NCBI RefSeq assembly: GCF_007678455.1 | Contig: NZ_VEEP01000006.1 | Span: 1 to 64,000, forward strand | DNA from: Cytobacillus oceanisediminis 2691 | Lineage (GTDB): Bacteria > Bacillota > Bacilli > Bacillales > Cytobacillaceae | Direction: 5' to 3' | DNA: 64,000 bases | In this document: positions 1-64,000 of the stretch, piece after piece | Layout: the number at the start of each line of letters is the position of its first letter | Numbering within the stretch: position 1 is the first letter of the stretch | Program-made: the position numbers and the translations under genes | The notes under the pieces: generated by a model | The model's database searches: none | What the model saw: only the letters and a program-made list of their open reading frames with translations | Told to the model about the DNA's origin: nothing

Positions 1-27
1 TTCATTTGAAAAAACCGATGAAATCCA

Positions 28-104
28 AAAAGGGGTTCGGAATGAGTGCATTCCGAACCCCTTTTGTCTACAAACTGAAGCGGCATAATGGCCGCTTTCT
101 TTTT
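28..104. terminator. Two hairpins at the window edge
   Basis: A long perfect stem, AAAAGGGGTTCGGAAT paired with its complement around a short loop, lies at about 30-67. It has A and T tracts on both sides, so it can terminate in either direction. A second hairpin with AAGCGGC/GCCGCTT arms follows at 77-97 and has a T-rich tail on the plus strand. Together they separate the minus-strand oxidase gene from whatever lies left of the window. Confidence 0.7.
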
Positions 105-106
105 CG

Positions 107-1474
107 TTAATCTATAAAAATCTTACCTGGGTTCAGTATCCCATTCGGATCGAGGCTTTTCTTGATCGTTTTCATCACTTCATAGGCAGCTCCGTGCTCG
201 AGGCGCTGGTATTTGGCTTTTCCCAATCCTACTCCGTGCTCGCCGGTGCAGGTTCCGCCGCGGTTCAGCGCATAGTGGACAATTTCTTCATTGATTCGTT
301 CAGCTTCGGTTACCTCTTCGGGATTTTCTTTATCAAGCAGCAGCAAAACATGATAATTGCCGTCACCGACATGGCCGACAATCGAGCCTTCAATCAATGA
401 AGCGTCAATTAATTCCCGGGTGTGGAGAATCGCTCCGGTCAATTCTGAGACCGGGACACTGACATCTGTCAGCATGATGCTTTTGTTTCCGGCGGTGTGT
501 TTGTAGGCGTAAAGCAGATTATGCCTTGCTTCCCACAGCTGGTTTCGCGCTTTGGAATCAGCCTCGAATTGGAAGTTCGAACAGCCGTGGTCCTTCAATA
601 TTTCCGTGGCGAACTCGACATCCTGAGCGAGCCCTGCTTCGTTGCCGTGGAACTCCATGAATAACGTTGTGTCTTCTTCGTACTGAGTTTCCATGTATTC
701 ATTTACTTTTTTGACAGATTCCCCATCGACAAACTCAATCCGGGCGACAGGAATGCCGCCTGCCAGAATGCCGACTACGGCATCGACAGCTTTTTTTACA
801 GAAGGAAAAACCGCCCTTGCTGCAGTAATCGCTTCCGGAATTCCGTACACTTTCAATGTGAGCTCTGTTATGATCCCAAGCGTTCCTTCCGAGCCAACAA
901 ACATGCCGTTCAGATGGATCCCTGAAGAAGACTTGGCAGACAGGCTGCCGGTATGGATGATATCACCATTGGCGAGTACTACTTCCAGATCCCGGACCTG
1001 GTCCCTCATGATGCCATACCTGACAGAAGTCGTGCCGCTCGCATTCGTTGCCGCCATCCCGCCAAGTGTCGCGTCTGCACCTGGATCGACAGTGAAGAAC
1101 AAGCCGTATTTCTTCAGTTCTTTATTCAATACGGACCTGGTCACGCCGGGCTGGACTTTAACCAGAAAGTCATTTTCCTTCACTTCGAGGATCGCATTCA
1201 TCTGCGACATGTCGAGGGAGATCCCTCCATTCACCGGAATGACATGGCCTTCAAGACTGGTTCCCAAACCGAATGGCACGACCGGAATCCTTCTTTCGTC
1301 CGCAAATTTCAGGACCTTGCTGACATCTGTTTTATCCTTCGGAAAAACGACGACATCAGGCAGGCGCGGTTCATGGTACGACTCATCGCGGCCATGAAGC
1401 TCCAAAATCGTTTCATTCACACTTACACATTCTTCTCCGATCACTCTTTTCAGCTCATCAATATAGCCTGCCAA
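107..1474 (-). CDS. FAD-linked 2-hydroxyacid oxidase (GlcD / D-lactate dehydrogenase family)
   Basis: A 455-residue flavoprotein that should oxidise a 2-hydroxyacid such as glycolate or D-lactate to the 2-oxoacid. The N-terminal half is a PCMH-type FAD domain: PFGLGTSLEGH near residue 70, GGMAATNASG near 140 and GSEGTLG near 195. The C-terminal half is the FAD-oxidase C domain, with GHVGDGNYH near 370, CTGEHGVGLGK near 413 and the usual LDPNGILNPGK end. The start is TTG, preceded by GGGGAGAGGG. No glcE/glcF iron-sulfur partner is adjacent, so it resembles the stand-alone D-lactate dehydrogenase type. It sits next to a MoeB-like E1 and an aldehyde oxidoreductase; a metabolic link is possible but not shown. 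The exact substrate cannot be told from sequence. Confidence 0.85.
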   Translation of the reverse strand: MAGYIDELKRVIGEECVSVNETILELHGRDESYHEPRLPDVVVFPKDKTDVSKVLKFADERRIPVVPFGLGTSLEGHVIPVNGGISLDMSQMNAILEVKENDFLVKVQPGVTRSVLNKELKKYGLFFTVDPGADATLGGMAATNASGTTSVRYGIMRDQVRDLEVVLANGDIIHTGSLSAKSSSGIHLNGMFVGSEGTLGIITELTLKVYGIPEAITAARAVFPSVKKAVDAVVGILAGGIPVARIEFVDGESVKKVNEYMETQYEEDTTLFMEFHGNEAGLAQDVEFATEILKDHGCSNFQFEADSKARNQLWEARHNLLYAYKHTAGNKSIMLTDVSVPVSELTGAILHTRELIDASLIEGSIVGHVGDGNYHVLLLLDKENPEEVTEAERINEEIVHYALNRGGTCTGEHGVGLGKAKYQRLEHGAAYEVMKTIKKSLDPNGILNPGKIFID

Positions 1475-1531
1475 ATCCCTCTCCCCTTTATCGTTAAATT
1501 TATCTTGCTGTAATCCTATGTAGTTTTCAAA

Positions 1532-2560
1532 TTAGGACCCCATGTATCTCGCATAATAGGTTCTAGCTTTTACCAGATCATTCGTTCCGTGGACAAGTAC
1601 ACGTCCATCCTGGAAGATGACCATGGTGATTTCATCATCAGGCATAAAACGTAACAGGAACGGGTTGCCTTTTACTTCCCCATTATTTTTCAACCTGCCT
1701 GCCAGCTTTTCAAGGTCCATTTTTGCCTTCTGCCGAGGATTGATCTGGACCGTGTTGCGCCCGCAGAGCGATGCATAGTTGATCTGCTGCTCTGATGAGC
1801 GATCGAGAAATTCATATTGTTGATGGACACATGCCGGGCATTCCGGGTTGCGCCCCTGGCTGACATCCATTTGCAAAAACGAGTTATGCCAGATATCCAT
1901 CTGTTCAAGATTGGGATTCGACTCCGCTCCGACAAGCAGCTTCAAAGCTTCGACCGCTTCGAACGAACCGATGATATCCGTGATCGGTGAAAGCACACCG
2001 ATGCTGTCGCAAGTATCCCCAAGTCCTGCGGGGACAGACGGGAAAAGACAGCGATAGCACGGAGTCTCACCTGGTTTTATGACAGCGAACATGCCCCTTG
2101 AGCTCACTGCCCCGCCGTAGACCCATGGAATTCCATGTTTCACAGCGACATCGTTTATGAGATACCGTGCCATGAAATTATCGGTCCCATCGACGATCAC
2201 ATCAAAACCAGCAAGCAGGTCCTCCGCGTTATCCAGCGTTAGGTCGGCAATAATTGGTTCCAATCTCACTTCGGAATTGATTTTCCTCAGTTTTTTTTCA
2301 GCAGCGATGACCTTCGGCAGGTTCTCGCGCGCATCTTCTTCATCATAGAGAGTCTGGCGCTGGAGATTGGACAGCTCGACCAGGTCACGGTCGATGAAGC
2401 GCACATGCCCCACACCCGAGCGAACCAGATGATTCGAGATCACTGCCCCCAGTGCCCCCATGCCGACGATGACTGCAGAACTAGCCAGCAGTTTCTTCTG
2501 TCCGTCACGGCCAATTTGCTTGAATAAAATTTGTCTAGAATAACGCTCCATTTCATTCAT
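1532..2560 (-). CDS. MoeB/ThiF/HesA-family adenylyltransferase (sulfur-carrier E1)
   Basis: 342 residues of the ubiquitin-E1-like family that adenylates the C-terminal Gly-Gly of MoaD or ThiS. Visible features are the nucleotide-binding GMGALG near residue 33, the DRDLVELSNLQRQ stretch near 60, the zinc pairs CYRC and CPAC, and the conserved Cys in DTCDSIGVLSP before DIIGS. About 85 residues follow the E1 core, longer than minimal MoeB; their role is unknown. The start ATG follows GAGGGG. It is divergent from the aldehyde oxidoreductase gene, and a MoaD-like carrier lies about 3 kb away, so it probably activates that carrier for pterin cofactor synthesis. ThiF or HesA activity cannot be excluded. 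Confidence 0.85.
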   Translation of the reverse strand: MNEMERYSRQILFKQIGRDGQKKLLASSAVIVGMGALGAVISNHLVRSGVGHVRFIDRDLVELSNLQRQTLYDEEDARENLPKVIAAEKKLRKINSEVRLEPIIADLTLDNAEDLLAGFDVIVDGTDNFMARYLINDVAVKHGIPWVYGGAVSSRGMFAVIKPGETPCYRCLFPSVPAGLGDTCDSIGVLSPITDIIGSFEAVEALKLLVGAESNPNLEQMDIWHNSFLQMDVSQGRNPECPACVHQQYEFLDRSSEQQINYASLCGRNTVQINPRQKAKMDLEKLAGRLKNNGEVKGNPFLLRFMPDDEITMVIFQDGRVLVHGTNDLVKARTYYARYMGS

Positions 2561-2628
2561 GGATATCCCCTCACTTCTATTTAGATTATATCTTTAAATA
2601 AAGCTTTTTTTTAGGGAAAATTTTCACT

Positions 2629-2659
2629 ATACTAAATATTAAGAGGGTTTACCCTCTTA
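2629..2659 (+). promoter_or_regulatory. Promoter and palindromic operator candidate for the aldehyde oxidoreductase gene
   Basis: A perfect inverted repeat TAAGAGGGTTTACCCTCTTA (9-bp arms, 2-bp centre) lies at 2640-2659, just after a plausible -10 TATACT at 2629-2634. It therefore covers the expected transcription start, about 44 bp ahead of the ATG. Its position suits a repressor site or a 5'-end hairpin. Which regulator binds is unknown; the LysR gene downstream is one candidate. Confidence 0.5.
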
Positions 2660-2702
2660 GGGACTTTTTACTATTAAAAGTGAAAGAGGTGGATTAGTTA
2701 AG

Positions 2703-4544
2703 ATGAATCTTGGGGGATTTAAAAACAAAGAAGTCGTAGTTGACTTAACCAATGGCACTGTCGGTTACCGTGGCATCAATGAAGAAGATGTAAGGAAGTA
2801 TATCGGCGGCCGCGGCCTTGGAGTCAAGTATGTACTGGACAACGGACCAGAAGTTGAGCCTCTATCAGAAGAAAACATTCTATGTATCATGACTGGCCCT
2901 GTAACAGGTTCTCGTTCTTCAATGAGCGGACGTCTTGCTGTCGTAACAAAGTCACCGCTTACCGGTACGGTTACTGACTCTCATATGGGCGGATGGACAG
3001 CTGCCCGTCTGAAGTGGTCTGGAATCGACAACGTGATTTTCAAAGGCAAGAGCGACAAACCGGTCTACCTGTATATCGAGGATGGCCAGGCAGAAATCCG
3101 CGACGCTTCTCAATTGTGGGGATTGAGCACGCGCGCGACTGTACAGGCTTTGAAAGATGCTCATGGCGAAGAAAACCTCAGCGTTATGACGATCGGCCAG
3201 GCTGGCGAAAACGGAGTGCGTTTTGCCGGTTTCATGAACGAGCATGACCGTGCGGCTGGACGCGGCGGTACTGGTGCGGTTGCAGGTTACAAAAAACTGA
3301 AGGCAATCGTGATCAAGGCAGCTCAAAAGGGCAACATGCCTGAGCCTGCTCAAAAAGATGACTACAATCAGGCTAACAAGAAAGCTGTTAAAGCGATTCT
3401 TGAAGGCGGCCTTACTGCTCCTAACAAAGGCGGCTTGTCAGTATACGGAACAAACGTCCTTACCAACTTGATCAATGAAGTGGGAGCGCTTCCAACACGA
3501 AACTCTCAATTGACACACTGGGATGAAGCAGAGAAGCATTCCGGCGAGTGGGTAAACGAGCACATTCTCGTTGCTAACAACACATGCCACGCTTGCCCGG
3601 TTGGCTGCAAGATCGAGGTTGAAGTCAAGGAAGGCAAATATAAGACTCGCGTAGAAAGCTTTGAGTTTGAATCTGCATGGGCGCTTGGAGCGAACAGCGG
3701 TTTGAGCGACTCTGAAGCGATCGCATACTTAATCGATATCTGTAATGAATATGGAATGGATACAATCGAGCTAGGCCACGCCATCTCTGTCACAATGGAA
3801 GCCTATGAAAAAGGCATCGTTGAAGAGAAGCTTGACTGGGGCGATGCTGACGGCATGATCGAGATTGCTCGCAAAATCGCGTTCCGTGAAGGCTTCGGCG
3901 GAATCCTTGCTGAAGGTCCTGCACGCGCGACTGCTGCATGGGGAGTTCCTGAACTGTCAATGTCCGTTAAAGGCCAGTCCATCCCAGCTTACGATCCGCG
4001 CGGAATCCAGGGAATCGGCCTTGGCTATGCGACTAGTAACCGTGGTGCCTGCCACCTTCGCGGCTACACAATCGCATCTGAAATCGCCGGTATTCCAGAG
4101 CCAACTGACCGTACAGTAGCAGAAGGAAAAGCTGAGCTTCTGAACGTATTCCAGAACCTGCTTTCATTCTCTGACTCTATGAATATCTGTAAGTTCTCTT
4201 CTTTCTCTGAAAACGCCGAGCACTACGCTGAGCAATACAGCACAATGACAGGCATCCCAATGACAGCGGATGATGTCATGCTTGCAGGGGAAAGAATCTA
4301 CAACCTTGAGCGTTATTACAATAACCTAGCCGGCTTCAACAAGCGTGAGGATGACTTCCTTCCAAAACGCTTTACTGAAGAAGGTGCTTCCGGCAACAGT
4401 GAAGGACTTGTCTCACGCATGGATATCATGCTGGAAGACTATTACAATGTCCGCGGCTGGAAGGATGGCGTCGTTACCGAAGAAAAACTTCGCGAACTGG
4501 GCATCATTGGCGAAGAAACAACTCCGGCTACAGAAGAAGTTTAA
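2703..4544 (+). CDS. Aldehyde:ferredoxin oxidoreductase (tungsten/molybdenum pterin enzyme)
   Basis: 613 residues, the usual length of AOR. The family oxidises aldehydes to carboxylic acids with ferredoxin as acceptor, using a tungsto- or molybdo-bispterin and one [4Fe-4S] cluster. The cluster ligands are C295, C298, C302 (CHACPVGC) and C496 (MNICKF), the same spacing as in archaeal AOR. The N-terminal AFOR_N domain has GGRGLGVKY near residue 36 and GPVTGSRSSMSGR near 65. The start ATG follows AGAGGTGG. The gene stands alone on its strand, with MoeB- and MoaD-like genes on either side that suit cofactor maturation. A cytosolic tungsten enzyme is unusual in a mostly aerobic lineage. The metal and substrate are not determined by sequence. 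Confidence 0.93.
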   Translation: MNLGGFKNKEVVVDLTNGTVGYRGINEEDVRKYIGGRGLGVKYVLDNGPEVEPLSEENILCIMTGPVTGSRSSMSGRLAVVTKSPLTGTVTDSHMGGWTAARLKWSGIDNVIFKGKSDKPVYLYIEDGQAEIRDASQLWGLSTRATVQALKDAHGEENLSVMTIGQAGENGVRFAGFMNEHDRAAGRGGTGAVAGYKKLKAIVIKAAQKGNMPEPAQKDDYNQANKKAVKAILEGGLTAPNKGGLSVYGTNVLTNLINEVGALPTRNSQLTHWDEAEKHSGEWVNEHILVANNTCHACPVGCKIEVEVKEGKYKTRVESFEFESAWALGANSGLSDSEAIAYLIDICNEYGMDTIELGHAISVTMEAYEKGIVEEKLDWGDADGMIEIARKIAFREGFGGILAEGPARATAAWGVPELSMSVKGQSIPAYDPRGIQGIGLGYATSNRGACHLRGYTIASEIAGIPEPTDRTVAEGKAELLNVFQNLLSFSDSMNICKFSSFSENAEHYAEQYSTMTGIPMTADDVMLAGERIYNLERYYNNLAGFNKREDDFLPKRFTEEGASGNSEGLVSRMDIMLEDYYNVRGWKDGVVTEEKLRELGIIGEETTPATEEV

Positions 4545-4556
4545 TAGTTTGAGAGA

Positions 4557-4587
4557 AACCAGGTGACTTTCTCGCCTGGTTTTTTGT
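4557..4587 (+). terminator. Terminator after the aldehyde oxidoreductase gene
   Basis: Stem AACCAGG/CCTGGTT with an 11-nt loop, followed by a T run, 12 bases after the stop codon. Confidence 0.85.
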
Positions 4588-4618
4588 TTAAGGGTGCAGA
4601 TATTGCGGATGAAGCAAC

Positions 4619-4740
4619 TTGGTCGAATTAATAGGAAATGTGGTCGAATTATTTTAAAATCCGCCAAAAAAACTTGAAATGTGATCGAATTATTTTGAAA
4701 TCCGCCAAATAAATCTGAAATGTGGTCGAATTAATTAAAA
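4619..4740. repeat. GGTCGAATTA intergenic repeat array (21/41-bp spacing)
   Basis: The motif (T)GGTCGAATTA recurs with the TCGAAT core at 4623, 4644, 4685 and 4726, i.e. steps of 21, 41 and 41 bp. The full 41-bp step also carries AAATCCGCCAAA. The same motif recurs near 51170-51260 and, inverted, near 59430-59530. No open frame is credible here. Together with the flanking terminators this accounts for the 337-base gene-free stretch. Confidence 0.75.
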
Positions 4741-4847
4741 GTGCCATCTTACAGGATGTATATTCGCTTCTTATTAGCGTAATCCACGATTACGATCCTC
4801 GATATCAGTCGGGAATATGAATTACATATAGATTTTTTGCAAAAATA

Positions 4848-4880
4848 AAAAGGCCCCGGCAAAAAGTTGCCGAAACCTTT
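4848..4880 (-). terminator. Terminator of the MoaD-like operon
   Basis: On the minus strand, AAGGTTTCGGC and GCCGGGGCCTT form an interrupted stem followed by TTTTTATTTTT, directly after the stop of the small partner gene at 4882. Confidence 0.75.
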
Positions 4881-4881
4881 G

Positions 4882-5154
4882 CTACCCGCCTACCCGGGTT
4901 GTTTTATAACGGTAATTTTTGATCAGGTGTTCGAGCTCATCCATGCTTTCCGCCGCAAAGCGGATATGAACAGCATTAACGATGAATGTTTTTGTAAAAG
5001 CAAGTTCATCCTCGCTAAAAATTTCCGCTCTCCATCCTTCCGCTTCATACACGTACGGGAAGGAATCGGTTACGAGTCGGCCGCCCAGTTCTTCAAAATA
5101 CATGCCGAGATGATCCCTGTTGATTCCGCGGAATTCTAGTATTCTATCTACCAT
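4882..5154 (-). CDS. Small MoaD-associated protein ending in Gly-Gly
   Basis: About 90 residues, translationally coupled to the MoaD-like gene. The MoaD stop (TGA) is one base from an ATG at 5152-5154; in-frame GTG and TTG codons overlapping MoaD are alternative starts. No signal peptide or membrane segment is seen. The C terminus is KTTRVGG, so it ends in Gly-Gly like the carrier upstream. From memory, some MoaD-related proteins carry an extra C-terminal domain of about this size (DUF1952 type); this could be that domain as a separate gene. A role in pterin cofactor synthesis or sulfur transfer is inferred from context only. Confidence 0.6.
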   Translation of the reverse strand: MVDRILEFRGINRDHLGMYFEELGGRLVTDSFPYVYEAEGWRAEIFSEDELAFTKTFIVNAVHIRFAAESMDELEHLIKNYRYKTTRVGG

Positions 5155-5155
5155 A

Positions 5156-5428
5156 TCAGCCACCGGCAACAGGAGGGAACAATGCGAACTGGTCGCTTTC
5201 TTTTACATTCGTTTCGAGTTCCTGGTCATGGACGATGTTACGGCCATTGATATAAACGTGTACAAATGGCTTTAGCGTCTTTTCTTCTGTGAAAATTTCT
5301 TCGTGCAAATCCGGGAACATTTCGCACATTTTATCAAGCACATCCATTACCCGTTCCCCATCAGGCTTCACTTCGACCGTCACGCCTCCGCAAATATCTC
5401 TGAGATTAGCAAATACTTTAACCTGCAT
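5156..5428 (-). CDS. MoaD/ThiS-family sulfur carrier
   Basis: 90 residues with a beta-grasp pattern (MQVKVFANLRDI at the N terminus) and the diagnostic FPPVAGG C terminus, which is adenylated by a MoeB-like E1 and converted to a thiocarboxylate. MoaD donates sulfur in molybdopterin (also tungstopterin) synthesis. The start ATG is preceded by AAAGGGG. It is the first gene of a two-gene minus-strand unit with the Gly-Gly partner. No moaE is in the window, so the standard synthase partner would have to be elsewhere. The location between an aldehyde oxidoreductase gene and a LysR regulator suggests a dedicated cofactor function. Confidence 0.85.
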   Translation of the reverse strand: MQVKVFANLRDICGGVTVEVKPDGERVMDVLDKMCEMFPDLHEEIFTEEKTLKPFVHVYINGRNIVHDQELETNVKESDQFALFPPVAGG

Positions 5429-5517
5429 CCAAAACGCCCCTTTCTCCTACCCCTAATAATAATGTGAAAATTATAAATTGTCATCCGCACTTTCTATTTA
5501 AAAGGGAATCGTTTATC

Positions 5518-6408
5518 TTACAAACTAGAATCCATGACTGCGTCGGTGAACTGCTTGATCAGCGGGCGATTTTCGGCATCCGATTGTGCCACAAGGTAAA
5601 ACTCCCTGTCGTACGGAGCAAAGCTATCAATGATGGCTATACGTCCTGTTTTCACAGCAGGCATTGCTGCGAGTCTGGAAACGAAGCTGATGCCGAGTCC
5701 GGCTTCCACGGCTGCGATCACGGATTCAGTGCTTCCGATCGAGACAGCTACGTTCAGATCATCAAGCGACAGACCATTTTCCACCAAGTAATGCTCCATC
5801 ATTTTCCGTGTTCCTGATCCTTCTTCACGGAGGACGAAATCATATTGCTGTATTTGGGGAAAATCCGGTGATTCTGCAAGGGTTAATGGGTGCTCCACAG
5901 GTGTGACCAAAACCAGTGAATCTGAGACAATCGGCTTGCTCGTCACCAGGCGTGAGTCGACTTTCATCCCAATAATGCCTGCGTCAATCTGATGATTCTG
6001 CAATTGATCGAGCACTTTCTTCGAATCGCCAATATCAATCTTTACATCCACCTTCGGAAACAGAATCCGAAATTTCTTGATCCAGCCTGGAAGCAGGTAT
6101 GTGCCCGGTATCGTGCTCGCACCAATGGTAAGAGTCCCTGTCAACGTACCGTGAAATTCCCCGAGTTCATCTTCGAGTGTCTTCCACCTGCTCTTAATGT
6201 CCTTTGCAGCACTGTACACCAGCATTCCTGCAGACGTCGGCCTGATTCCAGCCGCCCCCCTGTCGAGCAGTTCGAATCCAAGTTCATCTTCCAGACTTTT
6301 GATTTTCAGGCTAACCGATGGCTGGGAACTTTTAAGCGCAGCTGCAGCCTCTGAAAAACTGTTCTTCTCTACAACCATAATGAACGCATCAAGCTTTTTA
6401 AGATTCAT
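5518..6408 (-). CDS. LysR-family transcriptional regulator
   Basis: 296 residues, the usual LysR length. The N-terminal winged helix-turn-helix (MNLKKLDAFIMVVEKNSFSEAA, then SQPSVSLKIKSLEDELG) is followed by a periplasmic-binding-protein-like effector domain starting near residue 90 (LTIGASTIPGTYLLP). Its sequence resembles the CysL/YwfK subgroup. It is the neighbour of the MoaD-like unit and may regulate that unit or the aldehyde oxidoreductase gene; this is inference from position. Its upstream region is occupied by the 52-bp tandem array. Confidence 0.9.
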   Translation of the reverse strand: MNLKKLDAFIMVVEKNSFSEAAAALKSSQPSVSLKIKSLEDELGFELLDRGAAGIRPTSAGMLVYSAAKDIKSRWKTLEDELGEFHGTLTGTLTIGASTIPGTYLLPGWIKKFRILFPKVDVKIDIGDSKKVLDQLQNHQIDAGIIGMKVDSRLVTSKPIVSDSLVLVTPVEHPLTLAESPDFPQIQQYDFVLREEGSGTRKMMEHYLVENGLSLDDLNVAVSIGSTESVIAAVEAGLGISFVSRLAAMPAVKTGRIAIIDSFAPYDREFYLVAQSDAENRPLIKQFTDAVMDSSL

Positions 6409-6530
6409 GGCATTTCTCCATTTTCAGACTTATATAACCCCATTTTAATATGGATTGTACTGTTAAAGACACTATATTTTATATAGAGTTTAAAGAATAG
6501 TTAAGTTCAGCAAGTCCATTCAAGGCATTT

Positions 6531-7010
6531 CTTAGACCTTTCGGCGTATGACGAGAGTTAAAATATCTATTAAACGTGACTTCTTGGACATTTCGGGGCG
6601 TGAGGAGCTTCAAAATGTCTTTTAAACAACACTTCTTGGACATTTCGGAATGTGGCGTGCTTCAAAATGTCTATTAAACACCTCTTCTTGGACATTTCGG
6701 GGTGTGATGAGCTTCAAAATGTCTATTAAGCACCTCTTCTTAGACATTTCGGAACGTGTTGGGCCTCAAATTGTCTATTAAACGCGGTTTTTTAGACATT
6801 TTGGAACGTGTTGGGTCTCAAAATGTCTATTAAACACTACTTCTTGGACATTTCGGGGCGTGTACAGCTTCAAAATGTCTATTAAACACTACTTCTTAGA
6901 CATTTCGGGGCGTGTACAGCCTCAAAATGTCTATTAAAAAACACTTCTTGGACATTTCGGGGTGTGAGGTGCTTCAAAATGTCTATAAAATACCACTTCC
7001 TGGATTTTCA
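6531..7010. repeat. 52-bp tandem array (about nine units)
   Basis: The core GACATTT recurs at 6587, 6639, 6691, 6743, 6795, 6847, 6899 and 6951, exactly every 52 bp, with a degenerate first unit at 6535 and a decayed last one near 7003. Each unit carries TAGACATTTCGG and AAAATGTCTATTAA, which are inverted repeats, so any half can pair with its left or right neighbour. Units differ by many substitutions yet the period is kept. No credible coding frame. It fills the divergent space between the LysR gene and the brnQ promoter. Confidence 0.9.
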
Positions 7011-7064
7011 ATTGAATCTCCAGTGTTCAAGTGCCTAATGAAAAACTTTCCTTTGTGAATAGTA

Positions 7065-7093
7065 TTGACATATTATTATCTGAATATTATTAT
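7065..7093 (+). promoter_or_regulatory. SigA-type promoter of brnQ
   Basis: TTGACA at 7065-7070, a 17-bp spacer, and TATTAT at 7088-7093. This would start transcription near 7100, just before the T-box leader. Confidence 0.85.
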
Positions 7094-7127
7094 AGTTCAT
7101 GTTAATATATTTCAAAATAATAAAATC

Positions 7128-7385
7128 GATGACGAGAACACGTCCTTTATGGAACTGATCTACAGAGAGCCGGTGATTTGCTGCAAACCGGTGTTCAGGT
7201 TATAGAGGGGCATCATCTCTGAGATGCAATGCTGAACCTTATTGGCAGTAAGCTTTGCCGGATTGTCCGCCGTTAAAGGGAACACGTATGATGGTACGTT
7301 GATGAGGGCCGCTTTTGTTTTTGCGGAATCAGGGTGGTAACGCGAGGATAACTCGTCCCTAGTTTTAGGGGCGGGTTTTTATTTT
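7128..7385 (+). promoter_or_regulatory. T-box leader riboswitch upstream of brnQ
   Basis: The leader has the classic parts. An AGAGAGCCGG hairpin at about 7164-7186 is the Stem I apex, the conserved T-box AGGGTGGTAACGCG lies at 7331-7344, and an intrinsic terminator (ACTCGTCCCTA, GGGGCGGGT, T run) ends near 7382. Uncharged tRNA should stabilise the antiterminator. ATC triplets at 7212-7217 would suit an isoleucine specifier, in line with a branched-chain transporter downstream, but I could not fix the specifier loop with confidence. Confidence 0.92.
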
Positions 7386-7458
7386 TCAACATATAACATT
7401 CCGTTCCGAAATTCCTATACTCTCAGTGCCAAAACATTATATTAGGAGGAGAAAAAGG

Positions 7459-8790
7459 ATGGGAAGCTTAAAAGGTAAAGATACACTCACAATCGGTTTA
7501 ATGTTATTTGCATTATTTTTTGGAGCAGGGAATCTGATTTTCCCGCCATTTTTAGGGCAGGAAGCAGGAGCGAACTTCTGGCCGGCCATGCTTGGTTTTG
7601 TCGTGACCGGGGTTGGGCTGCCGTTGTTGACGGTCGTTGTCATTTCAATGGCAAAGGGCGGCGTAAAAGAAATCGGGTCAAGGGTCCATCCTGTTTTTGC
7701 AGTTGTTTTCAGCGCTGCAGTATACTTGTCGATTGGACCGTTTTTCGGGATTCCGCGAAGCGCCAATGTTGCTTTTGAAATGTCCGTCAAGCCATTCCTG
7801 GCAGAGGGCGGTTCGCATACGACTGTCCTCTTGCTTTTCACAGTTGCGTTTTTTGCACTTGTTTACTGGGTGACATTGAATCCATCAAAAATGGTTGAGC
7901 GGATTGGGAGCATTTTAACGCCTGTTTTGCTCGCTGCCATCGTTCTGCTGGTACTCGGCAGCTTTTTCAAACTGGACGGATCATTTGGAGCTGTCTCTGA
8001 AAAATACACCGCTGCACCATTTGCCACAGGTTTCCTTGAAGGGTACCTGACAATGGATACCATTGCGGCGCTGGCATTCGGCATCATTGTCGTAGGAGCT
8101 GTCCAGCAGAAAAAGGCGCTGGAACGCAAACAGATTGTAAGGGAAACATTAAAAGCAGGCATCATTGCCGGAATTGGCCTGGCTTTTGTCTATGTAACAG
8201 TCGGCCTGATGGGAGCAAAGATGGCTTCGGGAGGTCAATTCGAAAATGGCAGTGAGATTTTAACAGCTTCTGCGAAGTTGATGTTCGGTGTACCGGGCAT
8301 GCTGCTGTTAGGATTGATTGTGACTCTTGCCTGCTTTACGACTGCTGTTGGTCTTGTAGCGGCAACCAGCCAATTTTTCAACAAGATGATGCCACAGGTG
8401 CCTTATAAGGTGTTCGCCTTGTCTGTGACATTGGTCAGCTTGCTAATCGCAAACCTTGGCTTAAACCAGATCATTTCGATTTCAGTACCTGTTTTGATCG
8501 TTCTATATCCAATCACGATCGTTCTAGTCATCCTTTCTTTCCTTGAGCGCTTTTTCAAAGGAGCGCGAGGGGTCTATGTCGGAGCTGTTTTTGCCGCTGG
8601 AATGGTCAGTGTCATAGATGGATTGAAAACATTTGGCGTTGAATCAGATGCACTGATGGCTCTTCTTCAATCGCTTCCGCTTTATGCAGAAGGTCTGGGC
8701 TGGCTTCTGCCTGCTCTGGTCGGCGGCCTGGCTGGATGGATATTGGACAAGCTTCTTCCTTCCAAAGGTTTAAATCCCGCATCTGAGTAA
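7459..8790 (+). CDS. brnQ: Branched-chain amino acid transporter BrnQ
   Basis: 443 residues of the LIVCS (BrnQ) sodium-coupled carrier family, which imports leucine, isoleucine and valine. The N terminus KDTLTIGLMLFALFFGAGNLIFPP is the family signature. About twelve hydrophobic segments are visible along the length. I chose the ATG at 7459 because AGGAGGA lies 9 bases before it; the upstream in-frame ATG at 7426 has no ribosome site. A T-box leader controls it, so expression should rise when the cognate tRNA is uncharged. A terminator follows at 8827. Confidence 0.95.
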   Translation: MGSLKGKDTLTIGLMLFALFFGAGNLIFPPFLGQEAGANFWPAMLGFVVTGVGLPLLTVVVISMAKGGVKEIGSRVHPVFAVVFSAAVYLSIGPFFGIPRSANVAFEMSVKPFLAEGGSHTTVLLLFTVAFFALVYWVTLNPSKMVERIGSILTPVLLAAIVLLVLGSFFKLDGSFGAVSEKYTAAPFATGFLEGYLTMDTIAALAFGIIVVGAVQQKKALERKQIVRETLKAGIIAGIGLAFVYVTVGLMGAKMASGGQFENGSEILTASAKLMFGVPGMLLLGLIVTLACFTTAVGLVAATSQFFNKMMPQVPYKVFALSVTLVSLLIANLGLNQIISISVPVLIVLYPITIVLVILSFLERFFKGARGVYVGAVFAAGMVSVIDGLKTFGVESDALMALLQSLPLYAEGLGWLLPALVGGLAGWILDKLLPSKGLNPASE

Positions 8791-8826
8791 CCTGATGACT
8801 GGCAGGTAAATTGTATATGAAGGCAC

Positions 8827-8863
8827 AAAAGCTGTACAGATTTAACTCTGTACAGCTTTTTTT
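8827..8863. terminator. Terminator after brnQ
   Basis: Perfect stem AAAAGCTGTACAG/CTGTACAGCTTTT with a 7-nt loop, then further T residues. The A tract on the left lets it work in both directions. Confidence 0.9.
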
Positions 8864-9021
8864 ACGGCTTAGATTCGACTTTCTTCCTGACCGCAATATT
8901 CCCATGTTGATCCCGTCATGAATCTTCCCATCTCTATGAACTCCTGCATCATCCTGCCTTCGAACTGAATTGATTTTAGCAATGAAAAACCTGCTGCAAG
9001 TTTAGTCAGAGAGTAAAAAGG

Positions 9022-9027
9022 TATAAT
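9022..9027 (+). promoter_or_regulatory. Candidate -10 element of the FrnE-like gene
   Basis: TATAAT at 9022-9027, 43 bases before the start codon. The -35 region (around 8999-9006, TTTAGT) is a poor match. Confidence 0.45.
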
Positions 9028-9070
9028 CCAAACAAACCCTAACACTGTTAAGAATATGGAGGAGGCTGCT

Positions 9071-9703
9071 ATGACACTGAAAATCAAAATTTATTCAGAC
9101 TATGTTTGACCATTCTGTTTTTTGGCGGAGTTTCCGCTGAAGGAAGCCATCGATGGGAAGGATGTCGAACTTGAATGGATGCCTTTTGAATTAAGGCCCT
9201 ATCCGAACAAAACGTTAAAGCCTGAGGAACATTACCTGCAAAGCACCTGGAAGCAATCTGTTTATCCTATGGCTGAGCGGATGGGGGTGGAGATTGTCCT
9301 TCCCGATGTATCTCCCCAGCCGTACACACACCTTGCATTTGAGGGATATCAGTATGCGAAGGAGCATGGAAAAGGAAACGAGTATAATGACCATATGCTC
9401 AGGGCATTTTTCCAGAGGGGGTTAGATATTGGGAACCTTAAGGTTTTGACAATGCTTGCCGGTGAAGTTGGTCTCGATCAAGATGAATATCGTCACGCGC
9501 TCGAAACCCGTAAGTATAAAGAGGCTCATCAACAAGCACTGGATCATGCTTATAACGAGGTGGACATCACTGCTGTTCCGACGTTCATCGTTGGAGACAG
9601 GGTCGTTCCGGGGATGAGGTCGAAAGAAGCACTGGAACAAATTATCCTCTCAGAAATGGACGACCCCAATGAAGGAATGTCCTGTGGAATGGATAGGTGT
9701 TAA
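9071..9703 (+). CDS. DsbA/FrnE-family thiol oxidoreductase with in-frame UGA at the first catalytic Cys (candidate selenoprotein)
   Basis: Starts at ATG 9071 after GGAGGAGG. The reading is MTLKIKIYSDYV, then TGA (codon 13, 9107-9109), then PFCFLAEFPLKEA. Homologues have the active site CPFC here, so the UGA replaces exactly the N-terminal nucleophilic Cys while the second Cys (codon 16) is kept. The frame stays open for 197 codons after the UGA, with the cis-proline loop TAVPTF (Pro170) and a C-terminal Cys pair at 205 and 210. A 12-bp stem with a GUU loop follows 20 nt after the UGA, as expected for a bacterial SECIS. If Sec is inserted the product is 210 residues, a cytosolic two-domain thioredoxin fold. 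The alternative is a recent nonsense mutation, or a base error, in an otherwise intact gene. Confidence 0.8.
9118..9144 (+). promoter_or_regulatory. Candidate bacterial SECIS hairpin
   Basis: GGCGGA (9124-9129) pairs with UCCGCU (9133-9138) around the loop GUU. The stem continues with six U-rich pairs (9118-9123 with 9139-9144), giving 12 pairs counting G-U. The apical loop begins with G and lies 20 nt after the UGA. This matches the known requirements for SelB-dependent elements: short loop, G at loop position 1 or 2, 16-37 nt from UGA. Confidence 0.6.
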
Positions 9704-9706
9704 TGC

Positions 9707-9738
9707 AAAAAGAGGCAGCTGATCGGCTGCCTCTTTTC
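9707..9738. terminator. Bidirectional terminator
   Basis: AAAAGAGGCAGC/GCTGCCTCTTTT stem between the convergent FrnE-like and MMPL genes. Confidence 0.9.
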
Positions 9739-9740
9739 CA

Positions 9741-12700
9741 TTATGCTCTTTTAAACGGCCACCAGTTTGCTTCGCCAAAGTTCTTCACAAGAACCGGGAT
9801 GAACAGCGGCAGCATGATGAACGCGTACAGGAATAATCCCGCAAGGAGGATTGATGCGATTTGCAGCAACGACATCATTCCCGAAGGCATCATCGCGGCG
9901 AAAGTTCCGCCGAGAATGACGGCTGCCGAGATGATGACCGTTCCCATCTTTTTCATCGAAAGCAGCATTGCCTCTGAGATGGACAAATCCTTATATTCAT
10001 TGAAACGGTCCATCAGGAAGATACTGTAGTCGACACCAAGGGCAACCAGGATGACAAAGGCGAAAAACGGTACCGCCCAGCTGATCCCTGAGTATCCGAG
10101 AATATCGACATAGATCACTTCATTGATCGCCATTGAAGTATAATACGTTAATATCAATGAGCCGATAATGTAAATCGGCATGATGATGGAGCGGAACAAG
10201 AATACAAGGATGATACCAATGCCAAGCAGCATCAAAATCACTGTGCGGGTATAATCCTGGCCAGACATCGTGTCGAGATCCGCATTCGTGCTTGTTATCC
10301 CGCCGACGGCTACATCTGCATTTTCAAGCTTCGTCCCTTTCGTTGCACGCTCAACGGCTTCCTTAAGTTCAGGAATCTGTGCCATCGCTTTGTTTGAGTA
10401 AGGATTTGCTTCAAAAATGACATCCATCGTCATGACTTTTCGGTCTTTTGAAAAATAGACATCAAATACCTGGGCGAAGTCCTCACTTTCAAGCACATCC
10501 TCAGGCAGGTAAAAACCATTGGAATCAGTTTTGGCCAGGCCGTTCAGATATTCCTGAGCGGAACCAAGTCCTTCAGAAACCTGATTCAGCCCATCAGTGC
10601 TCTGACTGAGTCCGTCCGTGAGCTGACCTAACTGAGTACCCAATCCGCCAAAACCAGCCAGAAGCTGCTGTTGGCCCGCATTGATTCCAGTCAAGCCATT
10701 TGTCAGCTTAGGGAAATTATCGACGATTTTCCCCTGTCCGTCAGCAAGCTGATTCAATCCTGCCTGCTGCTGTTCGATGCCGTCGATCAACTGTTGGAGT
10801 CCCGGGCCGAAATTTGCTTGTTGTGCCAAGGCTCCGGCAAAGGCTTCATTTGCTTTTGCCATGCCGCCTGTAAGCTGCGGCAGTACCTCATTAAGTTGAT
10901 CCAGACCTGCTGAAGCTTTTGCCAGTTCAGTCTGCATGTATTGCAGCTGTCCTTTAATTTGATGATAGTTTTGGTCTGCTTTCAATGTCTGGTCTCTATT
11001 TTCCAAATAGCCGAATAGCTGGCCATTTGCTTCTGATATTCCGCCAGACAGTTTTGCAATTCCGCCCCCGGCCTCTGTATATCCCGCCTCAAGCTGTGCC
11101 AGGCCAGCCTGCATCTCCACATACCTGGATTGCAGCTGTTTATAGCCGGCGAGCAATTCTTCAGCCCCGGACTTTGCTTCTGTTAATCCTGCCTGAATCT
11201 GATCAGACCCCGCAGAACCCTTGCGAATGCCATCCTCAATTTTGCCAAGGTTGGTCTGGATTTCGCCAAGACCTGACTTAATTGCAGTTGTTCCATTGAT
11301 CAATTCGTTTATGCCGTCAGCAGCCCCTTCCAATTCGGGTGCTGACTTTGACAATTCAGTTTCAGCCTCATTGAGGCCATCGCTGATTTTATCCAGGCCT
11401 TCCTTTCCTTCACCCAGTCCTGAACCGAGTGTTTCGGCCTGTTTGGAGACGAAGAAGTCTTCGATTGGCTCTCCTGTTGGCCTTGTGACCGAACGAACTG
11501 TATCGACCATGTCGACTTTTTTCAGCTCGGTGCTGATTTTTTCAGCGAGTTCAATGTATTCAGCCGAGTCCATTCTTTCGTCATTTTTCAAGATGATTTG
11601 TGTTGGCATCGATTCGCCTGGGCCGAAACTGCCGGCAATCGCATTAAACGCCTTAATCGAGTTTACATCTCCGCTGATTTCATCCAGTGAGTTGTAACTC
11701 AGATCCCCATCATAAGCCACCAAAAACGGCACACATACTGCAGCAACAATCAGCAGGCTCAGGAATGGGCGTGCCAGTGAGAATCTTCCGACAGTGCCCC
11801 ATAACTTGCTTTCACCATGCTCTGCGCTTTGTTTTGAAGGCCAGAATATCTTTTGGCCTAATAACGCCATGAAAAACGGGACAATAGTGAATAATCCGAC
11901 CAAAAGCATGGCGACTCCGATTGCTACGGCAGCCGCGGATTGATATAAAATGAATTGTGAGAAGCCAATGGCGGCAAAGCCGATCATAACTGCTATCCCG
12001 CTAAAAAATACTGTGCGCCCTGCATTTTTATAGGTAGCGACAATCGCAGCAGGGACACTTTCTTGATGCGTGAGCTCTTCCTTAAAACGGCTGAGCAGCA
12101 AAATACAGTAGTCCGTTCCAATCCCGAACAATACGGCCACAAGGAAAATCTGCGTATAGTTTGAGAGCGGAAAATCAAATTGGTCAACTAACACCGATAC
12201 AATCGACTGTGAAACCAGGTATGCCATACCGACTGTAAGCAATGGAATGACCGGAGCGATGACGGACCTGAATACAAGGAGAAGGACGACAAGAATAAAG
12301 ACGACCGTAATTCCTTCCGTCTTTTTCAATCCTTCTTCCGAACTGGTCATTAAATCTTCGTTGATCAGCCACTGGCTCGTATAGTAGTGGTCGACGTCAA
12401 CATCCTCAATTGTGTCATAGAGCAGCTTCCTTACTTCAGCCGGTTCGCGGTCATTCCAGCTGACCGTTACCGAGGACAGGATTGACTTTCCATCTTCAGA
12501 GACAAGCTGTTCTTTCAGGCTTTCCTCATTGAAGTGTGTCAAGATATCCGTGATCCCGATTTCCTCGCGATTCTTTTCAAGTTCACGGATTGCGTTTTCC
12601 GCTTCCTTGATTTCTGCTGCTGTCAATTTTTTCTCGCTGTGGAAGACAAGTGCGACCTGTGTCTCATCGCCTCCGCCCTCCTGCTCCCTGACCTCATCCA

Positions 12701-12860
12701 TAATTTTGCCAGCGAGTGTCGAGGAGTATTCGTCAGGCACGGTGATCTGCCCTTTTTCCCGGACAAGTTCTGCCATATTCGGTGCAGCCATGAACAGACC
12801 TGCAGCCACCAGAATCCATGCAATAATGACTAACCATTTCTGCTTGATAATGAAGTTCAC
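9741..12860 (-). CDS. MMPL/RND-type exporter
   Basis: 1039 residues, an RND-superfamily transporter with two MMPL halves. The N-terminal half has one membrane segment, a soluble domain, then a block of about five segments (near residues 180-360, including GIGTDYCILLLSRFKEE). The second half mirrors it (GVDYSIFLMDRFNEYK near 945). Between them, residues about 470-790 form a long Gly/Leu/Gln-rich coiled-coil-like stretch with many short repeats, typical of Gram-positive YhgE/YdgH-like exporters. The start is GTG after GGGTGG, two bases after the stop of the MarR gene, so the two are co-transcribed. It probably exports lipids or amphiphilic toxins; the substrate is unknown. Confidence 0.9.
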   Translation of the reverse strand: MNFIIKQKWLVIIAWILVAAGLFMAAPNMAELVREKGQITVPDEYSSTLAGKIMDEVREQEGGGDETQVALVFHSEKKLTAAEIKEAENAIRELEKNREEIGITDILTHFNEESLKEQLVSEDGKSILSSVTVSWNDREPAEVRKLLYDTIEDVDVDHYYTSQWLINEDLMTSSEEGLKKTEGITVVFILVVLLLVFRSVIAPVIPLLTVGMAYLVSQSIVSVLVDQFDFPLSNYTQIFLVAVLFGIGTDYCILLLSRFKEELTHQESVPAAIVATYKNAGRTVFFSGIAVMIGFAAIGFSQFILYQSAAAVAIGVAMLLVGLFTIVPFFMALLGQKIFWPSKQSAEHGESKLWGTVGRFSLARPFLSLLIVAAVCVPFLVAYDGDLSYNSLDEISGDVNSIKAFNAIAGSFGPGESMPTQIILKNDERMDSAEYIELAEKISTELKKVDMVDTVRSVTRPTGEPIEDFFVSKQAETLGSGLGEGKEGLDKISDGLNEAETELSKSAPELEGAADGINELINGTTAIKSGLGEIQTNLGKIEDGIRKGSAGSDQIQAGLTEAKSGAEELLAGYKQLQSRYVEMQAGLAQLEAGYTEAGGGIAKLSGGISEANGQLFGYLENRDQTLKADQNYHQIKGQLQYMQTELAKASAGLDQLNEVLPQLTGGMAKANEAFAGALAQQANFGPGLQQLIDGIEQQQAGLNQLADGQGKIVDNFPKLTNGLTGINAGQQQLLAGFGGLGTQLGQLTDGLSQSTDGLNQVSEGLGSAQEYLNGLAKTDSNGFYLPEDVLESEDFAQVFDVYFSKDRKVMTMDVIFEANPYSNKAMAQIPELKEAVERATKGTKLENADVAVGGITSTNADLDTMSGQDYTRTVILMLLGIGIILVFLFRSIIMPIYIIGSLILTYYTSMAINEVIYVDILGYSGISWAVPFFAFVILVALGVDYSIFLMDRFNEYKDLSISEAMLLSMKKMGTVIISAAVILGGTFAAMMPSGMMSLLQIASILLAGLFLYAFIMLPLFIPVLVKNFGEANWWPFKRA

Positions 12861-12861
12861 T

Positions 12862-13317
12862 TTATTCCACCCTGCTCTTTCTTTCTATTAAAATTTCATT
12901 TAGTTTGTCGTACGTCTTAAGGAACTGGATGATTTCATCCTGATCGAACCTGGTAATAATCGATTCCACCAGGGCCTGGATCCGCTCCTCCGTTTTTTGG
13001 AATAGTTCATTTCCCTTGTCAGTCAAAGTCAGATAGACCAATCGACGGTCATTTTCATCCCTTGTTCTTAGGATAAGCCCCTTTTCCCACAAACGCGTGA
13101 TGATGGCGGTGATCGCGCTTTTTTTGACATCGAATACTTCAGCCAGCTCCGAGGATGTACATGAACCCACTTTGTTGATGTAGCGCAATGTATAGTGCTG
13201 GTCGTTCGTCAAGTCCGAACCGATTTCTTCCTTGACCATCCCCTCGGCAATCTTGTTCACCGAAAAGGAAACATGGATATAGTGATCCACTAAATCCTTG
13301 ACAGATTTATCATACAT
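12862..13317 (-). CDS. MarR-family regulator
   Basis: 151 residues with the MarR winged helix core (LTNDQHYTLRYINKVGSCTSSELAEVF, then KKSAITAIITRLWEKGLI and the wing RTRDENDRRLVYLTLTDKG). I chose the ATG at 13317 because AAGGCGAGGTG lies about 12 bases before it; the longer frame to 13347 begins within that site. It is the first gene of a two-gene operon with the MMPL exporter. A palindrome just upstream is the likely operator, so it should repress its own exporter operon and respond to a ligand. Confidence 0.93.
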   Translation of the reverse strand: MYDKSVKDLVDHYIHVSFSVNKIAEGMVKEEIGSDLTNDQHYTLRYINKVGSCTSSELAEVFDVKKSAITAIITRLWEKGLILRTRDENDRRLVYLTLTDKGNELFQKTEERIQALVESIITRFDQDEIIQFLKTYDKLNEILIERKSRVE

Positions 13318-13355
13318 ATTTATGTAGACACCTCGCCTTAAAGTCATTCTATTAT

Positions 13356-13382
13356 TTAATAGTTAAACTGTTTAACTATTAA
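13356..13382. promoter_or_regulatory. MarR operator palindrome
   Basis: Arms TTAATAGTTAAAC and GTTTAACTATTAA are perfect reverse complements, 13 bp each, around a single central base at 13369. A further half site (GCTATTTAAC) follows. It lies 39 bp upstream of the MarR start codon. Confidence 0.85.
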
Positions 13383-13423
13383 GCTATTTAACTTTAATCC
13401 CATTTCATTTTGCTGTCAAGAAC

Positions 13424-13682
13424 AAAAAGCGCAAGCGCCTTGGTCAGCCCCGACAAGCGCTGGAGGGCCTGACAGTGAAGTCGTTCTTTGACTTCATTGG
13501 CAGGACCGAAATCGAAAAGTATAGCCGACTGCCCAGAAACGCAGAAACTGGAGACTCCGACAAAGAAGCGCTTTTTGCTTCTGCCGGCGGAGTTGAAGTT
13601 TCGGAGTTTCTAGGAGGCGACACTAGACAAGTGTCTCGAGGGGCTAGGCGCTGGAGCTGGATTATTCTCAAAGTGAATTTTA
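13424..13682. repeat. Dispersed repeat, long copy
   Basis: Begins AAAAAGCGCAAGCGCC and ends GGCTAGGCGCTGGAGCTGG followed by TCAAAGTGAATTTTATA. A shorter copy with the same ends and the same GAAGTCGTTCTTTGACTTC core hairpin is at 62583-62722. This copy carries about 120 extra bases (roughly 13511-13633) that form their own long imperfect hairpin (AGAAAC, AGAAACT, GAGACTCC against GGAGT, AGTTTC, AGTTTCT). Non-coding; it accounts for the gap between the MarR gene and cwlJ. Confidence 0.85.
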
Positions 13683-13699
13683 TACTTTCTTATCTCACA

Positions 13700-13732
13700 A
13701 AAAAATGACTGCCAAAATAAAATTGGCAGAAC
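13700..13732 (-). terminator. cwlJ terminator
   Basis: CTGCCAA/TTGGCAG stem followed on the minus strand by a T run, 3 bases after the cwlJ stop. Confidence 0.8.
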
Positions 13733-13733
13733 A

Positions 13734-14162
13734 TCAAAATGTATTATAGATGTTTTCACACTCTTCTCCTGTCGGCTCATAGAAACAGTGCAGCTTAAAA
13801 CGGCCGGCGAGCGGCTGGTTGTACCAGGTAGAAGGACAATCGCCCGGCGGCCGGAAATACCAGAGTGCGAATTTGGACGGCCATAGACGTTCGCCTTTCA
13901 CAGCCCGCCTCGCAAGCCTCTTTTCCACTTCCCTGGCTCTCTGGTAAAAATAACCCTTCTGGACAGCTTCAAATGCGTGCTCCTGATAAATCATCTGCGG
14001 AATCGTCCTTAGTCCGATAAAGTCAGAACAATTCCCCCGGATTCGGTTGATTCCTACGTTTCCGATCATCAGCATTCCCTGCTGGCCTTCCCCCTCACCC
14101 TCTGCCCTCAGAAGTCTCGCCAACAAACTGATATCCGCCTCTGTATGCTTCACAACTGCCAT
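13734..14162 (-). CDS. cwlJ: Spore cortex-lytic cell wall hydrolase CwlJ
   Basis: 142 residues, the same length as B. subtilis CwlJ and similar throughout. Features are LLARLLRAEGEGEGQQGML at the N terminus (the SleB/CwlJ hydrolase domain with the catalytic Glu), CSDFIGLRTI, YFYQRA and CENIYNTF at the C terminus. CwlJ sits in the spore coat and degrades cortex peptidoglycan during germination, notably after Ca-dipicolinate. There is no signal peptide, as expected for a protein assembled from the mother cell. In other bacilli the partner gerQ can be adjacent; here the next gene is a Gly/Tyr/Phe-rich protein instead, not a recognisable GerQ. Confidence 0.95.
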   Translation of the reverse strand: MAVVKHTEADISLLARLLRAEGEGEGQQGMLMIGNVGINRIRGNCSDFIGLRTIPQMIYQEHAFEAVQKGYFYQRAREVEKRLARRAVKGERLWPSKFALWYFRPPGDCPSTWYNQPLAGRFKLHCFYEPTGEECENIYNTF

Positions 14163-14238
14163 GGCAAAACCTCCGCTGTTTAATATTACATCTTATTTTC
14201 GGAAGGCTTGTGCTATCACATAATATTGTTTATCTCTG

Positions 14239-14535
14239 TCACCAAAAATATGGAGCATAGTATGGGTATGGCGCATAATATGGGTAACCAAATCCATATC
14301 CATACCCATAGAACGGACTGAACAGTGCTGCACCAAGCAATCCAGTGGCTAACCCTCCTAAAAATGGACCCCCGAAAAATGGTCCTCCCCAAAACGGTCT
14401 TCCGAAAAATGGCCTCCCAAAAAATGGCCTTCCGAAGCCAAACGGCCTGCCAAAGCCAAATCGGCCAAACCTTAGGTCATTTTGATTGAATGGCACCTGG
14501 CTGATTACACTTGAATACTGATTAGAAGCATCCAT
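14239..14535 (-). CDS. Gly/Phe/Tyr-rich coat-like protein
   Basis: 98 residues. A short polar N terminus (MDASNQYSSVISQV) is followed by repeated (F/R)GRPF and GGPF units, a hydrophobic GLATGLLGAALF patch near residue 70, and a Tyr/Pro-rich tail ending YYAPYFW. Low-complexity composition of this kind is common in spore coat or exosporium proteins. The start ATG follows GAGGAGG. It is upstream of cwlJ on the same strand, so possibly a shared mother-cell unit. No specific family is recognised. Confidence 0.75.
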   Translation of the reverse strand: MDASNQYSSVISQVPFNQNDLRFGRFGFGRPFGFGRPFFGRPFFGRPFWGGPFFGGPFLGGLATGLLGAALFSPFYGYGYGFGYPYYAPYPYYAPYFW

Positions 14536-14705
14536 TGTATTACCTCCTCTTTATTTCATGAATAGCTAAAATATCCCTTTTCCCAAAAGGTTACTAAAGA
14601 TTATGCAGAAGCACAGAAATTTCCTGGGTATTTATCCATATCCAAAAGAATTTCATAGGTATTTGTCCATTATTCGAGAAGAGCAGCTTCCCGTAATATC
14701 AAAGA

Positions 14706-14733
14706 ACATTTGGGCCAAAGACTGCATATAGTA
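14706..14733 (+). promoter_or_regulatory. Candidate SigK promoter
   Basis: AC at 14706-14707, 17 bp, then CATATAGTA at 14725-14733, matching the SigK pattern AC-N16/17-CATAnnnTA. It lies 31 bases before a GerPF-like start codon. Confidence 0.5.
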
Positions 14734-14762
14734 CCTCAAAGACGGAATAAGGATGAAAAGCT

Positions 14763-15032
14763 ATGCCAGTCACGATTAACCTCTTTTATTTCAAAGTTAA
14801 CAGCGTTTCGGGAAATGGCTCCATCACCATTGGCTCAGCCATCCATAACAGCCATACAGCAAATGATAAGTCCCAGGGAATGAATTCTTCATTTGGTGAT
14901 GCATCACCAACAGAAGCATTGATGGATAATGTCTATATTGATCCGGATTTAAATGATCAAGCTGCGATTGCGACAGCTGACTCCACCTATCAGGGCGTCC
15001 CTCTGGCCCCGGTTGATGAACCCATCATTTAG
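14763..15032 (+). CDS. GerPF/GerPA-family spore germination protein
   Basis: 89 residues with the family pattern: an N-terminal NLFYFKVNSVSGNGSITIG, then HNSHTANDKSQGMNSSFGD, and a variable acidic tail. GerP proteins affect coat permeability to germinants in Bacillus. The upstream ribosome site is weak (AAGGATGAAAAGCT). It is followed by a paralogue 94 bases on, and a SigK-like promoter precedes it, which suits late mother-cell expression. This is not the full gerPABCDEF operon, so these are extra copies. Confidence 0.85.
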   Translation: MPVTINLFYFKVNSVSGNGSITIGSAIHNSHTANDKSQGMNSSFGDASPTEALMDNVYIDPDLNDQAAIATADSTYQGVPLAPVDEPII

Positions 15033-15126
15033 TCTCTTTTTTACTAAAATGGTGGGTTCGTGTAAAAAAAGAATTTCAAAATGCAACATGCTTGTGCAGC
15101 ATTTAGTACTGATAAGGAGGTTTTCG

Positions 15127-15369
15127 ATGCCTTACCAAATTAATATTTTTAATATCAAAGTCAATGGAATCACTCAAAACGGAAACCTGGATGTTGGACC
15201 AACAGTCCATAATAGCCACACGGCAAACAGCAAGAACTTCGGCGTCAATTTTTCTCTCGGTGATTTCTCACCATCATCTTCTTTACAGAATACCGGGATT
15301 TTTGATCCGGATGTCAGCGATCAGGATCAGATTGCCAACCCTTCTGCTCCGATTGCGAATCAAATTTAA
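15127..15369 (+). CDS. GerPF/GerPA-family spore germination protein, second copy
   Basis: 80 residues, a paralogue of the preceding gene: INIFNIKVNGITQNGNLDVGPTV, then HNSHTANSKNFGVNFSLGD and the shared FDPDVSDQDQIAN (compare IDPDLNDQAAIA upstream). I placed the start at ATG 15127, after AAGGAGG; the longer frame lacks a site. The pair probably arose by tandem duplication. Confidence 0.85.
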   Translation: MPYQINIFNIKVNGITQNGNLDVGPTVHNSHTANSKNFGVNFSLGDFSPSSSLQNTGIFDPDVSDQDQIANPSAPIANQI

Positions 15370-15393
15370 AACCTTCATTGGGAGGGCCATGAC

Positions 15394-15834
15394 ATGGATA
15401 TGGAGAAAGTGAAAATGTGGCTCGAGCTGACGAATAAATACCAAAAAGATGACTTTTGGCGTGGATTATTCAATCATGGTATCCCGGAGAGAATGGTTCA
15501 TGCTGATGATTTCCCTCTATATGATATTTATAAAAATGATTCCGCCATCTGCCTGATCCTTGAGGTTCCTGGTTTAAGCAGGAGCGATCTCTCAGTGGCT
15601 CTAAGACAGGGAGATACTCTGGTGGTGAAGGGTATTTCAAGAACCTTGTTCCCTGCTGATATGGAGGTGAAAAGGGAAAGATTTTATGGTGAATTCGAGC
15701 GCCTGATCCCGCTTCCCGAACCTACCGAGACAAGGTTCATTCAATCTACCTTCCAAGATGGGATTTTACAGGTGACCTACCCACGGCAGACTGCTGGAAC
15801 GGCAGACAGACAGGAAGATAACAGGATCCTCTGA
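15394..15834 (+). CDS. Hsp20/alpha-crystallin family protein
   Basis: 146 residues. The alpha-crystallin domain spans about residues 45-135 (YKNDSAICLILEVPGLSRSDLSV, then GDTLVVKGISR, FYGEFERLIPLPEP and GILQVTYPR, which replaces the usual GVL motif). The family comprises ATP-independent holdases. B. subtilis has a coat member, CotM; the position right after two GerP-like genes supports a spore role here. The start follows GGGAGGGCC, with an in-frame ATG two codons later as an alternative. Confidence 0.85.
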   Translation: MDMEKVKMWLELTNKYQKDDFWRGLFNHGIPERMVHADDFPLYDIYKNDSAICLILEVPGLSRSDLSVALRQGDTLVVKGISRTLFPADMEVKRERFYGEFERLIPLPEPTETRFIQSTFQDGILQVTYPRQTAGTADRQEDNRIL

Positions 15835-15946
15835 GGATGATTCACCAAAAATATCCATACTGTCCAGGCGCGTTTTTGATCGTTTTTTGCGGGTAAAGTC
15901 TTAATACCTTTTCCAGGTGCAAACAAAAAACCAAGGAGGGATTAAG

Positions 15947-16214
15947 ATGGCTCAAAACAAGAATGATGATATGGAACGTGATGAATATTTCGAGGACCGA
16001 GCCGGAACAGATGAAGCAAGATTCCATGCCGTGCCCCCATGACAAAGAGGGGTGGGCTGTCAAAAAAGAGGGACAAGATGACCCTGAACTTACCACTGGT
16101 TCAAGATCAGAGGCTGTGAATGAAGCCAAGCGTATGGCTGAGGAGGCCGGCACAATGGCATATATTCACAATGAAGACGGGAAGATCGAGGATCAGTTTA
16201 ATTATAGCAACTAG
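15947..16214 (+). pseudogene. DUF2188-like gene with a one-base frameshift
   Basis: AGGAGGG precedes ATG 15947, which reads MAQNKNDDMERDEYFEDR and then DEARFHAVPP before a TGA at 16040. In the next frame the sequence continues HDKEGWAVKKEGQ and ends IHNEDGKIEDQFNYSN, the DUF2188 ending. Removing one C from the C5 run at 16034-16038 joins them as ..FHAVP-HDKEGWAVKKEG.., which fits the family's V-V-P-H-x-x-G-W-A-V-K pattern, and gives 88 residues. It is either a true frameshift, slippage control or a base-calling error. Function of the family is unknown. Confidence 0.75.
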
Positions 16215-16237
16215 AGTTGCTGAACCTTTACCAGAAT

Positions 16238-16266
16238 AAAAGCCTTGCAGATTCCTGCAAGGCTTC
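16238..16266. terminator. Bidirectional terminator
   Basis: AAGCCTTGCAG/CTGCAAGGCTT hairpin between convergent genes; the minus strand carries TTTTATT after it. Confidence 0.85.
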
Positions 16267-16272
16267 AACTAT

Positions 16273-16836
16273 TTATGCTTTCAGAACATCATGGTCTACA
16301 TAGCGCTCGCCATTCAGCTCGCTGATGACGTTGATGGCTACCTTCGCGCCGTCGCCAGCTGTGATGATTGTGTGCATGCTGACCCCTGCGCAAGTGCCTG
16401 CAGCCCAAACACCTTCAACATTTGTTTTTCCGGCAGCATCGACGTCAAAAATCGTCTTGATTCTTGGCTCTGTGCCATCTTTTGTTGCAAGGCCAGATGC
16501 TTCAGCTACATCAGTCATCATTCCAGAAGCGATAATGACATGCTTTGCTTCATACTCGCCGTTTTCAGTCACGACTTTAACGCCGCTGTCTGTTTTGCTT
16601 ACAGAAGTCACAGTCGTTTCAACAAACTCAGCACCGAATTTTTTGGCTTGCTTGAAGCCTGTCTCTACCAAGTCAGGACCTGCAATTTCAGGTGCGCCAT
16701 AGTGGTTCTCCATCCATGCACGCTTCGTTACGCTTTTATTGTTGTCCAGCACAACTGTTTTCTTGCCAGCCTTTGCTGCGAAAATCGCTGCGCTTCCGCC
16801 TGCAGGACCCGCGCCGATAATTGCTACATCATACAT
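16273..16836 (-). CDS. Short FAD-dependent oxidoreductase, thioredoxin-reductase-like
   Basis: 187 residues against about 315 for thioredoxin reductase. The N terminus has the Rossmann motif [13 protein letters not shown], and the end has the second FAD contact GVWAAGTCAGVSMHTIITAGDGA. The NADPH domain and the CxxC pair are absent: residue about 105 (IIASGMM) leads almost directly into the C-terminal FAD part. The gene is intact with a good site (AAAGGAGG). Short flavoproteins of this type occur in Bacillus. What reduces the flavin is unclear. Confidence 0.8.
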   Translation of the reverse strand: MYDVAIIGAGPAGGSAAIFAAKAGKKTVVLDNNKSVTKRAWMENHYGAPEIAGPDLVETGFKQAKKFGAEFVETTVTSVSKTDSGVKVVTENGEYEAKHVIIASGMMTDVAEASGLATKDGTEPRIKTIFDVDAAGKTNVEGVWAAGTCAGVSMHTIITAGDGAKVAINVISELNGERYVDHDVLKA

Positions 16837-16946
16837 AGGAAAATTCCTCCTTTTCTTTATTTCAACATAATCATAACAGACTTCTTTCTATTAGCGAAAG
16901 TTTTAAAACTAGGAGGTTGGTCTCAGCATTTTATAAACAATGAGAG

Positions 16947-16980
16947 ATAAAAAATCAGCCATTCACTGGCTGATTTTAGA
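16947..16980 (-). terminator. Terminator
   Basis: AAAATCAGCCA/TGGCTGATTTT stem with T tail on the minus strand after the DUF2935-like gene. Confidence 0.85.
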
Positions 16981-16987
16981 TATGCTA

Positions 16988-17419
16988 TTAAGTTGTCTGC
17001 TGATACAGAAGTGCCTGGGCAATCCCCACAAAATATTCTGACTCACGGATGATATGATCCAATACCACTTTTGCTGTTGGATTCCTTTTAACAGCTTCAC
17101 TTTCTGTTTTGATTTGTTCACACAATTGAATGAATTCGAGGCTTTGCTGTAAATAGAAGGAGGTTAGTTTCAGTACATGCTGATGCAGCTGGGCAGGTAT
17201 GTAATTGCCCGTCCTCGTCACCGTCTCTATGAATCTCAAAACTTGATGGCGGGTCTCCCCCAATACCTTTTCCCATTCTTTCAGGGCATCCACATACTCC
17301 TGTTCTAAATCAGGTGTCAGCTCGCGGATTACGACGGTATGCTCCTCCTCCTGATGCTTCCAGAACTCGGCTTCATCCAAGATCCTCAAGGGCATCTGTT
17401 GTCCATAGTAAAATTGCAT
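16988..17419 (-). CDS. DUF2935-like four-helix protein
   Basis: 143 residues, largely helical, with several His/Glu positions (FWKHQEEEHTVVIREL near residue 20 and HQHVLKL near 88, then HIIRESEYFVGIAQ). The pattern resembles the DUF2935 half-domain, which has conserved His/Glu residues that could bind metal. I chose the ATG at 17419 after GAGGAGGG. Function is not known. It is transcribed alone, divergent from the YwaF-like gene. Confidence 0.65.
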   Translation of the reverse strand: MQFYYGQQMPLRILDEAEFWKHQEEEHTVVIRELTPDLEQEYVDALKEWEKVLGETRHQVLRFIETVTRTGNYIPAQLHQHVLKLTSFYLQQSLEFIQLCEQIKTESEAVKRNPTAKVVLDHIIRESEYFVGIAQALLYQQTT

Positions 17420-17539
17420 AAACCCACCCTCCTCAAACTGTAATCGTATGAAATGTATGTTTTTCAACTGATATATATGTCATCTGATAATATGATAAAG
17501 TAAGGATATGGAAATCTTTTTTCGAAGGGCGGCACAATT

Positions 17540-18274
17540 ATGAAGGGGTTTTTTGAACCGGGAACGGAAACTGTTTTTCAGTTGTTTTCAAGCGTCCACC
17601 TTTTGACACTCACTGCTTTCTTTATAATGATCATACTGCTCTTCTTGTTCCGGGAGCCTTTACGGAAACACGGGATCAACCGTGCTGCCCGTATCGGATT
17701 ATTCGTGGTGCTTATAGCCTCCGAAGTAAGCCTGCAAATATGGCTTTGGTGGAGCGGACACTGGAACTATCAGTATTCATTGCCACTTCACTTAAGCAGT
17801 ATTTCCCTCATCCTCTCTGCCATATTGCTATTAAACAAGAGATATGCACTGTTTGAATTCACTTATTTTGTCGGCGTCGGCAGTGCATTGCAGGCCATGA
17901 TCACACCAGACATCAGCCTATACACCTTTCCCCATTACCGATATATCCATTTCTTCGTTTCACACGGGGGAACGGTCGTAGCCAATCTGTTCATGATATT
18001 TGTGGCAGGTTACCGGCCGACTGGAAAGTCCATTTGGAAAGCATTTCTCTGGTTGAACGTCTATACGCTCATAATTTTCGTCGTCAACTTCCTGATTGAA
18101 GGCAACTATATGTACATCTCCGAAAAGCCAGTCAATCCATCGATCATTGATTTTCTTGGACCATGGCCATGGTATATCCTTTCCCTGGAGATAATTGCGC
18201 TGATCACCTTCGTGATTTTGTATTTCCCGTTCTGGGTTGCCAGACGCATGAATCAGGAAAAACAGCATAATTGA
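17540..18274 (+). CDS. TIGR02206/YwaF-family integral membrane protein
   Basis: 244 residues with about seven hydrophobic segments. Conserved features are the LPLHLSSISLILSAILL motif near residue 80, HYRYIHFFVSHGG near 135 and GPWPWYILSLE near 205, typical of the YwaF family. Function is unknown. The start ATG follows GAAGGGCGG. Standalone. Confidence 0.8.
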   Translation: MKGFFEPGTETVFQLFSSVHLLTLTAFFIMIILLFLFREPLRKHGINRAARIGLFVVLIASEVSLQIWLWWSGHWNYQYSLPLHLSSISLILSAILLLNKRYALFEFTYFVGVGSALQAMITPDISLYTFPHYRYIHFFVSHGGTVVANLFMIFVAGYRPTGKSIWKAFLWLNVYTLIIFVVNFLIEGNYMYISEKPVNPSIIDFLGPWPWYILSLEIIALITFVILYFPFWVARRMNQEKQHN

Positions 18275-18319
18275 CTTTGGGAACATTATTGCATTCTGCA
18301 CCAAGATTTTTTTAAGATG

Positions 18320-18507
18320 AAGGCTCTGTTAAACAAGACTGTTGATTTTCGTTCCAGGCGCTTCGCTTTCCGCGGGGCTGGCGCTGAGCCTCCTCGTCGC
18401 TTTGCTCCTGCGGGGTCTCACCTGACCAGCTGCGCCCGCAGGAGTCTACGCGCCCTCCACTACAATCAACAGGTGTGTAAAAACAACATTGGGCTTCAAC
18501 AGAGCCA
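18320..18507. repeat. MITE-like dispersed element with nested inverted ends
   Basis: Outer inverted ends GGCTCTGTT (18322-18330) and AACAGAGCC (18498-18506) enclose inner ends TGTTGATT (18340-18347) and AATCAACA (18464-18471). The GC-rich body (GCGCTTCGCTTTCCGCGGG, then GCAGGAGTCTACGCGCC) is a sequence type I recognise from many Bacillaceae intergenic regions. No transposase is present. With the terminator that follows, it accounts for the gene-free stretch. Confidence 0.75.
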
Positions 18508-18555
18508 AGATGAAAGAAATGTTATTTACAAAAGCCAATCCATGCCAAAAACAGC

Positions 18556-18586
18556 AAAAAGCCCGGAGAATAATCTCCGGACTTTA
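18556..18586 (-). terminator. Terminator of the HpaB-like gene
   Basis: AAAGTCCGGAGA/TCTCCGGGCTTTTT stem with T tail on the minus strand. Confidence 0.85.
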
Positions 18587-18599
18587 CATTTTCTATCAT

Positions 18600-20036
18600 T
18601 CAACTTTTCAATAAATCGTTGACCAAATCCACCGCTGGTTTCTTGTCATACTGATTGTACAACCCGACTGAAATCCGGGCCGGATCGCCGAAAAAGAATC
18701 GCTCGTAGATGGTTTCTCTTCCCGCAAAAGCGCTTGAGCACATATCCCATGCCAATCTGAACAATTGAACTCTTTCCTTCGCTTCGGTATCTGCTCCCTG
18801 CAAATACAGGTCCAGGTCACTTCTTAGATCCGATTTAAAATCATTGCTTGTCGGAATGGTGATGGTTCCACTGGCCCCCAGCAGCTGAAGGATTTCTACG
18901 AATCTTGGATAAAACTTTGGAAACATAAGACTTGCAACAGTAAGAGGGCTCGCATCCGGTACCATCAAGCCGGAACTATTTTCCCTCGCCTGCATTTCTG
19001 AGGATAATAGCAGCCCTTTCATCATTTCCACACCACATATAATTTCACTGATTTTTTCTTTTACATGCTGATATTCGCCAATCCCGATCGTTTCCGTAAT
19101 TAATTGGGCAGTTCCCAGGAACAGCCTGGATTTCGTAAGCTGCCTTGATAATGTCTGATGAACCAGGAAGGTATTGAAATTGGTTTCGTTGAACAGATTC
19201 ATGGCTGCATTAATATCTTTATATAAAAAAACTCTTTCCCACGGCACAAAGGTGTTATCGAAAATCACAATCGTATCCATTTCTTCAAATCGTGACCCCA
19301 GTGGATGGTCAAAGTGGGAGTCGTTATAGACAAAAGATTCCCTGCAGACAAACTTTAAGTTTTCTGTGCTGCTCGGAATCGAAAAGGCATATACATAATC
19401 CTCTTCGATGAATTTCCCGCCGGCCGGCAAAACCATCAGTTCATCTGTGATGCCTCCTTGTGTAGCCAATAACCTGGCACCCTTAATGAAAATCCCGTCA
19501 GCTGTCTCCTTGACAACTCGGGCAGAAATTGGCTGCTCCTTCTCTTCAAAATACGCGAGCGAACGATTCACCTGCGGCGTGACATACGTATGGGAAAAGG
19601 TAAGGTCATTCTCTCTTGCCTTTTCATAAAGACACGTCACATTCCTGCCTAATTTATTTTTCCCTTCAAAGACATGTGCTGAAGCACCAAGAGCCATTAA
19701 GGCTGTATTCATGTAATCAGGGGTCCTCCCCATCATTCCGCCAGTCAGCTTTGCCCACTCCCCGGCAGCAAGCCTCCTGAGTTCCAGGTCTTCTTTTTTG
19801 AGGGGGGGATGAAAAGACCGGCCAACCCGGTTTCCCGTTGTAGGCGATTTATAGGTCATCAGCGGCAAATTTCCCTCTTCCAGCTGAAAATCATACAAGC
19901 GGGCTTTACTATTGATCACTCCCTTAAAGGCAGGATGTGCTACGATGTCTCCCGTGACTTTCTGTCCATCAAACCAAATATTGCTTTGCAAATTACCGAT
20001 TCTTTCTTTCAACTGTGTTCCATTGATTGCAGGCAT
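18600..20036 (-). CDS. 4-hydroxyphenylacetate 3-monooxygenase (HpaB) family oxygenase
   Basis: 478 residues, the usual length of the FADH2-dependent HpaB family (B. subtilis YoaI is similar), which hydroxylates phenols to catechols. Recognisable stretches are LTGGMMGRTPDYMN near residue 100, FVPWERVFLYKD near 270 and FYPRFVEILQLLGASG near 390. I chose the ATG at 20036 (MPAINGTQLKERI) because AGGAGTGGGG precedes it; the longer frame to 20132 has no site. The reductase partner HpaC is not adjacent. It may act in aromatic catabolism or pigment formation; the substrate is not known. Confidence 0.9.
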   Translation of the reverse strand: MPAINGTQLKERIGNLQSNIWFDGQKVTGDIVAHPAFKGVINSKARLYDFQLEEGNLPLMTYKSPTTGNRVGRSFHPPLKKEDLELRRLAAGEWAKLTGGMMGRTPDYMNTALMALGASAHVFEGKNKLGRNVTCLYEKARENDLTFSHTYVTPQVNRSLAYFEEKEQPISARVVKETADGIFIKGARLLATQGGITDELMVLPAGGKFIEEDYVYAFSIPSSTENLKFVCRESFVYNDSHFDHPLGSRFEEMDTIVIFDNTFVPWERVFLYKDINAAMNLFNETNFNTFLVHQTLSRQLTKSRLFLGTAQLITETIGIGEYQHVKEKISEIICGVEMMKGLLLSSEMQARENSSGLMVPDASPLTVASLMFPKFYPRFVEILQLLGASGTITIPTSNDFKSDLRSDLDLYLQGADTEAKERVQLFRLAWDMCSSAFAGRETIYERFFFGDPARISVGLYNQYDKKPAVDLVNDLLKS

Positions 20037-20174
20037 ATCCCCACTCCTGACTTTTCCTTGCTTTTTACCGTCATGCCTATATCTATTCAAGTTTTTCTGC
20101 AGTATTGCATGGTTTATTTTAAAGAAGTTCATGAGGTTATACGCAAAGTATCAAGCAATGTGAAAAAGGCCATG

Positions 20175-20204
20175 AAAAAAGACCTCCTTTGAGGCCCTTT
20201 TTCA
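20175..20204 (-). terminator. Terminator of the Gly/Pro-rich gene
   Basis: GGGCCTC/GAGGTCT stem with a T6 tail on the minus strand, just after the stop at 20209. Confidence 0.75.
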
Positions 20205-20208
20205 CTAG

Positions 20209-20622
20209 TTAGAATTTAGAGAGAGCTTTATTAGCATTTTCCGGATAGCCAGAGCCGAATGAATCTAAATTTGAATTTCCGTAGAATGGATAGCCATCTG
20301 CTTGGTATCCAACGCCGCCTGGTGCTATTGGGTAGCCGGTTCCAGCCGGACCTGGATAGCCTGCTGCCCCCACTCCTGGATAACCGCCATAACCACCTGG
20401 GTAGCCACCGAATCCTGGTCCAGGATATCCTCCAGGGGGGAAGTAGCCTCCTCCAGGAAAGCCTGCTCCCGGATAACCGAAAGGTGGCGGCGGCAATGGA
20501 CGGGGAGCTGCCAAAGCCCCGCCAAGGAATCCACCTGCTAAACCGCCTAAAAACGGCAACCAGCCAAGACCAGCGCCAAATCTATAATCATTTCGTTGAT
20601 AACCATTTACATATGGATGCAT
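20209..20622 (-). CDS. Gly/Pro/Tyr-rich coat-like protein
   Basis: 137 residues from ATG 20622, chosen for the GAGGAGG before it. After MHPYVNGYQRNDYRFGAG comes a hydrophobic glycine-rich segment (LPFLGGLAGGFLGGALAA) and then GYPG-type repeats (GYPGPGFGGYPGGYGGYPG) to near residue 105. The layout resembles the 98-residue protein at 14239-14535: polar start, hydrophobic Gly patch and aromatic low-complexity body, but in a different order. A spore coat or surface role is inferred from composition only. Confidence 0.7.
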   Translation of the reverse strand: MHPYVNGYQRNDYRFGAGLGWLPFLGGLAGGFLGGALAAPRPLPPPPFGYPGAGFPGGGYFPPGGYPGPGFGGYPGGYGGYPGVGAAGYPGPAGTGYPIAPGGVGYQADGYPFYGNSNLDSFGSGYPENANKALSKF

Positions 20623-20642
20623 ATTTAAAAACCTCCTCTTCT

Positions 20643-20672
20643 CCATGTTTATGCATGTTCCGCCGATTTTGT
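20643..20672 (-). promoter_or_regulatory. Possible SigK promoter for the Gly/Pro-rich gene
   Basis: On the minus strand AC, 17 bases, then CATAAACAT, close to AC-N17-CATAnnnTA, about 25 bases before the start codon. Suggestive only. Confidence 0.35.
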
Positions 20673-20757
20673 CTGGGCCCAGTTCTGCCAAACCTTGATT
20701 CTAAACGGCAATGATGGAACAGTAGGAGATCAATCCTATGACCAGATGCTGAATGGA

Positions 20758-21198
20758 TTATTGGATATTCAATTCCATCACCGTCGAGATAGGCTTGAAT
20801 CCTAAGTTTTCACAGAGTAATCTTGAAGGGTTTCCATTGAACACATTAAGCTGGATCGTCCTGATTCCCAGCGCCTTAAACTCATTAATCGCGGCTACCG
20901 TAAGTTCCCGGGCGACACCGGACTTTCTGTACTTTGGGAATACGTATACACTTAGCAAATTTCCCATGACCTGGCTCTTCGCAGGATTCAAGTCTGTAAC
21001 CAGGAGAATCCATCCCCTCAGCTTGCGTTGTTCTATATCGATGAGAAAATAGCCTCCATTTTGAATTACGGGCATAAACAGATTATACGCATTCTGCACA
21101 CTATTTTCAGCATATCCCATCGAGCTTTCCTTCATCACTTTCCCGGACAGCTGAATAAGATGGTTCGCCTCTTCCTGAGTTGCTCTTCTGATTGCCAT
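20758..21198 (-). CDS. GNAT-family N-acetyltransferase
   Basis: 146 residues with the acetyl-CoA-binding pattern: LLSVYVFPKYRKSGVARELTVAA (motif A, near 80-105), LGIRTIQLNV, then NLGFKPIS (motif B) near the C terminus. The acceptor is unknown. Transcribed alone. Confidence 0.88.
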   Translation of the reverse strand: MAIRRATQEEANHLIQLSGKVMKESSMGYAENSVQNAYNLFMPVIQNGGYFLIDIEQRKLRGWILLVTDLNPAKSQVMGNLLSVYVFPKYRKSGVARELTVAAINEFKALGIRTIQLNVFNGNPSRLLCENLGFKPISTVMELNIQ

Positions 21199-21289
21199 TC
21201 AACATACCTCGATTCAAAAATATTATGTTTTAATATATAGCAAAACCATGAAACGAGTGTTTGTCATGGTGTACAGAAAATAAAAAGAC

Positions 21290-21393
21290 AAGCTATAGCG
21301 GGAGTTTGAAACGTCTTTTAATTTACAAAAGCCCGCTATCGAAGCAGAAACAGAAAAAAGCCTAACTTTCCCCTTAAGGAAAAGTCAGGCTTA
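21290..21393 (-). terminator. Two hairpins between GNAT and the secreted hydrolase
   Basis: The segment 21354-21393 (AAGCCTAACTTTCC against GGAAAAGTCAGGCTT) is the terminator of the hydrolase gene, with a T-rich tail on the minus strand. A second inverted repeat (CTATAGCGGG/CCCGCTAT) at about 21293-21340 may be another terminator or a small repeat. Confidence 0.65.
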
Positions 21394-21416
21394 GGGTTTT
21401 GAAAGATTTATAGGTC

Positions 21417-22556
21417 TTAAGGAAGTTTCCAGGCTACATTATAGTCATTTTCCCCGCCATAATACTGCCAAATTTGTGCCTTTTCGGTTGTTCCCGGGAA
21501 ATTGCCCCAGTCTGGATTGCTGATTGTTAAATCTTCAGGAATGTCACCCGGGTAATAGGCCACCCAGTAAGCTCCCGGAGTGCTTGGCGAAAATTCCCCC
21601 ATTGAAACTTCCCAGCTCCATTTTGAGGAATAGGTACCAGGCTTAACGCCTTCCCCATATTGATTCAGATAATTGACAAAAGCGGTATAGATCGCCTGAT
21701 TGTTCGCATAGTCATATTCTTTCGTACCAGTTGATGCTGGTTCAACATCAATAAAGATAACAGGTCTTACTTTCGAACCATAGACGCTTTTCATAGCTTC
21801 ATAGGTTTCTAGTGCCAATTTTGCCTGCTGCGCTCCCCATTCACTTGCAGAAATACCCGCAGGTGCCTGTTGCATACCAGTTAAAAACCAGTAACCATAA
21901 ATATATGCAGCATCCTCTGCTCTGGCACTGCTGAAGAATTTCCCGCTGCCTGTGCCTGCGTCAAATTGAACGACGCTTCCATATCCCAACTTCCCAAGAT
22001 AAAAATCATTCCCAGCAGGATTAGGTATAGACGTAGCTGAATCAGTTCCATAATAATATTCCGTTTGAACTTCAGGTTCGGTCTTTTCTTCTGATGGGCT
22101 GTTAGAGAAAATCGCTGAATTTGCGGCAGCATGCGATCTTGCCGTTTCACTTGCATGCAAACCTGCCTGCGATTTGCTGATTTTATTTTCTTTCTTTAGC
22201 TGGGCTTCAGCGCTATTAGACTGTGAAGGCTCTACAATCTTTTCTTCTGTTTCAGGCTGGGTATCAGCTTCAGGCTTTGCTTCTGCCTCTGGCGCAGTTA
22301 CCTCTGGTTTGGCTTCTGCTTTAGATGCAGTTACCTCCGGCTTTGTTTCTTCTTTAGGCTGGACAGTAAGCTCGGCCTTTTTAGGAGTTGCTGAAGTCAC
22401 AGAGGTTGCTTTTTCACGTCCCTGAAGATTCTGCGCACTGTTTGCTTGATTAGGTGCAGCAGCTTCAGTGAAATGGCCTCCAGAAATAATACCAAATGAC
22501 AATACTGTTGTTGCGACGAAAGTTTTTACCAGTTTCTTTATATTTTTCATTCTCAT
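21417..22556 (-). CDS. Secreted glycoside-hydrolase-like protein (GH25/DUF1906-type barrel)
   Basis: 379 residues. A signal peptide at 1-33 (KKLVKTFVATTVLSFGIISGGHFTEA) is followed by a Lys/Glu/Pro/Ala-rich low-complexity linker to about 165, with PEVTA(S/P)..AEAKPE repeats. The C-terminal domain (about 170-379) has YYYGTDSAT, YIYGYWFLTG, VRPVIFIDVEPAS and GTYSSKWSWEV, ending QIWQYYGG, a barrel of the lysozyme-like or DUF1906 kind. The acidic FIDVEP could be catalytic. Likely envelope-associated. It lies head to tail with another secreted low-complexity protein. Confidence 0.75.
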   Translation of the reverse strand: MRMKNIKKLVKTFVATTVLSFGIISGGHFTEAAAPNQANSAQNLQGREKATSVTSATPKKAELTVQPKEETKPEVTASKAEAKPEVTAPEAEAKPEADTQPETEEKIVEPSQSNSAEAQLKKENKISKSQAGLHASETARSHAAANSAIFSNSPSEEKTEPEVQTEYYYGTDSATSIPNPAGNDFYLGKLGYGSVVQFDAGTGSGKFFSSARAEDAAYIYGYWFLTGMQQAPAGISASEWGAQQAKLALETYEAMKSVYGSKVRPVIFIDVEPASTGTKEYDYANNQAIYTAFVNYLNQYGEGVKPGTYSSKWSWEVSMGEFSPSTPGAYWVAYYPGDIPEDLTISNPDWGNFPGTTEKAQIWQYYGGENDYNVAWKLP

Positions 22557-22588
22557 TTTGCTCCCTTTTACTATGTTTTTTTAGCTAA

Positions 22589-23494
22589 TTAAGCAGTAAA
22601 CATTAAGAAAAAAGGAGCTGCCTTCGGCGGTGGTGAAGGTGGAGCATTAATCCATTGATGAAAGTAATAAGCATGGCAGGAATTATGGATACGGGCATGA
22701 TTTCCACCAAAGTAATCATTCCCTTCAAGCAAACCTGCAATGAAGCTCATTGTGCCGGACCCCGAGCTTATTTGCTCATTTGATTGCCCTCCAGGCGTTT
22801 GCGTTCGTTGTGGAGGATTACTCATGATTTCAATGAATCTAGGATTCTTCTTATCTCCAGAAGGAGTTTCTTGTTTGCCCTCTATTAAAGGTTCCTTCGC
22901 CAAACGAAGAGTACTGCGTTTCTTTTTTGAAACGGAAGGCTTTTCATTTTTTGAAGAAATCTCTGGCCTGGCATCGGTTCCGCCTTGAATGTGGCTGTAT
23001 TCATCTGCCTCGTAAAACCTTTTACTTGGAGCTTGAACCTTTGACGCCTTAGCAGACTCAGCAGTGACAACTTTTGGCTTTGCCTGAACCGGTGCCTGGC
23101 CTTTCCGCATTACAGCAGATTCAGTAGGTTTCCCAGCCTTTATTTTATTTTTTATAGAAGGAATAATCTTTTCATTACTCCTATCCGTCTTGTCCGGTAA
23201 CTTTTGAACAGATTTAATCGATTGGGTTGGCCGGGAATCAGGCTTCTGAACTGGTTTCTGGACAGGTTTCTGACCCGCCTGTTCCGGCTTCTTATTTACG
23301 CTGTCAGGATTAACGGGGATTTCTTTATTCGTGGCCTCTGGAGAATCTGCTTTACGTGTAACTTGAGTATGTACTTCAGATTTTTGAGTCACCGGCTGAC
23401 CGGCTGAACCATTTTTCTCAGCAAATGCATTATCCGGAAAGAAAGAGGCCGCTCCTAAAAAAACACCCATCAGAATAACATGCCGGATGCGCAC
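22589..23494 (-). CDS. Secreted Lys/Pro/Gln-rich protein of unknown function
   Basis: 301 residues from GTG 23494, chosen because GAAAGGGGGTGAGATA precedes it and it gives a clean signal peptide (RIRHVILMGVFLGAASFFPDNAFA). The mature part is polar low complexity (KPVQKPVQKP repeats near 95) to about residue 240. The end is different: SFIAGLLEGNDYFGGNHARIHNSCHAYYF and a Pro-rich hydrophobic tail. It lies 32 bases upstream of the hydrolase gene, so likely one operon. No family recognised. Confidence 0.7.
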   Translation of the reverse strand: MRIRHVILMGVFLGAASFFPDNAFAEKNGSAGQPVTQKSEVHTQVTRKADSPEATNKEIPVNPDSVNKKPEQAGQKPVQKPVQKPDSRPTQSIKSVQKLPDKTDRSNEKIIPSIKNKIKAGKPTESAVMRKGQAPVQAKPKVVTAESAKASKVQAPSKRFYEADEYSHIQGGTDARPEISSKNEKPSVSKKKRSTLRLAKEPLIEGKQETPSGDKKNPRFIEIMSNPPQRTQTPGGQSNEQISSGSGTMSFIAGLLEGNDYFGGNHARIHNSCHAYYFHQWINAPPSPPPKAAPFFLMFTA

Positions 23495-23680
23495 TATCTC
23501 ACCCCCTTTCAGAAGCAAGGATTCATCACTTCCATGGAGAGGATTCGACATAAACTTTGGATTTTCGACGGTTGCTTTTCCTTTAAACTAAAAGAGTTCT
23601 TTTAACCCAATTAACCCCTATGATTGACTAAGTCTAATGACCTTAAATCAAAGAGTTCGTTTTTCGACTATTTGTCTAGC

Positions 23681-23720
23681 AAAATAAAAAAGCCGATTTT
23701 CGAGTTGGAAAATCGGCTCA
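23681..23720 (-). terminator. Terminator of the 55-residue membrane protein gene
   Basis: GCCGATTTTC/GAAAATCGGC stem with a TTTTTTATTTT tail on the minus strand. A second hairpin without a T run, AAGGCTGTC/GACAGCCTT, lies at 23761-23787. Confidence 0.8.
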
Positions 23721-23789
23721 TAGGATCCCTTTAAAATAAGTTAACTTTTTCAGGTAATTAAGGCTGTCCATTATTAGACAGCCTTATTA

Positions 23790-23957
23790 TTATTTGATTT
23801 TATCGTTGGATTTCATTTTTTCATCCAATTCTTTTAATTCTTTATCTGACTTTTTCTTTAATAGATAGATAACGCCAATAGCCAAAATGGACAAAATAGA
23901 ATACACAATAATTGTTGGCATAAGCTCCATCAAGTTAAAACCTAATATAAATTGCAT
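23790..23957 (-). CDS. 55-residue single-pass membrane protein
   Basis: ATG at 23957 after CGGGAGTG. The product begins MQFILGFNLMELMPTIIVYS, has one hydrophobic span (about residues 10-33) and then a charged Lys/Glu/Asp tail (LLKKKSDKELKELDEKMKSNDK). A terminator follows, which supports expression. Not recognised; it may be a small membrane regulator or a toxin-like peptide. Confidence 0.6.
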   Translation of the reverse strand: MQFILGFNLMELMPTIIVYSILSILAIGVIYLLKKKSDKELKELDEKMKSNDKIK

Positions 23958-24330
23958 GTATATCACTCCCGAATTGTTTTCTTAGCGACTATTCACGCCA
24001 GGTCTTTTATTACCTGTCTATTTTTTCGGTACCAAATAAACATTCCTGCACGAAGTAAACTTTATAAAATCCAATCGCTGGCAAAGCAATATTAAATACT
24101 CTTTTGGCTTTTATTGGAATTTGCAAAGCTTTATCTTCTTTCAGGAACAGTTTAATATGTCTGGTACTGTTTGCAAGCGACCTATATAATTTACTAGGAA
24201 TGGCTATTACCCATTACATGTTCATGAATTCATATATTAAAAATCTTATATTCTCATTGAATCTCTGTCAAATTTCCACTTTTTAGAATTGATTTCTTAC
24301 GAGTTTGTCCAGTACTCATAAAAACAAAAG
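23958..24330. other. Gene-free AT-rich stretch
   Basis: No frame with a ribosome site and no clear repeat was found. Only the terminator at its right end is recognisable. Confidence 0.5.
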
Positions 24331-24357
24331 AAGCCCTTCTGAACTCAGAAAGGCTGC
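24325..24357 (-). terminator. Terminator after the YIEGIA unit
   Basis: AGCCTTTCTGA/CAGAAGGGCT imperfect stem with TCTTTTGTTTTT on the minus strand. Confidence 0.7.
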
Positions 24358-24385
24358 CCTTATGCCTAGGAGGAGTCAATTAAAA

Positions 24386-24592
24386 TTAAACTCTCAACAC
24401 TAAATAATCTCCACTTTTCATCTGAACGACATCAGCTTTCATTGCTTTGGCCACGTCCTGAACCATCAACTTCTGCTGTTCTTCATTCTCAGCTAACAGG
24501 GTAAGCTGGCTGCCCCCCAGTATTCTTTCCTTGTTTAAAGTGACAAATGCCAGGATCTCATAGCCTGGTCTCTCTGAAGATTCTCTTCCCAT
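24386..24592 (-). CDS. Capping complex subunit for YIEGIA
   Basis: 68 residues immediately downstream of the YIEGIA-family gene (3-base gap). Such small partners are annotated in Firmicutes as capping complex subunits for YIEGIA. The sequence has EILAFVTLNKERILGG and QKLMVQDVAKAMKADVV, a compact alpha/beta pattern. Function is known only by association with the membrane partner. Confidence 0.75.
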   Translation of the reverse strand: MGRESSERPGYEILAFVTLNKERILGGSQLTLLAENEEQQKLMVQDVAKAMKADVVQMKSGDYLVLRV

Positions 24593-24595
24593 TGT

Positions 24596-25507
24596 TTATT
24601 CCTTTCCGACAAGGTTTGTTTTCATGACTGTATGGCTTTTTTTCGTACTTTCAAGCAAAGGAGTCTTTTTGACAGCTTCAATCAGCTTATCCTTGTCTTT
24701 AATGATTGGAACGAGTGTCACAACAATCCTTCCTTTTTCATATTCCTTCCTTGTAAAATGATATCTCTTTACCCCCAGGGCCCTTGTTGCTTCAAAAAGT
24801 GCAGCCTGCCTTTGTCCATAGTTGTCCAAAGCGATCCGAAAATGTTCCTCGTGAGGATAAATGACCACAGCCATACCTTCGTTTTCAAACATTTTAGCGG
24901 CATTTTCCGTTCCAAGCTGATTTGTCACATATATACCATCCACAAACAATTCCGATCCTTTCACTTCAATCTTTCCTTCTTCTACTTCAGCAACATCACC
25001 AATTGTTTTTCCTTTTGAAAATCTTTTTAATATGTAAAATCCTATTGCACCGACAATTGTACCCGAAATGATATTGACCAATTTCGACTCACTGTCCACA
25101 ATTTGAATAGTGAGAGCCGTCAAAAAAGAAACAATCAGAGAAAAATAATTTCTTGCTTCGAATGTCTTTGCTATTCCGTCGATATACGCATCTCCACGAT
25201 AAGCATACTCGGTGTTTTCTACATCTTTCAAACTTTCCCTTTCAGACTTCCTTACATCCCGGAACTGTTGGATGGCAAGTGTCAGGAATGTAACTGCGAC
25301 AAAGTTTTTGGTCATTAACGCCGGAATGGCAACTGCACCAAGGGCAGCAGCAACAAACCCAGTAACAAGATGGATCATATAGCCATTCGGATAGCTGGGG
25401 TATTGTCTGAAGTCTTCTTTAATTGCCAGAACCCGAGCCAATGTTCCAACGCAAATAGCCGTAATAATCATAACGATATGCTCTGATGATATCATACCTT
25501 CTTTCAT
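24596..25507 (-). CDS. YIEGIA-family membrane protein
   Basis: 303 residues from ATG 25507 (GAAGGAGG before it). About four membrane segments lie in the first 160 residues. The motif YIDGIAKTFEARNYF near residue 105 is the family signature (YIEGIA with Glu to Asp). The soluble C-terminal half (about 165-303) contains LFVDGIYVTNQLGTENAAKMF. The family is common in spore-formers and its role is unknown. It forms a two-gene unit with the capping subunit. Confidence 0.85.
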   Translation of the reverse strand: MKEGMISSEHIVMIITAICVGTLARVLAIKEDFRQYPSYPNGYMIHLVTGFVAAALGAVAIPALMTKNFVAVTFLTLAIQQFRDVRKSERESLKDVENTEYAYRGDAYIDGIAKTFEARNYFSLIVSFLTALTIQIVDSESKLVNIISGTIVGAIGFYILKRFSKGKTIGDVAEVEEGKIEVKGSELFVDGIYVTNQLGTENAAKMFENEGMAVVIYPHEEHFRIALDNYGQRQAALFEATRALGVKRYHFTRKEYEKGRIVVTLVPIIKDKDKLIEAVKKTPLLESTKKSHTVMKTNLVGKE

Positions 25508-25729
25508 GGCTACCTCCTTCATTTATCAGCAGTCATTCCCATTTAGTTTTAGAAAAATACATAAGCAAGTCCAGGTTGAGAGAGATAAATCAAACACAGA
25601 TCTATAGCATAAGAGGAAGGAAAGGATATATGGAAAACCCGAGCTTCTTTAACGTCATAGGTAAGAAACTAAATCCTATTCTATAAATGAAATGCAAATC
25701 AAAAACTTTCGATATGGGCAATTAAAGTT

Positions 25730-25755
25730 TATAATCAACACAAGAACATACGTTC
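25730..25755 (+). promoter_or_regulatory. Promoter with LexA-like box ahead of the homing-endonuclease gene
   Basis: TATAAT at 25730-25735 with a weak -35. GAACATACGTTC at 25744-25755 matches the Gram-positive LexA/DinR pattern GAAC-N4-GTTC. The box would cover the transcription start and ends 18 bases before the ATG. SOS control is inferred. Confidence 0.5.
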
Positions 25756-25773
25756 CTTAAAAAGAGGAAGGAA

Positions 25774-26181
25774 ATGGAGATTTGGGAAGCCAGCTATATT
25801 GCTGGCATTATAGATGGAGAAGGCAGCATAACATTAACAAGAATGCACCAGCAAGAACATCGGCGGCCGATGATCACCATTCCATCGACAGATAAAGAAC
25901 TTTTGGTGTATATCCATTCTATAATTGGAGGAGTTATTAGTAATAAGAAAAATTATAAACCTGATACCCATAAGAACTCTTATACATTGAGCATAAAGAA
26001 TAAAATTGACGTATTGTCCACTTTAAGACACACCCACCCCTTTTTAAGAATTGAACGGAAACGGCTCCGGGCTCAATGGATATTGGAGCATTATGAGTCG
26101 GTTACACCCCGAAACGGAAAGTATAAACCGGAAATGTTAGTAGCTAAAAAGGCATTCGAGGATTCTTTCTTTACTATTTAA
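25774..26181 (+). CDS. Single-motif LAGLIDADG homing endonuclease
   Basis: 135 residues with one LAGLIDADG motif, YIAGIIDGEGSI at residues 8-19, whose acidic D14/E16 region binds the metal. The body has LSIKNKIDVLSTL and the late FLRIERKRLRAQWILEHY helix typical of the family. One motif means it should act as a homodimer on a near-palindromic site. AGAGGAAGGA precedes the ATG. It is not inside an intron: it lies convergent with the tmRNA gene, 130 bases from its 3' end, and that tmRNA gene contains a group I intron with no ORF. A trans-acting homing partner for the intron is a natural hypothesis. Confidence 0.9.
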   Translation: MEIWEASYIAGIIDGEGSITLTRMHQQEHRRPMITIPSTDKELLVYIHSIIGGVISNKKNYKPDTHKNSYTLSIKNKIDVLSTLRHTHPFLRIERKRLRAQWILEHYESVTPRNGKYKPEMLVAKKAFEDSFFTI

Positions 26182-26246
26182 GCAATAATTTATGATTGTT
26201 AGTAATTCGCTTAGTTTACTATTAATGATTCATTATTAACTCCCAA

Positions 26247-26280
26247 ATAAAAAACATCAGCCGGAAAGCTGATGTTTTAC
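26247..26280. terminator. Bidirectional terminator between endonuclease and tmRNA genes
   Basis: AAACATCAGC/GCTGATGTTT stem with A and T tracts on both sides. Confidence 0.85.
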
Positions 26281-26285
26281 AGTCA

Positions 26286-26317
26286 AAATAAAAATCCACC
26301 AACATATGTATTGGTGG
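26286..26317 (-). terminator. tmRNA terminator overlapping the 3' CCA end
   Basis: CCACCAA/TTGGTGG stem (minus strand) followed by ATTTTTATTTT. The left arm is the mature tmRNA 3' end itself. Confidence 0.75.
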
Positions 26318-26944
26318 AGACGGTGGGACGTGCTATTCCATGCTTTCGTCATGGCACTGACTATATCTTGAACCTGCATCTAACAGGTCCTCCGGCGTCT
26401 TATGCGAGATGTAGTTTTATCCGGATTCCCGGATCGATCACGCATCCTAGTACTGCCAGGATGGCAGCCTATAAGTCGATACATGGCTGTTGGATTGCTC
26501 CACATACCACTCGGCATTGCCTTATCGCTATTCACGACTTAGGTTTCACCGATAAAGCCGGATTTTCACTTGCATGTTGCCACGCAAGGCGACTAATTAC
26601 TAATCGAACCCACGTCCAAAGATATTGGCACTTAAGCTTCTACGAGTGTAGTCGGCATATTGGCGATTCGCTGGTCCTTTTGCCTACCGACAGGCGGCCG
26701 GCCAGCTAGCCTGGTTGTTCTCTTCCTTCATCCTCAGGCGGTGGAATCCGGCGTAGCCCACTTAGAGTGAGTCCGCTACCCTACCACATGGGCGATGGAG
26801 GGGCGAACCGCTATGCAGTATTAAGCTGCGAAAGCGAAGTTGTTGTTTTGTTTGCCAGTTATAGGCGTTGACGTTTTTACGAGGCCGATCCCCTCGACTC
26901 GCCACTTAAGCTCAAACTACCCCTGTCGAATCCGTAACGTCCCC
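26312..26944 (-). ncRNA. ssrA: tmRNA gene interrupted by a group I intron
   Basis: Exon 1 (26603-26944, 342 nt) begins GGGGACGTTACGG and contains the tag reading frame at 26821-26856, which from the resume codon GGC reads GKQNNNFAFAA and stops. Exon 1 ends in the T-loop, GGACGTGGGTTCGAT. Exon 2 (26312-26328, 17 nt) is TCCCACCGTCTCCACCA. Joined, they restore the T arm GTGGG-TTCGATT-CCCAC and the acceptor end, giving a mature RNA of 359 nt including encoded CCA. tmRNA with SmpB rescues stalled ribosomes and tags the nascent peptide for proteolysis. smpB lies just upstream in the same direction, as in B. subtilis. Confidence 0.97.
26329..26602 (-). mobile_element. Group I intron in the tmRNA T-loop (274 nt)
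   Basis: The 5' splice site follows exon U (26603). P1 pairs exon CGAU plus intron UA with UAGUCG at 26590-26595, placing the obligatory U-G pair exactly at the junction. The core has the P7 strands ACUACAUCU (26407-26415) and AGAUAUAGU within AAGAUAUAGUC (26359-26369), with P8 GACCUG/CAGGUU between them. A P9-like hairpin CCAUG/CAUGG follows. The intron ends in G (26329), as required. No ORF inside. Confidence 0.92.
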
Positions 26945-27037
26945 ATATAAAAGGTTGCTGTATCTGTGATACAGACGTTAGGAGAACTCGGTTAAGCCGA
27001 GCAAAAGTTATGTTGTCACTCGCTGGTGACAGTTATT

Positions 27038-27065
27038 ATTATAACACACTGAGGACTTTTTTCAA
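27038..27065 (-). promoter_or_regulatory. ssrA promoter
   Basis: TTGAAA (27060-27065), 16 bp, TATAAT (27038-27043) on the minus strand. It leaves a leader of about 86 nt with two or three small hairpins before the mature tmRNA 5' end, to be removed by RNase P. Confidence 0.75.
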
Positions 27066-27093
27066 CTGGTACACTCTTCCTCAGCTGACAAGC

Positions 27094-27561
27094 TTACATT
27101 TTCTGGCGCTCACGGAATGCACGCTCAATGTCGCGGCCTGCTTCCTTCTTCTTCAGTGTTTCACGCTTGTCGTAGTTCTTTTTACCCTTACCAAGACCGA
27201 TTAAAACCTTCGCGAAACCATTCTTCAGATAAATCTTCAATGGCACAAGCGCATAGCCTGCTTCCTTTGTTTCCCCAATCAGCTGGTTGATCTGGCGTTT
27301 GTGGAGCAGAAGCTTCCTTGTGCGAAGCGGATCATGGTTATAACGGTTTCCCTGTTCATATGGGCTGATGTGCAGATTGTATAAGAATAGCTCACCATTA
27401 TGGACTTTTGCGTATGAATCCTTCAGCTGGACACGTCCGTTGCGGATTGATTTGATCTCTGTTCCCTGGAGGACGACTCCGGCCTCATACGTTTCTTCGA
27501 TGAAATAGTCATGGTTCGCTTTTTTATTTTGCGCGACGACTTTTCCCTCACCTTTTGGCAT
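27094..27561 (-). CDS. smpB: SsrA-binding protein SmpB
   Basis: 155 residues, standard length. Conserved stretches: [20 protein letters not shown] at the N terminus, [10 protein letters not shown] near residue 34, [13 protein letters not shown] near 65, and the basic tail [21 protein letters not shown] that enters the decoding centre. It binds the tRNA-like domain of tmRNA and is required for trans-translation. The start ATG follows GAAGGGGG. Encoded between rnr and ssrA, as in B. subtilis. Confidence 0.97.
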
Positions 27562-27613
27562 AAAAACTTCCCCCTTCTATGTTCTCTCATTTTAGCAAAT
27601 AAAGCCTTCTCCT

Positions 27614-27640
27614 ACAACGAAAAGCGCAAGGCTGGAGGGC
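27614..27640. repeat. Deleted remnant of the GCGCAAG repeat
   Basis: GAAAAGCGCAAG is fused directly to GCTGGAGGGC. Both blocks occur in the full copies at 13424 and 62583, but about 20 bases between them are missing here. Confidence 0.55.
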
Positions 27641-27645
27641 AATAA

Positions 27646-27671
27646 AGAGCCCCTTCATCAGGAGCTCTCAT
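27646..27671 (-). terminator. rnr terminator
   Basis: GAGCTCCT/AGGGGCTC stem with TTTATT on the minus strand, just after the rnr stop. Confidence 0.65.
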
Positions 27672-27683
27672 TTCACGCCTTGC

Positions 27684-30065
27684 CTATTTTCTCTTCTTCG
27701 ATTTGCGTTTTGCGGCTGGAGCATTCTCGAAGAATTTCTTCTTCTTGCTCTTTGGCTTTGAACCGGTGCTTGAGCCTGAGCCGTTTCTGCCGCCACCTGA
27801 ACCTCTGCCTCCCGAGCTTCTGCCTCCGCGCTTGCCTTCTTCCTCTTTTCCTCGGCGCGGTTTTTTCTCGCTGCTGCCTGTCTTGAAGATCTTTGGCTGT
27901 GCCGGGCGCTCACGTCTTGGTGTACCCTTCATGCCGACGATTTCAAAATCAATGGAGCGTTCATCCTTGTTTACCTTGATGACTCGGACAGTAATTTCAT
28001 CGCCGATTCGGAAGACATTGCCTGTTCGCTCACCAATCATCGCCAGGTGGCGTTCATCATAGCGGTAATAATCATCCGTCATGTAGCTGACATGAACAAG
28101 ACCCTCGATGGTGTTAGGCAGCTCGACAAACATACCAAAATTCGTAACGGAGCTGATGATTCCATCATATTCAGTTCCAACCTTGTCTTCCATGTACTCC
28201 GCTTTCTTCAGCTCATCTGTTTCACGTTCCGCTTCGACCGCCCGGCGTTCCATATTGGAAGAGTGCTCGGCAATATCCGGCAGCATCGCATTCCATTTTT
28301 CCTTCGTTGCCTGATCGAGTTTGCCCTCGATTAAATAAGTCCTGATCAAACGGTGGACAATTAAGTCAGGATAACGGCGGATCGGCGATGTGAAGTGCGT
28401 GTAATAGTCTGTAGAAAGTCCAAAGTGTCCAAGGCTTTCAGGATAATATTTGGCCTGCTGCATCGAACGGAGCATGACAGTTGATACAACCATTTCCTCG
28501 GGTTTTCCCTGAACCTCTTCAATGATTTCCTGGAGCGCCCTTGGATGTACTCCATTTGCAGAACCTCTTACAAGGTAACCAAAGTTGGTAATGAAATCGA
28601 AAAATTTTCTCAATTTATCCTCTTTAGGATCTTCATGGATACGATAGATGAATGGCACTTCAAGCCAGTGGAAATGCTCTGCAACCGTTTCGTTCGCAGC
28701 AAGCATGAATTCCTCGATCAGCTTTTCAGCAACCGAGCGTTCGCGTATCACAACATCAGTTGGATGGCCTTCTTCATCGACCAGTACCTTCGATTCTTTA
28801 AAATCAAAGTCGATTGCCCCGCGAGCCATCCTCTTTTTACGAAGTATAGCTGCCAGTTCTTCCATCAATTCGAACATCGGTACCAAAGACTCATAACGTG
28901 AGCGGGTTTCTTCGTCCTTATCAACAAGGATACGATTTACATCAAAATACGTCATCCGCTCAGTCGTCTTAATGACACTTTGATAGATTTCATGGTCTAC
29001 GACCTGGCCTTCAGGTGTGATTTCCATATTACATGACAAGGTCAGGCGATCCACTTTCGGATTCAGCGAGCAAATACCATTTGATAAACGGTGCGGAATC
29101 ATCGGGATTACCCGGTCGACCAAATAAACGCTCGTCGCACGGTCTTCTGCTTCACGGTCAATTGGTGAATCCTCGGTTACATAGTACGTAACATCTGCGA
29201 TATGAACGCCAAGTTTATAGTTGCCGTTTTCAAGCCTTGTTACCTGGACTGCATCGTCAAGGTCCTTGGCATCTGCGCCGTCTATCGTAACAATGACTTC
29301 ATTGCGAAGGTCACGGCGGTTTGCGATTTCACTCTCATTGATTTGGTCTGGAGCATTATTCGCCTGCTCCATAACTTCGTCTGGGAATTCCATCGGCAGT
29401 CCATGTTTGTGGATGACAGAAAGGATATCGACACCAGGGTCATTTTTATGGCCAAGAATCGCGGTGACTTCTCCCTCTGCACTTTTGCGTCCTTCAGGGT
29501 AGCTCGTCAGTTTTACGACAACCTTATGCCCTTCGACTGCCCCCATGCCGGCTTCCTTTGGAATAAAGATATCACTTGTGAATTTCTTATCGTCAGGAAT
29601 GACAAAACCAAAGTGTTTGCTTTCTGTATAAGTGCCGACAATTTGCGATACTCCTCTTTCAAGGATGCGCACTACTGTCCCTTCACGGCGCTGGCCAGAA
29701 CTGTCTGACGATACGCGGACAAGGACTGTGTCACCGTTCATCGCATTACTCGTTTCATTCGGGGGAATGAAGATGTCATCCATTCCTTGCTCTTCTGTTA
29801 TGACAAAAGCAAAGCCTTTAGCATGTGCGCTGAAACGGCCGCGCACTAGATTCATTTTTTCCGGAAGGCCGTACCGGTCACTTCGGGTTCTGACTACGAG
29901 GCCCTTTTCTTCCATGACCACAAGCGCTTTGACAAAATCCTTGAATGTCGAGGAGTCCTCGATTCCAAAGGCATTCTCAAGCTCCTGTACGGTAAGCGGC
30001 TTGTAGGCTTCATCCTTCATATAATGCAACAGCCTGTCTATATGGGCTTTAATATTCTCATCCAT
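27684..30065 (-). CDS. rnr: Ribonuclease R
   Basis: 793 residues: an N-terminal helix-turn-helix-like domain, two cold-shock domains (about 70-230), the RNB catalytic domain ([26 protein letters not shown], with the catalytic Asp cluster, near 250-275), an S1 domain near 630-715 ([21 protein letters not shown]) and a Lys/Gly/Ser-rich basic tail. It is a processive 3'-5' exonuclease that degrades structured RNA and works with trans-translation on non-stop mRNA. The tail is long and rich in RGG/GSG runs. The start ATG follows GAAGGAGGG. Confidence 0.96.
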
Positions 30066-30099
30066 ATGAATCCCTCCTTCTATTTAGGGTTCTTTTCCT

Positions 30100-30846
30100 T
30101 TATTCTTTCCAATCTAACGACTCAAGAAACTCATAAACATCTTCATGCAGCTGGTCACGTTCTTTATCAAGCGTGATGACATGTCCTGATTCTTCATACC
30201 ACTTGAGTTTTTTATGTTCAGACTCGATGCTATCGTGAATGATGTTTGCGCTGTCAGGATCGATGATCACGTCATTGCGCGCCTGGACAACAAATGTCGG
30301 AGCATAAATCAGGTCGATGCTTCCGCGGACTTCCTTGATCAATTCCTGAAGGTCTTTCAAGGTGGACATGGATTTTTGTTCGAGTTCCTTTACCTCCGCC
30401 TCGATTTGCTCTTCCGGCTTGCCTTCCATCCGCTTGTATTCCCGCGCATACTCAAGCACGCCCCGGTACATCAACTCTTCTGTCTTAAGATGCATCGGTG
30501 CACACATTGGCACGATTCCCTTTAGCGGCTTTGTATATCCAAGCTTCAGGGACAGGACGCCTCCCAGTGATAATCCGGCAACCGCTATTTCCTCATATCC
30601 TTCACTCTTGAGGAATTCATATCCGTCAAGCGCGTCCTGCCACCAATCTGCAGGTCCAGTATGTATAAGTTCTTCAGGCGGTACCCCATGTCCTTTAAAA
30701 ACTGGTGCATGGCTCGTATAACCTTTTCCTTCTAAAAATCGTCCCAGCATCCTGACATCCGCTGAGTTGCCGGTAAATCCATGGAGCAGTAATACCGCTC
30801 TTTTTCCAGCTTTAAATGTAAATGGTCTTGGCACTAACTTTCTCAT
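30100..30846 (-). CDS. est: Carboxylesterase (Est30-like)
   Basis: 248 residues of the alpha/beta-hydrolase fold. [13 protein letters not shown] near residue 18 gives the oxyanion region, the nucleophile is Ser in GLSLGG near 93, Asp is in [15 protein letters not shown] near 195 and His in [11 protein letters not shown] near 225. I chose the ATG at 30846 (AGGGAGTAGG before it). It resembles the Geobacillus Est30 thermostable carboxylesterase. Located between secG and rnr as in B. subtilis (yvaK). Confidence 0.92.
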
Positions 30847-30973
30847 TTTCCTACTCCCTCTATCTGATTTCTTCCTTAGTTTTAACAAACATGCTTGTAA
30901 CATTCAATTAAAAGCCTTTATATATGTAAATACCCATATTCAGTATAAATATGTGAGGTTTTTTGCACACAAT

Positions 30974-31003
30974 AAAACCCGGCCTCTTGTGGAAGCCGGG
31001 TCA
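30974..31003 (-). terminator. Terminator between secG and est
   Basis: ACCCGGC/GCCGGGT stem with a TTTTATTG tail on the minus strand, immediately after secG. Confidence 0.8.
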
Positions 31004-31012
31004 TTGTTTGTA

Positions 31013-31246
31013 TTATAGTTTGAAATAAGTAACGGCAATAGTCAGGACAAAAAATAGTACAGATAGAACAACCGTGACTCGGTGAAGGACTAAATCCAGT
31101 CCCCTTGCCTTCTGCTTACCAAACAATTGCTCAGCGCCGCCGGAAATCGCACCGGATAGACCAGCACTCTTGCCTGACTGAAGAAGAACAACCGCAATAA
31201 GCCCAAGGCTCACAATCACTAAAAGAACGGTTAAAAATGTATGCAT
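31013..31246 (-). CDS. secG: Preprotein translocase subunit SecG
   Basis: 77 residues with two membrane spans (about 3-23 and 53-73) around the conserved [21 protein letters not shown] loop. SecG assists the SecYE channel. The start ATG is preceded by TCGGGAGGTACGTC. Confidence 0.95.
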
Positions 31247-31372
31247 GACGTACCTCCCGATAAAACTGCTAACAGTATTTTAAATTTATCACATTTTCGG
31301 GAATGAAACAATACTTGTCCGAATTGTTGTGAATTTTATTGGGCACGTACATGTCACACTTGTCCATTCCCG

Positions 31373-32122
31373 CTAGTTTATTGAAGCAGGAAGCAGCGAA
31401 TTCGATCTGTACAGCAGATCGGAAACGGTCGTGCATTGGTATCCATTCTTATATAAAATCTCGAGGATGTCCTCAACCGCCTTCACCGTTTGTGAACGGT
31501 CTCCGCCAGCATCATGAAAAATAATCACATCACCTGGCCGAGCATCGGAAACGACATTCTGTGTGATTTTCGCTGCTCCCGGCCTGCTCCAATCCCGGGT
31601 TTCCTGATGCCATGACCAAAGGATGACATTGTAGCCGCCCTTAATCGCCGTATCGACGATTTCCTTGTCATAATAGCCGGCAATCGGCCTGAACAGAGTG
31701 GGCGATGTTCCAGTCAGGCTTTCGATGATTTCCGAGTTTTTAGCGAGTTCTTTTTTCAACATTGCCGGGGAATAGCCGTCCCGGAAATGATGCCGATAGG
31801 TGTGATTGCCGATTTCGTGCCCCTCTGCAGCCTGGCGTTTCACGATCTCCGGATATCTTTCCGCCTCCTCGCCAATCACGAAAAACGTCGCCTTGGCCTT
31901 GTATTTTTTCAGAGCATCAAGGATTTGCGGAGTATAGGTAGGATCCGGCCCGTCATCAAACGTAAATGCCACAAGCTTCTCCTCTACCGGGATATCCCAG
32001 AATACGTGACCCGTCTTTTCGAACTTCTCTCTTTTTACAGAGGATGGAGTGGCAGATGCAGGCATGACATTATATAGTGTAAAAACCATCAACAAGACAG
32101 CAGCCAGGGTAACCCTCTTCAT
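31373..32122 (-). CDS. Secreted polysaccharide deacetylase (NodB domain)
   Basis: 249 residues from ATG 32122 (TTGGAGCGG before it; the TTG itself is an alternative). A signal peptide is visible (KRVTLAAVLLMVFTLYNVMPASA). NodB motifs: FTFDDGPDPTY (motif 1, metal Asp), HEIGNHTYRHHF (motif 2, metal His pair), FRPIAGYYD (motif 3, a variant of RxPxG), WSWHQETRDW (motif 4) and IIFHDAGGDRSQT (motif 5). It removes acetyl groups from peptidoglycan or another polymer outside the cell. Family members in Bacillus act on cortex or wall; the target is not determined. Confidence 0.9.
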   Translation of the reverse strand: MKRVTLAAVLLMVFTLYNVMPASATPSSVKREKFEKTGHVFWDIPVEEKLVAFTFDDGPDPTYTPQILDALKKYKAKATFFVIGEEAERYPEIVKRQAAEGHEIGNHTYRHHFRDGYSPAMLKKELAKNSEIIESLTGTSPTLFRPIAGYYDKEIVDTAIKGGYNVILWSWHQETRDWSRPGAAKITQNVVSDARPGDVIIFHDAGGDRSQTVKAVEDILEILYKNGYQCTTVSDLLYRSNSLLPASIN

Positions 32123-32214
32123 ATGAATCCGCTCCAATCATCATTTAATGAGTTTTTATCTATTATTGTGCGGATTTACTAGCGAGTTTATTTCCTGAGA
32201 ATGATTCCATGTTT

Positions 32215-32390
32215 TGTCTATCCATTCAATTAGACTTCTACGGGAAACTTTTCCAGGTTCTCCTCTTCTTTTTGTCCGTTAGAGCCCTTCTATCGGACAC
32301 TTTTTCGGGGTTCTCTTCTTCTATTTGTCCATTAGAGACCTTCTATCGGACACTTTTCGCGTTTCTTCTCTTCTAATTGTCCATTAGCGG
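32215..32390. repeat. TGTCC-type tandem array, 52/53-bp period
   Basis: TGTCC(G/A)TTAG cores at 32273, 32326 and 32378 (steps 53 and 52), with a degenerate copy near 32215. Each unit has TGTCCATTAGAG and CTTCTATCGGACACTTTT, inverted relative to each other (TGTCC/GGACA). The architecture parallels the array at 6531-7010. It fills the gap between eno and the deacetylase gene. Confidence 0.75.
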
Positions 32391-32392
32391 CT

Positions 32393-32436
32393 CAAAAAAA
32401 AACGCCGGCAGCATCGTCATGCTACCGGCGTTCGGT
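32393..32436 (-). terminator. Glycolytic operon terminator
   Basis: AACGCCGGTAGCAT/ATGCTGCCGGCGTT stem with a T9 tail on the minus strand, downstream of eno. Confidence 0.95.
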
Positions 32437-32463
32437 TTTAGGGGGAATGAATCCCTCGTTAGA

Positions 32464-33774
<1,311 letters not shown>

Positions 33775-33780
33775 TTATAA

Positions 33781-36103
<2,323 letters not shown>

Positions 36104-36226
36104 TTATACTGCGTTTGTCACTTTTAAAAATTACCCTCTGGATGTTGGGTCTTACATTGCGGGCGGGGCATCAGTCATCAGGATCCGCACCCTTACACTG
36201 CTGCAGCACCGCTCCGAAATAAAATT

Positions 36227-37411
36227 TTACTTATCGTTCAATGCGACTACTCCTGGCAGCTGCTTGCCTTCCATGAATTCAAGTGAAGCGCCGCCGCCTG
36301 TGGAGATGTGGCTCATTTTTTCAGCCAGTCCGAACTTCTCTACTGCTGCTGCAGAGTCGCCTCCGCCGATGACTGAATATGTATCGCTTGCATCGGCTAA
36401 TGCTTGTGCTACAGCTTTTGTTCCTTCTGCGAACTTATCGATTTCGAATACACCCATTGGTCCATTCCAGATAACCAGTTTGGACTTCTGGATGACATCG
36501 CGATAAGTTTCAGCTGTCTTCGGTCCGATATCAAGAGCTTCCCAGTCTGCAGGAATTTCTTCGATCGCTACGACCTTTGTATTTGCATCCGCAGAAAAAT
36601 CATCGGCAACGATTGCGTCAACCGGCATGTAGAAGTTCACGCCTTTTGCCTTAGCTTTTTCCATGAAGCTTTTAGCCAATTCAATTTTATCTTCTTCTAA
36701 AAGAGATTTGCCGATTTCGTGGCCCTGTGCTTTTACGAATGTGTAAGCAAGTCCGCCCCCGATGATCAGGTTATCTACTTTTTCCAACAGGTTATCGATG
36801 ACGCCGATTTTGTCTTTTACCTTCGCGCCGCCAATGATCGCTGTGAAAGGACGCTCTGGGTTTGACAATGCTTTTCCAAGTACTTCAAGCTCTTTTTCCA
36901 TCAGGAAGCCAGAGACAGCTGGAATATACTTGGCGATGCCTTCTGTTGAAGCATGGGCACGGTGAGCAGCTCCGAATGCATCGTTTACATATACATCTGC
37001 AAGCTCTGCAAATGCTTTTGCAAGTTCAGGATCATTCTTCTCTTCGCCTGGATAGAAACGGACATTCTCAAGAAGCAGGACATCGCCCTCGTTCATGCTG
37101 TCGATTTCAGATTTTACAGTGTCGCCGTAAGCTTCATCTGTTTTCTTTACATCCTTGCCTAGCAGCTCAGACAAACGCTTTGCTACTGGAGTCAAACGCA
37201 ATTCTTCAACAGCCTGCCCTTTTGGACGGCCAAGGTGGCTTGCAAGAAGGACTTTTGCACCCTGATCAACCAGGTACTTGATTGTTGGCAGTGCTGCACG
37301 GATCCTTGTTTCATCCGTAACCTGTCCATCCTTCATCGGCACGTTGAAATCAACGCGGCAAAAAACTCGTTTTCCTTTTACATCCACATCTTTTACTGTC
37401 TTTTTGTTCAA
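36227..37411 (-). CDS. pgk: Phosphoglycerate kinase
   Basis: 394 residues. [16 protein letters not shown] near the N terminus, [20 protein letters not shown] and the C-terminal nucleotide loop [15 protein letters not shown] are present. Makes ATP from 1,3-bisphosphoglycerate. The start is TTG, after AAAGGAGG. Part of the glycolytic operon controlled by CggR. Confidence 0.98.
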
Positions 37412-37456
37412 GGCTAGAGACCTCCTTTAAAATGGCGCATATGCGCGATTAAGCAG

Positions 37457-37494
37457 AAAAAGAGGAGAGGGAATTTACCCCGCTCCCCTTTTCA
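37457..37494 (-). terminator. Hairpin between gapA and pgk
   Basis: AAAAGGGGAG/CTCCTCTTTTT stem with inner GGG/CCC on the minus strand. It may be a partial terminator that lets gapA be expressed above the distal genes, or a processed-end stabiliser. Confidence 0.55.
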
Positions 37495-37540
37495 TCCCAC
37501 TACATTATAGTCGTAAATGGATGGTTAATCCAATATTTGC

Positions 37541-38548
37541 TTACAGACCTTTTTTAGCGATGAAATCAACCAGGTCAACTACACGGTTAGAGTAGCCAGA
37601 CTCGTTGTCATACCAAGAGATAACTTTTACCATGCTGCCTTCCATAACCATTGTTGAAAGTGCATCGATTGTAGAAGAGTTTGCACAGCCATTGTAGTCG
37701 CTAGATACTAGTGGCTCTTCGCTGTATCCAAGGATACCTTTAAGTTCGTTTTCAGAAGCTTTCTTGAATGCAGCATTGATTTCTTCAACTGTTACGTCTT
37801 TTTCAAGCTCAGCAACAAGGTCAACTAGTGAAACGTTTGGAGTTGGAACACGCATTGCTCCACCGTTCAATTTGCCTTTAAGTTCAGGCAATACTAGTGA
37901 AACTGCTTTTGCAGCACCAGTTGTTGTAGGAATGATGTTTTCCGCAGCTGCACGCGCACGACGGTAGTCTTTGTGCGGAAGGTCAAGAATTTGCTGGTCA
38001 TTTGTGTATGAGTGAACAGTTGTCATCATACCGCGCTTGATTCCGAAGTTGTCGTTCAGAACTTTCGCAAATGGAGCCAGGCAGTTTGTTGTACAAGATG
38101 CATTAGAGATTACGTGGTGGTTAGCTGCATCGTACTTGTCATCGTTAACACCCATAACGATTGTGATATCTTCGTCAGATGCCGGAGCAGAAATGATGAC
38201 TTTCTTTGCGCCTGCTTCAAGGTGTTTAGCAGCGTCAGCACGCTTTGTGAAACGGCCAGTAGATTCTACTACTACCTCTACGCCAAGGTCGCCCCAGCCA
38301 AGTTGAGCTGGATCTCTTTCAGCAAGTACTTTCACTTTGTGGCCGTCAACTACAAGGTAGTCACCGTCAACTGTGATTTCTTCGTTCAATGTTCCGTGAA
38401 CAGTATCATATTTTAAAAGGTGAGCAAGCATGTTTGCATCAGTTAAATCGTTAACTGCAACTACTTCCACATTAGGGTTCTTCAATGCCGCGCGGAAAAC
38501 TACGCGTCCAATACGTCCAAATCCGTTAATACCAACTTTTACTGCCAT
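37541..38548 (-). CDS. gapA: Glyceraldehyde-3-phosphate dehydrogenase, NAD-dependent
   Basis: 335 residues. [10 protein letters not shown] Rossmann start, Asp34 after VAVN (suits NAD rather than NADP), the catalytic Cys152 in [13 protein letters not shown] and the [16 protein letters not shown] end. Together with CggR immediately upstream this is the glycolytic GapA, not gluconeogenic GapB. The ATG follows AGGAGG. Confidence 0.97.
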
Positions 38549-38598
38549 GAGTATTTCCTCCTTTGATTCCTATAAAAGGTGTTGTTTATATTAAGGTG

Positions 38599-39624
38599 TT
38601 ACCCTTGTAACAATGTTTTAGCGGCTCCTTCATCCGTGACCAGGATGGTCGAGGAAGGCGCCTGTTTCATATAGGACCTGATCGCCTTTGCCTTTGACTG
38701 TCCGCCGGCAACCGCAATGATATTGCCTATATTTGCGAGATCATCCAGCTGAAGGCCAATCGTCAGCACTTTGTGGACGATTTCACCCTCTTCATTGAAA
38801 TAATAGCCAAAAGCCTCGCCGACTGCTTTTCCATCAAGGATTTTCTGCAAATCCTCAGGGCTGGTATTACGGCGTTCCGCCATTGTAATAGCGTCTCCAA
38901 TACCATGTAAAACCATGCTCGCTGATTTAACCAAATTCCATACTTCATAAATCAGCGGTTCTTTGATGAAGGACTTGTAAACTTCGGTGCTGACTTGGTC
39001 CGGTACATAAAAGACCCGGTTGCGGGAATTCGTATTATCCGCCATGATCGCGCAAACCGTGTTTGCCTGATTCTTGACGTCCTCGCCGATTCCGCCCCTT
39101 GCCGGCACGAAAACTAAATCCTTTTCGCCAAAGTCGGGAGTAAGGCTTTCCGCCACAGCCGCCATAGTCGATCCTCCTGTTACCGCAATGACATCCTTGC
39201 TTTTTAGGAGCTCTTTCATACTATTGGCTGTCGCACGCCCCAGCTCACTTTTCACCCATGGCGACTTGTCGCTGTCCCCTGGGACAACTATGACCCTTCG
39301 AATGCCCATGCGCTTTTCGAGCTGATACTCTAATGTGTTTATACCCATTATGTCCCGCATTACTCTATCAAGACTTTCCAGTATATCTTTTCCCTCTTTG
39401 GTCAGCGTCATTCCCGAAACCGACATCGAGATCAGATCCTGGTCTTTCAAAAACTCCACCTCAGAACGCAAAACCCGTTCAGTCAAATTCAGGCTGACCG
39501 AAAGATTTCTCCTGCCAACAGGCTGCATCACATTTATGTATTGGAGGATGAGGTATCGTTTTTGCATAACTTGCAATAAATCGGGCAATATTCTTTTTTG
39601 AATATCAATGAGCGAAAAGTCCAT
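38599..39624 (-). CDS. cggR: Central glycolytic genes regulator CggR
   Basis: 341 residues of the SorC family. A winged helix at the N terminus (LILQYINVMQPVGRRNLSVSLNLTERVLRSEVEFL) and a sugar-phosphate-binding domain from about 110 (GDSDKSPWVKSELGRATANSM, then VTGGSTMAAVAESL). Represses the gapA operon; fructose-1,6-bisphosphate relieves it. Its operator is found directly upstream of its own gene. The start ATG follows AAAGGAGA. Confidence 0.96.
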   Translation of the reverse strand: MDFSLIDIQKRILPDLLQVMQKRYLILQYINVMQPVGRRNLSVSLNLTERVLRSEVEFLKDQDLISMSVSGMTLTKEGKDILESLDRVMRDIMGINTLEYQLEKRMGIRRVIVVPGDSDKSPWVKSELGRATANSMKELLKSKDVIAVTGGSTMAAVAESLTPDFGEKDLVFVPARGGIGEDVKNQANTVCAIMADNTNSRNRVFYVPDQVSTEVYKSFIKEPLIYEVWNLVKSASMVLHGIGDAITMAERRNTSPEDLQKILDGKAVGEAFGYYFNEEGEIVHKVLTIGLQLDDLANIGNIIAVAGGQSKAKAIRSYMKQAPSSTILVTDEGAAKTLLQG

Positions 39625-39650
39625 GTTGATATTCTCCTTTATAAGTGATG

Positions 39651-39686
39651 GACGTTAAATGTCCCGCCAAGACATATTATGTCCCA
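39651..39686 (-). promoter_or_regulatory. CggR operator
   Basis: On the minus strand TGGGAC-N6-TGTC-N4-CGGGAC-N6-CGTC, a match to the known CggR operator CGGGAC-N6-TGTC-N4-CGGGAC-N6-TGTC. It ends 27 bases before the cggR start codon. Confidence 0.9.
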
Positions 39687-39691
39687 CTCGC

Positions 39692-39743
39692 GGTAAAAAA
39701 AATCACCCCTGCTACAGATTTCATTCTAACAGGAGTGAAAACC
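39692..39743 (-). terminator. Terminator after the glutaredoxin-like gene
   Basis: TCACTCCTGT/GCAGGGGTGA stem with a long loop and a T8 tail on the minus strand, just upstream of the CggR operator. Confidence 0.8.
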
Positions 39744-39747
39744 TTAA

Positions 39748-40008
39748 TCAACCAATAAACTCAAGGTTTTTTCGTGAAAACGCTTCACTTATGAATTTTT
39801 TGTTAATAATCCCGTATTGAAGCTCCTCGCCGTCCAATTCGATGACCGGAATCATGATTCCATACTTCTCGACAAGCTCATCATCGAGGTCGATATTGAT
39901 CTCTTCTATTGTAAAATTCCAGTTTTGCTGCAGTTCTTCTAGTATTTCCCGTGCAGTCTCACATAAATGGCAGCGCGGTCGGGAATAAAGTTTGACTGTT
40001 TTTTTCAT
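39748..40008 (-). CDS. Glutaredoxin-like protein (DUF836 type)
   Basis: 86 residues: a thioredoxin fold with redox motif CHLC at 13-16 (RPRCHLCETAREIL) and cis-Pro in MIPVIELDGEEL. Likely a cytosolic thiol-disulfide protein; it lacks a helix-bundle partner and its physiological role is not known. Between rpoN and cggR on the same strand. Confidence 0.85.
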   Translation of the reverse strand: MKKTVKLYSRPRCHLCETAREILEELQQNWNFTIEEINIDLDDELVEKYGIMIPVIELDGEELQYGIINKKFISEAFSRKNLEFIG

Positions 40009-40043
40009 TTCTGGCTCCTTTGACTGAGTGGAATCTTATTTAA

Positions 40044-40116
40044 TCGCAAACATTTGGTTTTATTAGGAAATACAGAAGCTTTATTCGCAAATTACGGGGC
40101 TTTATTCGCAAAACGG
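40044..40116. repeat. TTCGCAAA repeat array (41/21-bp spacing)
   Basis: TCGCAAA at 40044, 40085 and 40106. The last two carry the longer GCTTTATTCGCAAA. The steps, 41 and 21 bp, equal those of the sequence-unrelated GGTCGAATTA arrays. Confidence 0.7.
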
Positions 40117-40163
40117 AAATATCATCCATATCACCAACAGGTTCAACGTGAATTTGCTATACC

Positions 40164-41507
40164 CTAATCAAATCGTTTCCGTTTCGAAGAGGATGGAATC
40201 CCCAGCTGGTCGCGGTATTTCGCGACGGTTCTCCGCGACACGACCATCCCTTCACGATCCTCGAGCATTTCAACGATAGCCTGGTCGGAAATCGGCTTTC
40301 TTTTATCTTCTTCCTTTATATAGTTCTCGATTGCCGCCTTTACAGTTTGCGATGAGGCCTGGTCGTTCTCGGTGGTGGCAACCCCACTTGTAAAGAACGA
40401 TTTCAATTCATAGGTTCCGCATGGTGTCTGCATGTATTTTTCACGTACAGTCCGGCTGACGGTTGATTCGTGGATCTCCAGCTCATCCGCCACCTCCCTC
40501 ATCGTCATCGGATTCAGGTGGGAAGGACCTTTCATGAAAAAGTCCGGCTGTTTTTCGATGATCTTTGCGGACACCTTCACCAGCGTTTCCTTGCGTTGTT
40601 CGAGGCTGCGGCGGATCCACTGATAATCCCCCTGCTTTTCCTGGAGGAATTTATTGACTTCCTGATCCTTATGCTGTGATAGCTGTCGGTAATAGCCATC
40701 GTTAAAAGAGACTTTCGGAATCAAAGCATCATATACGCTTACGGAAAGTTCATCACCTTCACGTTTCACCACTACATCCGGAACAATATAGGCTGGCTTT
40801 CCACGCTGGAAAGCTGCCCCTGGTTTCGGATTAAGCTTTTGGATCTCGTCATGGACCTTCTGGATATCCTTCAATTCTATATTCAGCATTTTCGAGAGTG
40901 CTTTCCACTTTTTTTCAGCAAAGAGAAGGAAATGGTCACGGATGATCGTGATCGCCAGTTGATTGGCTGAGGTCCGCTTCTGCCTTGTCAACTGGAGCAG
41001 CAGGCACTCCTGAAGGTCTCCTGCCGCAATACCGGCAGGATCCAATGATTGCAGCTTGAAATAGGCGGAATCAATGATTTCCTCATCCACAGCAAACCTT
41101 TTTGCAAGATCATTGCGATCCATTTTCAAGTAACCGTTTTCATCTATATTTTCAATCAACACTGGTAATATCAGTTTTTCCTCTGGCGATGCTTTTAAGG
41201 AGTTTAGCTGGGCATGAAGATATTCTTCAAGCGTCTCACTCTCGCCAGAACCAATCTGTTCAATCAAATTTTTCTGGTCACGTTCGAATGTCCTTTTTGT
41301 ACTTTTTCTCTTACGATCCATATTCGAATCAAAGTTAGTGATATTTTTAAAGTCTACTTGCAGCAGGGGATTTTCCATCGATTTAGCTTCAAGAAAAGCC
41401 GCAAGCTCATGGGCTGAGTACTGCAAAAGCGCAATTGCCTGAGTCAGCTCCTGAGTCATCGCCAATTTTAACGTCTGTTTTTGAAACAATCCAGCTTTCA
41501 GATCCAT
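40164..41507 (-). CDS. rpoN: RNA polymerase sigma-54 factor
   Basis: 447 residues. The Gln-rich N-terminal activator-interacting region (LKLAMTQELTQAIALLQYS), the core-binding middle (LQSLDPAGIAAGDLQECLLLQL), a helix-turn-helix (REVADELEIHESTVSRTVREKYMQTP) and the RpoN box SRRTVAKYRDQLGIP near the end are complete. In Bacillus (as SigL) it drives activator-dependent genes for amino acid and levan use. No sigma-54 activator lies in the window. Confidence 0.96.
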   Translation of the reverse strand: MDLKAGLFQKQTLKLAMTQELTQAIALLQYSAHELAAFLEAKSMENPLLQVDFKNITNFDSNMDRKRKSTKRTFERDQKNLIEQIGSGESETLEEYLHAQLNSLKASPEEKLILPVLIENIDENGYLKMDRNDLAKRFAVDEEIIDSAYFKLQSLDPAGIAAGDLQECLLLQLTRQKRTSANQLAITIIRDHFLLFAEKKWKALSKMLNIELKDIQKVHDEIQKLNPKPGAAFQRGKPAYIVPDVVVKREGDELSVSVYDALIPKVSFNDGYYRQLSQHKDQEVNKFLQEKQGDYQWIRRSLEQRKETLVKVSAKIIEKQPDFFMKGPSHLNPMTMREVADELEIHESTVSRTVREKYMQTPCGTYELKSFFTSGVATTENDQASSQTVKAAIENYIKEEDKRKPISDQAIVEMLEDREGMVVSRRTVAKYRDQLGIPSSSKRKRFD

Positions 41508-41667
41508 CTAAATCACCCCTGCACTCATTTTACATGATAAACCGGGTTTGGTGTATGGAAAGAATTTGGCATGACAAGAAAACTCTCATGTTTTACCAGT
41601 GTCAATATAGTATTAACGAAACGGATAAATATGTAAGGCGGTTTTACTTTATTATCTGAAATTTCAG

Positions 41668-41707
41668 TTGACTCAGTGATATTAATTATAAGATAATACT
41701 ACTGAGT
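41668..41707 (+). promoter_or_regulatory. Promoter and inverted repeat of the TetR gene
   Basis: TTGACT (41668-41673), 18 bp, GATAAT (41692-41697). ACTCAGT at 41671-41677 and ACTGAGT at 41701-41707 are inverted repeats flanking this promoter, suggesting autorepression. Confidence 0.55.
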
Positions 41708-41732
41708 AATATATTTTAGAAGGTGTTATTAA

Positions 41733-42332
41733 ATGAGTAAAAGAGGCAGAAAGAAAGGGGCTAGCGGTGAACAAAGCCGGGCTTTGCTGCTTACAATCGC
41801 AGCAGAAGAGTTTGCCCAAAAAGGGTATTACGAAACCAAAATCAGCACAATCGTTCAAAGGGCAGGCTTAACCCAGCCAACATTCTACCTTTACTTTAAA
41901 AGTAAAGAGGCAATTTTTAAGGAATTAATCGACTCGTTTCGCAAAAGGCTTTTTCATCTCACAAAAGAAAGTCGATTAGAACCCGGAATTAATCCTGACT
42001 CCTTATCAACGACGATCAGTAAAGGCTTAACAGGAATCTTTACTTTCTTTATTGAGAATCAAGATTTAACACTCATTGGTTTCTATCATCCTCAAGAGTC
42101 TAAAGAATTGAAAAAACAGTTAGCGGTCCAAATAAGAGAAAACTTAATGTTTGAAGCTGAAAATGGTATTTTTCAGTCTGAACTCGACATGGATTTGGTG
42201 TCAGATATTTTGATTGGCATTATCGAGCGCCTCACGATGACCAAATTATTTCCCGGAATAAAAACTCCTGAAGAACTTTCTTCTGAGATTGTTCAACTTC
42301 TTCTAAACGGAATGTTACCGAAAAGCGTCTGA
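41733..42332 (+). CDS. TetR/AcrR-family regulator
   Basis: 199 residues. The N-terminal helix-turn-helix (AAEEFAQKGYYETKISTIVQRAGLTQPTFYLYFKSKEAIF) is typical; the C-terminal domain resembles QacR/FadR-type ligand pockets but is not assignable. The ATG follows AGAAGGTG. No transporter or enzyme gene is adjacent, so the target is unknown apart from likely autoregulation. Confidence 0.9.
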   Translation: MSKRGRKKGASGEQSRALLLTIAAEEFAQKGYYETKISTIVQRAGLTQPTFYLYFKSKEAIFKELIDSFRKRLFHLTKESRLEPGINPDSLSTTISKGLTGIFTFFIENQDLTLIGFYHPQESKELKKQLAVQIRENLMFEAENGIFQSELDMDLVSDILIGIIERLTMTKLFPGIKTPEELSSEIVQLLLNGMLPKSV

Positions 42333-42483
42333 TCATTTTTCGCTATTGGAATTGACCCTTGCATCGCCATAATTAAATCTCCTTGAATACCACTGGATTG
42401 GCGAACGCCAAAAATCACTGAATACCGTGGAAAAGATCAAATTGATTTGGAAAAGACCTAATTTGAGTGGAGGAGAATGAATC

Positions 42484-42642
42484 ATGGAAAGAGAGTTAGA
42501 ACAAGAGTGGTTGTACTTAATGATGCAGGCTAAACAAATGGGGATTCCTATAGAGGAGGTCCGGCAGTTTCTCCAGCAGGGTTCTTTAGAAGACGTCTCA
42601 TACCAAAAATCTAAATCGGAGTTTTTACGGCCGAGTCCTTAA
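42484..42642 (+). CDS. SinI-like anti-repressor peptide
   Basis: 52 residues. The N-terminal part LEQEWLYLMMQAKQMGIPIEEVRQFL has the pattern of the SinI domain (LDQEWVELMVEAKEANISPEEIRKYL in B. subtilis SinI), which heterodimerises with SinR and frees biofilm genes. The tail is short and polar. GGAGGAG precedes the ATG. No SinR gene is beside it. It is likely an orphan antagonist of SinR or of a SinR-like protein. Confidence 0.75.
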   Translation: MERELEQEWLYLMMQAKQMGIPIEEVRQFLQQGSLEDVSYQKSKSEFLRPSP

Positions 42643-42736
42643 AACACATGCGATTTCGCATGTATGGGTAAAACAAAGATCCCCTTTCTCAGGGATTGTA
42701 CCCATAGGGTTTGCAGCAGTTGAATGAATACCAAAA

Positions 42737-42790
42737 CAAAAAAAGTTCCCATGCTTGTATATAAAACATACAAACATAGGAACTCATTTT
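42737..42790 (-). terminator. tRNA-Arg terminator
   Basis: Long interrupted stem (GAGTTCC, ATG, TTGTAT against ATACAA, CAT, GGAACT) with a T7 tail on the minus strand. Confidence 0.8.
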
Positions 42791-42797
42791 TTTGTAA

Positions 42798-42869
42798 CGC
42801 CCTCGGCAGGAATCGAACCCACATCTCAAGAACCGGAATCTTACGTGCTATCCGTTGCACCACGAGGGC
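42798..42869 (-). tRNA. tRNA-Arg (CCG)
   Basis: Cloverleaf on the minus strand: acceptor GCCCTCG/CGAGGGC, D arm GTGCAACGGATAGCAC, anticodon stem TAAGA/TCTTG with loop TTCCGGT (anticodon CCG) and T arm GTGGGTTCGATTCCTGC. 72 nt; the 3' CCA is not encoded. Confidence 0.95.
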
Positions 42870-43054
42870 ATGTTTGAAGTTAGCGTTACGCTTACCTATT
42901 ATAGGATAAGTCTTCACGGTTTGCAAGAATGATTTTTTGCCATCAGTGCCAGCCCATTGTTTAAAAATGCCAATCTTGGGTAAGATGGATACGGTACAGT
43001 AAATTGGAATATAAATATTGTCGAACAGTTTATGCAGGCTTTAAAAGCGATTCG

Positions 43055-43084
43055 TTTGACCTTTATTGACCATGCGTGTATCAT
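43055..43084 (+). promoter_or_regulatory. CtsR operator overlapping the clpP promoter
   Basis: TTTGACC-TTT-ATTGACC (43055-43071) is the reverse of the heptad repeat RGTCAAA-N3-RGTCAAA recognised by CtsR. It overlaps a promoter TTGACC (43056-43061), 17 bp, TATCAT (43079-43084). This suits heat and protein-stress induction. Confidence 0.88.
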
Positions 43085-43231
43085 TAAACTACATAGGTGT
43101 TCTGGCAAACGAACCAGTTTATGCCAGCCTGCAATCTGTCTATTAAAGGGCAGTCATTTGCTTTTAAAAAGGGATTATAAAACCTTGTTTAAAGCGGTGA
43201 AATGATCTTACGTTAAAGGAGGAAAACAAAC

Positions 43232-43837
43232 ATGAACTTGATTCCTACAGTTATTGAACAAACGAATCGGGGCGAAAGGGCATATGATATTTATTCCCGC
43301 CTTTTAAAGGATCGCATCATTATGCTGGGAAGCGGCATTGATGACAATGTTGCCAACTCAATCGTAGCCCAGCTGCTTTTCCTGGAAGCTGAAAATCCGG
43401 AAAAAGACATTTCCATCTACATCAATAGCCCGGGCGGCAGCATCACTGCCGGTATGGCAATCTACGATACTATGCAGTTCATCAAGCCGGATGTACAGAC
43501 AATCTGTATCGGTATGGCTGCATCCATGGGTGCATTCCTTCTGGCTGCCGGAACAAAAGGCAAGCGCTATGCACTTCCAAACGCGGAAGTCATGATCCAC
43601 CAGCCACTTGGCGGTGCACAGGGACAGGCAACTGAAATCGAAATCGCTGCGAAGCGTATCCTTTTCCTTCGTGAAAAGCTGAATGGCATCCTTTCAGAGC
43701 GTACTGGCCAGCCGCTTGAAGTCATCGCGAAAGATACTGACCGCGACAACTTCATGACAGCTGAGCGTGCGAAGGAATATGGTCTTGTCGACCAGATCAT
43801 CACTCGCAATGTATTGGAAGAAAAAAAGGATAAATAA
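43232..43837 (+). CDS. clpP: ATP-dependent Clp protease proteolytic subunit
   Basis: 201 residues. The catalytic triad is Ser98 (GMAASMG), His123 (EVMIHQP) and Asp172 (TDRDNF). The hydrophobic N-terminal [11 protein letters not shown] axial loop is intact. It forms a tetradecamer with ClpX, ClpC or ClpE and degrades stress-damaged and SsrA-tagged proteins, linking it to the tmRNA system in this window. Start after AAAGGAGG. CtsR-controlled promoter upstream and a terminator downstream. Confidence 0.98.
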
Positions 43838-43850
43838 TCAAAACCAAAAC

Positions 43851-43885
43851 AAAAACTCGCTCTTCAAACGGAGCGAGTTTTTTTA
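43851..43885 (+). terminator. clpP terminator
   Basis: AACTCGCTC/GAGCGAGTT stem with a T7 tail. The A tract on the left may also serve the convergent crh gene. Confidence 0.9.
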
Positions 43886-43899
43886 TGGTTCTTTTCAGC

Positions 43900-44157
43900 T
43901 TAATTTTCGTTCTGGATGTATTCAGCCAGTTTCGACACGGCTTCTTCTTCGTCATTTCCATCCGCGATCAGGTTCACTGATGCGCCGGCACTTACTGCAA
44001 GACTCATCAAGCCCATGATGCTTTTTGCGTTTACCTTTTTCCCATCCTTCTCTAGAAAAATATCGGATGAGAACCTGTTTGCTTCCTGCACGAATAATGC
44101 AGCGGGACGTGCTTGCAGCCCAGTTTTCAATTTGACTTCCACTTGTTTTTCAACCAT
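43900..44157 (-). CDS. crh: Catabolite repression HPr-like protein Crh
   Basis: 85 residues. It is an HPr homologue in which position 15 is Gln (KTGLQARPAA), so it cannot take phosphate from enzyme I, while Ser46 (NAKSIMGLM) is kept for HPr kinase. Ser46-phosphorylated Crh is a CcpA co-repressor. The kinase gene hprK is in the same window. Last gene of the NUDIX-rapZ-mgfK-whiA-crh unit. Confidence 0.96.
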   Translation of the reverse strand: MVEKQVEVKLKTGLQARPAALFVQEANRFSSDIFLEKDGKKVNAKSIMGLMSLAVSAGASVNLIADGNDEEEAVSKLAEYIQNEN

Positions 44158-44176
44158 TGCTTTTCCTCCTCTATCC

Positions 44177-45124
44177 CTATTTATTTATAGTTTGCCCGGC
44201 ACGCAGTTTATCTGCTATCTCATCAATTTTTCGCAGCCGGTGATTGATTCCTGATTTGCTGATACTTCCCCCGCTGACCATTTCGCCCAGCTCTTTCAGG
44301 GTGACATCCTGGTAATCGACACGGAGCTGAGCAATCTCCCTCAGCTTATCCGGTAAAATTTGCAGGCCGACTGTATCCCGTATGTAGCGGATATTCTCTA
44401 CCTGTCTTAGGGCAGCCCCAATTGTTTTATTCAAGTTAGCCGTTTCACAATTTACGAGACGGTTAACCGAATTTCTCATATCACGGACAATCCGGATATC
44501 CTCAAAACGCAGCAGCGCATTATGGGCGCCAACGATGTTCAAGAACTCAGTGATTTTTTCCGCTTCCTTCAAGTAGGTGATAAATCCTTTTTTCCGTTCC
44601 AGCGTTTTGCTGTTGAGTCCAAACGTGTTCATCAACTCACATAATGAATCATTATGCTCCTGATACATCGAGGCAATCTCAAGATGGTAGGAGGAAGTTT
44701 CCGGGTTATTTACCGAACCTCCTGCAAGGAAAGCTCCTCTTAAATAAGAACGCTTACAACATTTCTTTTTCACCAATTCAGGTGAAATTTCATAGTTAAT
44801 TTCAAAGCCTTCTCCTAAAATCTTTAAATCCTCCAGAATTTCTCTGGCTGATTCCTTCAGGCGGACAATATAAACATTATTTTTTTTCAGCCGCATCTTC
44901 TTTCGCACCAAAAGCTCTACCTGTACCTGATAGCTTTTCTTGATCAGGGTATAGATCCGCCTGGCAATCGCGGCATTTTCAGTCTGTACGTCTACGATGA
45001 GTTTGCGATTAGAGAAGGAAAGGGAACCATTCATCCGGATCAAAGCGGACAGTTCCGCATTGGCGCAGCAGCCCTTCACGTCAATATTCGTGAGTTCTTT
45101 TTTTGTTTCCGAAGCGAACGACAC
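44177..45124 (-). CDS. whiA: WhiA-family DNA-binding protein
   Basis: 315 residues. An N-terminal degenerate LAGLIDADG-like domain ([16 protein letters not shown] near residue 128) is fused to a C-terminal helix-turn-helix ([25 protein letters not shown]). WhiA affects cell division and chromosome segregation in Bacillus. The start is GTG after GGGGTGAAGAG. Confidence 0.95.
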
Positions 45125-45228
45125 CTCTTCACCCCCTGGTTATTTGGTGCTGGCGCCCTTGTTCACGCAAACGCAGCAGTTGTCTTTTTTAAAATCTTTT
45201 TCTCGAGACAAACGCTTGCATCCTATAT

Positions 45229-46212
45229 CTACGCGTTATACCTCTTTTTGGTTTCATCTATTATCATAGAATATAAAATTTCTGAAACTTTTTTTGTATC
45301 ATGCCTGATGACATTGCCATCCAGCTCTGCGATTTCATCCTGTACGACCTCGACTCCTAAAGAATTCAGCCGGTCCAGATCAAAAACGACAGGCTGGGCA
45401 AGCTCTTCCTTATATCGCAGCTCGACATCAGGAGGGATGGTCTCACTGTTTACCAAAATCGTATCGATAAAAGCACAATCCATATGATCATAAATCGCTT
45501 TAATATGGTCACTTGCCGCAAAATCATGCGTCTCTCCCGCCTGGGTCATCAAATTGCAGATATACACCTTCCGCGCCTTCGCTTTGCAAACTTCCTTGCC
45601 AAGCTTTTTCACGAGCAGGTTTGGCAGGATACTTGTATATAAGCTGCCTGGTCCGATGACAATCAAATCCGCTTCCCTGATCGCCTGGAGCGTCTCAGGC
45701 AATGGCTTTACGCCTTCAGGATTCAGGAAAACCCGCTTGATTCTTTTCCCTGAGTAAGGAATTTTCGATTCGCCCCTGACAATGCTGTTATCCTCCATCA
45801 CCGCATTCAGCATGACACTCCTGTTTGCTGCCGGCAGGACTTTTCCGCGCACATTCAGCACCTTGCTCATCTCCTGGATTGCATGGACGAAATTGCCGGT
45901 AATCGACGTCATCGCCGCCAGGATCAGGTTGCCGAGCGAGTGGCCAGATAATTCATTGGATGTATTGAAGCGATGCTGGAACATTTCCTCAATCAGCGGC
46001 TCCACATCCGAAAGGGCAGCCAGGACATTCCTGATATCGCCTGGAGGGGGAATCTGCATATCTTCCCGCAGGCGGCCCGAACTTCCGCCATCATCAGCCA
46101 CTGTGACAATCGCAGTGATGTCGACCGGATGCTTTTTCAAGCCCCGGAGCAGGACTGGGAGGCCTGTTCCGCCTCCAATGATGACGATTCTTGGCAGTCC
46201 ATCTGTCATCAT
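45229..46212 (-). CDS. mgfK: Gluconeogenesis/morphogenesis factor YvcK
   Basis: 327 residues of the CofD-like family ([18 protein letters not shown] at the N terminus, [10 protein letters not shown] near 40, HSLGNL near 90, [16 protein letters not shown] near 190). It binds UDP-sugars and is needed for growth on gluconeogenic carbon and for normal shape. Its ATG overlaps the rapZ stop (ATGA), indicating coupling. Confidence 0.95.
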
Positions 46213-47102
46213 GTCGTAAGTCCCTTCCTTTTATCGATATCACGGTGTGTCACGCGGGTATGATAGTCTTTCTCGAAATATTTGGCGATATGTTCAGCCA
46301 GCGCTACTGAACGATGCTGGCCACCCGTGCAGCCGATGGCGATGATCAGCTGTGCCTTGCCTTCCCGCTTATAATGCGGAAGCATGAAGCTCAAAAGGTC
46401 TAGCACCTTTTCAAGGAACTTGGATGTCTCGTTCCATTTTAAAACGTATGTCGATACATCTTCATCAAGACCAGTTTTTGGACGCATATGTTCAATATAA
46501 TGCGGGTTCGGCAAGAAGCGGACATCGAAAACGAGATCGGCATCAATCGGTAATCCATGCTTGAACCCAAAGGACATCACATTCACGGTAAATATCGTCT
46601 TTTTGTTCACCGAGAACTCTTCAAGGATTTTTTCGCGGAGGTCCTTTGGTTTCATGCCGGTTGTTTTATAAATAAGCTGTGCTCGGCCCTTCAGTTCTTC
46701 CAGCAGCTCGCGTTCAAGCTGGATGCCTTCAAGCGGCAAGCCTGATGGAGCAAGTGGATGCGAACGTCTCGTTTCTTTATAACGGCGGACGAGTGTAGAG
46801 TCATCTGCATCCAGGAACAGCACCTGTGGCGTCACCCATGAAGTTTCCGCCAGTTCATCAAGCGCCTTGAACAGGGAATCAAAGAATTCGCGCCCGCGCA
46901 AATCCATGACCAATGCCACCTTATTCATTTTTGTGCCAGACTCCTTCATCAACTCAAGGAATTTCGGCAGCAATGTCGGCGGCAGATTGTCGACACAGAA
47001 AAAGCCAAGGTCCTCAAAACTCTGGATTGCGACCGTTTTCCCCGCGCCAGACATACCTGTTATGATGACCAGTTGGGTATCAGTAGTTGAACCGGTACTC
47101 AT
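46209..47102 (-). CDS. rapZ: RNase adapter RapZ / YvcJ nucleotide-binding protein
   Basis: 297 residues with Walker A GMSGAGKT at 17-24, [12 protein letters not shown] near 105, FGFKHGLP near 170, [10 protein letters not shown] and [10 protein letters not shown] near 265. It hydrolyses nucleotides; in Bacillus YvcJ influences competence. Preceded by a NUDIX gene and coupled to mgfK. Confidence 0.95.
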
Positions 47103-47185
47103 TTCTCTTCCCCCTGAAAATTAGTTATTAAGGCCTTTTCGTTGAAAGGCAGCCGCCAATACGAAAACAGCCATTTTTTATCGTA

Positions 47186-47644
47186 TCAATTCGGATCGAG
47201 CCTGTAGCTGATCAGCTCAAAATCCGGTGTATAAGTAAAGTTGCCATAAATGATTCCTTGTCCATGAATCATATATTCAAGAATATGATAATCTCCTGCT
47301 GCCATTGGCAAATCCTTAATATCATCAAGCTCGTGCCAGGAGATGGTGCCTTCGTCTGAAACATCAAGATTGATCCCGTCTGCCTCAGTGGCATAAAAAG
47401 TGAACATCATCCACTCAGAAACTACCTGGTCATCTTCCTTGATGACGAATGTGAAGATCCCTTTGATTTGCGGATTACGCAGGTAAATCCCTGTTTCTTC
47501 ACGGAATTCCCTGACACAGGAATCCTTGACAGTCTCACCCGGTTCCATCTTTCCGCCAGGAGCCACCCACCAATTGCGGCGCGGCTTCTGCAAAAGCAAA
47601 ATTTTATCCTCTTTCACTAAAACACAATTCGTGACGCGCTGCAT
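47186..47644 (-). CDS. NUDIX hydrolase
   Basis: 152 residues from ATG 47644, after AGAGGTGG. The Nudix box GGKMEPGETVKDSCVREFREETG near residues 30-53 is complete, so it should cleave a nucleoside-diphosphate-linked substrate. In B. subtilis the gene in this place is yvcI (8-oxo-dGTP or RNA 5'-end hydrolysis is suggested for relatives). The substrate is not determined. Confidence 0.9.
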   Translation of the reverse strand: MQRVTNCVLVKEDKILLLQKPRRNWWVAPGGKMEPGETVKDSCVREFREETGIYLRNPQIKGIFTFVIKEDDQVVSEWMMFTFYATEADGINLDVSDEGTISWHELDDIKDLPMAAGDYHILEYMIHGQGIIYGNFTYTPDFELISYRLDPN

Positions 47645-48157
47645 CAAATCCACCTCTTCATCTATATGCGCAAGAAAAGTCCCGCCGCAAAAGGGCGGTA
47701 TGTCTGCTTGTTTCTCATTTTAATGGATTCCGGACATATAAGCCTTTTAGCAAAATTTTCTATGAAACAGTCATTCGTCATTTGCCCGACATTTTATTCT
47801 TTCCATTATACTATTTTTAGTTTTTACCCACAATGAATAGAAAGATGATATTTTTGACAAGAAAAGTTCTTTTTATAAAGCGGGATAATTTTTATGAAGT
47901 GTAAAGACAATGACCCGCGAAAATTTCCCAATATAAAAAGTGTTATATTCGCTTGCAAATGCCTGTTTCATTTTTATGTATAAAAAAAGAGCACAGGATA
48001 ACCTGTGCCGTCAAAGGATTATATTTTTAAAAGGGGGTCAATTTCTACTCCTATAATACCCCATGATTGTTTCACTACTGTTACAGAAGAATTAATAAAT
48101 AATTACTTTTTGTTAATTTATGCCGCGGTGTGATGTTTTTTCCAGTTCTAATTAAAT
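47645..48157. other. 500-base gap between the NUDIX and trxB genes
   Basis: Contains a hairpin GCACAGG/CCTGTGC at 47988-48007 with a T7 tail on the minus strand, which looks like a terminator although trxB already has its own at 48158. A small minus-strand transcript between about 48010 and 48150 is therefore possible. No convincing ORF on either strand. Confidence 0.45.
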
Positions 48158-48187
48158 TAAAAGCCCGCCAAATCATTGCGGCGGGCC
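48158..48187 (-). terminator. trxB terminator
   Basis: GCCCGCC/GGCGGGC stem with a TTTTAATTT tail on the minus strand. Confidence 0.85.
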
Positions 48188-48200
48188 GGACATTTGTATA

Positions 48201-49172
<972 letters not shown>

Positions 49173-49326
49173 TCATAGTCCGCTAATTTCCGTAATCCAT
49201 TCGGAAATAGTATTTCCTGCATAAACATATCCTATAAAACAAGTGCTGCATAGTCCAAAAATATGCTTAAGTTCACGGAATTGACATATATAGTTTCTAA
49301 TACCCTTGATTGTATACTTTAAAAAG

Positions 49327-49377
49327 AAAAAAAGGATAAACTTTGCCTGCGGGTTGCAGACTCAGTTTATCCTTTAT
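49327..49377 (-). terminator. Terminator of the TPR gene
   Basis: AAAGGATAAACT/AGTTTATCCTTT stem with a 21-nt loop and a T-rich tail on the minus strand; it overlaps the stop codon. Confidence 0.85.
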
Positions 49378-50882
49378 ATGCTGTCTTCTTCATGAAGAAA
49401 CTCACTAGCCAAATTGATGTATTTGGACAGCGTGGATACGGATAATCCGTATTTCTTCGCGACTGCCGCTTTCGTCGTGCTGATATTTCTCAGCTTATCC
49501 CAGAGATAATCGACAGCTGCTGCCCATGCTTTCTTGTTTTTAAAATCGTAGCCGGCCTTTGCCGCCTGCTCGAATACCGAAAACCACATGATGTAGACGC
49601 CGGCTTCATTTTTGCCGATCGGCTGGTGGTGATCGTACAATAGCTTCGCCGTTTCATGCGCGCCCTTGACTTCTTCTTCCCTGCTGCTCAGTTTGCCGGA
49701 GGTTACATAGGCAAAATATGATTTTTCCATCTCCGTCATTTTATCCGTTGATGTATCCGCTGCGAGAATTTCTTTCTTCTTCGCTGATACAGATGTGAGG
49801 AATAGCGCAAAAAGGCGTTCCTCCGGATAATCACTGTTCAACTGGTTCAGTATCGCCGAAACCTGAGCTTCGAACTTCACGCCTTGCTTTTCTGCCCAGG
49901 GCTCCATTCCGTCCTTTTCCGGATTGTACTCGAGAACCTTTTTCCACGCTGTCCGTGCCGTATTTTCCCTGCCGGTAAAATAAGACGCATGCGCCAGCCA
50001 GTAATAGAAAGCACCGTCGCCTTCAAAACCTGACTTTTGCAGCTTTTTCAGCCAGCGGTAAGCAAGTTCATATTCTCCGACCAGCTCGAACGTGGCACCA
50101 AGCTTGAACTGGTGCTCAACATGAATCGGATGGATTTTTTCCAGTGAATCCTTAAGATCCTGGCCTTCCTTCTCCTCGCCCTGGTAATGCGCAAATACAA
50201 GCGCATTGCAGAGCGCGTGCATGTTCCCGGGATTCTGCTCGAGCACATCATTCAGAATGTCACGGGCCTTGACCGTTTCCCCAAGGTAAAAATACGCCAG
50301 CGCCAGGTTATTGTATGCCGACCAATACTCCGGATACTCCTCGATGACCTCCTGGAAAATCTCGATCGCCCGCGGAAACTCACCTGACTCGAGGTGATTG
50401 CGCGCTTCCTCCTGCTTGACGATCAGGTCATCCTCTTCATAATAATCCTCATCCATTTCTTCCGCTTCCATAGTCAGAAGCTCCAGAAGGTCATTCGCAT
50501 CCTCTACGAACTCGCCGTCTTCATTCACTTCCAGGTATAAATTCGCATGCCTGAACGCATCGCGGAATAAACCCATATGAGCGTAATTATTCGCCAGGAA
50601 GTAATGGCACTCCGCCATGTTTTCATCCAGTTCTTCGAGGACCAAGTGCAAAAGACGGTTAGATTGCTGATAATCACCCAATTCCGACTGCACGATCGCC
50701 AGCTGGCAAACAATCATCGGCTCGCCCGGCTCAAGATGCATCGCACGCTCGAAATACTTCTCAGCCTTCTTCAGATCCCGCTTGTGGAAAGCCTTGACCC
50801 CTTTGGCGAAATAATACTCACCAGTAGGAACGAAAGACAGCAATTGGCCTTTTTGCTTCGTTGCTTTAGAGTCTTTTCCCAT
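49374..50882 (-). CDS. TPR-repeat protein with C-terminal helix-turn-helix (YvcD-like)
   Basis: 502 residues. Tetratricopeptide repeats cover about 20-310 (AVKAFHKRDLKKAEKYFERAM, then LESGEFPRAIEIFQEVIEEYPEYWSAY). The C-terminal segment NISTTKAAVAKKYGLSVSTLSKYI (near 470) looks like a helix-turn-helix. A probable protein-binding scaffold, possibly DNA-binding. The same place in B. subtilis holds yvcD, function unknown. Confidence 0.85.
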   Translation of the reverse strand: MGKDSKATKQKGQLLSFVPTGEYYFAKGVKAFHKRDLKKAEKYFERAMHLEPGEPMIVCQLAIVQSELGDYQQSNRLLHLVLEELDENMAECHYFLANNYAHMGLFRDAFRHANLYLEVNEDGEFVEDANDLLELLTMEAEEMDEDYYEEDDLIVKQEEARNHLESGEFPRAIEIFQEVIEEYPEYWSAYNNLALAYFYLGETVKARDILNDVLEQNPGNMHALCNALVFAHYQGEEKEGQDLKDSLEKIHPIHVEHQFKLGATFELVGEYELAYRWLKKLQKSGFEGDGAFYYWLAHASYFTGRENTARTAWKKVLEYNPEKDGMEPWAEKQGVKFEAQVSAILNQLNSDYPEERLFALFLTSVSAKKKEILAADTSTDKMTEMEKSYFAYVTSGKLSSREEEVKGAHETAKLLYDHHQPIGKNEAGVYIMWFSVFEQAAKAGYDFKNKKAWAAAVDYLWDKLRNISTTKAAVAKKYGLSVSTLSKYINLASEFLHEEDSI

Positions 50883-51164
50883 GTGATCCTCCTATTTTAG
50901 TAAAGCTATATCCGTTGAACCCTTTTAGTAAAATTAAATCCATTGTGCCTAGTGGTTTGTATAAGAATACACATACAGTGTTTTATCGAAGCAACTTTAA
51001 CTAATGTAGTATAACATAAGGACAGATGGTTCGAGAAGGTGTGGGAGTGAAATTGTGGGTGGGGAGATTGATTTCTGGATTTGCGCGGATTATTGTGAAT
51101 TCGACTCCATTTGGTGTGGAGACTATTTTAGAATGCGATTCCAATAGCGAGCCGTTTTTCAGGA

Positions 51165-51285
51165 GTTGGTCGAATTAATGAGAAAAGTGGTCGAATTATC
51201 GTGAAATGTGTTCGAATAAATTAAAAATCCGCCAAATTAATCAAAAAAGTGGTCGAATAAATTTATTTTTCGCCAATAAGTTTAT
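51165..51285. repeat. GGTCGAATTA repeat array, second copy
   Basis: TCGAAT cores at 51170, 51191, 51212 and 51253: steps of 21, 21 and 41 bp. It also has AAATCCGCCAAATTAA. Same family as 4619-4740. The rest of 50883-51360 holds no gene that I can support. Confidence 0.75.
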
Positions 51286-51360
51286 ATCCCTCTTAATAAA
51301 GAAGGTGTTTTCGAGGATGATATCGAATATAGAAGTAAAAATTTTAAGGAGTGATAGACT

Positions 51361-52332
51361 TTGATTGGCAAAACAAGAGAATATCCTAGAGAAATCATGA
51401 TTTTAGAAGCCATAGTAAGGCGTTTTCCTTCAGATGACTTCAGAAAAACAGAATTCGAGAGGAAGCTCTACCGAAAAAGGGCAGGTTACAAAGGCGAAAA
51501 GGTGCTGGATTACTTCTTAGAGCAAATTGACCATACTGAAATGGTGATTTTAAACGATTTAAGAATCCCGATTAACAGTACCCACTTCCAAATCGATACC
51601 CTCATAATCACTCCTTATTTTCTCCTCATCATTGATTCCAAGAATTATGCAGGAACACTCATTTTCCTTCCAGAATTCAATCAGCTGATCAGAATCCAAA
51701 ACGATATAGAAGAAGTTTTTCCTGATCCGATACTCCAGACAAAAAACCAGGCATATCAGTTAAAGGCTTTTCTTAATAAGCATCACTTTACGCCTCCGCC
51801 AATTGAATTTCTTGTAGCGATTAGCAATACGCAAGCCATCATTAAAAATCCCACCAATGACAAGGAAGTCAGTTACAGAGTCTTCAGGTCATCGAATGTT
51901 GCCTTCAAGCTTCCTCCTTTCTACCAAAAGCATACCCAGTCTCTCCTCACTAAAAATGACATGAAGAAAATCGCCAGACAATTAGTGAAGGCGCATGAAC
52001 CATTGGTTCCCGACCCCAAAACAATGAATCTTCCATTTGAGAAAATGGTTAAGGGGGTGCAATGCCCTGCCTGCGAGACATTCGGCATGGATTACCATCA
52101 AGGGAAGTGGACTTGTAAAAATTGCGGACATAAAACTGGGGATGCGCATATTCAGGCATTGAGGGATTACTTCCTCATATACGGCCCTTCAATTAATAGT
52201 AAGCAATTCCGCGACTTCACGAATGTAAAATCATCTTCAACGGCAAAGCGACTTTTAACGAATATGGATTTGAACTTTCTTGGCACGACCAAAGGCCGGA
52301 CATACTCTCCACGAAAAAGCTTCTTTGATTAA
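51361..52332 (+). CDS. NERD-domain protein with zinc ribbon
   Basis: 323 residues. The NERD nuclease-related domain is at about 35-150 (YKGEKVLDYFLEQI, then FQIDTLIITPYFLLIIDSKNYAG with the D-x-K-x nuclease-like signature). Near 230-250 a zinc ribbon with CPAC and CKNC follows, then a conserved C-terminal helical part. The start is TTG, after AAGGAGTGATAGACT. NERD proteins are thought to act on DNA; the function is not known. A lone gene beside the his operon, convergent with it. Confidence 0.85.
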   Translation: MIGKTREYPREIMILEAIVRRFPSDDFRKTEFERKLYRKRAGYKGEKVLDYFLEQIDHTEMVILNDLRIPINSTHFQIDTLIITPYFLLIIDSKNYAGTLIFLPEFNQLIRIQNDIEEVFPDPILQTKNQAYQLKAFLNKHHFTPPPIEFLVAISNTQAIIKNPTNDKEVSYRVFRSSNVAFKLPPFYQKHTQSLLTKNDMKKIARQLVKAHEPLVPDPKTMNLPFEKMVKGVQCPACETFGMDYHQGKWTCKNCGHKTGDAHIQALRDYFLIYGPSINSKQFRDFTNVKSSSTAKRLLTNMDLNFLGTTKGRTYSPRKSFFD

Positions 52333-52343
52333 TTGTTCACAGC

Positions 52344-52374
52344 AAAAAACCAGCGCATCACTCTCCTGCGCTGG
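52344..52374. terminator. his operon terminator
   Basis: CCAGCGC/GCGCTGG stem, overlapping the hisI stop. The minus strand has TTTTTTG after it. Confidence 0.8.
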
Positions 52375-53002
52375 GCTTCTTCCTTTTATTCAATACACCG
52401 AGTACTTCTTTCAGTGGAAGCTTTTGTTCCTGCAGCAGGACCATCAGGTGGTAGAGCAGGTCGGCGGCTTCCCACTTCAGTTCTTCGGGGTCGCGGTTTT
52501 TGGCGGCGATGATGACTTCAGCGGCTTCTTCTCCGACTTTCTTTAAAATCTTGTCGACGCCTTTTTCGAAAAGATAAGTGGTGTAGGCGCCTTCTGGCAT
52601 GTCTTGTTCACGTTCGCGGATTGTTTTTTCCAGTTCAAGCATGACGGCGAAATCAGTTAAAGCTGTGTTTTCTGTGACAGTCTTATCGAGGAGGTTCTCC
52701 GAGAAACAGCTGACAGCACCTGTATGGCACGCCGGACCGGCTGGTTCAACGAGAACGACCAATGCATCACCGTCGCAATCGTATTTGATTTCGACGATTT
52801 TCTGGGTATTCCCGCTTGTTGCGCCTTTATGCCAGAGCTCCTGGCGTGAACGGCTGTAGAACCAGGTCTCGCGTGTTTCGAGCGACTTGCCTAGCGATTC
52901 TTCATTCATATATGCAACAGTCAGCACTTCGCGGGTGGAAGCATCCTGAACAACTGCGGGAATCAATCCATTGTCACCGAACTTCAAGTCTTCTATCTTC
53001 AT
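52358..53002 (-). CDS. hisI: Phosphoribosyl-AMP cyclohydrolase / phosphoribosyl-ATP pyrophosphatase
   Basis: 214 residues: an N-terminal HisI domain (1-115; [37 protein letters not shown] and CHTG zinc ligands) fused to HisE ([10 protein letters not shown], then [17 protein letters not shown]). Catalyses steps 2 and 3 of histidine synthesis. Overlaps hisF by 4 bases. Last gene of the operon. Confidence 0.97.
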
Positions 53003-53757
53003 CGTACAGTCACTCCTTTTTCGCGCAGATGGAATTTCACTTCTTTTACAGATGTTTCACGGTAGTGGAAAATCGAAGCAGCGAGTGCAGCATCTGCTTT
53101 CCCTTCAACAAATGCATCGACAAAATGGTCCGCATTTCCTGCACCGCCTGAGGCAATCACCGGAACGGTTACCGCTTCACTGACCGCTCTCGTCAATGCG
53201 AGGTCAAAACCATTCTTTTCGCCATCGCTGTCCATGCTCGTCAGCAGGATTTCACCTGCACCAAGGCGAACGGCTTCCTTCGCCCAGTCGATAACTTTCC
53301 ATTCTGTCGGCGTGCGTCCGCCATGGGTATACACTCGCCATGTACCGAGCTCCGGGTCATATTTCGCGTCGATTGCAACGACGATGCACTGGGCTCCGAA
53401 GAAATCAGAGCCTTCCGAAATCAGTTTCGGATTGTTCACAGCTGCCGTATTCAGTGACACTTTATCGGCACCAGAGCGGAGCATTCTCTTCATGTCCTCA
53501 AGGGTATTTATTCCCCCTCCTACTGTAAAAGGAATCGCCAGTTCGGAGGCTACTTCCCTGACAACCTCGACCATCGTCTTCCTGCCTTCGACAGACGCGG
53601 AAATATCAAGGAATACAAGCTCGTCTGCGCCCTGCTCATCATAGAATCTTGCAAGCTCAACCGGATCGCCGGCATCACGAAGCTGGACGAATTGGATTCC
53701 TTTTACGACACGGCCTTCTTTAACATCTAAACAGGGAATGATTCGCTTGCTCAGCAT
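52999..53757 (-). CDS. hisF: Imidazole glycerol phosphate synthase, cyclase subunit
   Basis: 252 residues, TIM barrel. [16 protein letters not shown] carries the catalytic Asp11; the second is in [14 protein letters not shown] near 130. With HisH makes imidazole glycerol phosphate and AICAR. One-base overlap with hisA. Confidence 0.97.
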
Positions 53758-54488
53758 CAGGCATTCCCCATTTCCAGCGCAGCTTTTACCGAGAAACGGC
53801 CTTCATAGATGGCTTTGCCGACAATTGCGCCGCTGATGCCATCTTCGCCAAGCTGGCGGAGGGCCGCCAAATCGTCAAGCGTGCTGACACCGCCGGACGC
53901 GATGACACTTTTGCCTGTTTCCATTGCCAGCTGACGGGTTGCCTCGACATTCGGGCCGGCAAGCGTTCCGTCGGTTGCAATATCGGTAAAAATAAAAGTC
54001 TCTGCTCCGGCATCAGCGAATCTTTTGCCAAGCTCGACTGCACTTACTTCAGAAGTGTTAAGCCATCCGTGTGTTGCCACGAATCCATTTTTAGCATCAA
54101 GGCCGATTGCGATTTTCGTACCATACTTCCGGACCATTTCCTCTGCAAACTCGGGATTTGAAACAGCAATGCTGCCGATGATGACACGGGTGACGCCATT
54201 CTCTAGATAGTGGTTGATATCGTTTTCGCTGCGGATCCCACCGCCGATCTGGACGTTCACGCCAAGCTTCTGGGCGGCCTGGATGACAAACTGGTCATTG
54301 ACACGCTTGCCATCTCTTGCACCGTCAAGGTCGACCATGTGAATCCACTCCGCTCCTTCAGCGGCGAATTTTTTTGCCATTTCAAAAGGGGAATCCCCAT
54401 AGATAGTTTCTTTATCATAATCGCCCTGCAGCAGTCTTACACATTTTCCGCCGCGCATGTCGATTGCCGGGTAGATCGTGAATTTCAT
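53757..54488 (-). CDS. hisA: ProFAR isomerase
   Basis: 243 residues, TIM barrel related to His[20 protein letters not shown] with the catalytic Asp, IGGGIRS near 80 and [12 protein letters not shown]. Step 4 of histidine synthesis. The start overlaps the hisH stop by 4 bases. Confidence 0.97.
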
Positions 54489-55126
54489 TGCTCAGACTTC
54501 CTTTCTGCCGCCAATTCCGTAAAATTGCGGAGCAGCCCCATTCCCATGTCACTGCTTTTCTCCGGATGGAATTGCATGCCGTATATATTTCCCCTGCCAA
54601 CGATGGCCGGCACTTCAATATCATAATAATCACCGACCGCAGTCAGCACGTCCTGGTCATCGGTTTTAACATAATAGGAATGGACGAAGTACACGTAATC
54701 CTCCTCAAGTGAAGCGAGCAATGGCGAATCACCGGTAAAACGGAGCTTGTTCCATCCCATATGCGGAACCTTATAGGCCTCGCCATCTGATGTTCGGCCG
54801 CTGAAACGCACGACTTTTCCGGGAAGGAGGCTGAGCCCTTTCGTCTTGCCATTCTCTGTGCTTTCTTCAAAAAGCAGCTGCATGCCAAGGCAAATGCCGA
54901 GCACAGGCTTGCCGGTCGCTGCGAAATCACGGATCATTTCAGCAAGTCCAGTCCGATTCAACACGTCCATCGCGTCACGGAATGAGCCAACACCCGGAAC
55001 GAGCAATGCATCTGCTTCCATTAATCCATCTTTATATTGTGAGATAAAATAGGGCGCATTCAGCCGTTCAAGCGCTTTGCTGACGCTGAACAGATTGCCC
55101 ATGCCGTAATCGACGATGCCAATCAT
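54485..55126 (-). CDS. hisH: Imidazole glycerol phosphate synthase, glutaminase subunit
   Basis: 213 residues, class I amidotransferase. The nucleophile Cys is in [16 protein letters not shown] near 80; the His/Glu pair is in QFHPEKS near 190. Supplies ammonia to HisF. The start follows GAAGGAAG, directly downstream of three 52-bp repeats that separate it from hisB. Confidence 0.97.
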
Positions 55127-55139
55127 GGTTTAACTTCCT

Positions 55140-55318
55140 TCCGTTTGAAGAACTGTTTACAGCTTCCTTCTATTTGAAGACCTCTGTTCAGTTAACTTTC
55201 AATTTATGAGATCTTTTCCTTCTATTTGAAGACCTCTGTTCAGTTAACTTTCAATTTATGAGATCTTTTCCTTCTATTTGAAGACCTCTGTTCAGCTCCC
55301 TTTCAATTTATGAGATCT
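55140..55318. repeat. 52-bp tandem repeat between hisH and hisB
   Basis: CCTTCTATTTGAAG begins units at 55166, 55218 and 55270, exactly 52 bp apart, with almost identical sequence (only the middle GTTAACTTTC differs in the third). A partial copy lies at 55141-55165. It runs up to the hisB stop, so it is transcribed as part of the his operon. Confidence 0.92.
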
Positions 55319-55906
55319 TTACAGCATCCCCTTCGTTGATGGAACGCCTTTTACGCGCGGGTCGATGGTCGTTGCTTCATCTAGCGCACGGCCAAGAGCT
55401 TTAAATACCGCCTCGATCATGTGGTGAGTATTTTTACCGTAATGGACGATGACATGCAGGTTCATCTTCGCTTCCAGCGCCAGTTTCCAAAGGAATTCAT
55501 GGACCAGCTCGACATCGAATGTACCGACTTGCTGCGACGGGAATTCTGCGCGCATTTCAAGGTGCGGGCGGTTGCTTAAATCGATTACTACCTGGGCAAG
55601 TGCCTCATCCATTGGGACAAATGCGTTTCCGTAGCGTTTGATTCCCTTTTTATCGCCAAGTGCTTCACGGAGAGCCTGGCCGATGCAGATGCCGATATCT
55701 TCGGTTGTGTGGTGGCCATCAACTTCTACATCACCCTTGGCGTCCACAGACAAATCAAATTGCCCGTGCTTCGCGAATAGATCGAGCATGTGGGATAGGA
55801 AAGGTACGCCGGTTTCGAGAGAGGATTTCCCTTCCCCATCGATGCCAAACGTTAAATCTATTTTCGTTTCATTTGTATATCTGTTCACTGTTGCAGTCCG
55901 TTCCAT
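55319..55906 (-). CDS. hisB: Imidazoleglycerol-phosphate dehydratase
   Basis: 195 residues, the monofunctional Gram-positive type without phosphatase domain. Metal motifs HHTTEDIGI near 70 and the later HHMIEAVFKALGRAL near 160. Step 6. The start ATG follows GGAGGTAAGG. Confidence 0.97.
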   Translation of the reverse strand: MERTATVNRYTNETKIDLTFGIDGEGKSSLETGVPFLSHMLDLFAKHGQFDLSVDAKGDVEVDGHHTTEDIGICIGQALREALGDKKGIKRYGNAFVPMDEALAQVVIDLSNRPHLEMRAEFPSQQVGTFDVELVHEFLWKLALEAKMNLHVIVHYGKNTHHMIEAVFKALGRALDEATTIDPRVKGVPSTKGML

Positions 55907-55931
55907 TACCTTACCTCCGGATTAAAAATTC

Positions 55932-57197
55932 TTATTTCAGTCGAGATTCTACTGCACGGGCATGGGCTTCAAGCCCCTCAAGCCTTGCAAATTCAGCTAT
56001 CTTCTCACCATTGGTGTTCATTGCTTGCTCACTGTATAAAATCACGCTTGATTTTTTCTGGAAATCCTCGACGCTGAGTGGACTCGAAAAGCGCGCTGTT
56101 CCATTCGTTGGCAGGACGTGGTTTGGTCCGGCAAAATAATCGCCAACAGGCTCCGAACTGTATCTGCCTAGAAAAATCGCTCCTGCATGCTTTATTTTAC
56201 CGAGCAATTCGACTGGATTTTCCGTGATGACTTCGAGATGCTCCGGGGCCAGCTGATTGATTGCTGCGATGGCTTCTTCCAAATCAGCGGCAACATAGAT
56301 CGCTCCAAAGTCCTCAATCGCCGCTGTGGCGATTTCCTTTCGCGGTAAGTGCGACAGCTGTTTATACACCTCGTCCAGCACATCCTCTGCCAGAGTCCGT
56401 GATGTTGTCACCAGGACTGCACACGCACGCGGATCATGCTCCGCCTGGGAAAGCAGGTCGGCCGCAATCTCATTGGCGCGCGCTGTCTCATCGGCGAGGA
56501 TTCCGATTTCGCTTGGGCCTGCGATCATGTCGATTGCGACATCGCCGAACACCTCGCGCTTGGCGAGAGCGACATAAATATTGCCAGGGCCGGTGATTTT
56601 ATCGACCGGCTTGATTGTTTCCGTTCCATATGCCAGAGCTGCAATCGCTTGTGCTCCGCCGACTTTATAGATCTCTTTTACCCCGGCGATGTCGGCCGCA
56701 ACCAGCACACCTGCCGGAAGCTTTCCATCATGTCCTGGCGGCGTCACCATCACGATTCGCTCCACACCTGCCGTTTTGGCGGGAATGACATTCATCAATA
56801 CAGATGACGGGTATGCGGCGGTTCCTCCCGGGACATATACACCGACTGAATCGAGCGGTGTCACCTTCTGGCCGAGCATCGTGCCATTTTCCTCTGTCGT
56901 CATCCATGATGGACGCAGCTGCTTCTCGTGGTATGTGCGGATATTCGCTGCCGCTTCGGTGATGATGTCCACTAACTCACTGCTGACTATTTTATAGGCT
57001 TCAGAAATTTCTTCTTGTGTTACGCGGAATTCATCCAGCGTCACTGAGTCGAATTTTTCAGTAAAAGCCTTGAGAGCCTGGTCGCCCGAAGCCCTGACTT
57101 CCGCGATGATTGCCTGCACGGCCTTCCGCTGTTCCTCTGTTCCGCCATCTACGGTCCGTTTCAGTGACAAATTGCCGTCTATCTGTAAAATTTCCAC
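55932..57197 (-). CDS. hisD: Histidinol dehydrogenase
   Basis: About 421 residues, NAD- and Zn-dependent, oxidises histidinol to histidine in two steps. [18 protein letters not shown] near 125, [14 protein letters not shown] near 205, [12 protein letters not shown] and [19 protein letters not shown] are complete. I prefer the GTG at 57197 because the AAAGGA before it leaves 11 bases; the TTG at 57206 is too close. Confidence 0.96.
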
Positions 57198-57225
57198 CAA
57201 AATCAAATCCTTTCAGATTCAACGA

Positions 57226-57849
57226 TTAAATTACTTCATTCAGTCTTTTGATCAGTTCACTGATGCGCTCGTCCTTGATCCGGTAGCTGACCGGGTTCAC
57301 GATCAGCCTCGAGGTTACGCCTGTGATTGTTTCGTATTCGACAAGGCCGTTCTCTTTCAGGGTCCGGCCGGTTGAAACGATATCGACAATCCGGTCGGCA
57401 AGGCCAATCAGCGGCGCAAGCTCAATCGATCCGTTCAATTTGATGATCTCGACCTGCTCGCCCTGTTCACGAAAATAAGCGGCAGCGATGTTTGGATACT
57501 TCGTCGCGATTTTCGGTGCGACATCATTCATTTTTGTATCAGGCAGGCCTGCGACAGCGAGGTAGCAGCCGCTTATTTTCAAATCGAGCAGCTCGTACAC
57601 ATCGCGTTCTTCTTCAAGCAGGACGTCCTTCCCGGCAATCCCGAGATCGGCGACACCATGCTCCACATATGTAGCCACATCCATTGGCTTGGCGAGGATG
57701 AAGCGGAAATTCTCTTCTTCAACATCGATAATCAGCTTGCGCGAATCATCGAATTCAGGAGGAAGATCGAATCCCGCGTTGCGCAGAAGTTCGACTGCTT
57801 CGGTAAAAATCCTGCCCTTCGGCATCGCAATCGTCAGCTGTTCATTCAT
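57226..57849 (-). CDS. hisG: ATP phosphoribosyltransferase, short form catalytic subunit
   Basis: 207 residues, the short form that needs HisZ for feedback control. [11 protein letters not shown] at the N terminus; the PRPP loop [15 protein letters not shown] near 158. First committed step. ATG 57849 overlaps the hisZ stop (ATGA), with GGAGGG before it. Confidence 0.97.
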
Positions 57850-59021
57850 TGCGTTCCCTCCTTCCCTACAAGGAAAACGACATTGGCAAAAACATTCGAA
57901 CACGCATCCAGATTACGGACTGCGCTAATGTCCTGCAGGACGATTTGTTCACCATCCGCCCTTCTTTGCGCGGCCAACTGGTAGGCTTCCTTTCTTCGTT
58001 CCGGACTGAAAAGGATGCAGGTGACAGGTTCTGATTCCCCAAGATCGCCGAGGCTTTCAAGCAGACGGTCGAGCCTGATGGCAAATCCTGTCGCTCCAGT
58101 TGTTTTGCCGAATTTCTCGAGTAATTTGTCGTAGCGCCCGCCATTGCCGATCGGAAAACCGACCATTCCGGCATAAACCTCGAATAGGATTCCTGTATAG
58201 TAGCTCATATGGCTGACAATTGTTAGATCGAACTTGATTCGGCTGCTTTCTCCAAAGTCCTCGATGACATCCCAGAGCAGCTTCAGTTCGTCAAGCGCCG
58301 CCCTGCCTTTTCCATTCTCGACCAGTTCGAGCGCTTTGCCGATCACCTCAGGGCCGCCGCGCAATTCGAGGAAGGCAAGCAGCCTCTGCGAATCGATCGA
58401 TGACAACGGCAATGATTTGACATGCTCCCGGTAGCCAACATAATTCTTCTCATATAAAAATTTCGTCAATTCCCTGGCGCGTTCTTCGTTGCCAAGGATC
58501 TGCACGAACAATTCGTTGACGAAGCCGACATGCCCAACTGACAGCTGGAATTGTTCCAATCCTGCTTTTTTCAGCGAGGAAATCGCCAACGAGATCATCT
58601 CGCCATCAGCACTGACAGAGTCATCGCCGATACACTCGACCCCGATTTGTTCAAACTCTGCCGGCCGGCCCCCTTCACGCTGCTGGGCACGGTAGACGTT
58701 CGCCGAATAAGCCAGTCTTAATGGTATCTGGTCTTTGTAAAGCTTGGACGCCGCAACCCTGGCGATCGGCGCAGTCATATCAGGGCGCAGCACCAGTGTG
58801 TGCCCCTGCTGGTCCAGCAGCTTGAACAATTGCTGATCCAATATTGCCGATGCCGTTCCGACCGTTTCGTAATATTCGAGGGCCGGTGTTTCGATGAACT
58901 GAAAACCCCAGCGTTTCATCTCCATTTCTATTGAGCTGCGGACCCTTTCCTTCGCTTCATGCAGCTCCGGCAGTGTATCCCGCATGCCAAGCGGTTTTTC
59001 AAACATGAATAATCTACTCAA
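57846..59021 (-). CDS. hisZ: ATP phosphoribosyltransferase regulatory subunit
   Basis: About 391 residues, a histidyl-tRNA-synthetase-like paralogue without aminoacylation: [31 protein letters not shown] (motif 2 region) and [11 protein letters not shown]. Partner of the short HisG. Start: GAGGGTG precedes a TTG at 59021 by 6 bases, which I prefer; the ATG at 59006 is the alternative. First gene of the operon. Confidence 0.93.
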
Positions 59022-59079
59022 TATGGTCACCCTCTTCGTTGCCGATGTGGTTGGTTTATTTATTGGAACTCATTAGTTC

Positions 59080-59220
59080 GTTGCCTGTGCGGCTAACTTT
59101 TAATTTGATCATTTAGTTAACCTTGCTTCAGTCACTTGGTTTACTTTATATTTAACCATTTGTTTTTCTTTGCTTTAGTCACTTGGTTCACTTTTAATTT
59201 AATTATCGGAATCCTTTAGT
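59080..59220. repeat. Degenerate 47-bp repeats in the his leader
   Basis: The block GG(C/T)(T/A)(A/C)ACTTT(T)AATTT recurs at 59091, 59138 and 59185, with (C/T)TTTAGT(T/C)ACTTGG nearby, at a 47-bp step. It lies between the his promoter and hisZ. Confidence 0.6.
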
Positions 59221-59253
59221 TCGCTAATATGGTAACAAGATGAAGTTATATGT

Positions 59254-59282
59254 AGTGTACCGTTCATTCTATTATCCGTCAA
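59254..59282 (-). promoter_or_regulatory. his operon promoter
   Basis: TTGACG (59277-59282), 17 bp, TACACT (59254-59259) on the minus strand. The leader to hisZ is about 225 nt and contains the 47-bp repeats. No T-box motif is seen in it. Confidence 0.7.
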
Positions 59283-59424
59283 CCATTAGCTCTTCATGTT
59301 TATAATTTTTCATAATGGTTTCTAAAAAGGGGGCTTTTTTATAAGAGGATGTAAAAAAGGTATTCATTACTGATGAAATTGCAGCTCACATGGGGGTATA
59401 GAGATGAAGAATTATACTTTTTTG

Positions 59425-59535
59425 GCGAAAATCGAAATATATCGACCACTTTTCACGATATATCAGCGGATTTTTGATTTTATCGACCACATTTTGCAAT
59501 ATTTCGGCGGATTTTCAATTATATCGACCAAGTCC
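59425..59535. repeat. GGTCGA repeat array, inverted copy
   Basis: ATCGACCA at 59439, 59482 and 59523 (steps 43 and 41 bp), with GGCGGATTTT and GCGGATTTTT between. This is the reverse complement of the GTGGTCGA / AAATCCGCC family at 4619 and 51165. Confidence 0.7.
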
Positions 59536-59548
59536 CTTTCAGAAACAA

Positions 59549-59585
59549 AAAAAGCGAAGCGGAATCATTTCCGTTCGCTTTTTGT
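59549..59585 (-). terminator. Terminator of the hprK-side operon
   Basis: AAAAAGCGAACGGAA/TTCCGCTTCGCTTTTT stem with a T-rich tail on the minus strand, overlapping the acyltransferase stop. Confidence 0.85.
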
Positions 59586-60107
59586 TCCATAAATTTCATC
59601 ATCCGCCCAGCGCTCAGCTAGTTCTTCTTTTGTATAGATGACTCGCATCGGGTTGCCGCCGACGAATGCGCCCTCGGGTACGTCTTTGTGGACGAGTGTC
59701 CCAGCGGAGACGATGGCGCCGTCGCCGATCTTGATGCCGGGCATGATCGTTGAATTGGCGCCAATCATGACTTCACTGCCGATTTCGACATCGCCAAGAC
59801 GATATTCCTTAATCAAATATTCGTGAGCAAGGATGGTGGTGTTATAGCCGATGACGGTATTGCGTCCGACCGAAATTTTTTCCGGGAACATGACATCCAG
59901 CATGACCATCAGCGCAAAAGAAGTCTGTTCACCGATTTTCATCCGCAAAAATGTACGGTACAGCCAGTTTTTCATCCCGAGGAATGGCGTGTAGCGTGCG
60001 ACCTGGATGACGACAAAATTCTTGACGACCTTCCAGAACGGGACGGTTTTATAAACATGCCAGAGTGAATTGGCGCCTTCTACACGATAACGTGTCGTAC
60101 GTCTCAT
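59565..60107 (-). CDS. Hexapeptide-repeat acyltransferase (YvoF-like)
   Basis: 180 residues from ATG 60107, one base after the ppaX stop. Left-handed beta-helix hexapeptides (VGRNTVIGYNTTILAHE, VEIGSEVMIGANSTIMPGIKIGDGAIVSAGTLV) end with GGNPMRVIYTK, typical of CoA-dependent sugar or amino-sugar O-acetyltransferases. The target is unknown. Last gene of the operon. Confidence 0.88.
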   Translation of the reverse strand: MRRTTRYRVEGANSLWHVYKTVPFWKVVKNFVVIQVARYTPFLGMKNWLYRTFLRMKIGEQTSFALMVMLDVMFPEKISVGRNTVIGYNTTILAHEYLIKEYRLGDVEIGSEVMIGANSTIMPGIKIGDGAIVSAGTLVHKDVPEGAFVGGNPMRVIYTKEELAERWADDEIYGTKSERK

Positions 60108-60108
60108 C

Positions 60109-60753
60109 CTACACCCCGAGAATCGGCAGGATATCAGCCATTTTTTCCAGCATATAATCCGGATTGTATTGCTCCAGATGTTCTCTGCCCTTGATAGACC
60201 AGGCAACGGCAGCTGTCTTTGTGCCGGCATTTTTGCCGCCAAGGATGTCATGGTGGTTATCGCCGACCATGATTGCTCGGTCCGGGGAAGAACCAAGCAT
60301 GTCCAATGCTTTTAAAAGCGGCTCTGGATCTGGCTTTGCTTTTTCGACATGATCCAGTGCGACGACGACGTCGAAAAATTCATCAAGCCCCGTCAGCTTC
60401 AGGCCCATCTGGACGACATCAGAAAGCTTTGTCGTGACGATTCCAAGGTGGAAACCATTCTCTTTCAGAGTCCTTACAGTTTCGTACACACCTTCGAAAC
60501 CTTTTACCAGCAGGTCATGGTTTGCCAGATTGTAGGTGCGGTAGGTTTTGATCATTTCCTCGTAGCCTTCAGGATCCATCGGCTCGAATGTATCCTTGAG
60601 CGATGGCCCTAAAAACGGAAGGACATCCTCCCGTTTGTACTGGCCCGGAAAATAAGTTTCCATTGTATGGAGGAAAGACGAAATAATCAATTCATTCGTA
60701 TCAATCAAAGTCCCGTCGAGATCGAACAATACCGTATCTATTTTATTGCTCAT
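60109..60753 (-). CDS. ppaX: Pyrophosphatase PpaX
   Basis: 214 residues, HAD superfamily: [13 protein letters not shown] (catalytic Asp pair), [16 protein letters not shown] and [16 protein letters not shown]. Hydrolyses the pyrophosphate made when HPr kinase/phosphorylase acts in reverse; the cognate hprK is in the same unit. I chose the ATG at 60753 after AAAGGAAG. Overlaps the yvoD-like gene by 11 bases. Confidence 0.95.
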
Positions 60754-61687
60754 ATACTGCTTCCTTTCTTTTGGCAAGGTCAGCCCGGTTCCAGATGAAC
60801 GCTACTGCTGTCGTCAATAATATCGCCACTCCAAGGCGAATCAATAACAACGGCAGCACCGGGATTCCAAGCGGAACAAAAATTAGTGTATCTTCAACGA
60901 CTGCGTGGCAGGCCACAAGAAAAATGAACGCTAGTGTGACATCCTTTTTGCTGACTCCATCCTCTTGGACTGCCTGGATCATCACACCCGCACCGTATGC
61001 GAGGCCGATCAGCAGGCCGGCTGCCATGGTCGTCGAGGTGTTTTCCTTCATGCCCAGCGCTTTTGTCGCCGGCGCCATCCATTTTGAAAAAACGGCAAGC
61101 CATTGCTTATCCTTCATGATCTGAACGATGACCATCAGCGGGATGACGATGAGCGCCAGCTGGAAAATGCCGATACCGGCTTTGGTGACACTTTCAAGAA
61201 GAATTGATCCCCAGCCAGAAACCTCTTCCCCTTTGGCAGGAACCATGCCATATTTTGCGATTTCGGAACCGCCATTCCAGACAAGGTTGATGATGATCGC
61301 CGATAAGAACGCTAGCCCCAGCCGGACAAGGACAATGATCCAAAGCTTGACGCCGACCTTGACGGCCACACTTGATTCGACAAGCATATTGTGCGAAAAG
61401 CTCAGCATCACGGCGATGATGAACACTTCTTTTACCGTCAAATCAAGAGTCAGTATTGCTCCGATTGCCGCATACAGATTGAGGAAGTTCCCTATGACAA
61501 GCGGTATCGCCGCATCTCCCGACAAGCCGAACAACGACATCAGCGGTGTGATCAAGTCGATGAGCCACGGCAGGACAGGAGTATATTTAAGGATTGAAAC
61601 AATCAGGGTCACCGGAAAAATCACTTTCCCCAGTGCCCATGTTGTATTCAAGCCAACCATCAACCCTCTTTTCAATGAAGAACCCAT
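60743..61687 (-). CDS. Nucleoside-recognition (Gate) domain membrane protein (YvoD-like)
   Basis: 314 residues with about eight hydrophobic segments and two gate-type halves ([20 protein letters not shown] near 50; [26 protein letters not shown] near 215). The function is not established. In B. subtilis yvoD is at the same place between lgt and ppaX. Confidence 0.88.
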
Positions 61688-61748
61688 TGAAGCATCTCTC
61701 CCACTTTTTCAGCCTATATTTAATGTATTGAGTTGGTCCGTAATTTTT

Positions 61749-62561
61749 CTAGTTATCTAAATATCTTACTTTTGAATAACCCTTGGCTCTCCTGTAAATC
61801 CATAAACCAATCGCAAAAGCAATCAGTGCGATTGAGATAGTCTGGGCAATCCTTAGCGTGTCTGTCAGCATCAGGCTGTCTGTGCGCATGCCTTCGACAA
61901 AGAAGCGTCCGATTGAATACCAGATGACATAACTGAGGAAAAGTTCCCCGCGGCCCAGGTTGACCCTGCGCAACGACATAAGCAGGATAAAACCAAGCAG
62001 ATTCCAGATAGATTCATACAGGAACGTTGGGTGATAGTATGTGCCATTGATATACATCTGGTTGATGATGAATTCAGGAAGATGCAGGTTCTCCAAAAAT
62101 GCCCGGGTGACTTCTCCGCCATGTGCCTCCTGGTTCATGAAATTGCCCCAGCGGCCGATTGCCTGGCCAAGGATGATACTCGGAGCGGCGATATCCGCAA
62201 GCTTCCAGAATGAAACATTCCTTGACTTCGTAAAGAAATAAGTAGTGGCTACAGCTCCGATCAACGCGCCATGAATCGCAATCCCGCCATTCCAGATTTT
62301 AAAAATCTCGCCCGGATACTGTACGTAATAATCCCACTGGAAGATAACATAATAAATCCTTGCTGAGATGATGGCGATTGGAATCGCCCAGAGCATCAAG
62401 TCTGCAAATATATCTTTTGGCAATCCGCGCCGTTCGCCTTCGCGCATGGCAATCCATAAAGCGAGCGCAATTCCAAGCCCGATGATGACGCCGTACCAGT
62501 GCACCTGGATCGGGCCAAGCGAAAAGGCAATCGGGTCGATCGGCTGAATATTCTTTTCCAT
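61749..62561 (-). CDS. lgt: Prolipoprotein diacylglyceryl transferase
   Basis: 270 residues, polytopic. Signature [14 protein letters not shown] near 133, [11 protein letters not shown] near 180, and [23 protein letters not shown] at the N-terminal side. Transfers diacylglycerol to the lipobox Cys of prelipoproteins in the membrane. Downstream of hprK, with a repeat element in between. Confidence 0.97.
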
Positions 62562-62582
62562 ATCATTTCCCCTTTTTCACAA

Positions 62583-62722
62583 GAAAAGCGCAAGCGCCAT
62601 GTCCAGCCCCGACAAGCGCTGGAGGGCCGACCATTGAAGTCGTTCTTTGACTTCATTGGGCGGACCGAAGCGACTCGAGGGGCTAGGCGCTGGAGCTGGA
62701 CAATTCTCGAAGTGAATTTTTA
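62583..62722. repeat. Dispersed repeat, short copy
   Basis: GAAAAGCGCAAGCGCC at the left and GGGGCTAGGCGCTGGAGCTGG plus TCGAAGTGAATTTTTATA at the right, with the GAAGTCGTTCTTTGACTTC hairpin in the middle. Same element as at 13424 but without its extra 120 bases. It sits inside the hprK-lgt transcription unit. Confidence 0.85.
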
Positions 62723-62761
62723 TATATTAAAAAATGAAAAAACCATTTATACCAGCACTTT

Positions 62762-62793
62762 AGCCGTGTTTAATCAAACGTTTGATTAAGGCT
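62762..62793. promoter_or_regulatory. Perfect 20-bp palindrome between lgt and hprK
   Basis: TTAATCAAACGTTTGATTAA at 62770-62789 is perfectly self-complementary. AGCC (62762-62765) and GGCT (62790-62793) flank it with a GTGT bulge on one side. A CTTTTTG follows on the plus strand. It could be a TetR-type operator or a hairpin within the operon mRNA. Confidence 0.5.
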
Positions 62794-62881
62794 CTTTTTG
62801 TAAACTTTATCGCTTTACAATGCATTATTTTCTTGCGTTCTACTATAGAAATACCTATCTGAAATTCATGGTTGTGTCAAT

Positions 62882-63817
62882 TTACCGTTCATCATGGTCG
62901 CCGTCTTCGATGACGTCAGAAAGCCTGTTGGTGAATTGCTCTGCTGCGTTCATCCCCATGCGCTTCAGCCTGAAGTTCATTGCGGCTACCTCAATGATGA
63001 CAGCGAGGTTACGGCCTGGACGGACCGGAATCGTCAGCTTCGTGATATCGGTGTCGAGGATTCTCATTTTTTCTTCATCAAGGCCCAATCTATCATATGA
63101 TTTTTTCTGGTCCCAGATTTCGAGATCAATAATCAGGGAAATCCGTTTATGTGAGCGTACCGCTCCTGCCCCGAACAGTGTCATGACATTGATGATGCCC
63201 ACGCCGCGGATTTCGAGCAGATGTTCAATTAGATCTGGCGAGTTACCGACGAGTGTTCCGATATCTTCCTGGCGGATTTCGACGCAATCATCCGCTACCA
63301 GCCGGTGTCCGCGTTTGACCAGTTCAAGCGCAGTTTCACTTTTACCGACACCGCTTTTGCCTGTGATCAGAACGCCAATCCCATATAGATCGACCAGTAC
63401 ACCATGTACGGCAGTAGTTGGTGCAAGCTTGCTCTCCAGGTAATTTGTCAGATGACTCGAAAGCCTTGTTGTCTTTTGCTTCGATCTCATGACCGGAACA
63501 GATTCTCGTTCGGCCGCTTCAATCAGTTCAGCCGGAACTTCCATGTCCCTTGTAACAATGATGCCTGGCGTAATATCTGTACAAAGCTTTTCCATCCGCT
63601 CTGTCTTTTCGCGAGGGTTCAGTTTTTCAAAGAAGGTCAATTCTGTTTTACCAAGCAACTGCAGGCGCTCCGCAGGATAATATTCAAAGTAACCGGCAAT
63701 CTCGAGTCCCGGCCTTGAGATATCAGTGGTCGTAATCGGACGGTTGATGCCTTCCTCTCCACTTAACAATTCCATGTCGAATTTCTCGATGATGTCTTTA
63801 GTGCGGACTTTTGGCAA
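62882..63817 (-). CDS. hprK: HPr kinase/phosphorylase
   Basis: 311 residues from TTG 63817, which follows AAGGAGG at 8 bases and matches the known start ([12 protein letters not shown]). P-loop GKSGVGKSE near 155, the family signature [16 protein letters not shown] near 200. Phosphorylates HPr and Crh at Ser46; crh is at 43900. First gene of hprK-lgt-yvoD-ppaX-acyltransferase. The longer frame to 63853 is rejected for lack of a site. Confidence 0.97.
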
Positions 63818-63839
63818 AGAAACTTCCTCCTTTATTAGG

Positions 63840-64000
63840 ACATTTTTTTCCACATGATCACAATACTTTATATTTTAGCACTTTTTCAGACAGAACCAAA
63901 TATAAGGAGTCAAAAAACACCATTGTTGTTTTTGAAATTGTATACTTCTCAATATATGTCTATACCAGTTGAAGCCATAATCAAATTATGTATAGTGGTA
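63840..64000. other. Upstream region of hprK
   Basis: AT-rich, non-coding on both strands. It should contain the hprK promoter (for example TAAAAT/TATAAA-like boxes near 63865-63880 on the minus strand), but no good -35 was found. The window ends here. Confidence 0.3.

Follow-up and report, generated by a model that had tools for sequence, protein, structure and literature searches.

A probable FrnE-branch selenoprotein of the DsbA family in Cytobacillus oceanisediminis 2691, with selenocysteine predicted at an in-frame UGA codon

Analysis of a 64 000-nucleotide stretch of contig NZ_VEEP01000006.1 from C. oceanisediminis 2691 (the window) indicates that the gene at 9071–9703 very probably encodes a DsbA-family selenoprotein of the FrnE branch, in which selenocysteine (Sec) is inserted at the in-frame UGA of codon 13 by means of a downstream hairpin. 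The codon, the hairpin, the decoding machinery and the protein family are each established by comparison of sequences. The preliminary description of this DNA had put the gene forward as a candidate selenoprotein, a proposal that comparative genomics supports through the presence of the machinery, the mixture of TGA and Cys codons among relatives and the hairpin that follows the UGA.

Reading frame, product and flanking sequence

The frame runs on the + strand from ATG 9071 to the TAA at 9701–9703 and is interrupted by a single internal stop, the TGA at 9107–9109 (codon 13), in the peptide context SDYV-*-PFC, where the family has the first cysteine of CPFC. The earlier reading of this codon as a UGA standing for the first active-site Cys of a DsbA/FrnE-type frame is therefore borne out, and Cys16, Pro170 and the Cys205/Cys210 pair also lie at the positions given for them, in a frame that is otherwise intact. 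The N-terminal stretch predicted for the full-length product includes MTLKIKIYSDYV. The features of the gene are as follows.

9000–9023, + strand: possible sigma-B-like promoter, GTTTA-N14-GGTA, weakly indicated by a motif count and by boxes upstream in genus members
9058–9065, + strand: ribosome-binding site GGAGGAGG upstream of ATG 9071, read from the sequence
9071–9703, + strand: probable selenoprotein gene for a DsbA/FrnE-type thioredoxin-fold oxidoreductase, 210 residues with UGA read as Sec, matching PF01323
9107–9109, + strand: in-frame UGA, codon 13, with Sec predicted to replace the nucleophilic Cys of CPFC (giving U-P-F-C), from the sequence and a 100-gene comparison
9116–9118, + strand: resolving Cys16 of UPFC, invariant in alignment A3 (61 rows)
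9578–9580, + strand: Pro170, presumably the cis-Pro of the thioredoxin fold, likewise invariant in alignment A3
9683–9700, + strand: C-terminal Cys205-x4-Cys210 tail, read from the sequence, resembling the CXXXXC of Deinococcus radiodurans FrnE
9708–9737, + strand: inverted repeat 3' of the gene, seen by eye, which may be a terminator common to the gene and the convergent ORF

A search with the read-through product gives a match to PF01323 (DSBA) of 99.6 bits (gathering score 25.6, E 2.6e-28), and an NCBIfam search produced only matches far below the cut-offs. The nearest solved structure is D. radiodurans FrnE both by sequence (E 3.3e-18) and by fold (TM-score by query length 0.80–0.82, r.m.s.d. 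5.0–7.0), which places the protein in the FrnE subfamily (cd03024); HCCA isomerases and GST kappa come lower in the ranking of fold matches. The AlphaFold model has a pLDDT of 90.4, with values under 50 at residues 201–210, the tail that contains the CX4C pair. Cys205 and Cys210 supply the C-terminal CXXXXC that many, not all, members of the FrnE subfamily possess.

In the mechanical ORF list the gene appears only as a shorter ORF that lacks the active site, and such genes are therefore easily missed. Searching the whole window for UxxC/CxxU-type frames gave seven matches, of which only the gene at 9071–9703 has, by eye, the look of a conserved protein. Upstream lies a branched-chain amino-acid transporter gene (7426–8790, PF05525) and downstream a long convergent ORF (9741–12860) that has the look of an MMPL-type transporter by eye; inverted repeats, also seen by eye, flank the gene on both sides. 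Within 8780–9780 a terminator scan returned no terminators and a promoter scan returned two promoter-like sites, both on the − strand, and an Rfam search of 8500–10000 gave one match, far below the gathering score. The motif GTTTA-N14-GGTA, which resembles the sigma-B consensus, occurs twice in the window against 0.67 expected, and at least two copies are found in 15 of 100 shuffles. Boxes resembling it were seen by eye upstream of the gene in genus members, and the box hints, weakly, at stress control. Elsewhere in the window, the interval 1532–6408 contains an aldehyde ferredoxin oxidoreductase (AFOR) and a ThiF-family protein (profile search) together with MoaD/MoaE-like and LysR-type ORFs (by eye), and has the appearance of a gene cluster for a tungsten or molybdenum enzyme.

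Codon 13 and the downstream hairpin among relatives

Within the genus the gene is present in ten of 21 genomes (E 1e-20 or better), including the window's own and one other genome of the same species, and all ten carry exactly one TGA at 76–100% protein identity. Since the same single TGA recurs in every holder, it is neither a chance event nor the fresh nonsense mutation that the preliminary description had kept as its alternative. At the family level, 37 of 193 genomes yield 38 matches at E 1e-30 or better, comprising 22 TGA forms, 15 Cys forms and one match (G047) without the 5' part and the active site. This last copy (L165) and a Cys form with an internal TAA (L166, in G049) appear to be decaying. 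A scan of named genomes, in which the best 80 of 289 relatives were kept, gave 28 TGA and 52 Cys forms, a proportion that is no population estimate because of this selection and because one of the two peptide patterns used contains Cys13. Mesobacillus selenatarsenatis SF-1 is among the named genomes of the Sec/Cys set.

The 111 loci collected (L026–L136, the window's own gene being L026) reduce to 100 distinct genes when identical ones are merged; eight further family matches that were fetched later stand outside the counts of 100. Codon 13 in the 100 genes is TGA in 37, TGT in 35 and TGC in 28, and is no other codon in any of them, so that the TGA/Cys mixture that the preliminary description had looked for at this position is found. 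No stop other than codon 13 precedes the gene end in the 100 distinct genes or the 111 loci, and the further internal stops that had been named as evidence against a selenoprotein are thus absent from the TGA genes. Three of the later-fetched family members (L159, L162 and L163) have TGA and the same hairpin core as the 37. One record among the loci, L057, is titled Chryseobacterium sp. ISL-80 and has the coordinates of genus member G012; the title is probably wrong.

Two hairpins, one nested in the other, can be drawn directly after the UGA.

9124–9138, + strand: SECIS-like apical hairpin GGCGGA-GUU-UCCGCU, the conserved core, with the first loop base G at 9130
9118–9144, + strand: longer 12-bp hairpin predicted in the window sequence, its lower six pairs unconserved in relatives

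Fourteen nucleotides separate the UGA from the first base of the apical hairpin. The core GCGGAGNNNCCGYU, 15 nt after the UGA, is found in 37/37 TGA genes against 2/63 Cys genes; most TGA rows read GCGGA-GNN-UCCGC, and the first loop base G is invariant. This conservation extends to synonymous sites. Codon 19 is GCG in all 37 TGA genes and in 16 of the 51 Cys genes with the same residue, codon 20 is GAG in 37/37 against 13/58, and codon 22 is CCG in 37/37 against 26/53, where the remainder of the TGA genes uses GCG for 142 of 554 Ala, GAG for 343 of 753 Glu and CCG for 144 of 392 Pro codons. Among 87 conserved columns the only invariant codons of the TGA genes are 19, 20 and 22, together with codon 13, which defines the group; among 89 conserved columns of the Cys genes there are none.

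The apical six pairs form in 213 of the 216 cells and the lower six in 136, the latter no better than in slid controls (up to 177 of 216, for a slide of 2). Covariation gives the hairpin no support: 223 of 500 shuffles attain its score, because the apical pairs hardly vary. The predicted folding energy is −12.3 kcal/mol (z −1.87, with 8 of 200 shuffles as low) and is only moderately low overall, with z from −0.98 to −1.87 depending on the stretch taken. The evidence for the hairpin is conserved sequence at synonymous sites rather than covariation. The encoded protein differs at the same place: residue 21, whose codon lies within the hairpin, is one of F, A, V and G in 37/37 TGA genes, whereas the 63 Cys genes have K (22), Q (16), G (10), E (5), V (5), N (2), A (2) or H (1), 46 of them having one of K, Q, E, N and H.

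Selenocysteine machinery, alternative readings and exchange with cysteine

The preliminary description had suggested a search of the genome for selA, selB, selD and a tRNA-Sec gene, and all four are present in the window's assembly (4.9 Mb, 477 contigs). Profile searches give selA at 568.4, selB at 361.7 and selD at 397.3 bits, each over its cut-off, and two tRNA-Sec genes have the anticodon TCA; these (L013 and L014, on G000 C332) lie ~10.6 kb apart and differ by a single base. The selD gene has an in-frame UGA of its own, in KAGUGCK, and SelD is itself often a selenoprotein according to the selenoproteome lists among PMC13188914, PMC9312934, PMC2398784, PMC1794560 and PMC5029168. On this gene content the genome can be expected to decode UGA as Sec. 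The preliminary description called selenoproteins uncommon in Bacillaceae, which is at odds with this clade: all 21 genus genomes and 172 of the 193 family genomes have selA.

A second, close DsbA paralogue in this genome (L001:1411–2103, minus strand, on G000 C221) resembles the window gene in having UGA at the first Cys of CPFC, so as to read UPFC, and a hairpin downstream, and differs from it in belonging to another subgroup and in the sequence of that hairpin (GCGUC-UGGAU-GACGC, z −1.51). Relatives of this paralogue occur in 21/21 genus genomes, compared with 10/21 for the window gene. They have UGA in 20 of the 21, including G001, where the gene is split in two and its frame disrupted, whereas G011, with a match of only 46% identity, has Cys.

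Three readings in which the UGA does not encode Sec can be weighed against these observations. The gene could be a recent pseudogene of a Cys enzyme, produced by a nonsense mutation or a sequencing error, as TGA is one base from TGT and TGC and the change is confined to a single codon. This is highly improbable given that the same TGA recurs in all genus holders and is shared by 37 distinct genes whose records carry the titles Bacillota, Planctomycetota and Acidobacteria, that the TGA genes have no other internal stop and that synonymous sites downstream of codon 13 are constrained. Translation of the UGA as something other than Sec, either as Trp through a changed code or by near-cognate read-through, merits equally little credence: read-through of UGA would by itself leave the inserted residue unnamed, but codon 13 is otherwise only Cys, the complete machinery with a UCA tRNA-Sec is at hand and it is the TGA form that the hairpin core accompanies. 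Initiation at the internal TTG 9122, which would give a 193-residue protein without the active site, is the most improbable of the three. The corresponding ORF is the output of the mechanical ORF list, but residues 8–16, upstream of this start, vary little or not at all across an alignment of 61 Sec and Cys rows (drawn from the 100 distinct genes), 34/37 TGA genes have a purine-rich ribosome site ahead of the upstream ATG and the short product would have no catalytic motif. On these grounds the pseudogene, the changed code and the internal start were rejected.

For the named loci, selA accompanies 28/28 TGA forms against 16/52 Cys forms (5/22 + 11/30), with a Fisher p of 2e-10 that is only a guide because the rows and genomes are related and not independent; one of the 16 Cys-locus genomes with selA, that of Peribacillus glennii, also carries a TGA copy. 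In P. glennii the Cys and Sec forms (L073 and L131) lie on one contig, ~43 kb apart. Within the family selA is present in all 22 TGA genomes and also in 13 of 14 genomes that have only the Cys form, a comparison that says little because selA is nearly universal there. The two Cys genes that keep the hairpin core are from Paenibacillus naphthalenovorans and Paenibacillus sp. CC-CFT747.

L086:3001–3648: core-keeping Cys gene of P. naphthalenovorans
L088:3001–3651: core-keeping Cys gene of Paenibacillus sp. CC-CFT747

No selA was found in the genomes of L086 and L088. Retention of the core in the absence of selA is as expected after a change from Sec to Cys, and both genes are likely to be fossils of such a change; remnant SECIS structures in Cys homologues have been described (PMC1794560).

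On a protein tree calculated with residue 13 masked, the Sec/Cys label changes seven times, compared with ~30 for shuffled labels, and at least three of the seven changes are forced by well supported branches. Five Planctomycetota genes and a pair from Planctomycetaceae and Acidobacteria MAGs form one supported group among the Bacillota, which suggests gene transfer, on a tree that is unrooted, with weak surrounding nodes and a long branch for L103, and with MAG misbinning possible for single cases. The loci L103, L105, L106, L110, L111, L116 and L119 are TGA forms with the same SECIS core from Planctomycetota and Acidobacteria MAGs.

Proposed catalytic role and relation to known proteins

D. 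radiodurans FrnE (DR_0659; PDB entries 5cnw, 5co3, 5coh, 5xwh and 5cp1) has the same fold as the window protein, with the active site placed alike and a CX4C tail at the C-terminus, at about 28% identity in the structural alignment, and differs in having Cys in its CXXC motif (CPWC in the alignment), where the window gene would have Sec as the nucleophile. A role as a cytoplasmic disulfide reductase was proposed by the FrnE authors; the mutant is reported to be sensitive to cadmium and diamide, and isomerase activity was shown as well. In the crystals the C-terminal CXXXXC of one molecule occupies the active site of a second, and a part in regenerating that site has been suggested for it (PMC8945050). 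The Listeria protein Lmo1059, set beside the window gene by its description, is likewise a DsbA-family protein with a CPFC motif, has Cys whereas the window gene is predicted to have Sec, and has been linked to oxidative stress tolerance (PMC10715225).

In the proposed mechanism, the hairpin just downstream of UGA codon 13 would recruit SelB with Sec-tRNA(UCA), and Sec would be inserted as the nucleophile of a U-P-F-C motif. Sec13 would then attack substrate disulfides, with Cys16 as the resolving residue, and the C-terminal CX4C tail may help to regenerate an active site, possibly in a second molecule, along the lines suggested for D. radiodurans FrnE. By analogy with FrnE, the enzyme would be a cytoplasmic disulfide reductase with Sec13 as its nucleophile that may act in thiol or metal stress; no signal peptide is obvious by eye. 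The tail step is uncertain because the pLDDT of the tail is under 50 and 18/37 TGA genes have no CX4C. The tail is present in 19/37 TGA genes and 27/63 Cys genes and is therefore dispensable for the use of Sec in general.

The protein could also be a selenoprotein whose chief function is that of a disulfide isomerase, an HCCA-isomerase-like, GST-kappa-like or metal-binding protein rather than a disulfide reductase, as might be argued from the lower-ranked fold matches to HCCA isomerases and GST kappa and from the isomerase activity of D. radiodurans FrnE (PMC8945050). Redox work is suggested instead by the UPFC motif and by FrnE being the closest relative, and a chiefly non-reductase function is considered unlikely. 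A broader scenario is also doubtful and is offered tentatively: the protein might be a cytoplasmic, stress-inducible Sec-FrnE whose Sec13, Cys16 and C-terminal CX4C pair make up a selenosulfide/disulfide relay fed by thioredoxin reductase, and its gene might have spread among Bacillota, Planctomycetota and Acidobacteriota along with an almost unchanging SECIS core that also dictates protein sequence.

DsbA-like selenoproteins of the PF01323/UxxC type are already catalogued (PMC13188914, PMC9312934 and PMC2398784, the last of which lists DsbA 1 and DsbA 2) and also appear in PMC1794560 and PMC5029168 (41 organisms, 45 proteins). They have the same Pfam domain as the window gene, Sec as the first residue of UxxC and Cys homologues. 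Because such proteins are catalogued, the novelty assigned to the gene in the preliminary description was too high. Table 2 of PMC1794560 gives three selenoproteins of three families for Bacillales, in a passage that is silent on which these are, and the word FrnE is absent from the main texts of PMC13188914, PMC9312934, PMC2398784, PMC1794560 and PMC5029168. Among the open-access papers searched, none was found on selenocysteine in Mesobacillus or on a 'DsbA family oxidoreductase' with selenocysteine, and on selenoproteins in connection with both FrnE and DsbA there was one paper, on animal genes; other searches led mainly back to the selenoproteome papers named above.

DsbA-like UxxC selenoproteins are thus a known group, of which the window gene is, on the comparisons made here, a strongly supported further member. 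Its hairpin looks like a case of an RNA element that constrains the protein in which it is embedded, and the occurrence of Sec and Cys forms together with probable fossils lets the exchange of Sec and Cys be studied in Bacillaceae.
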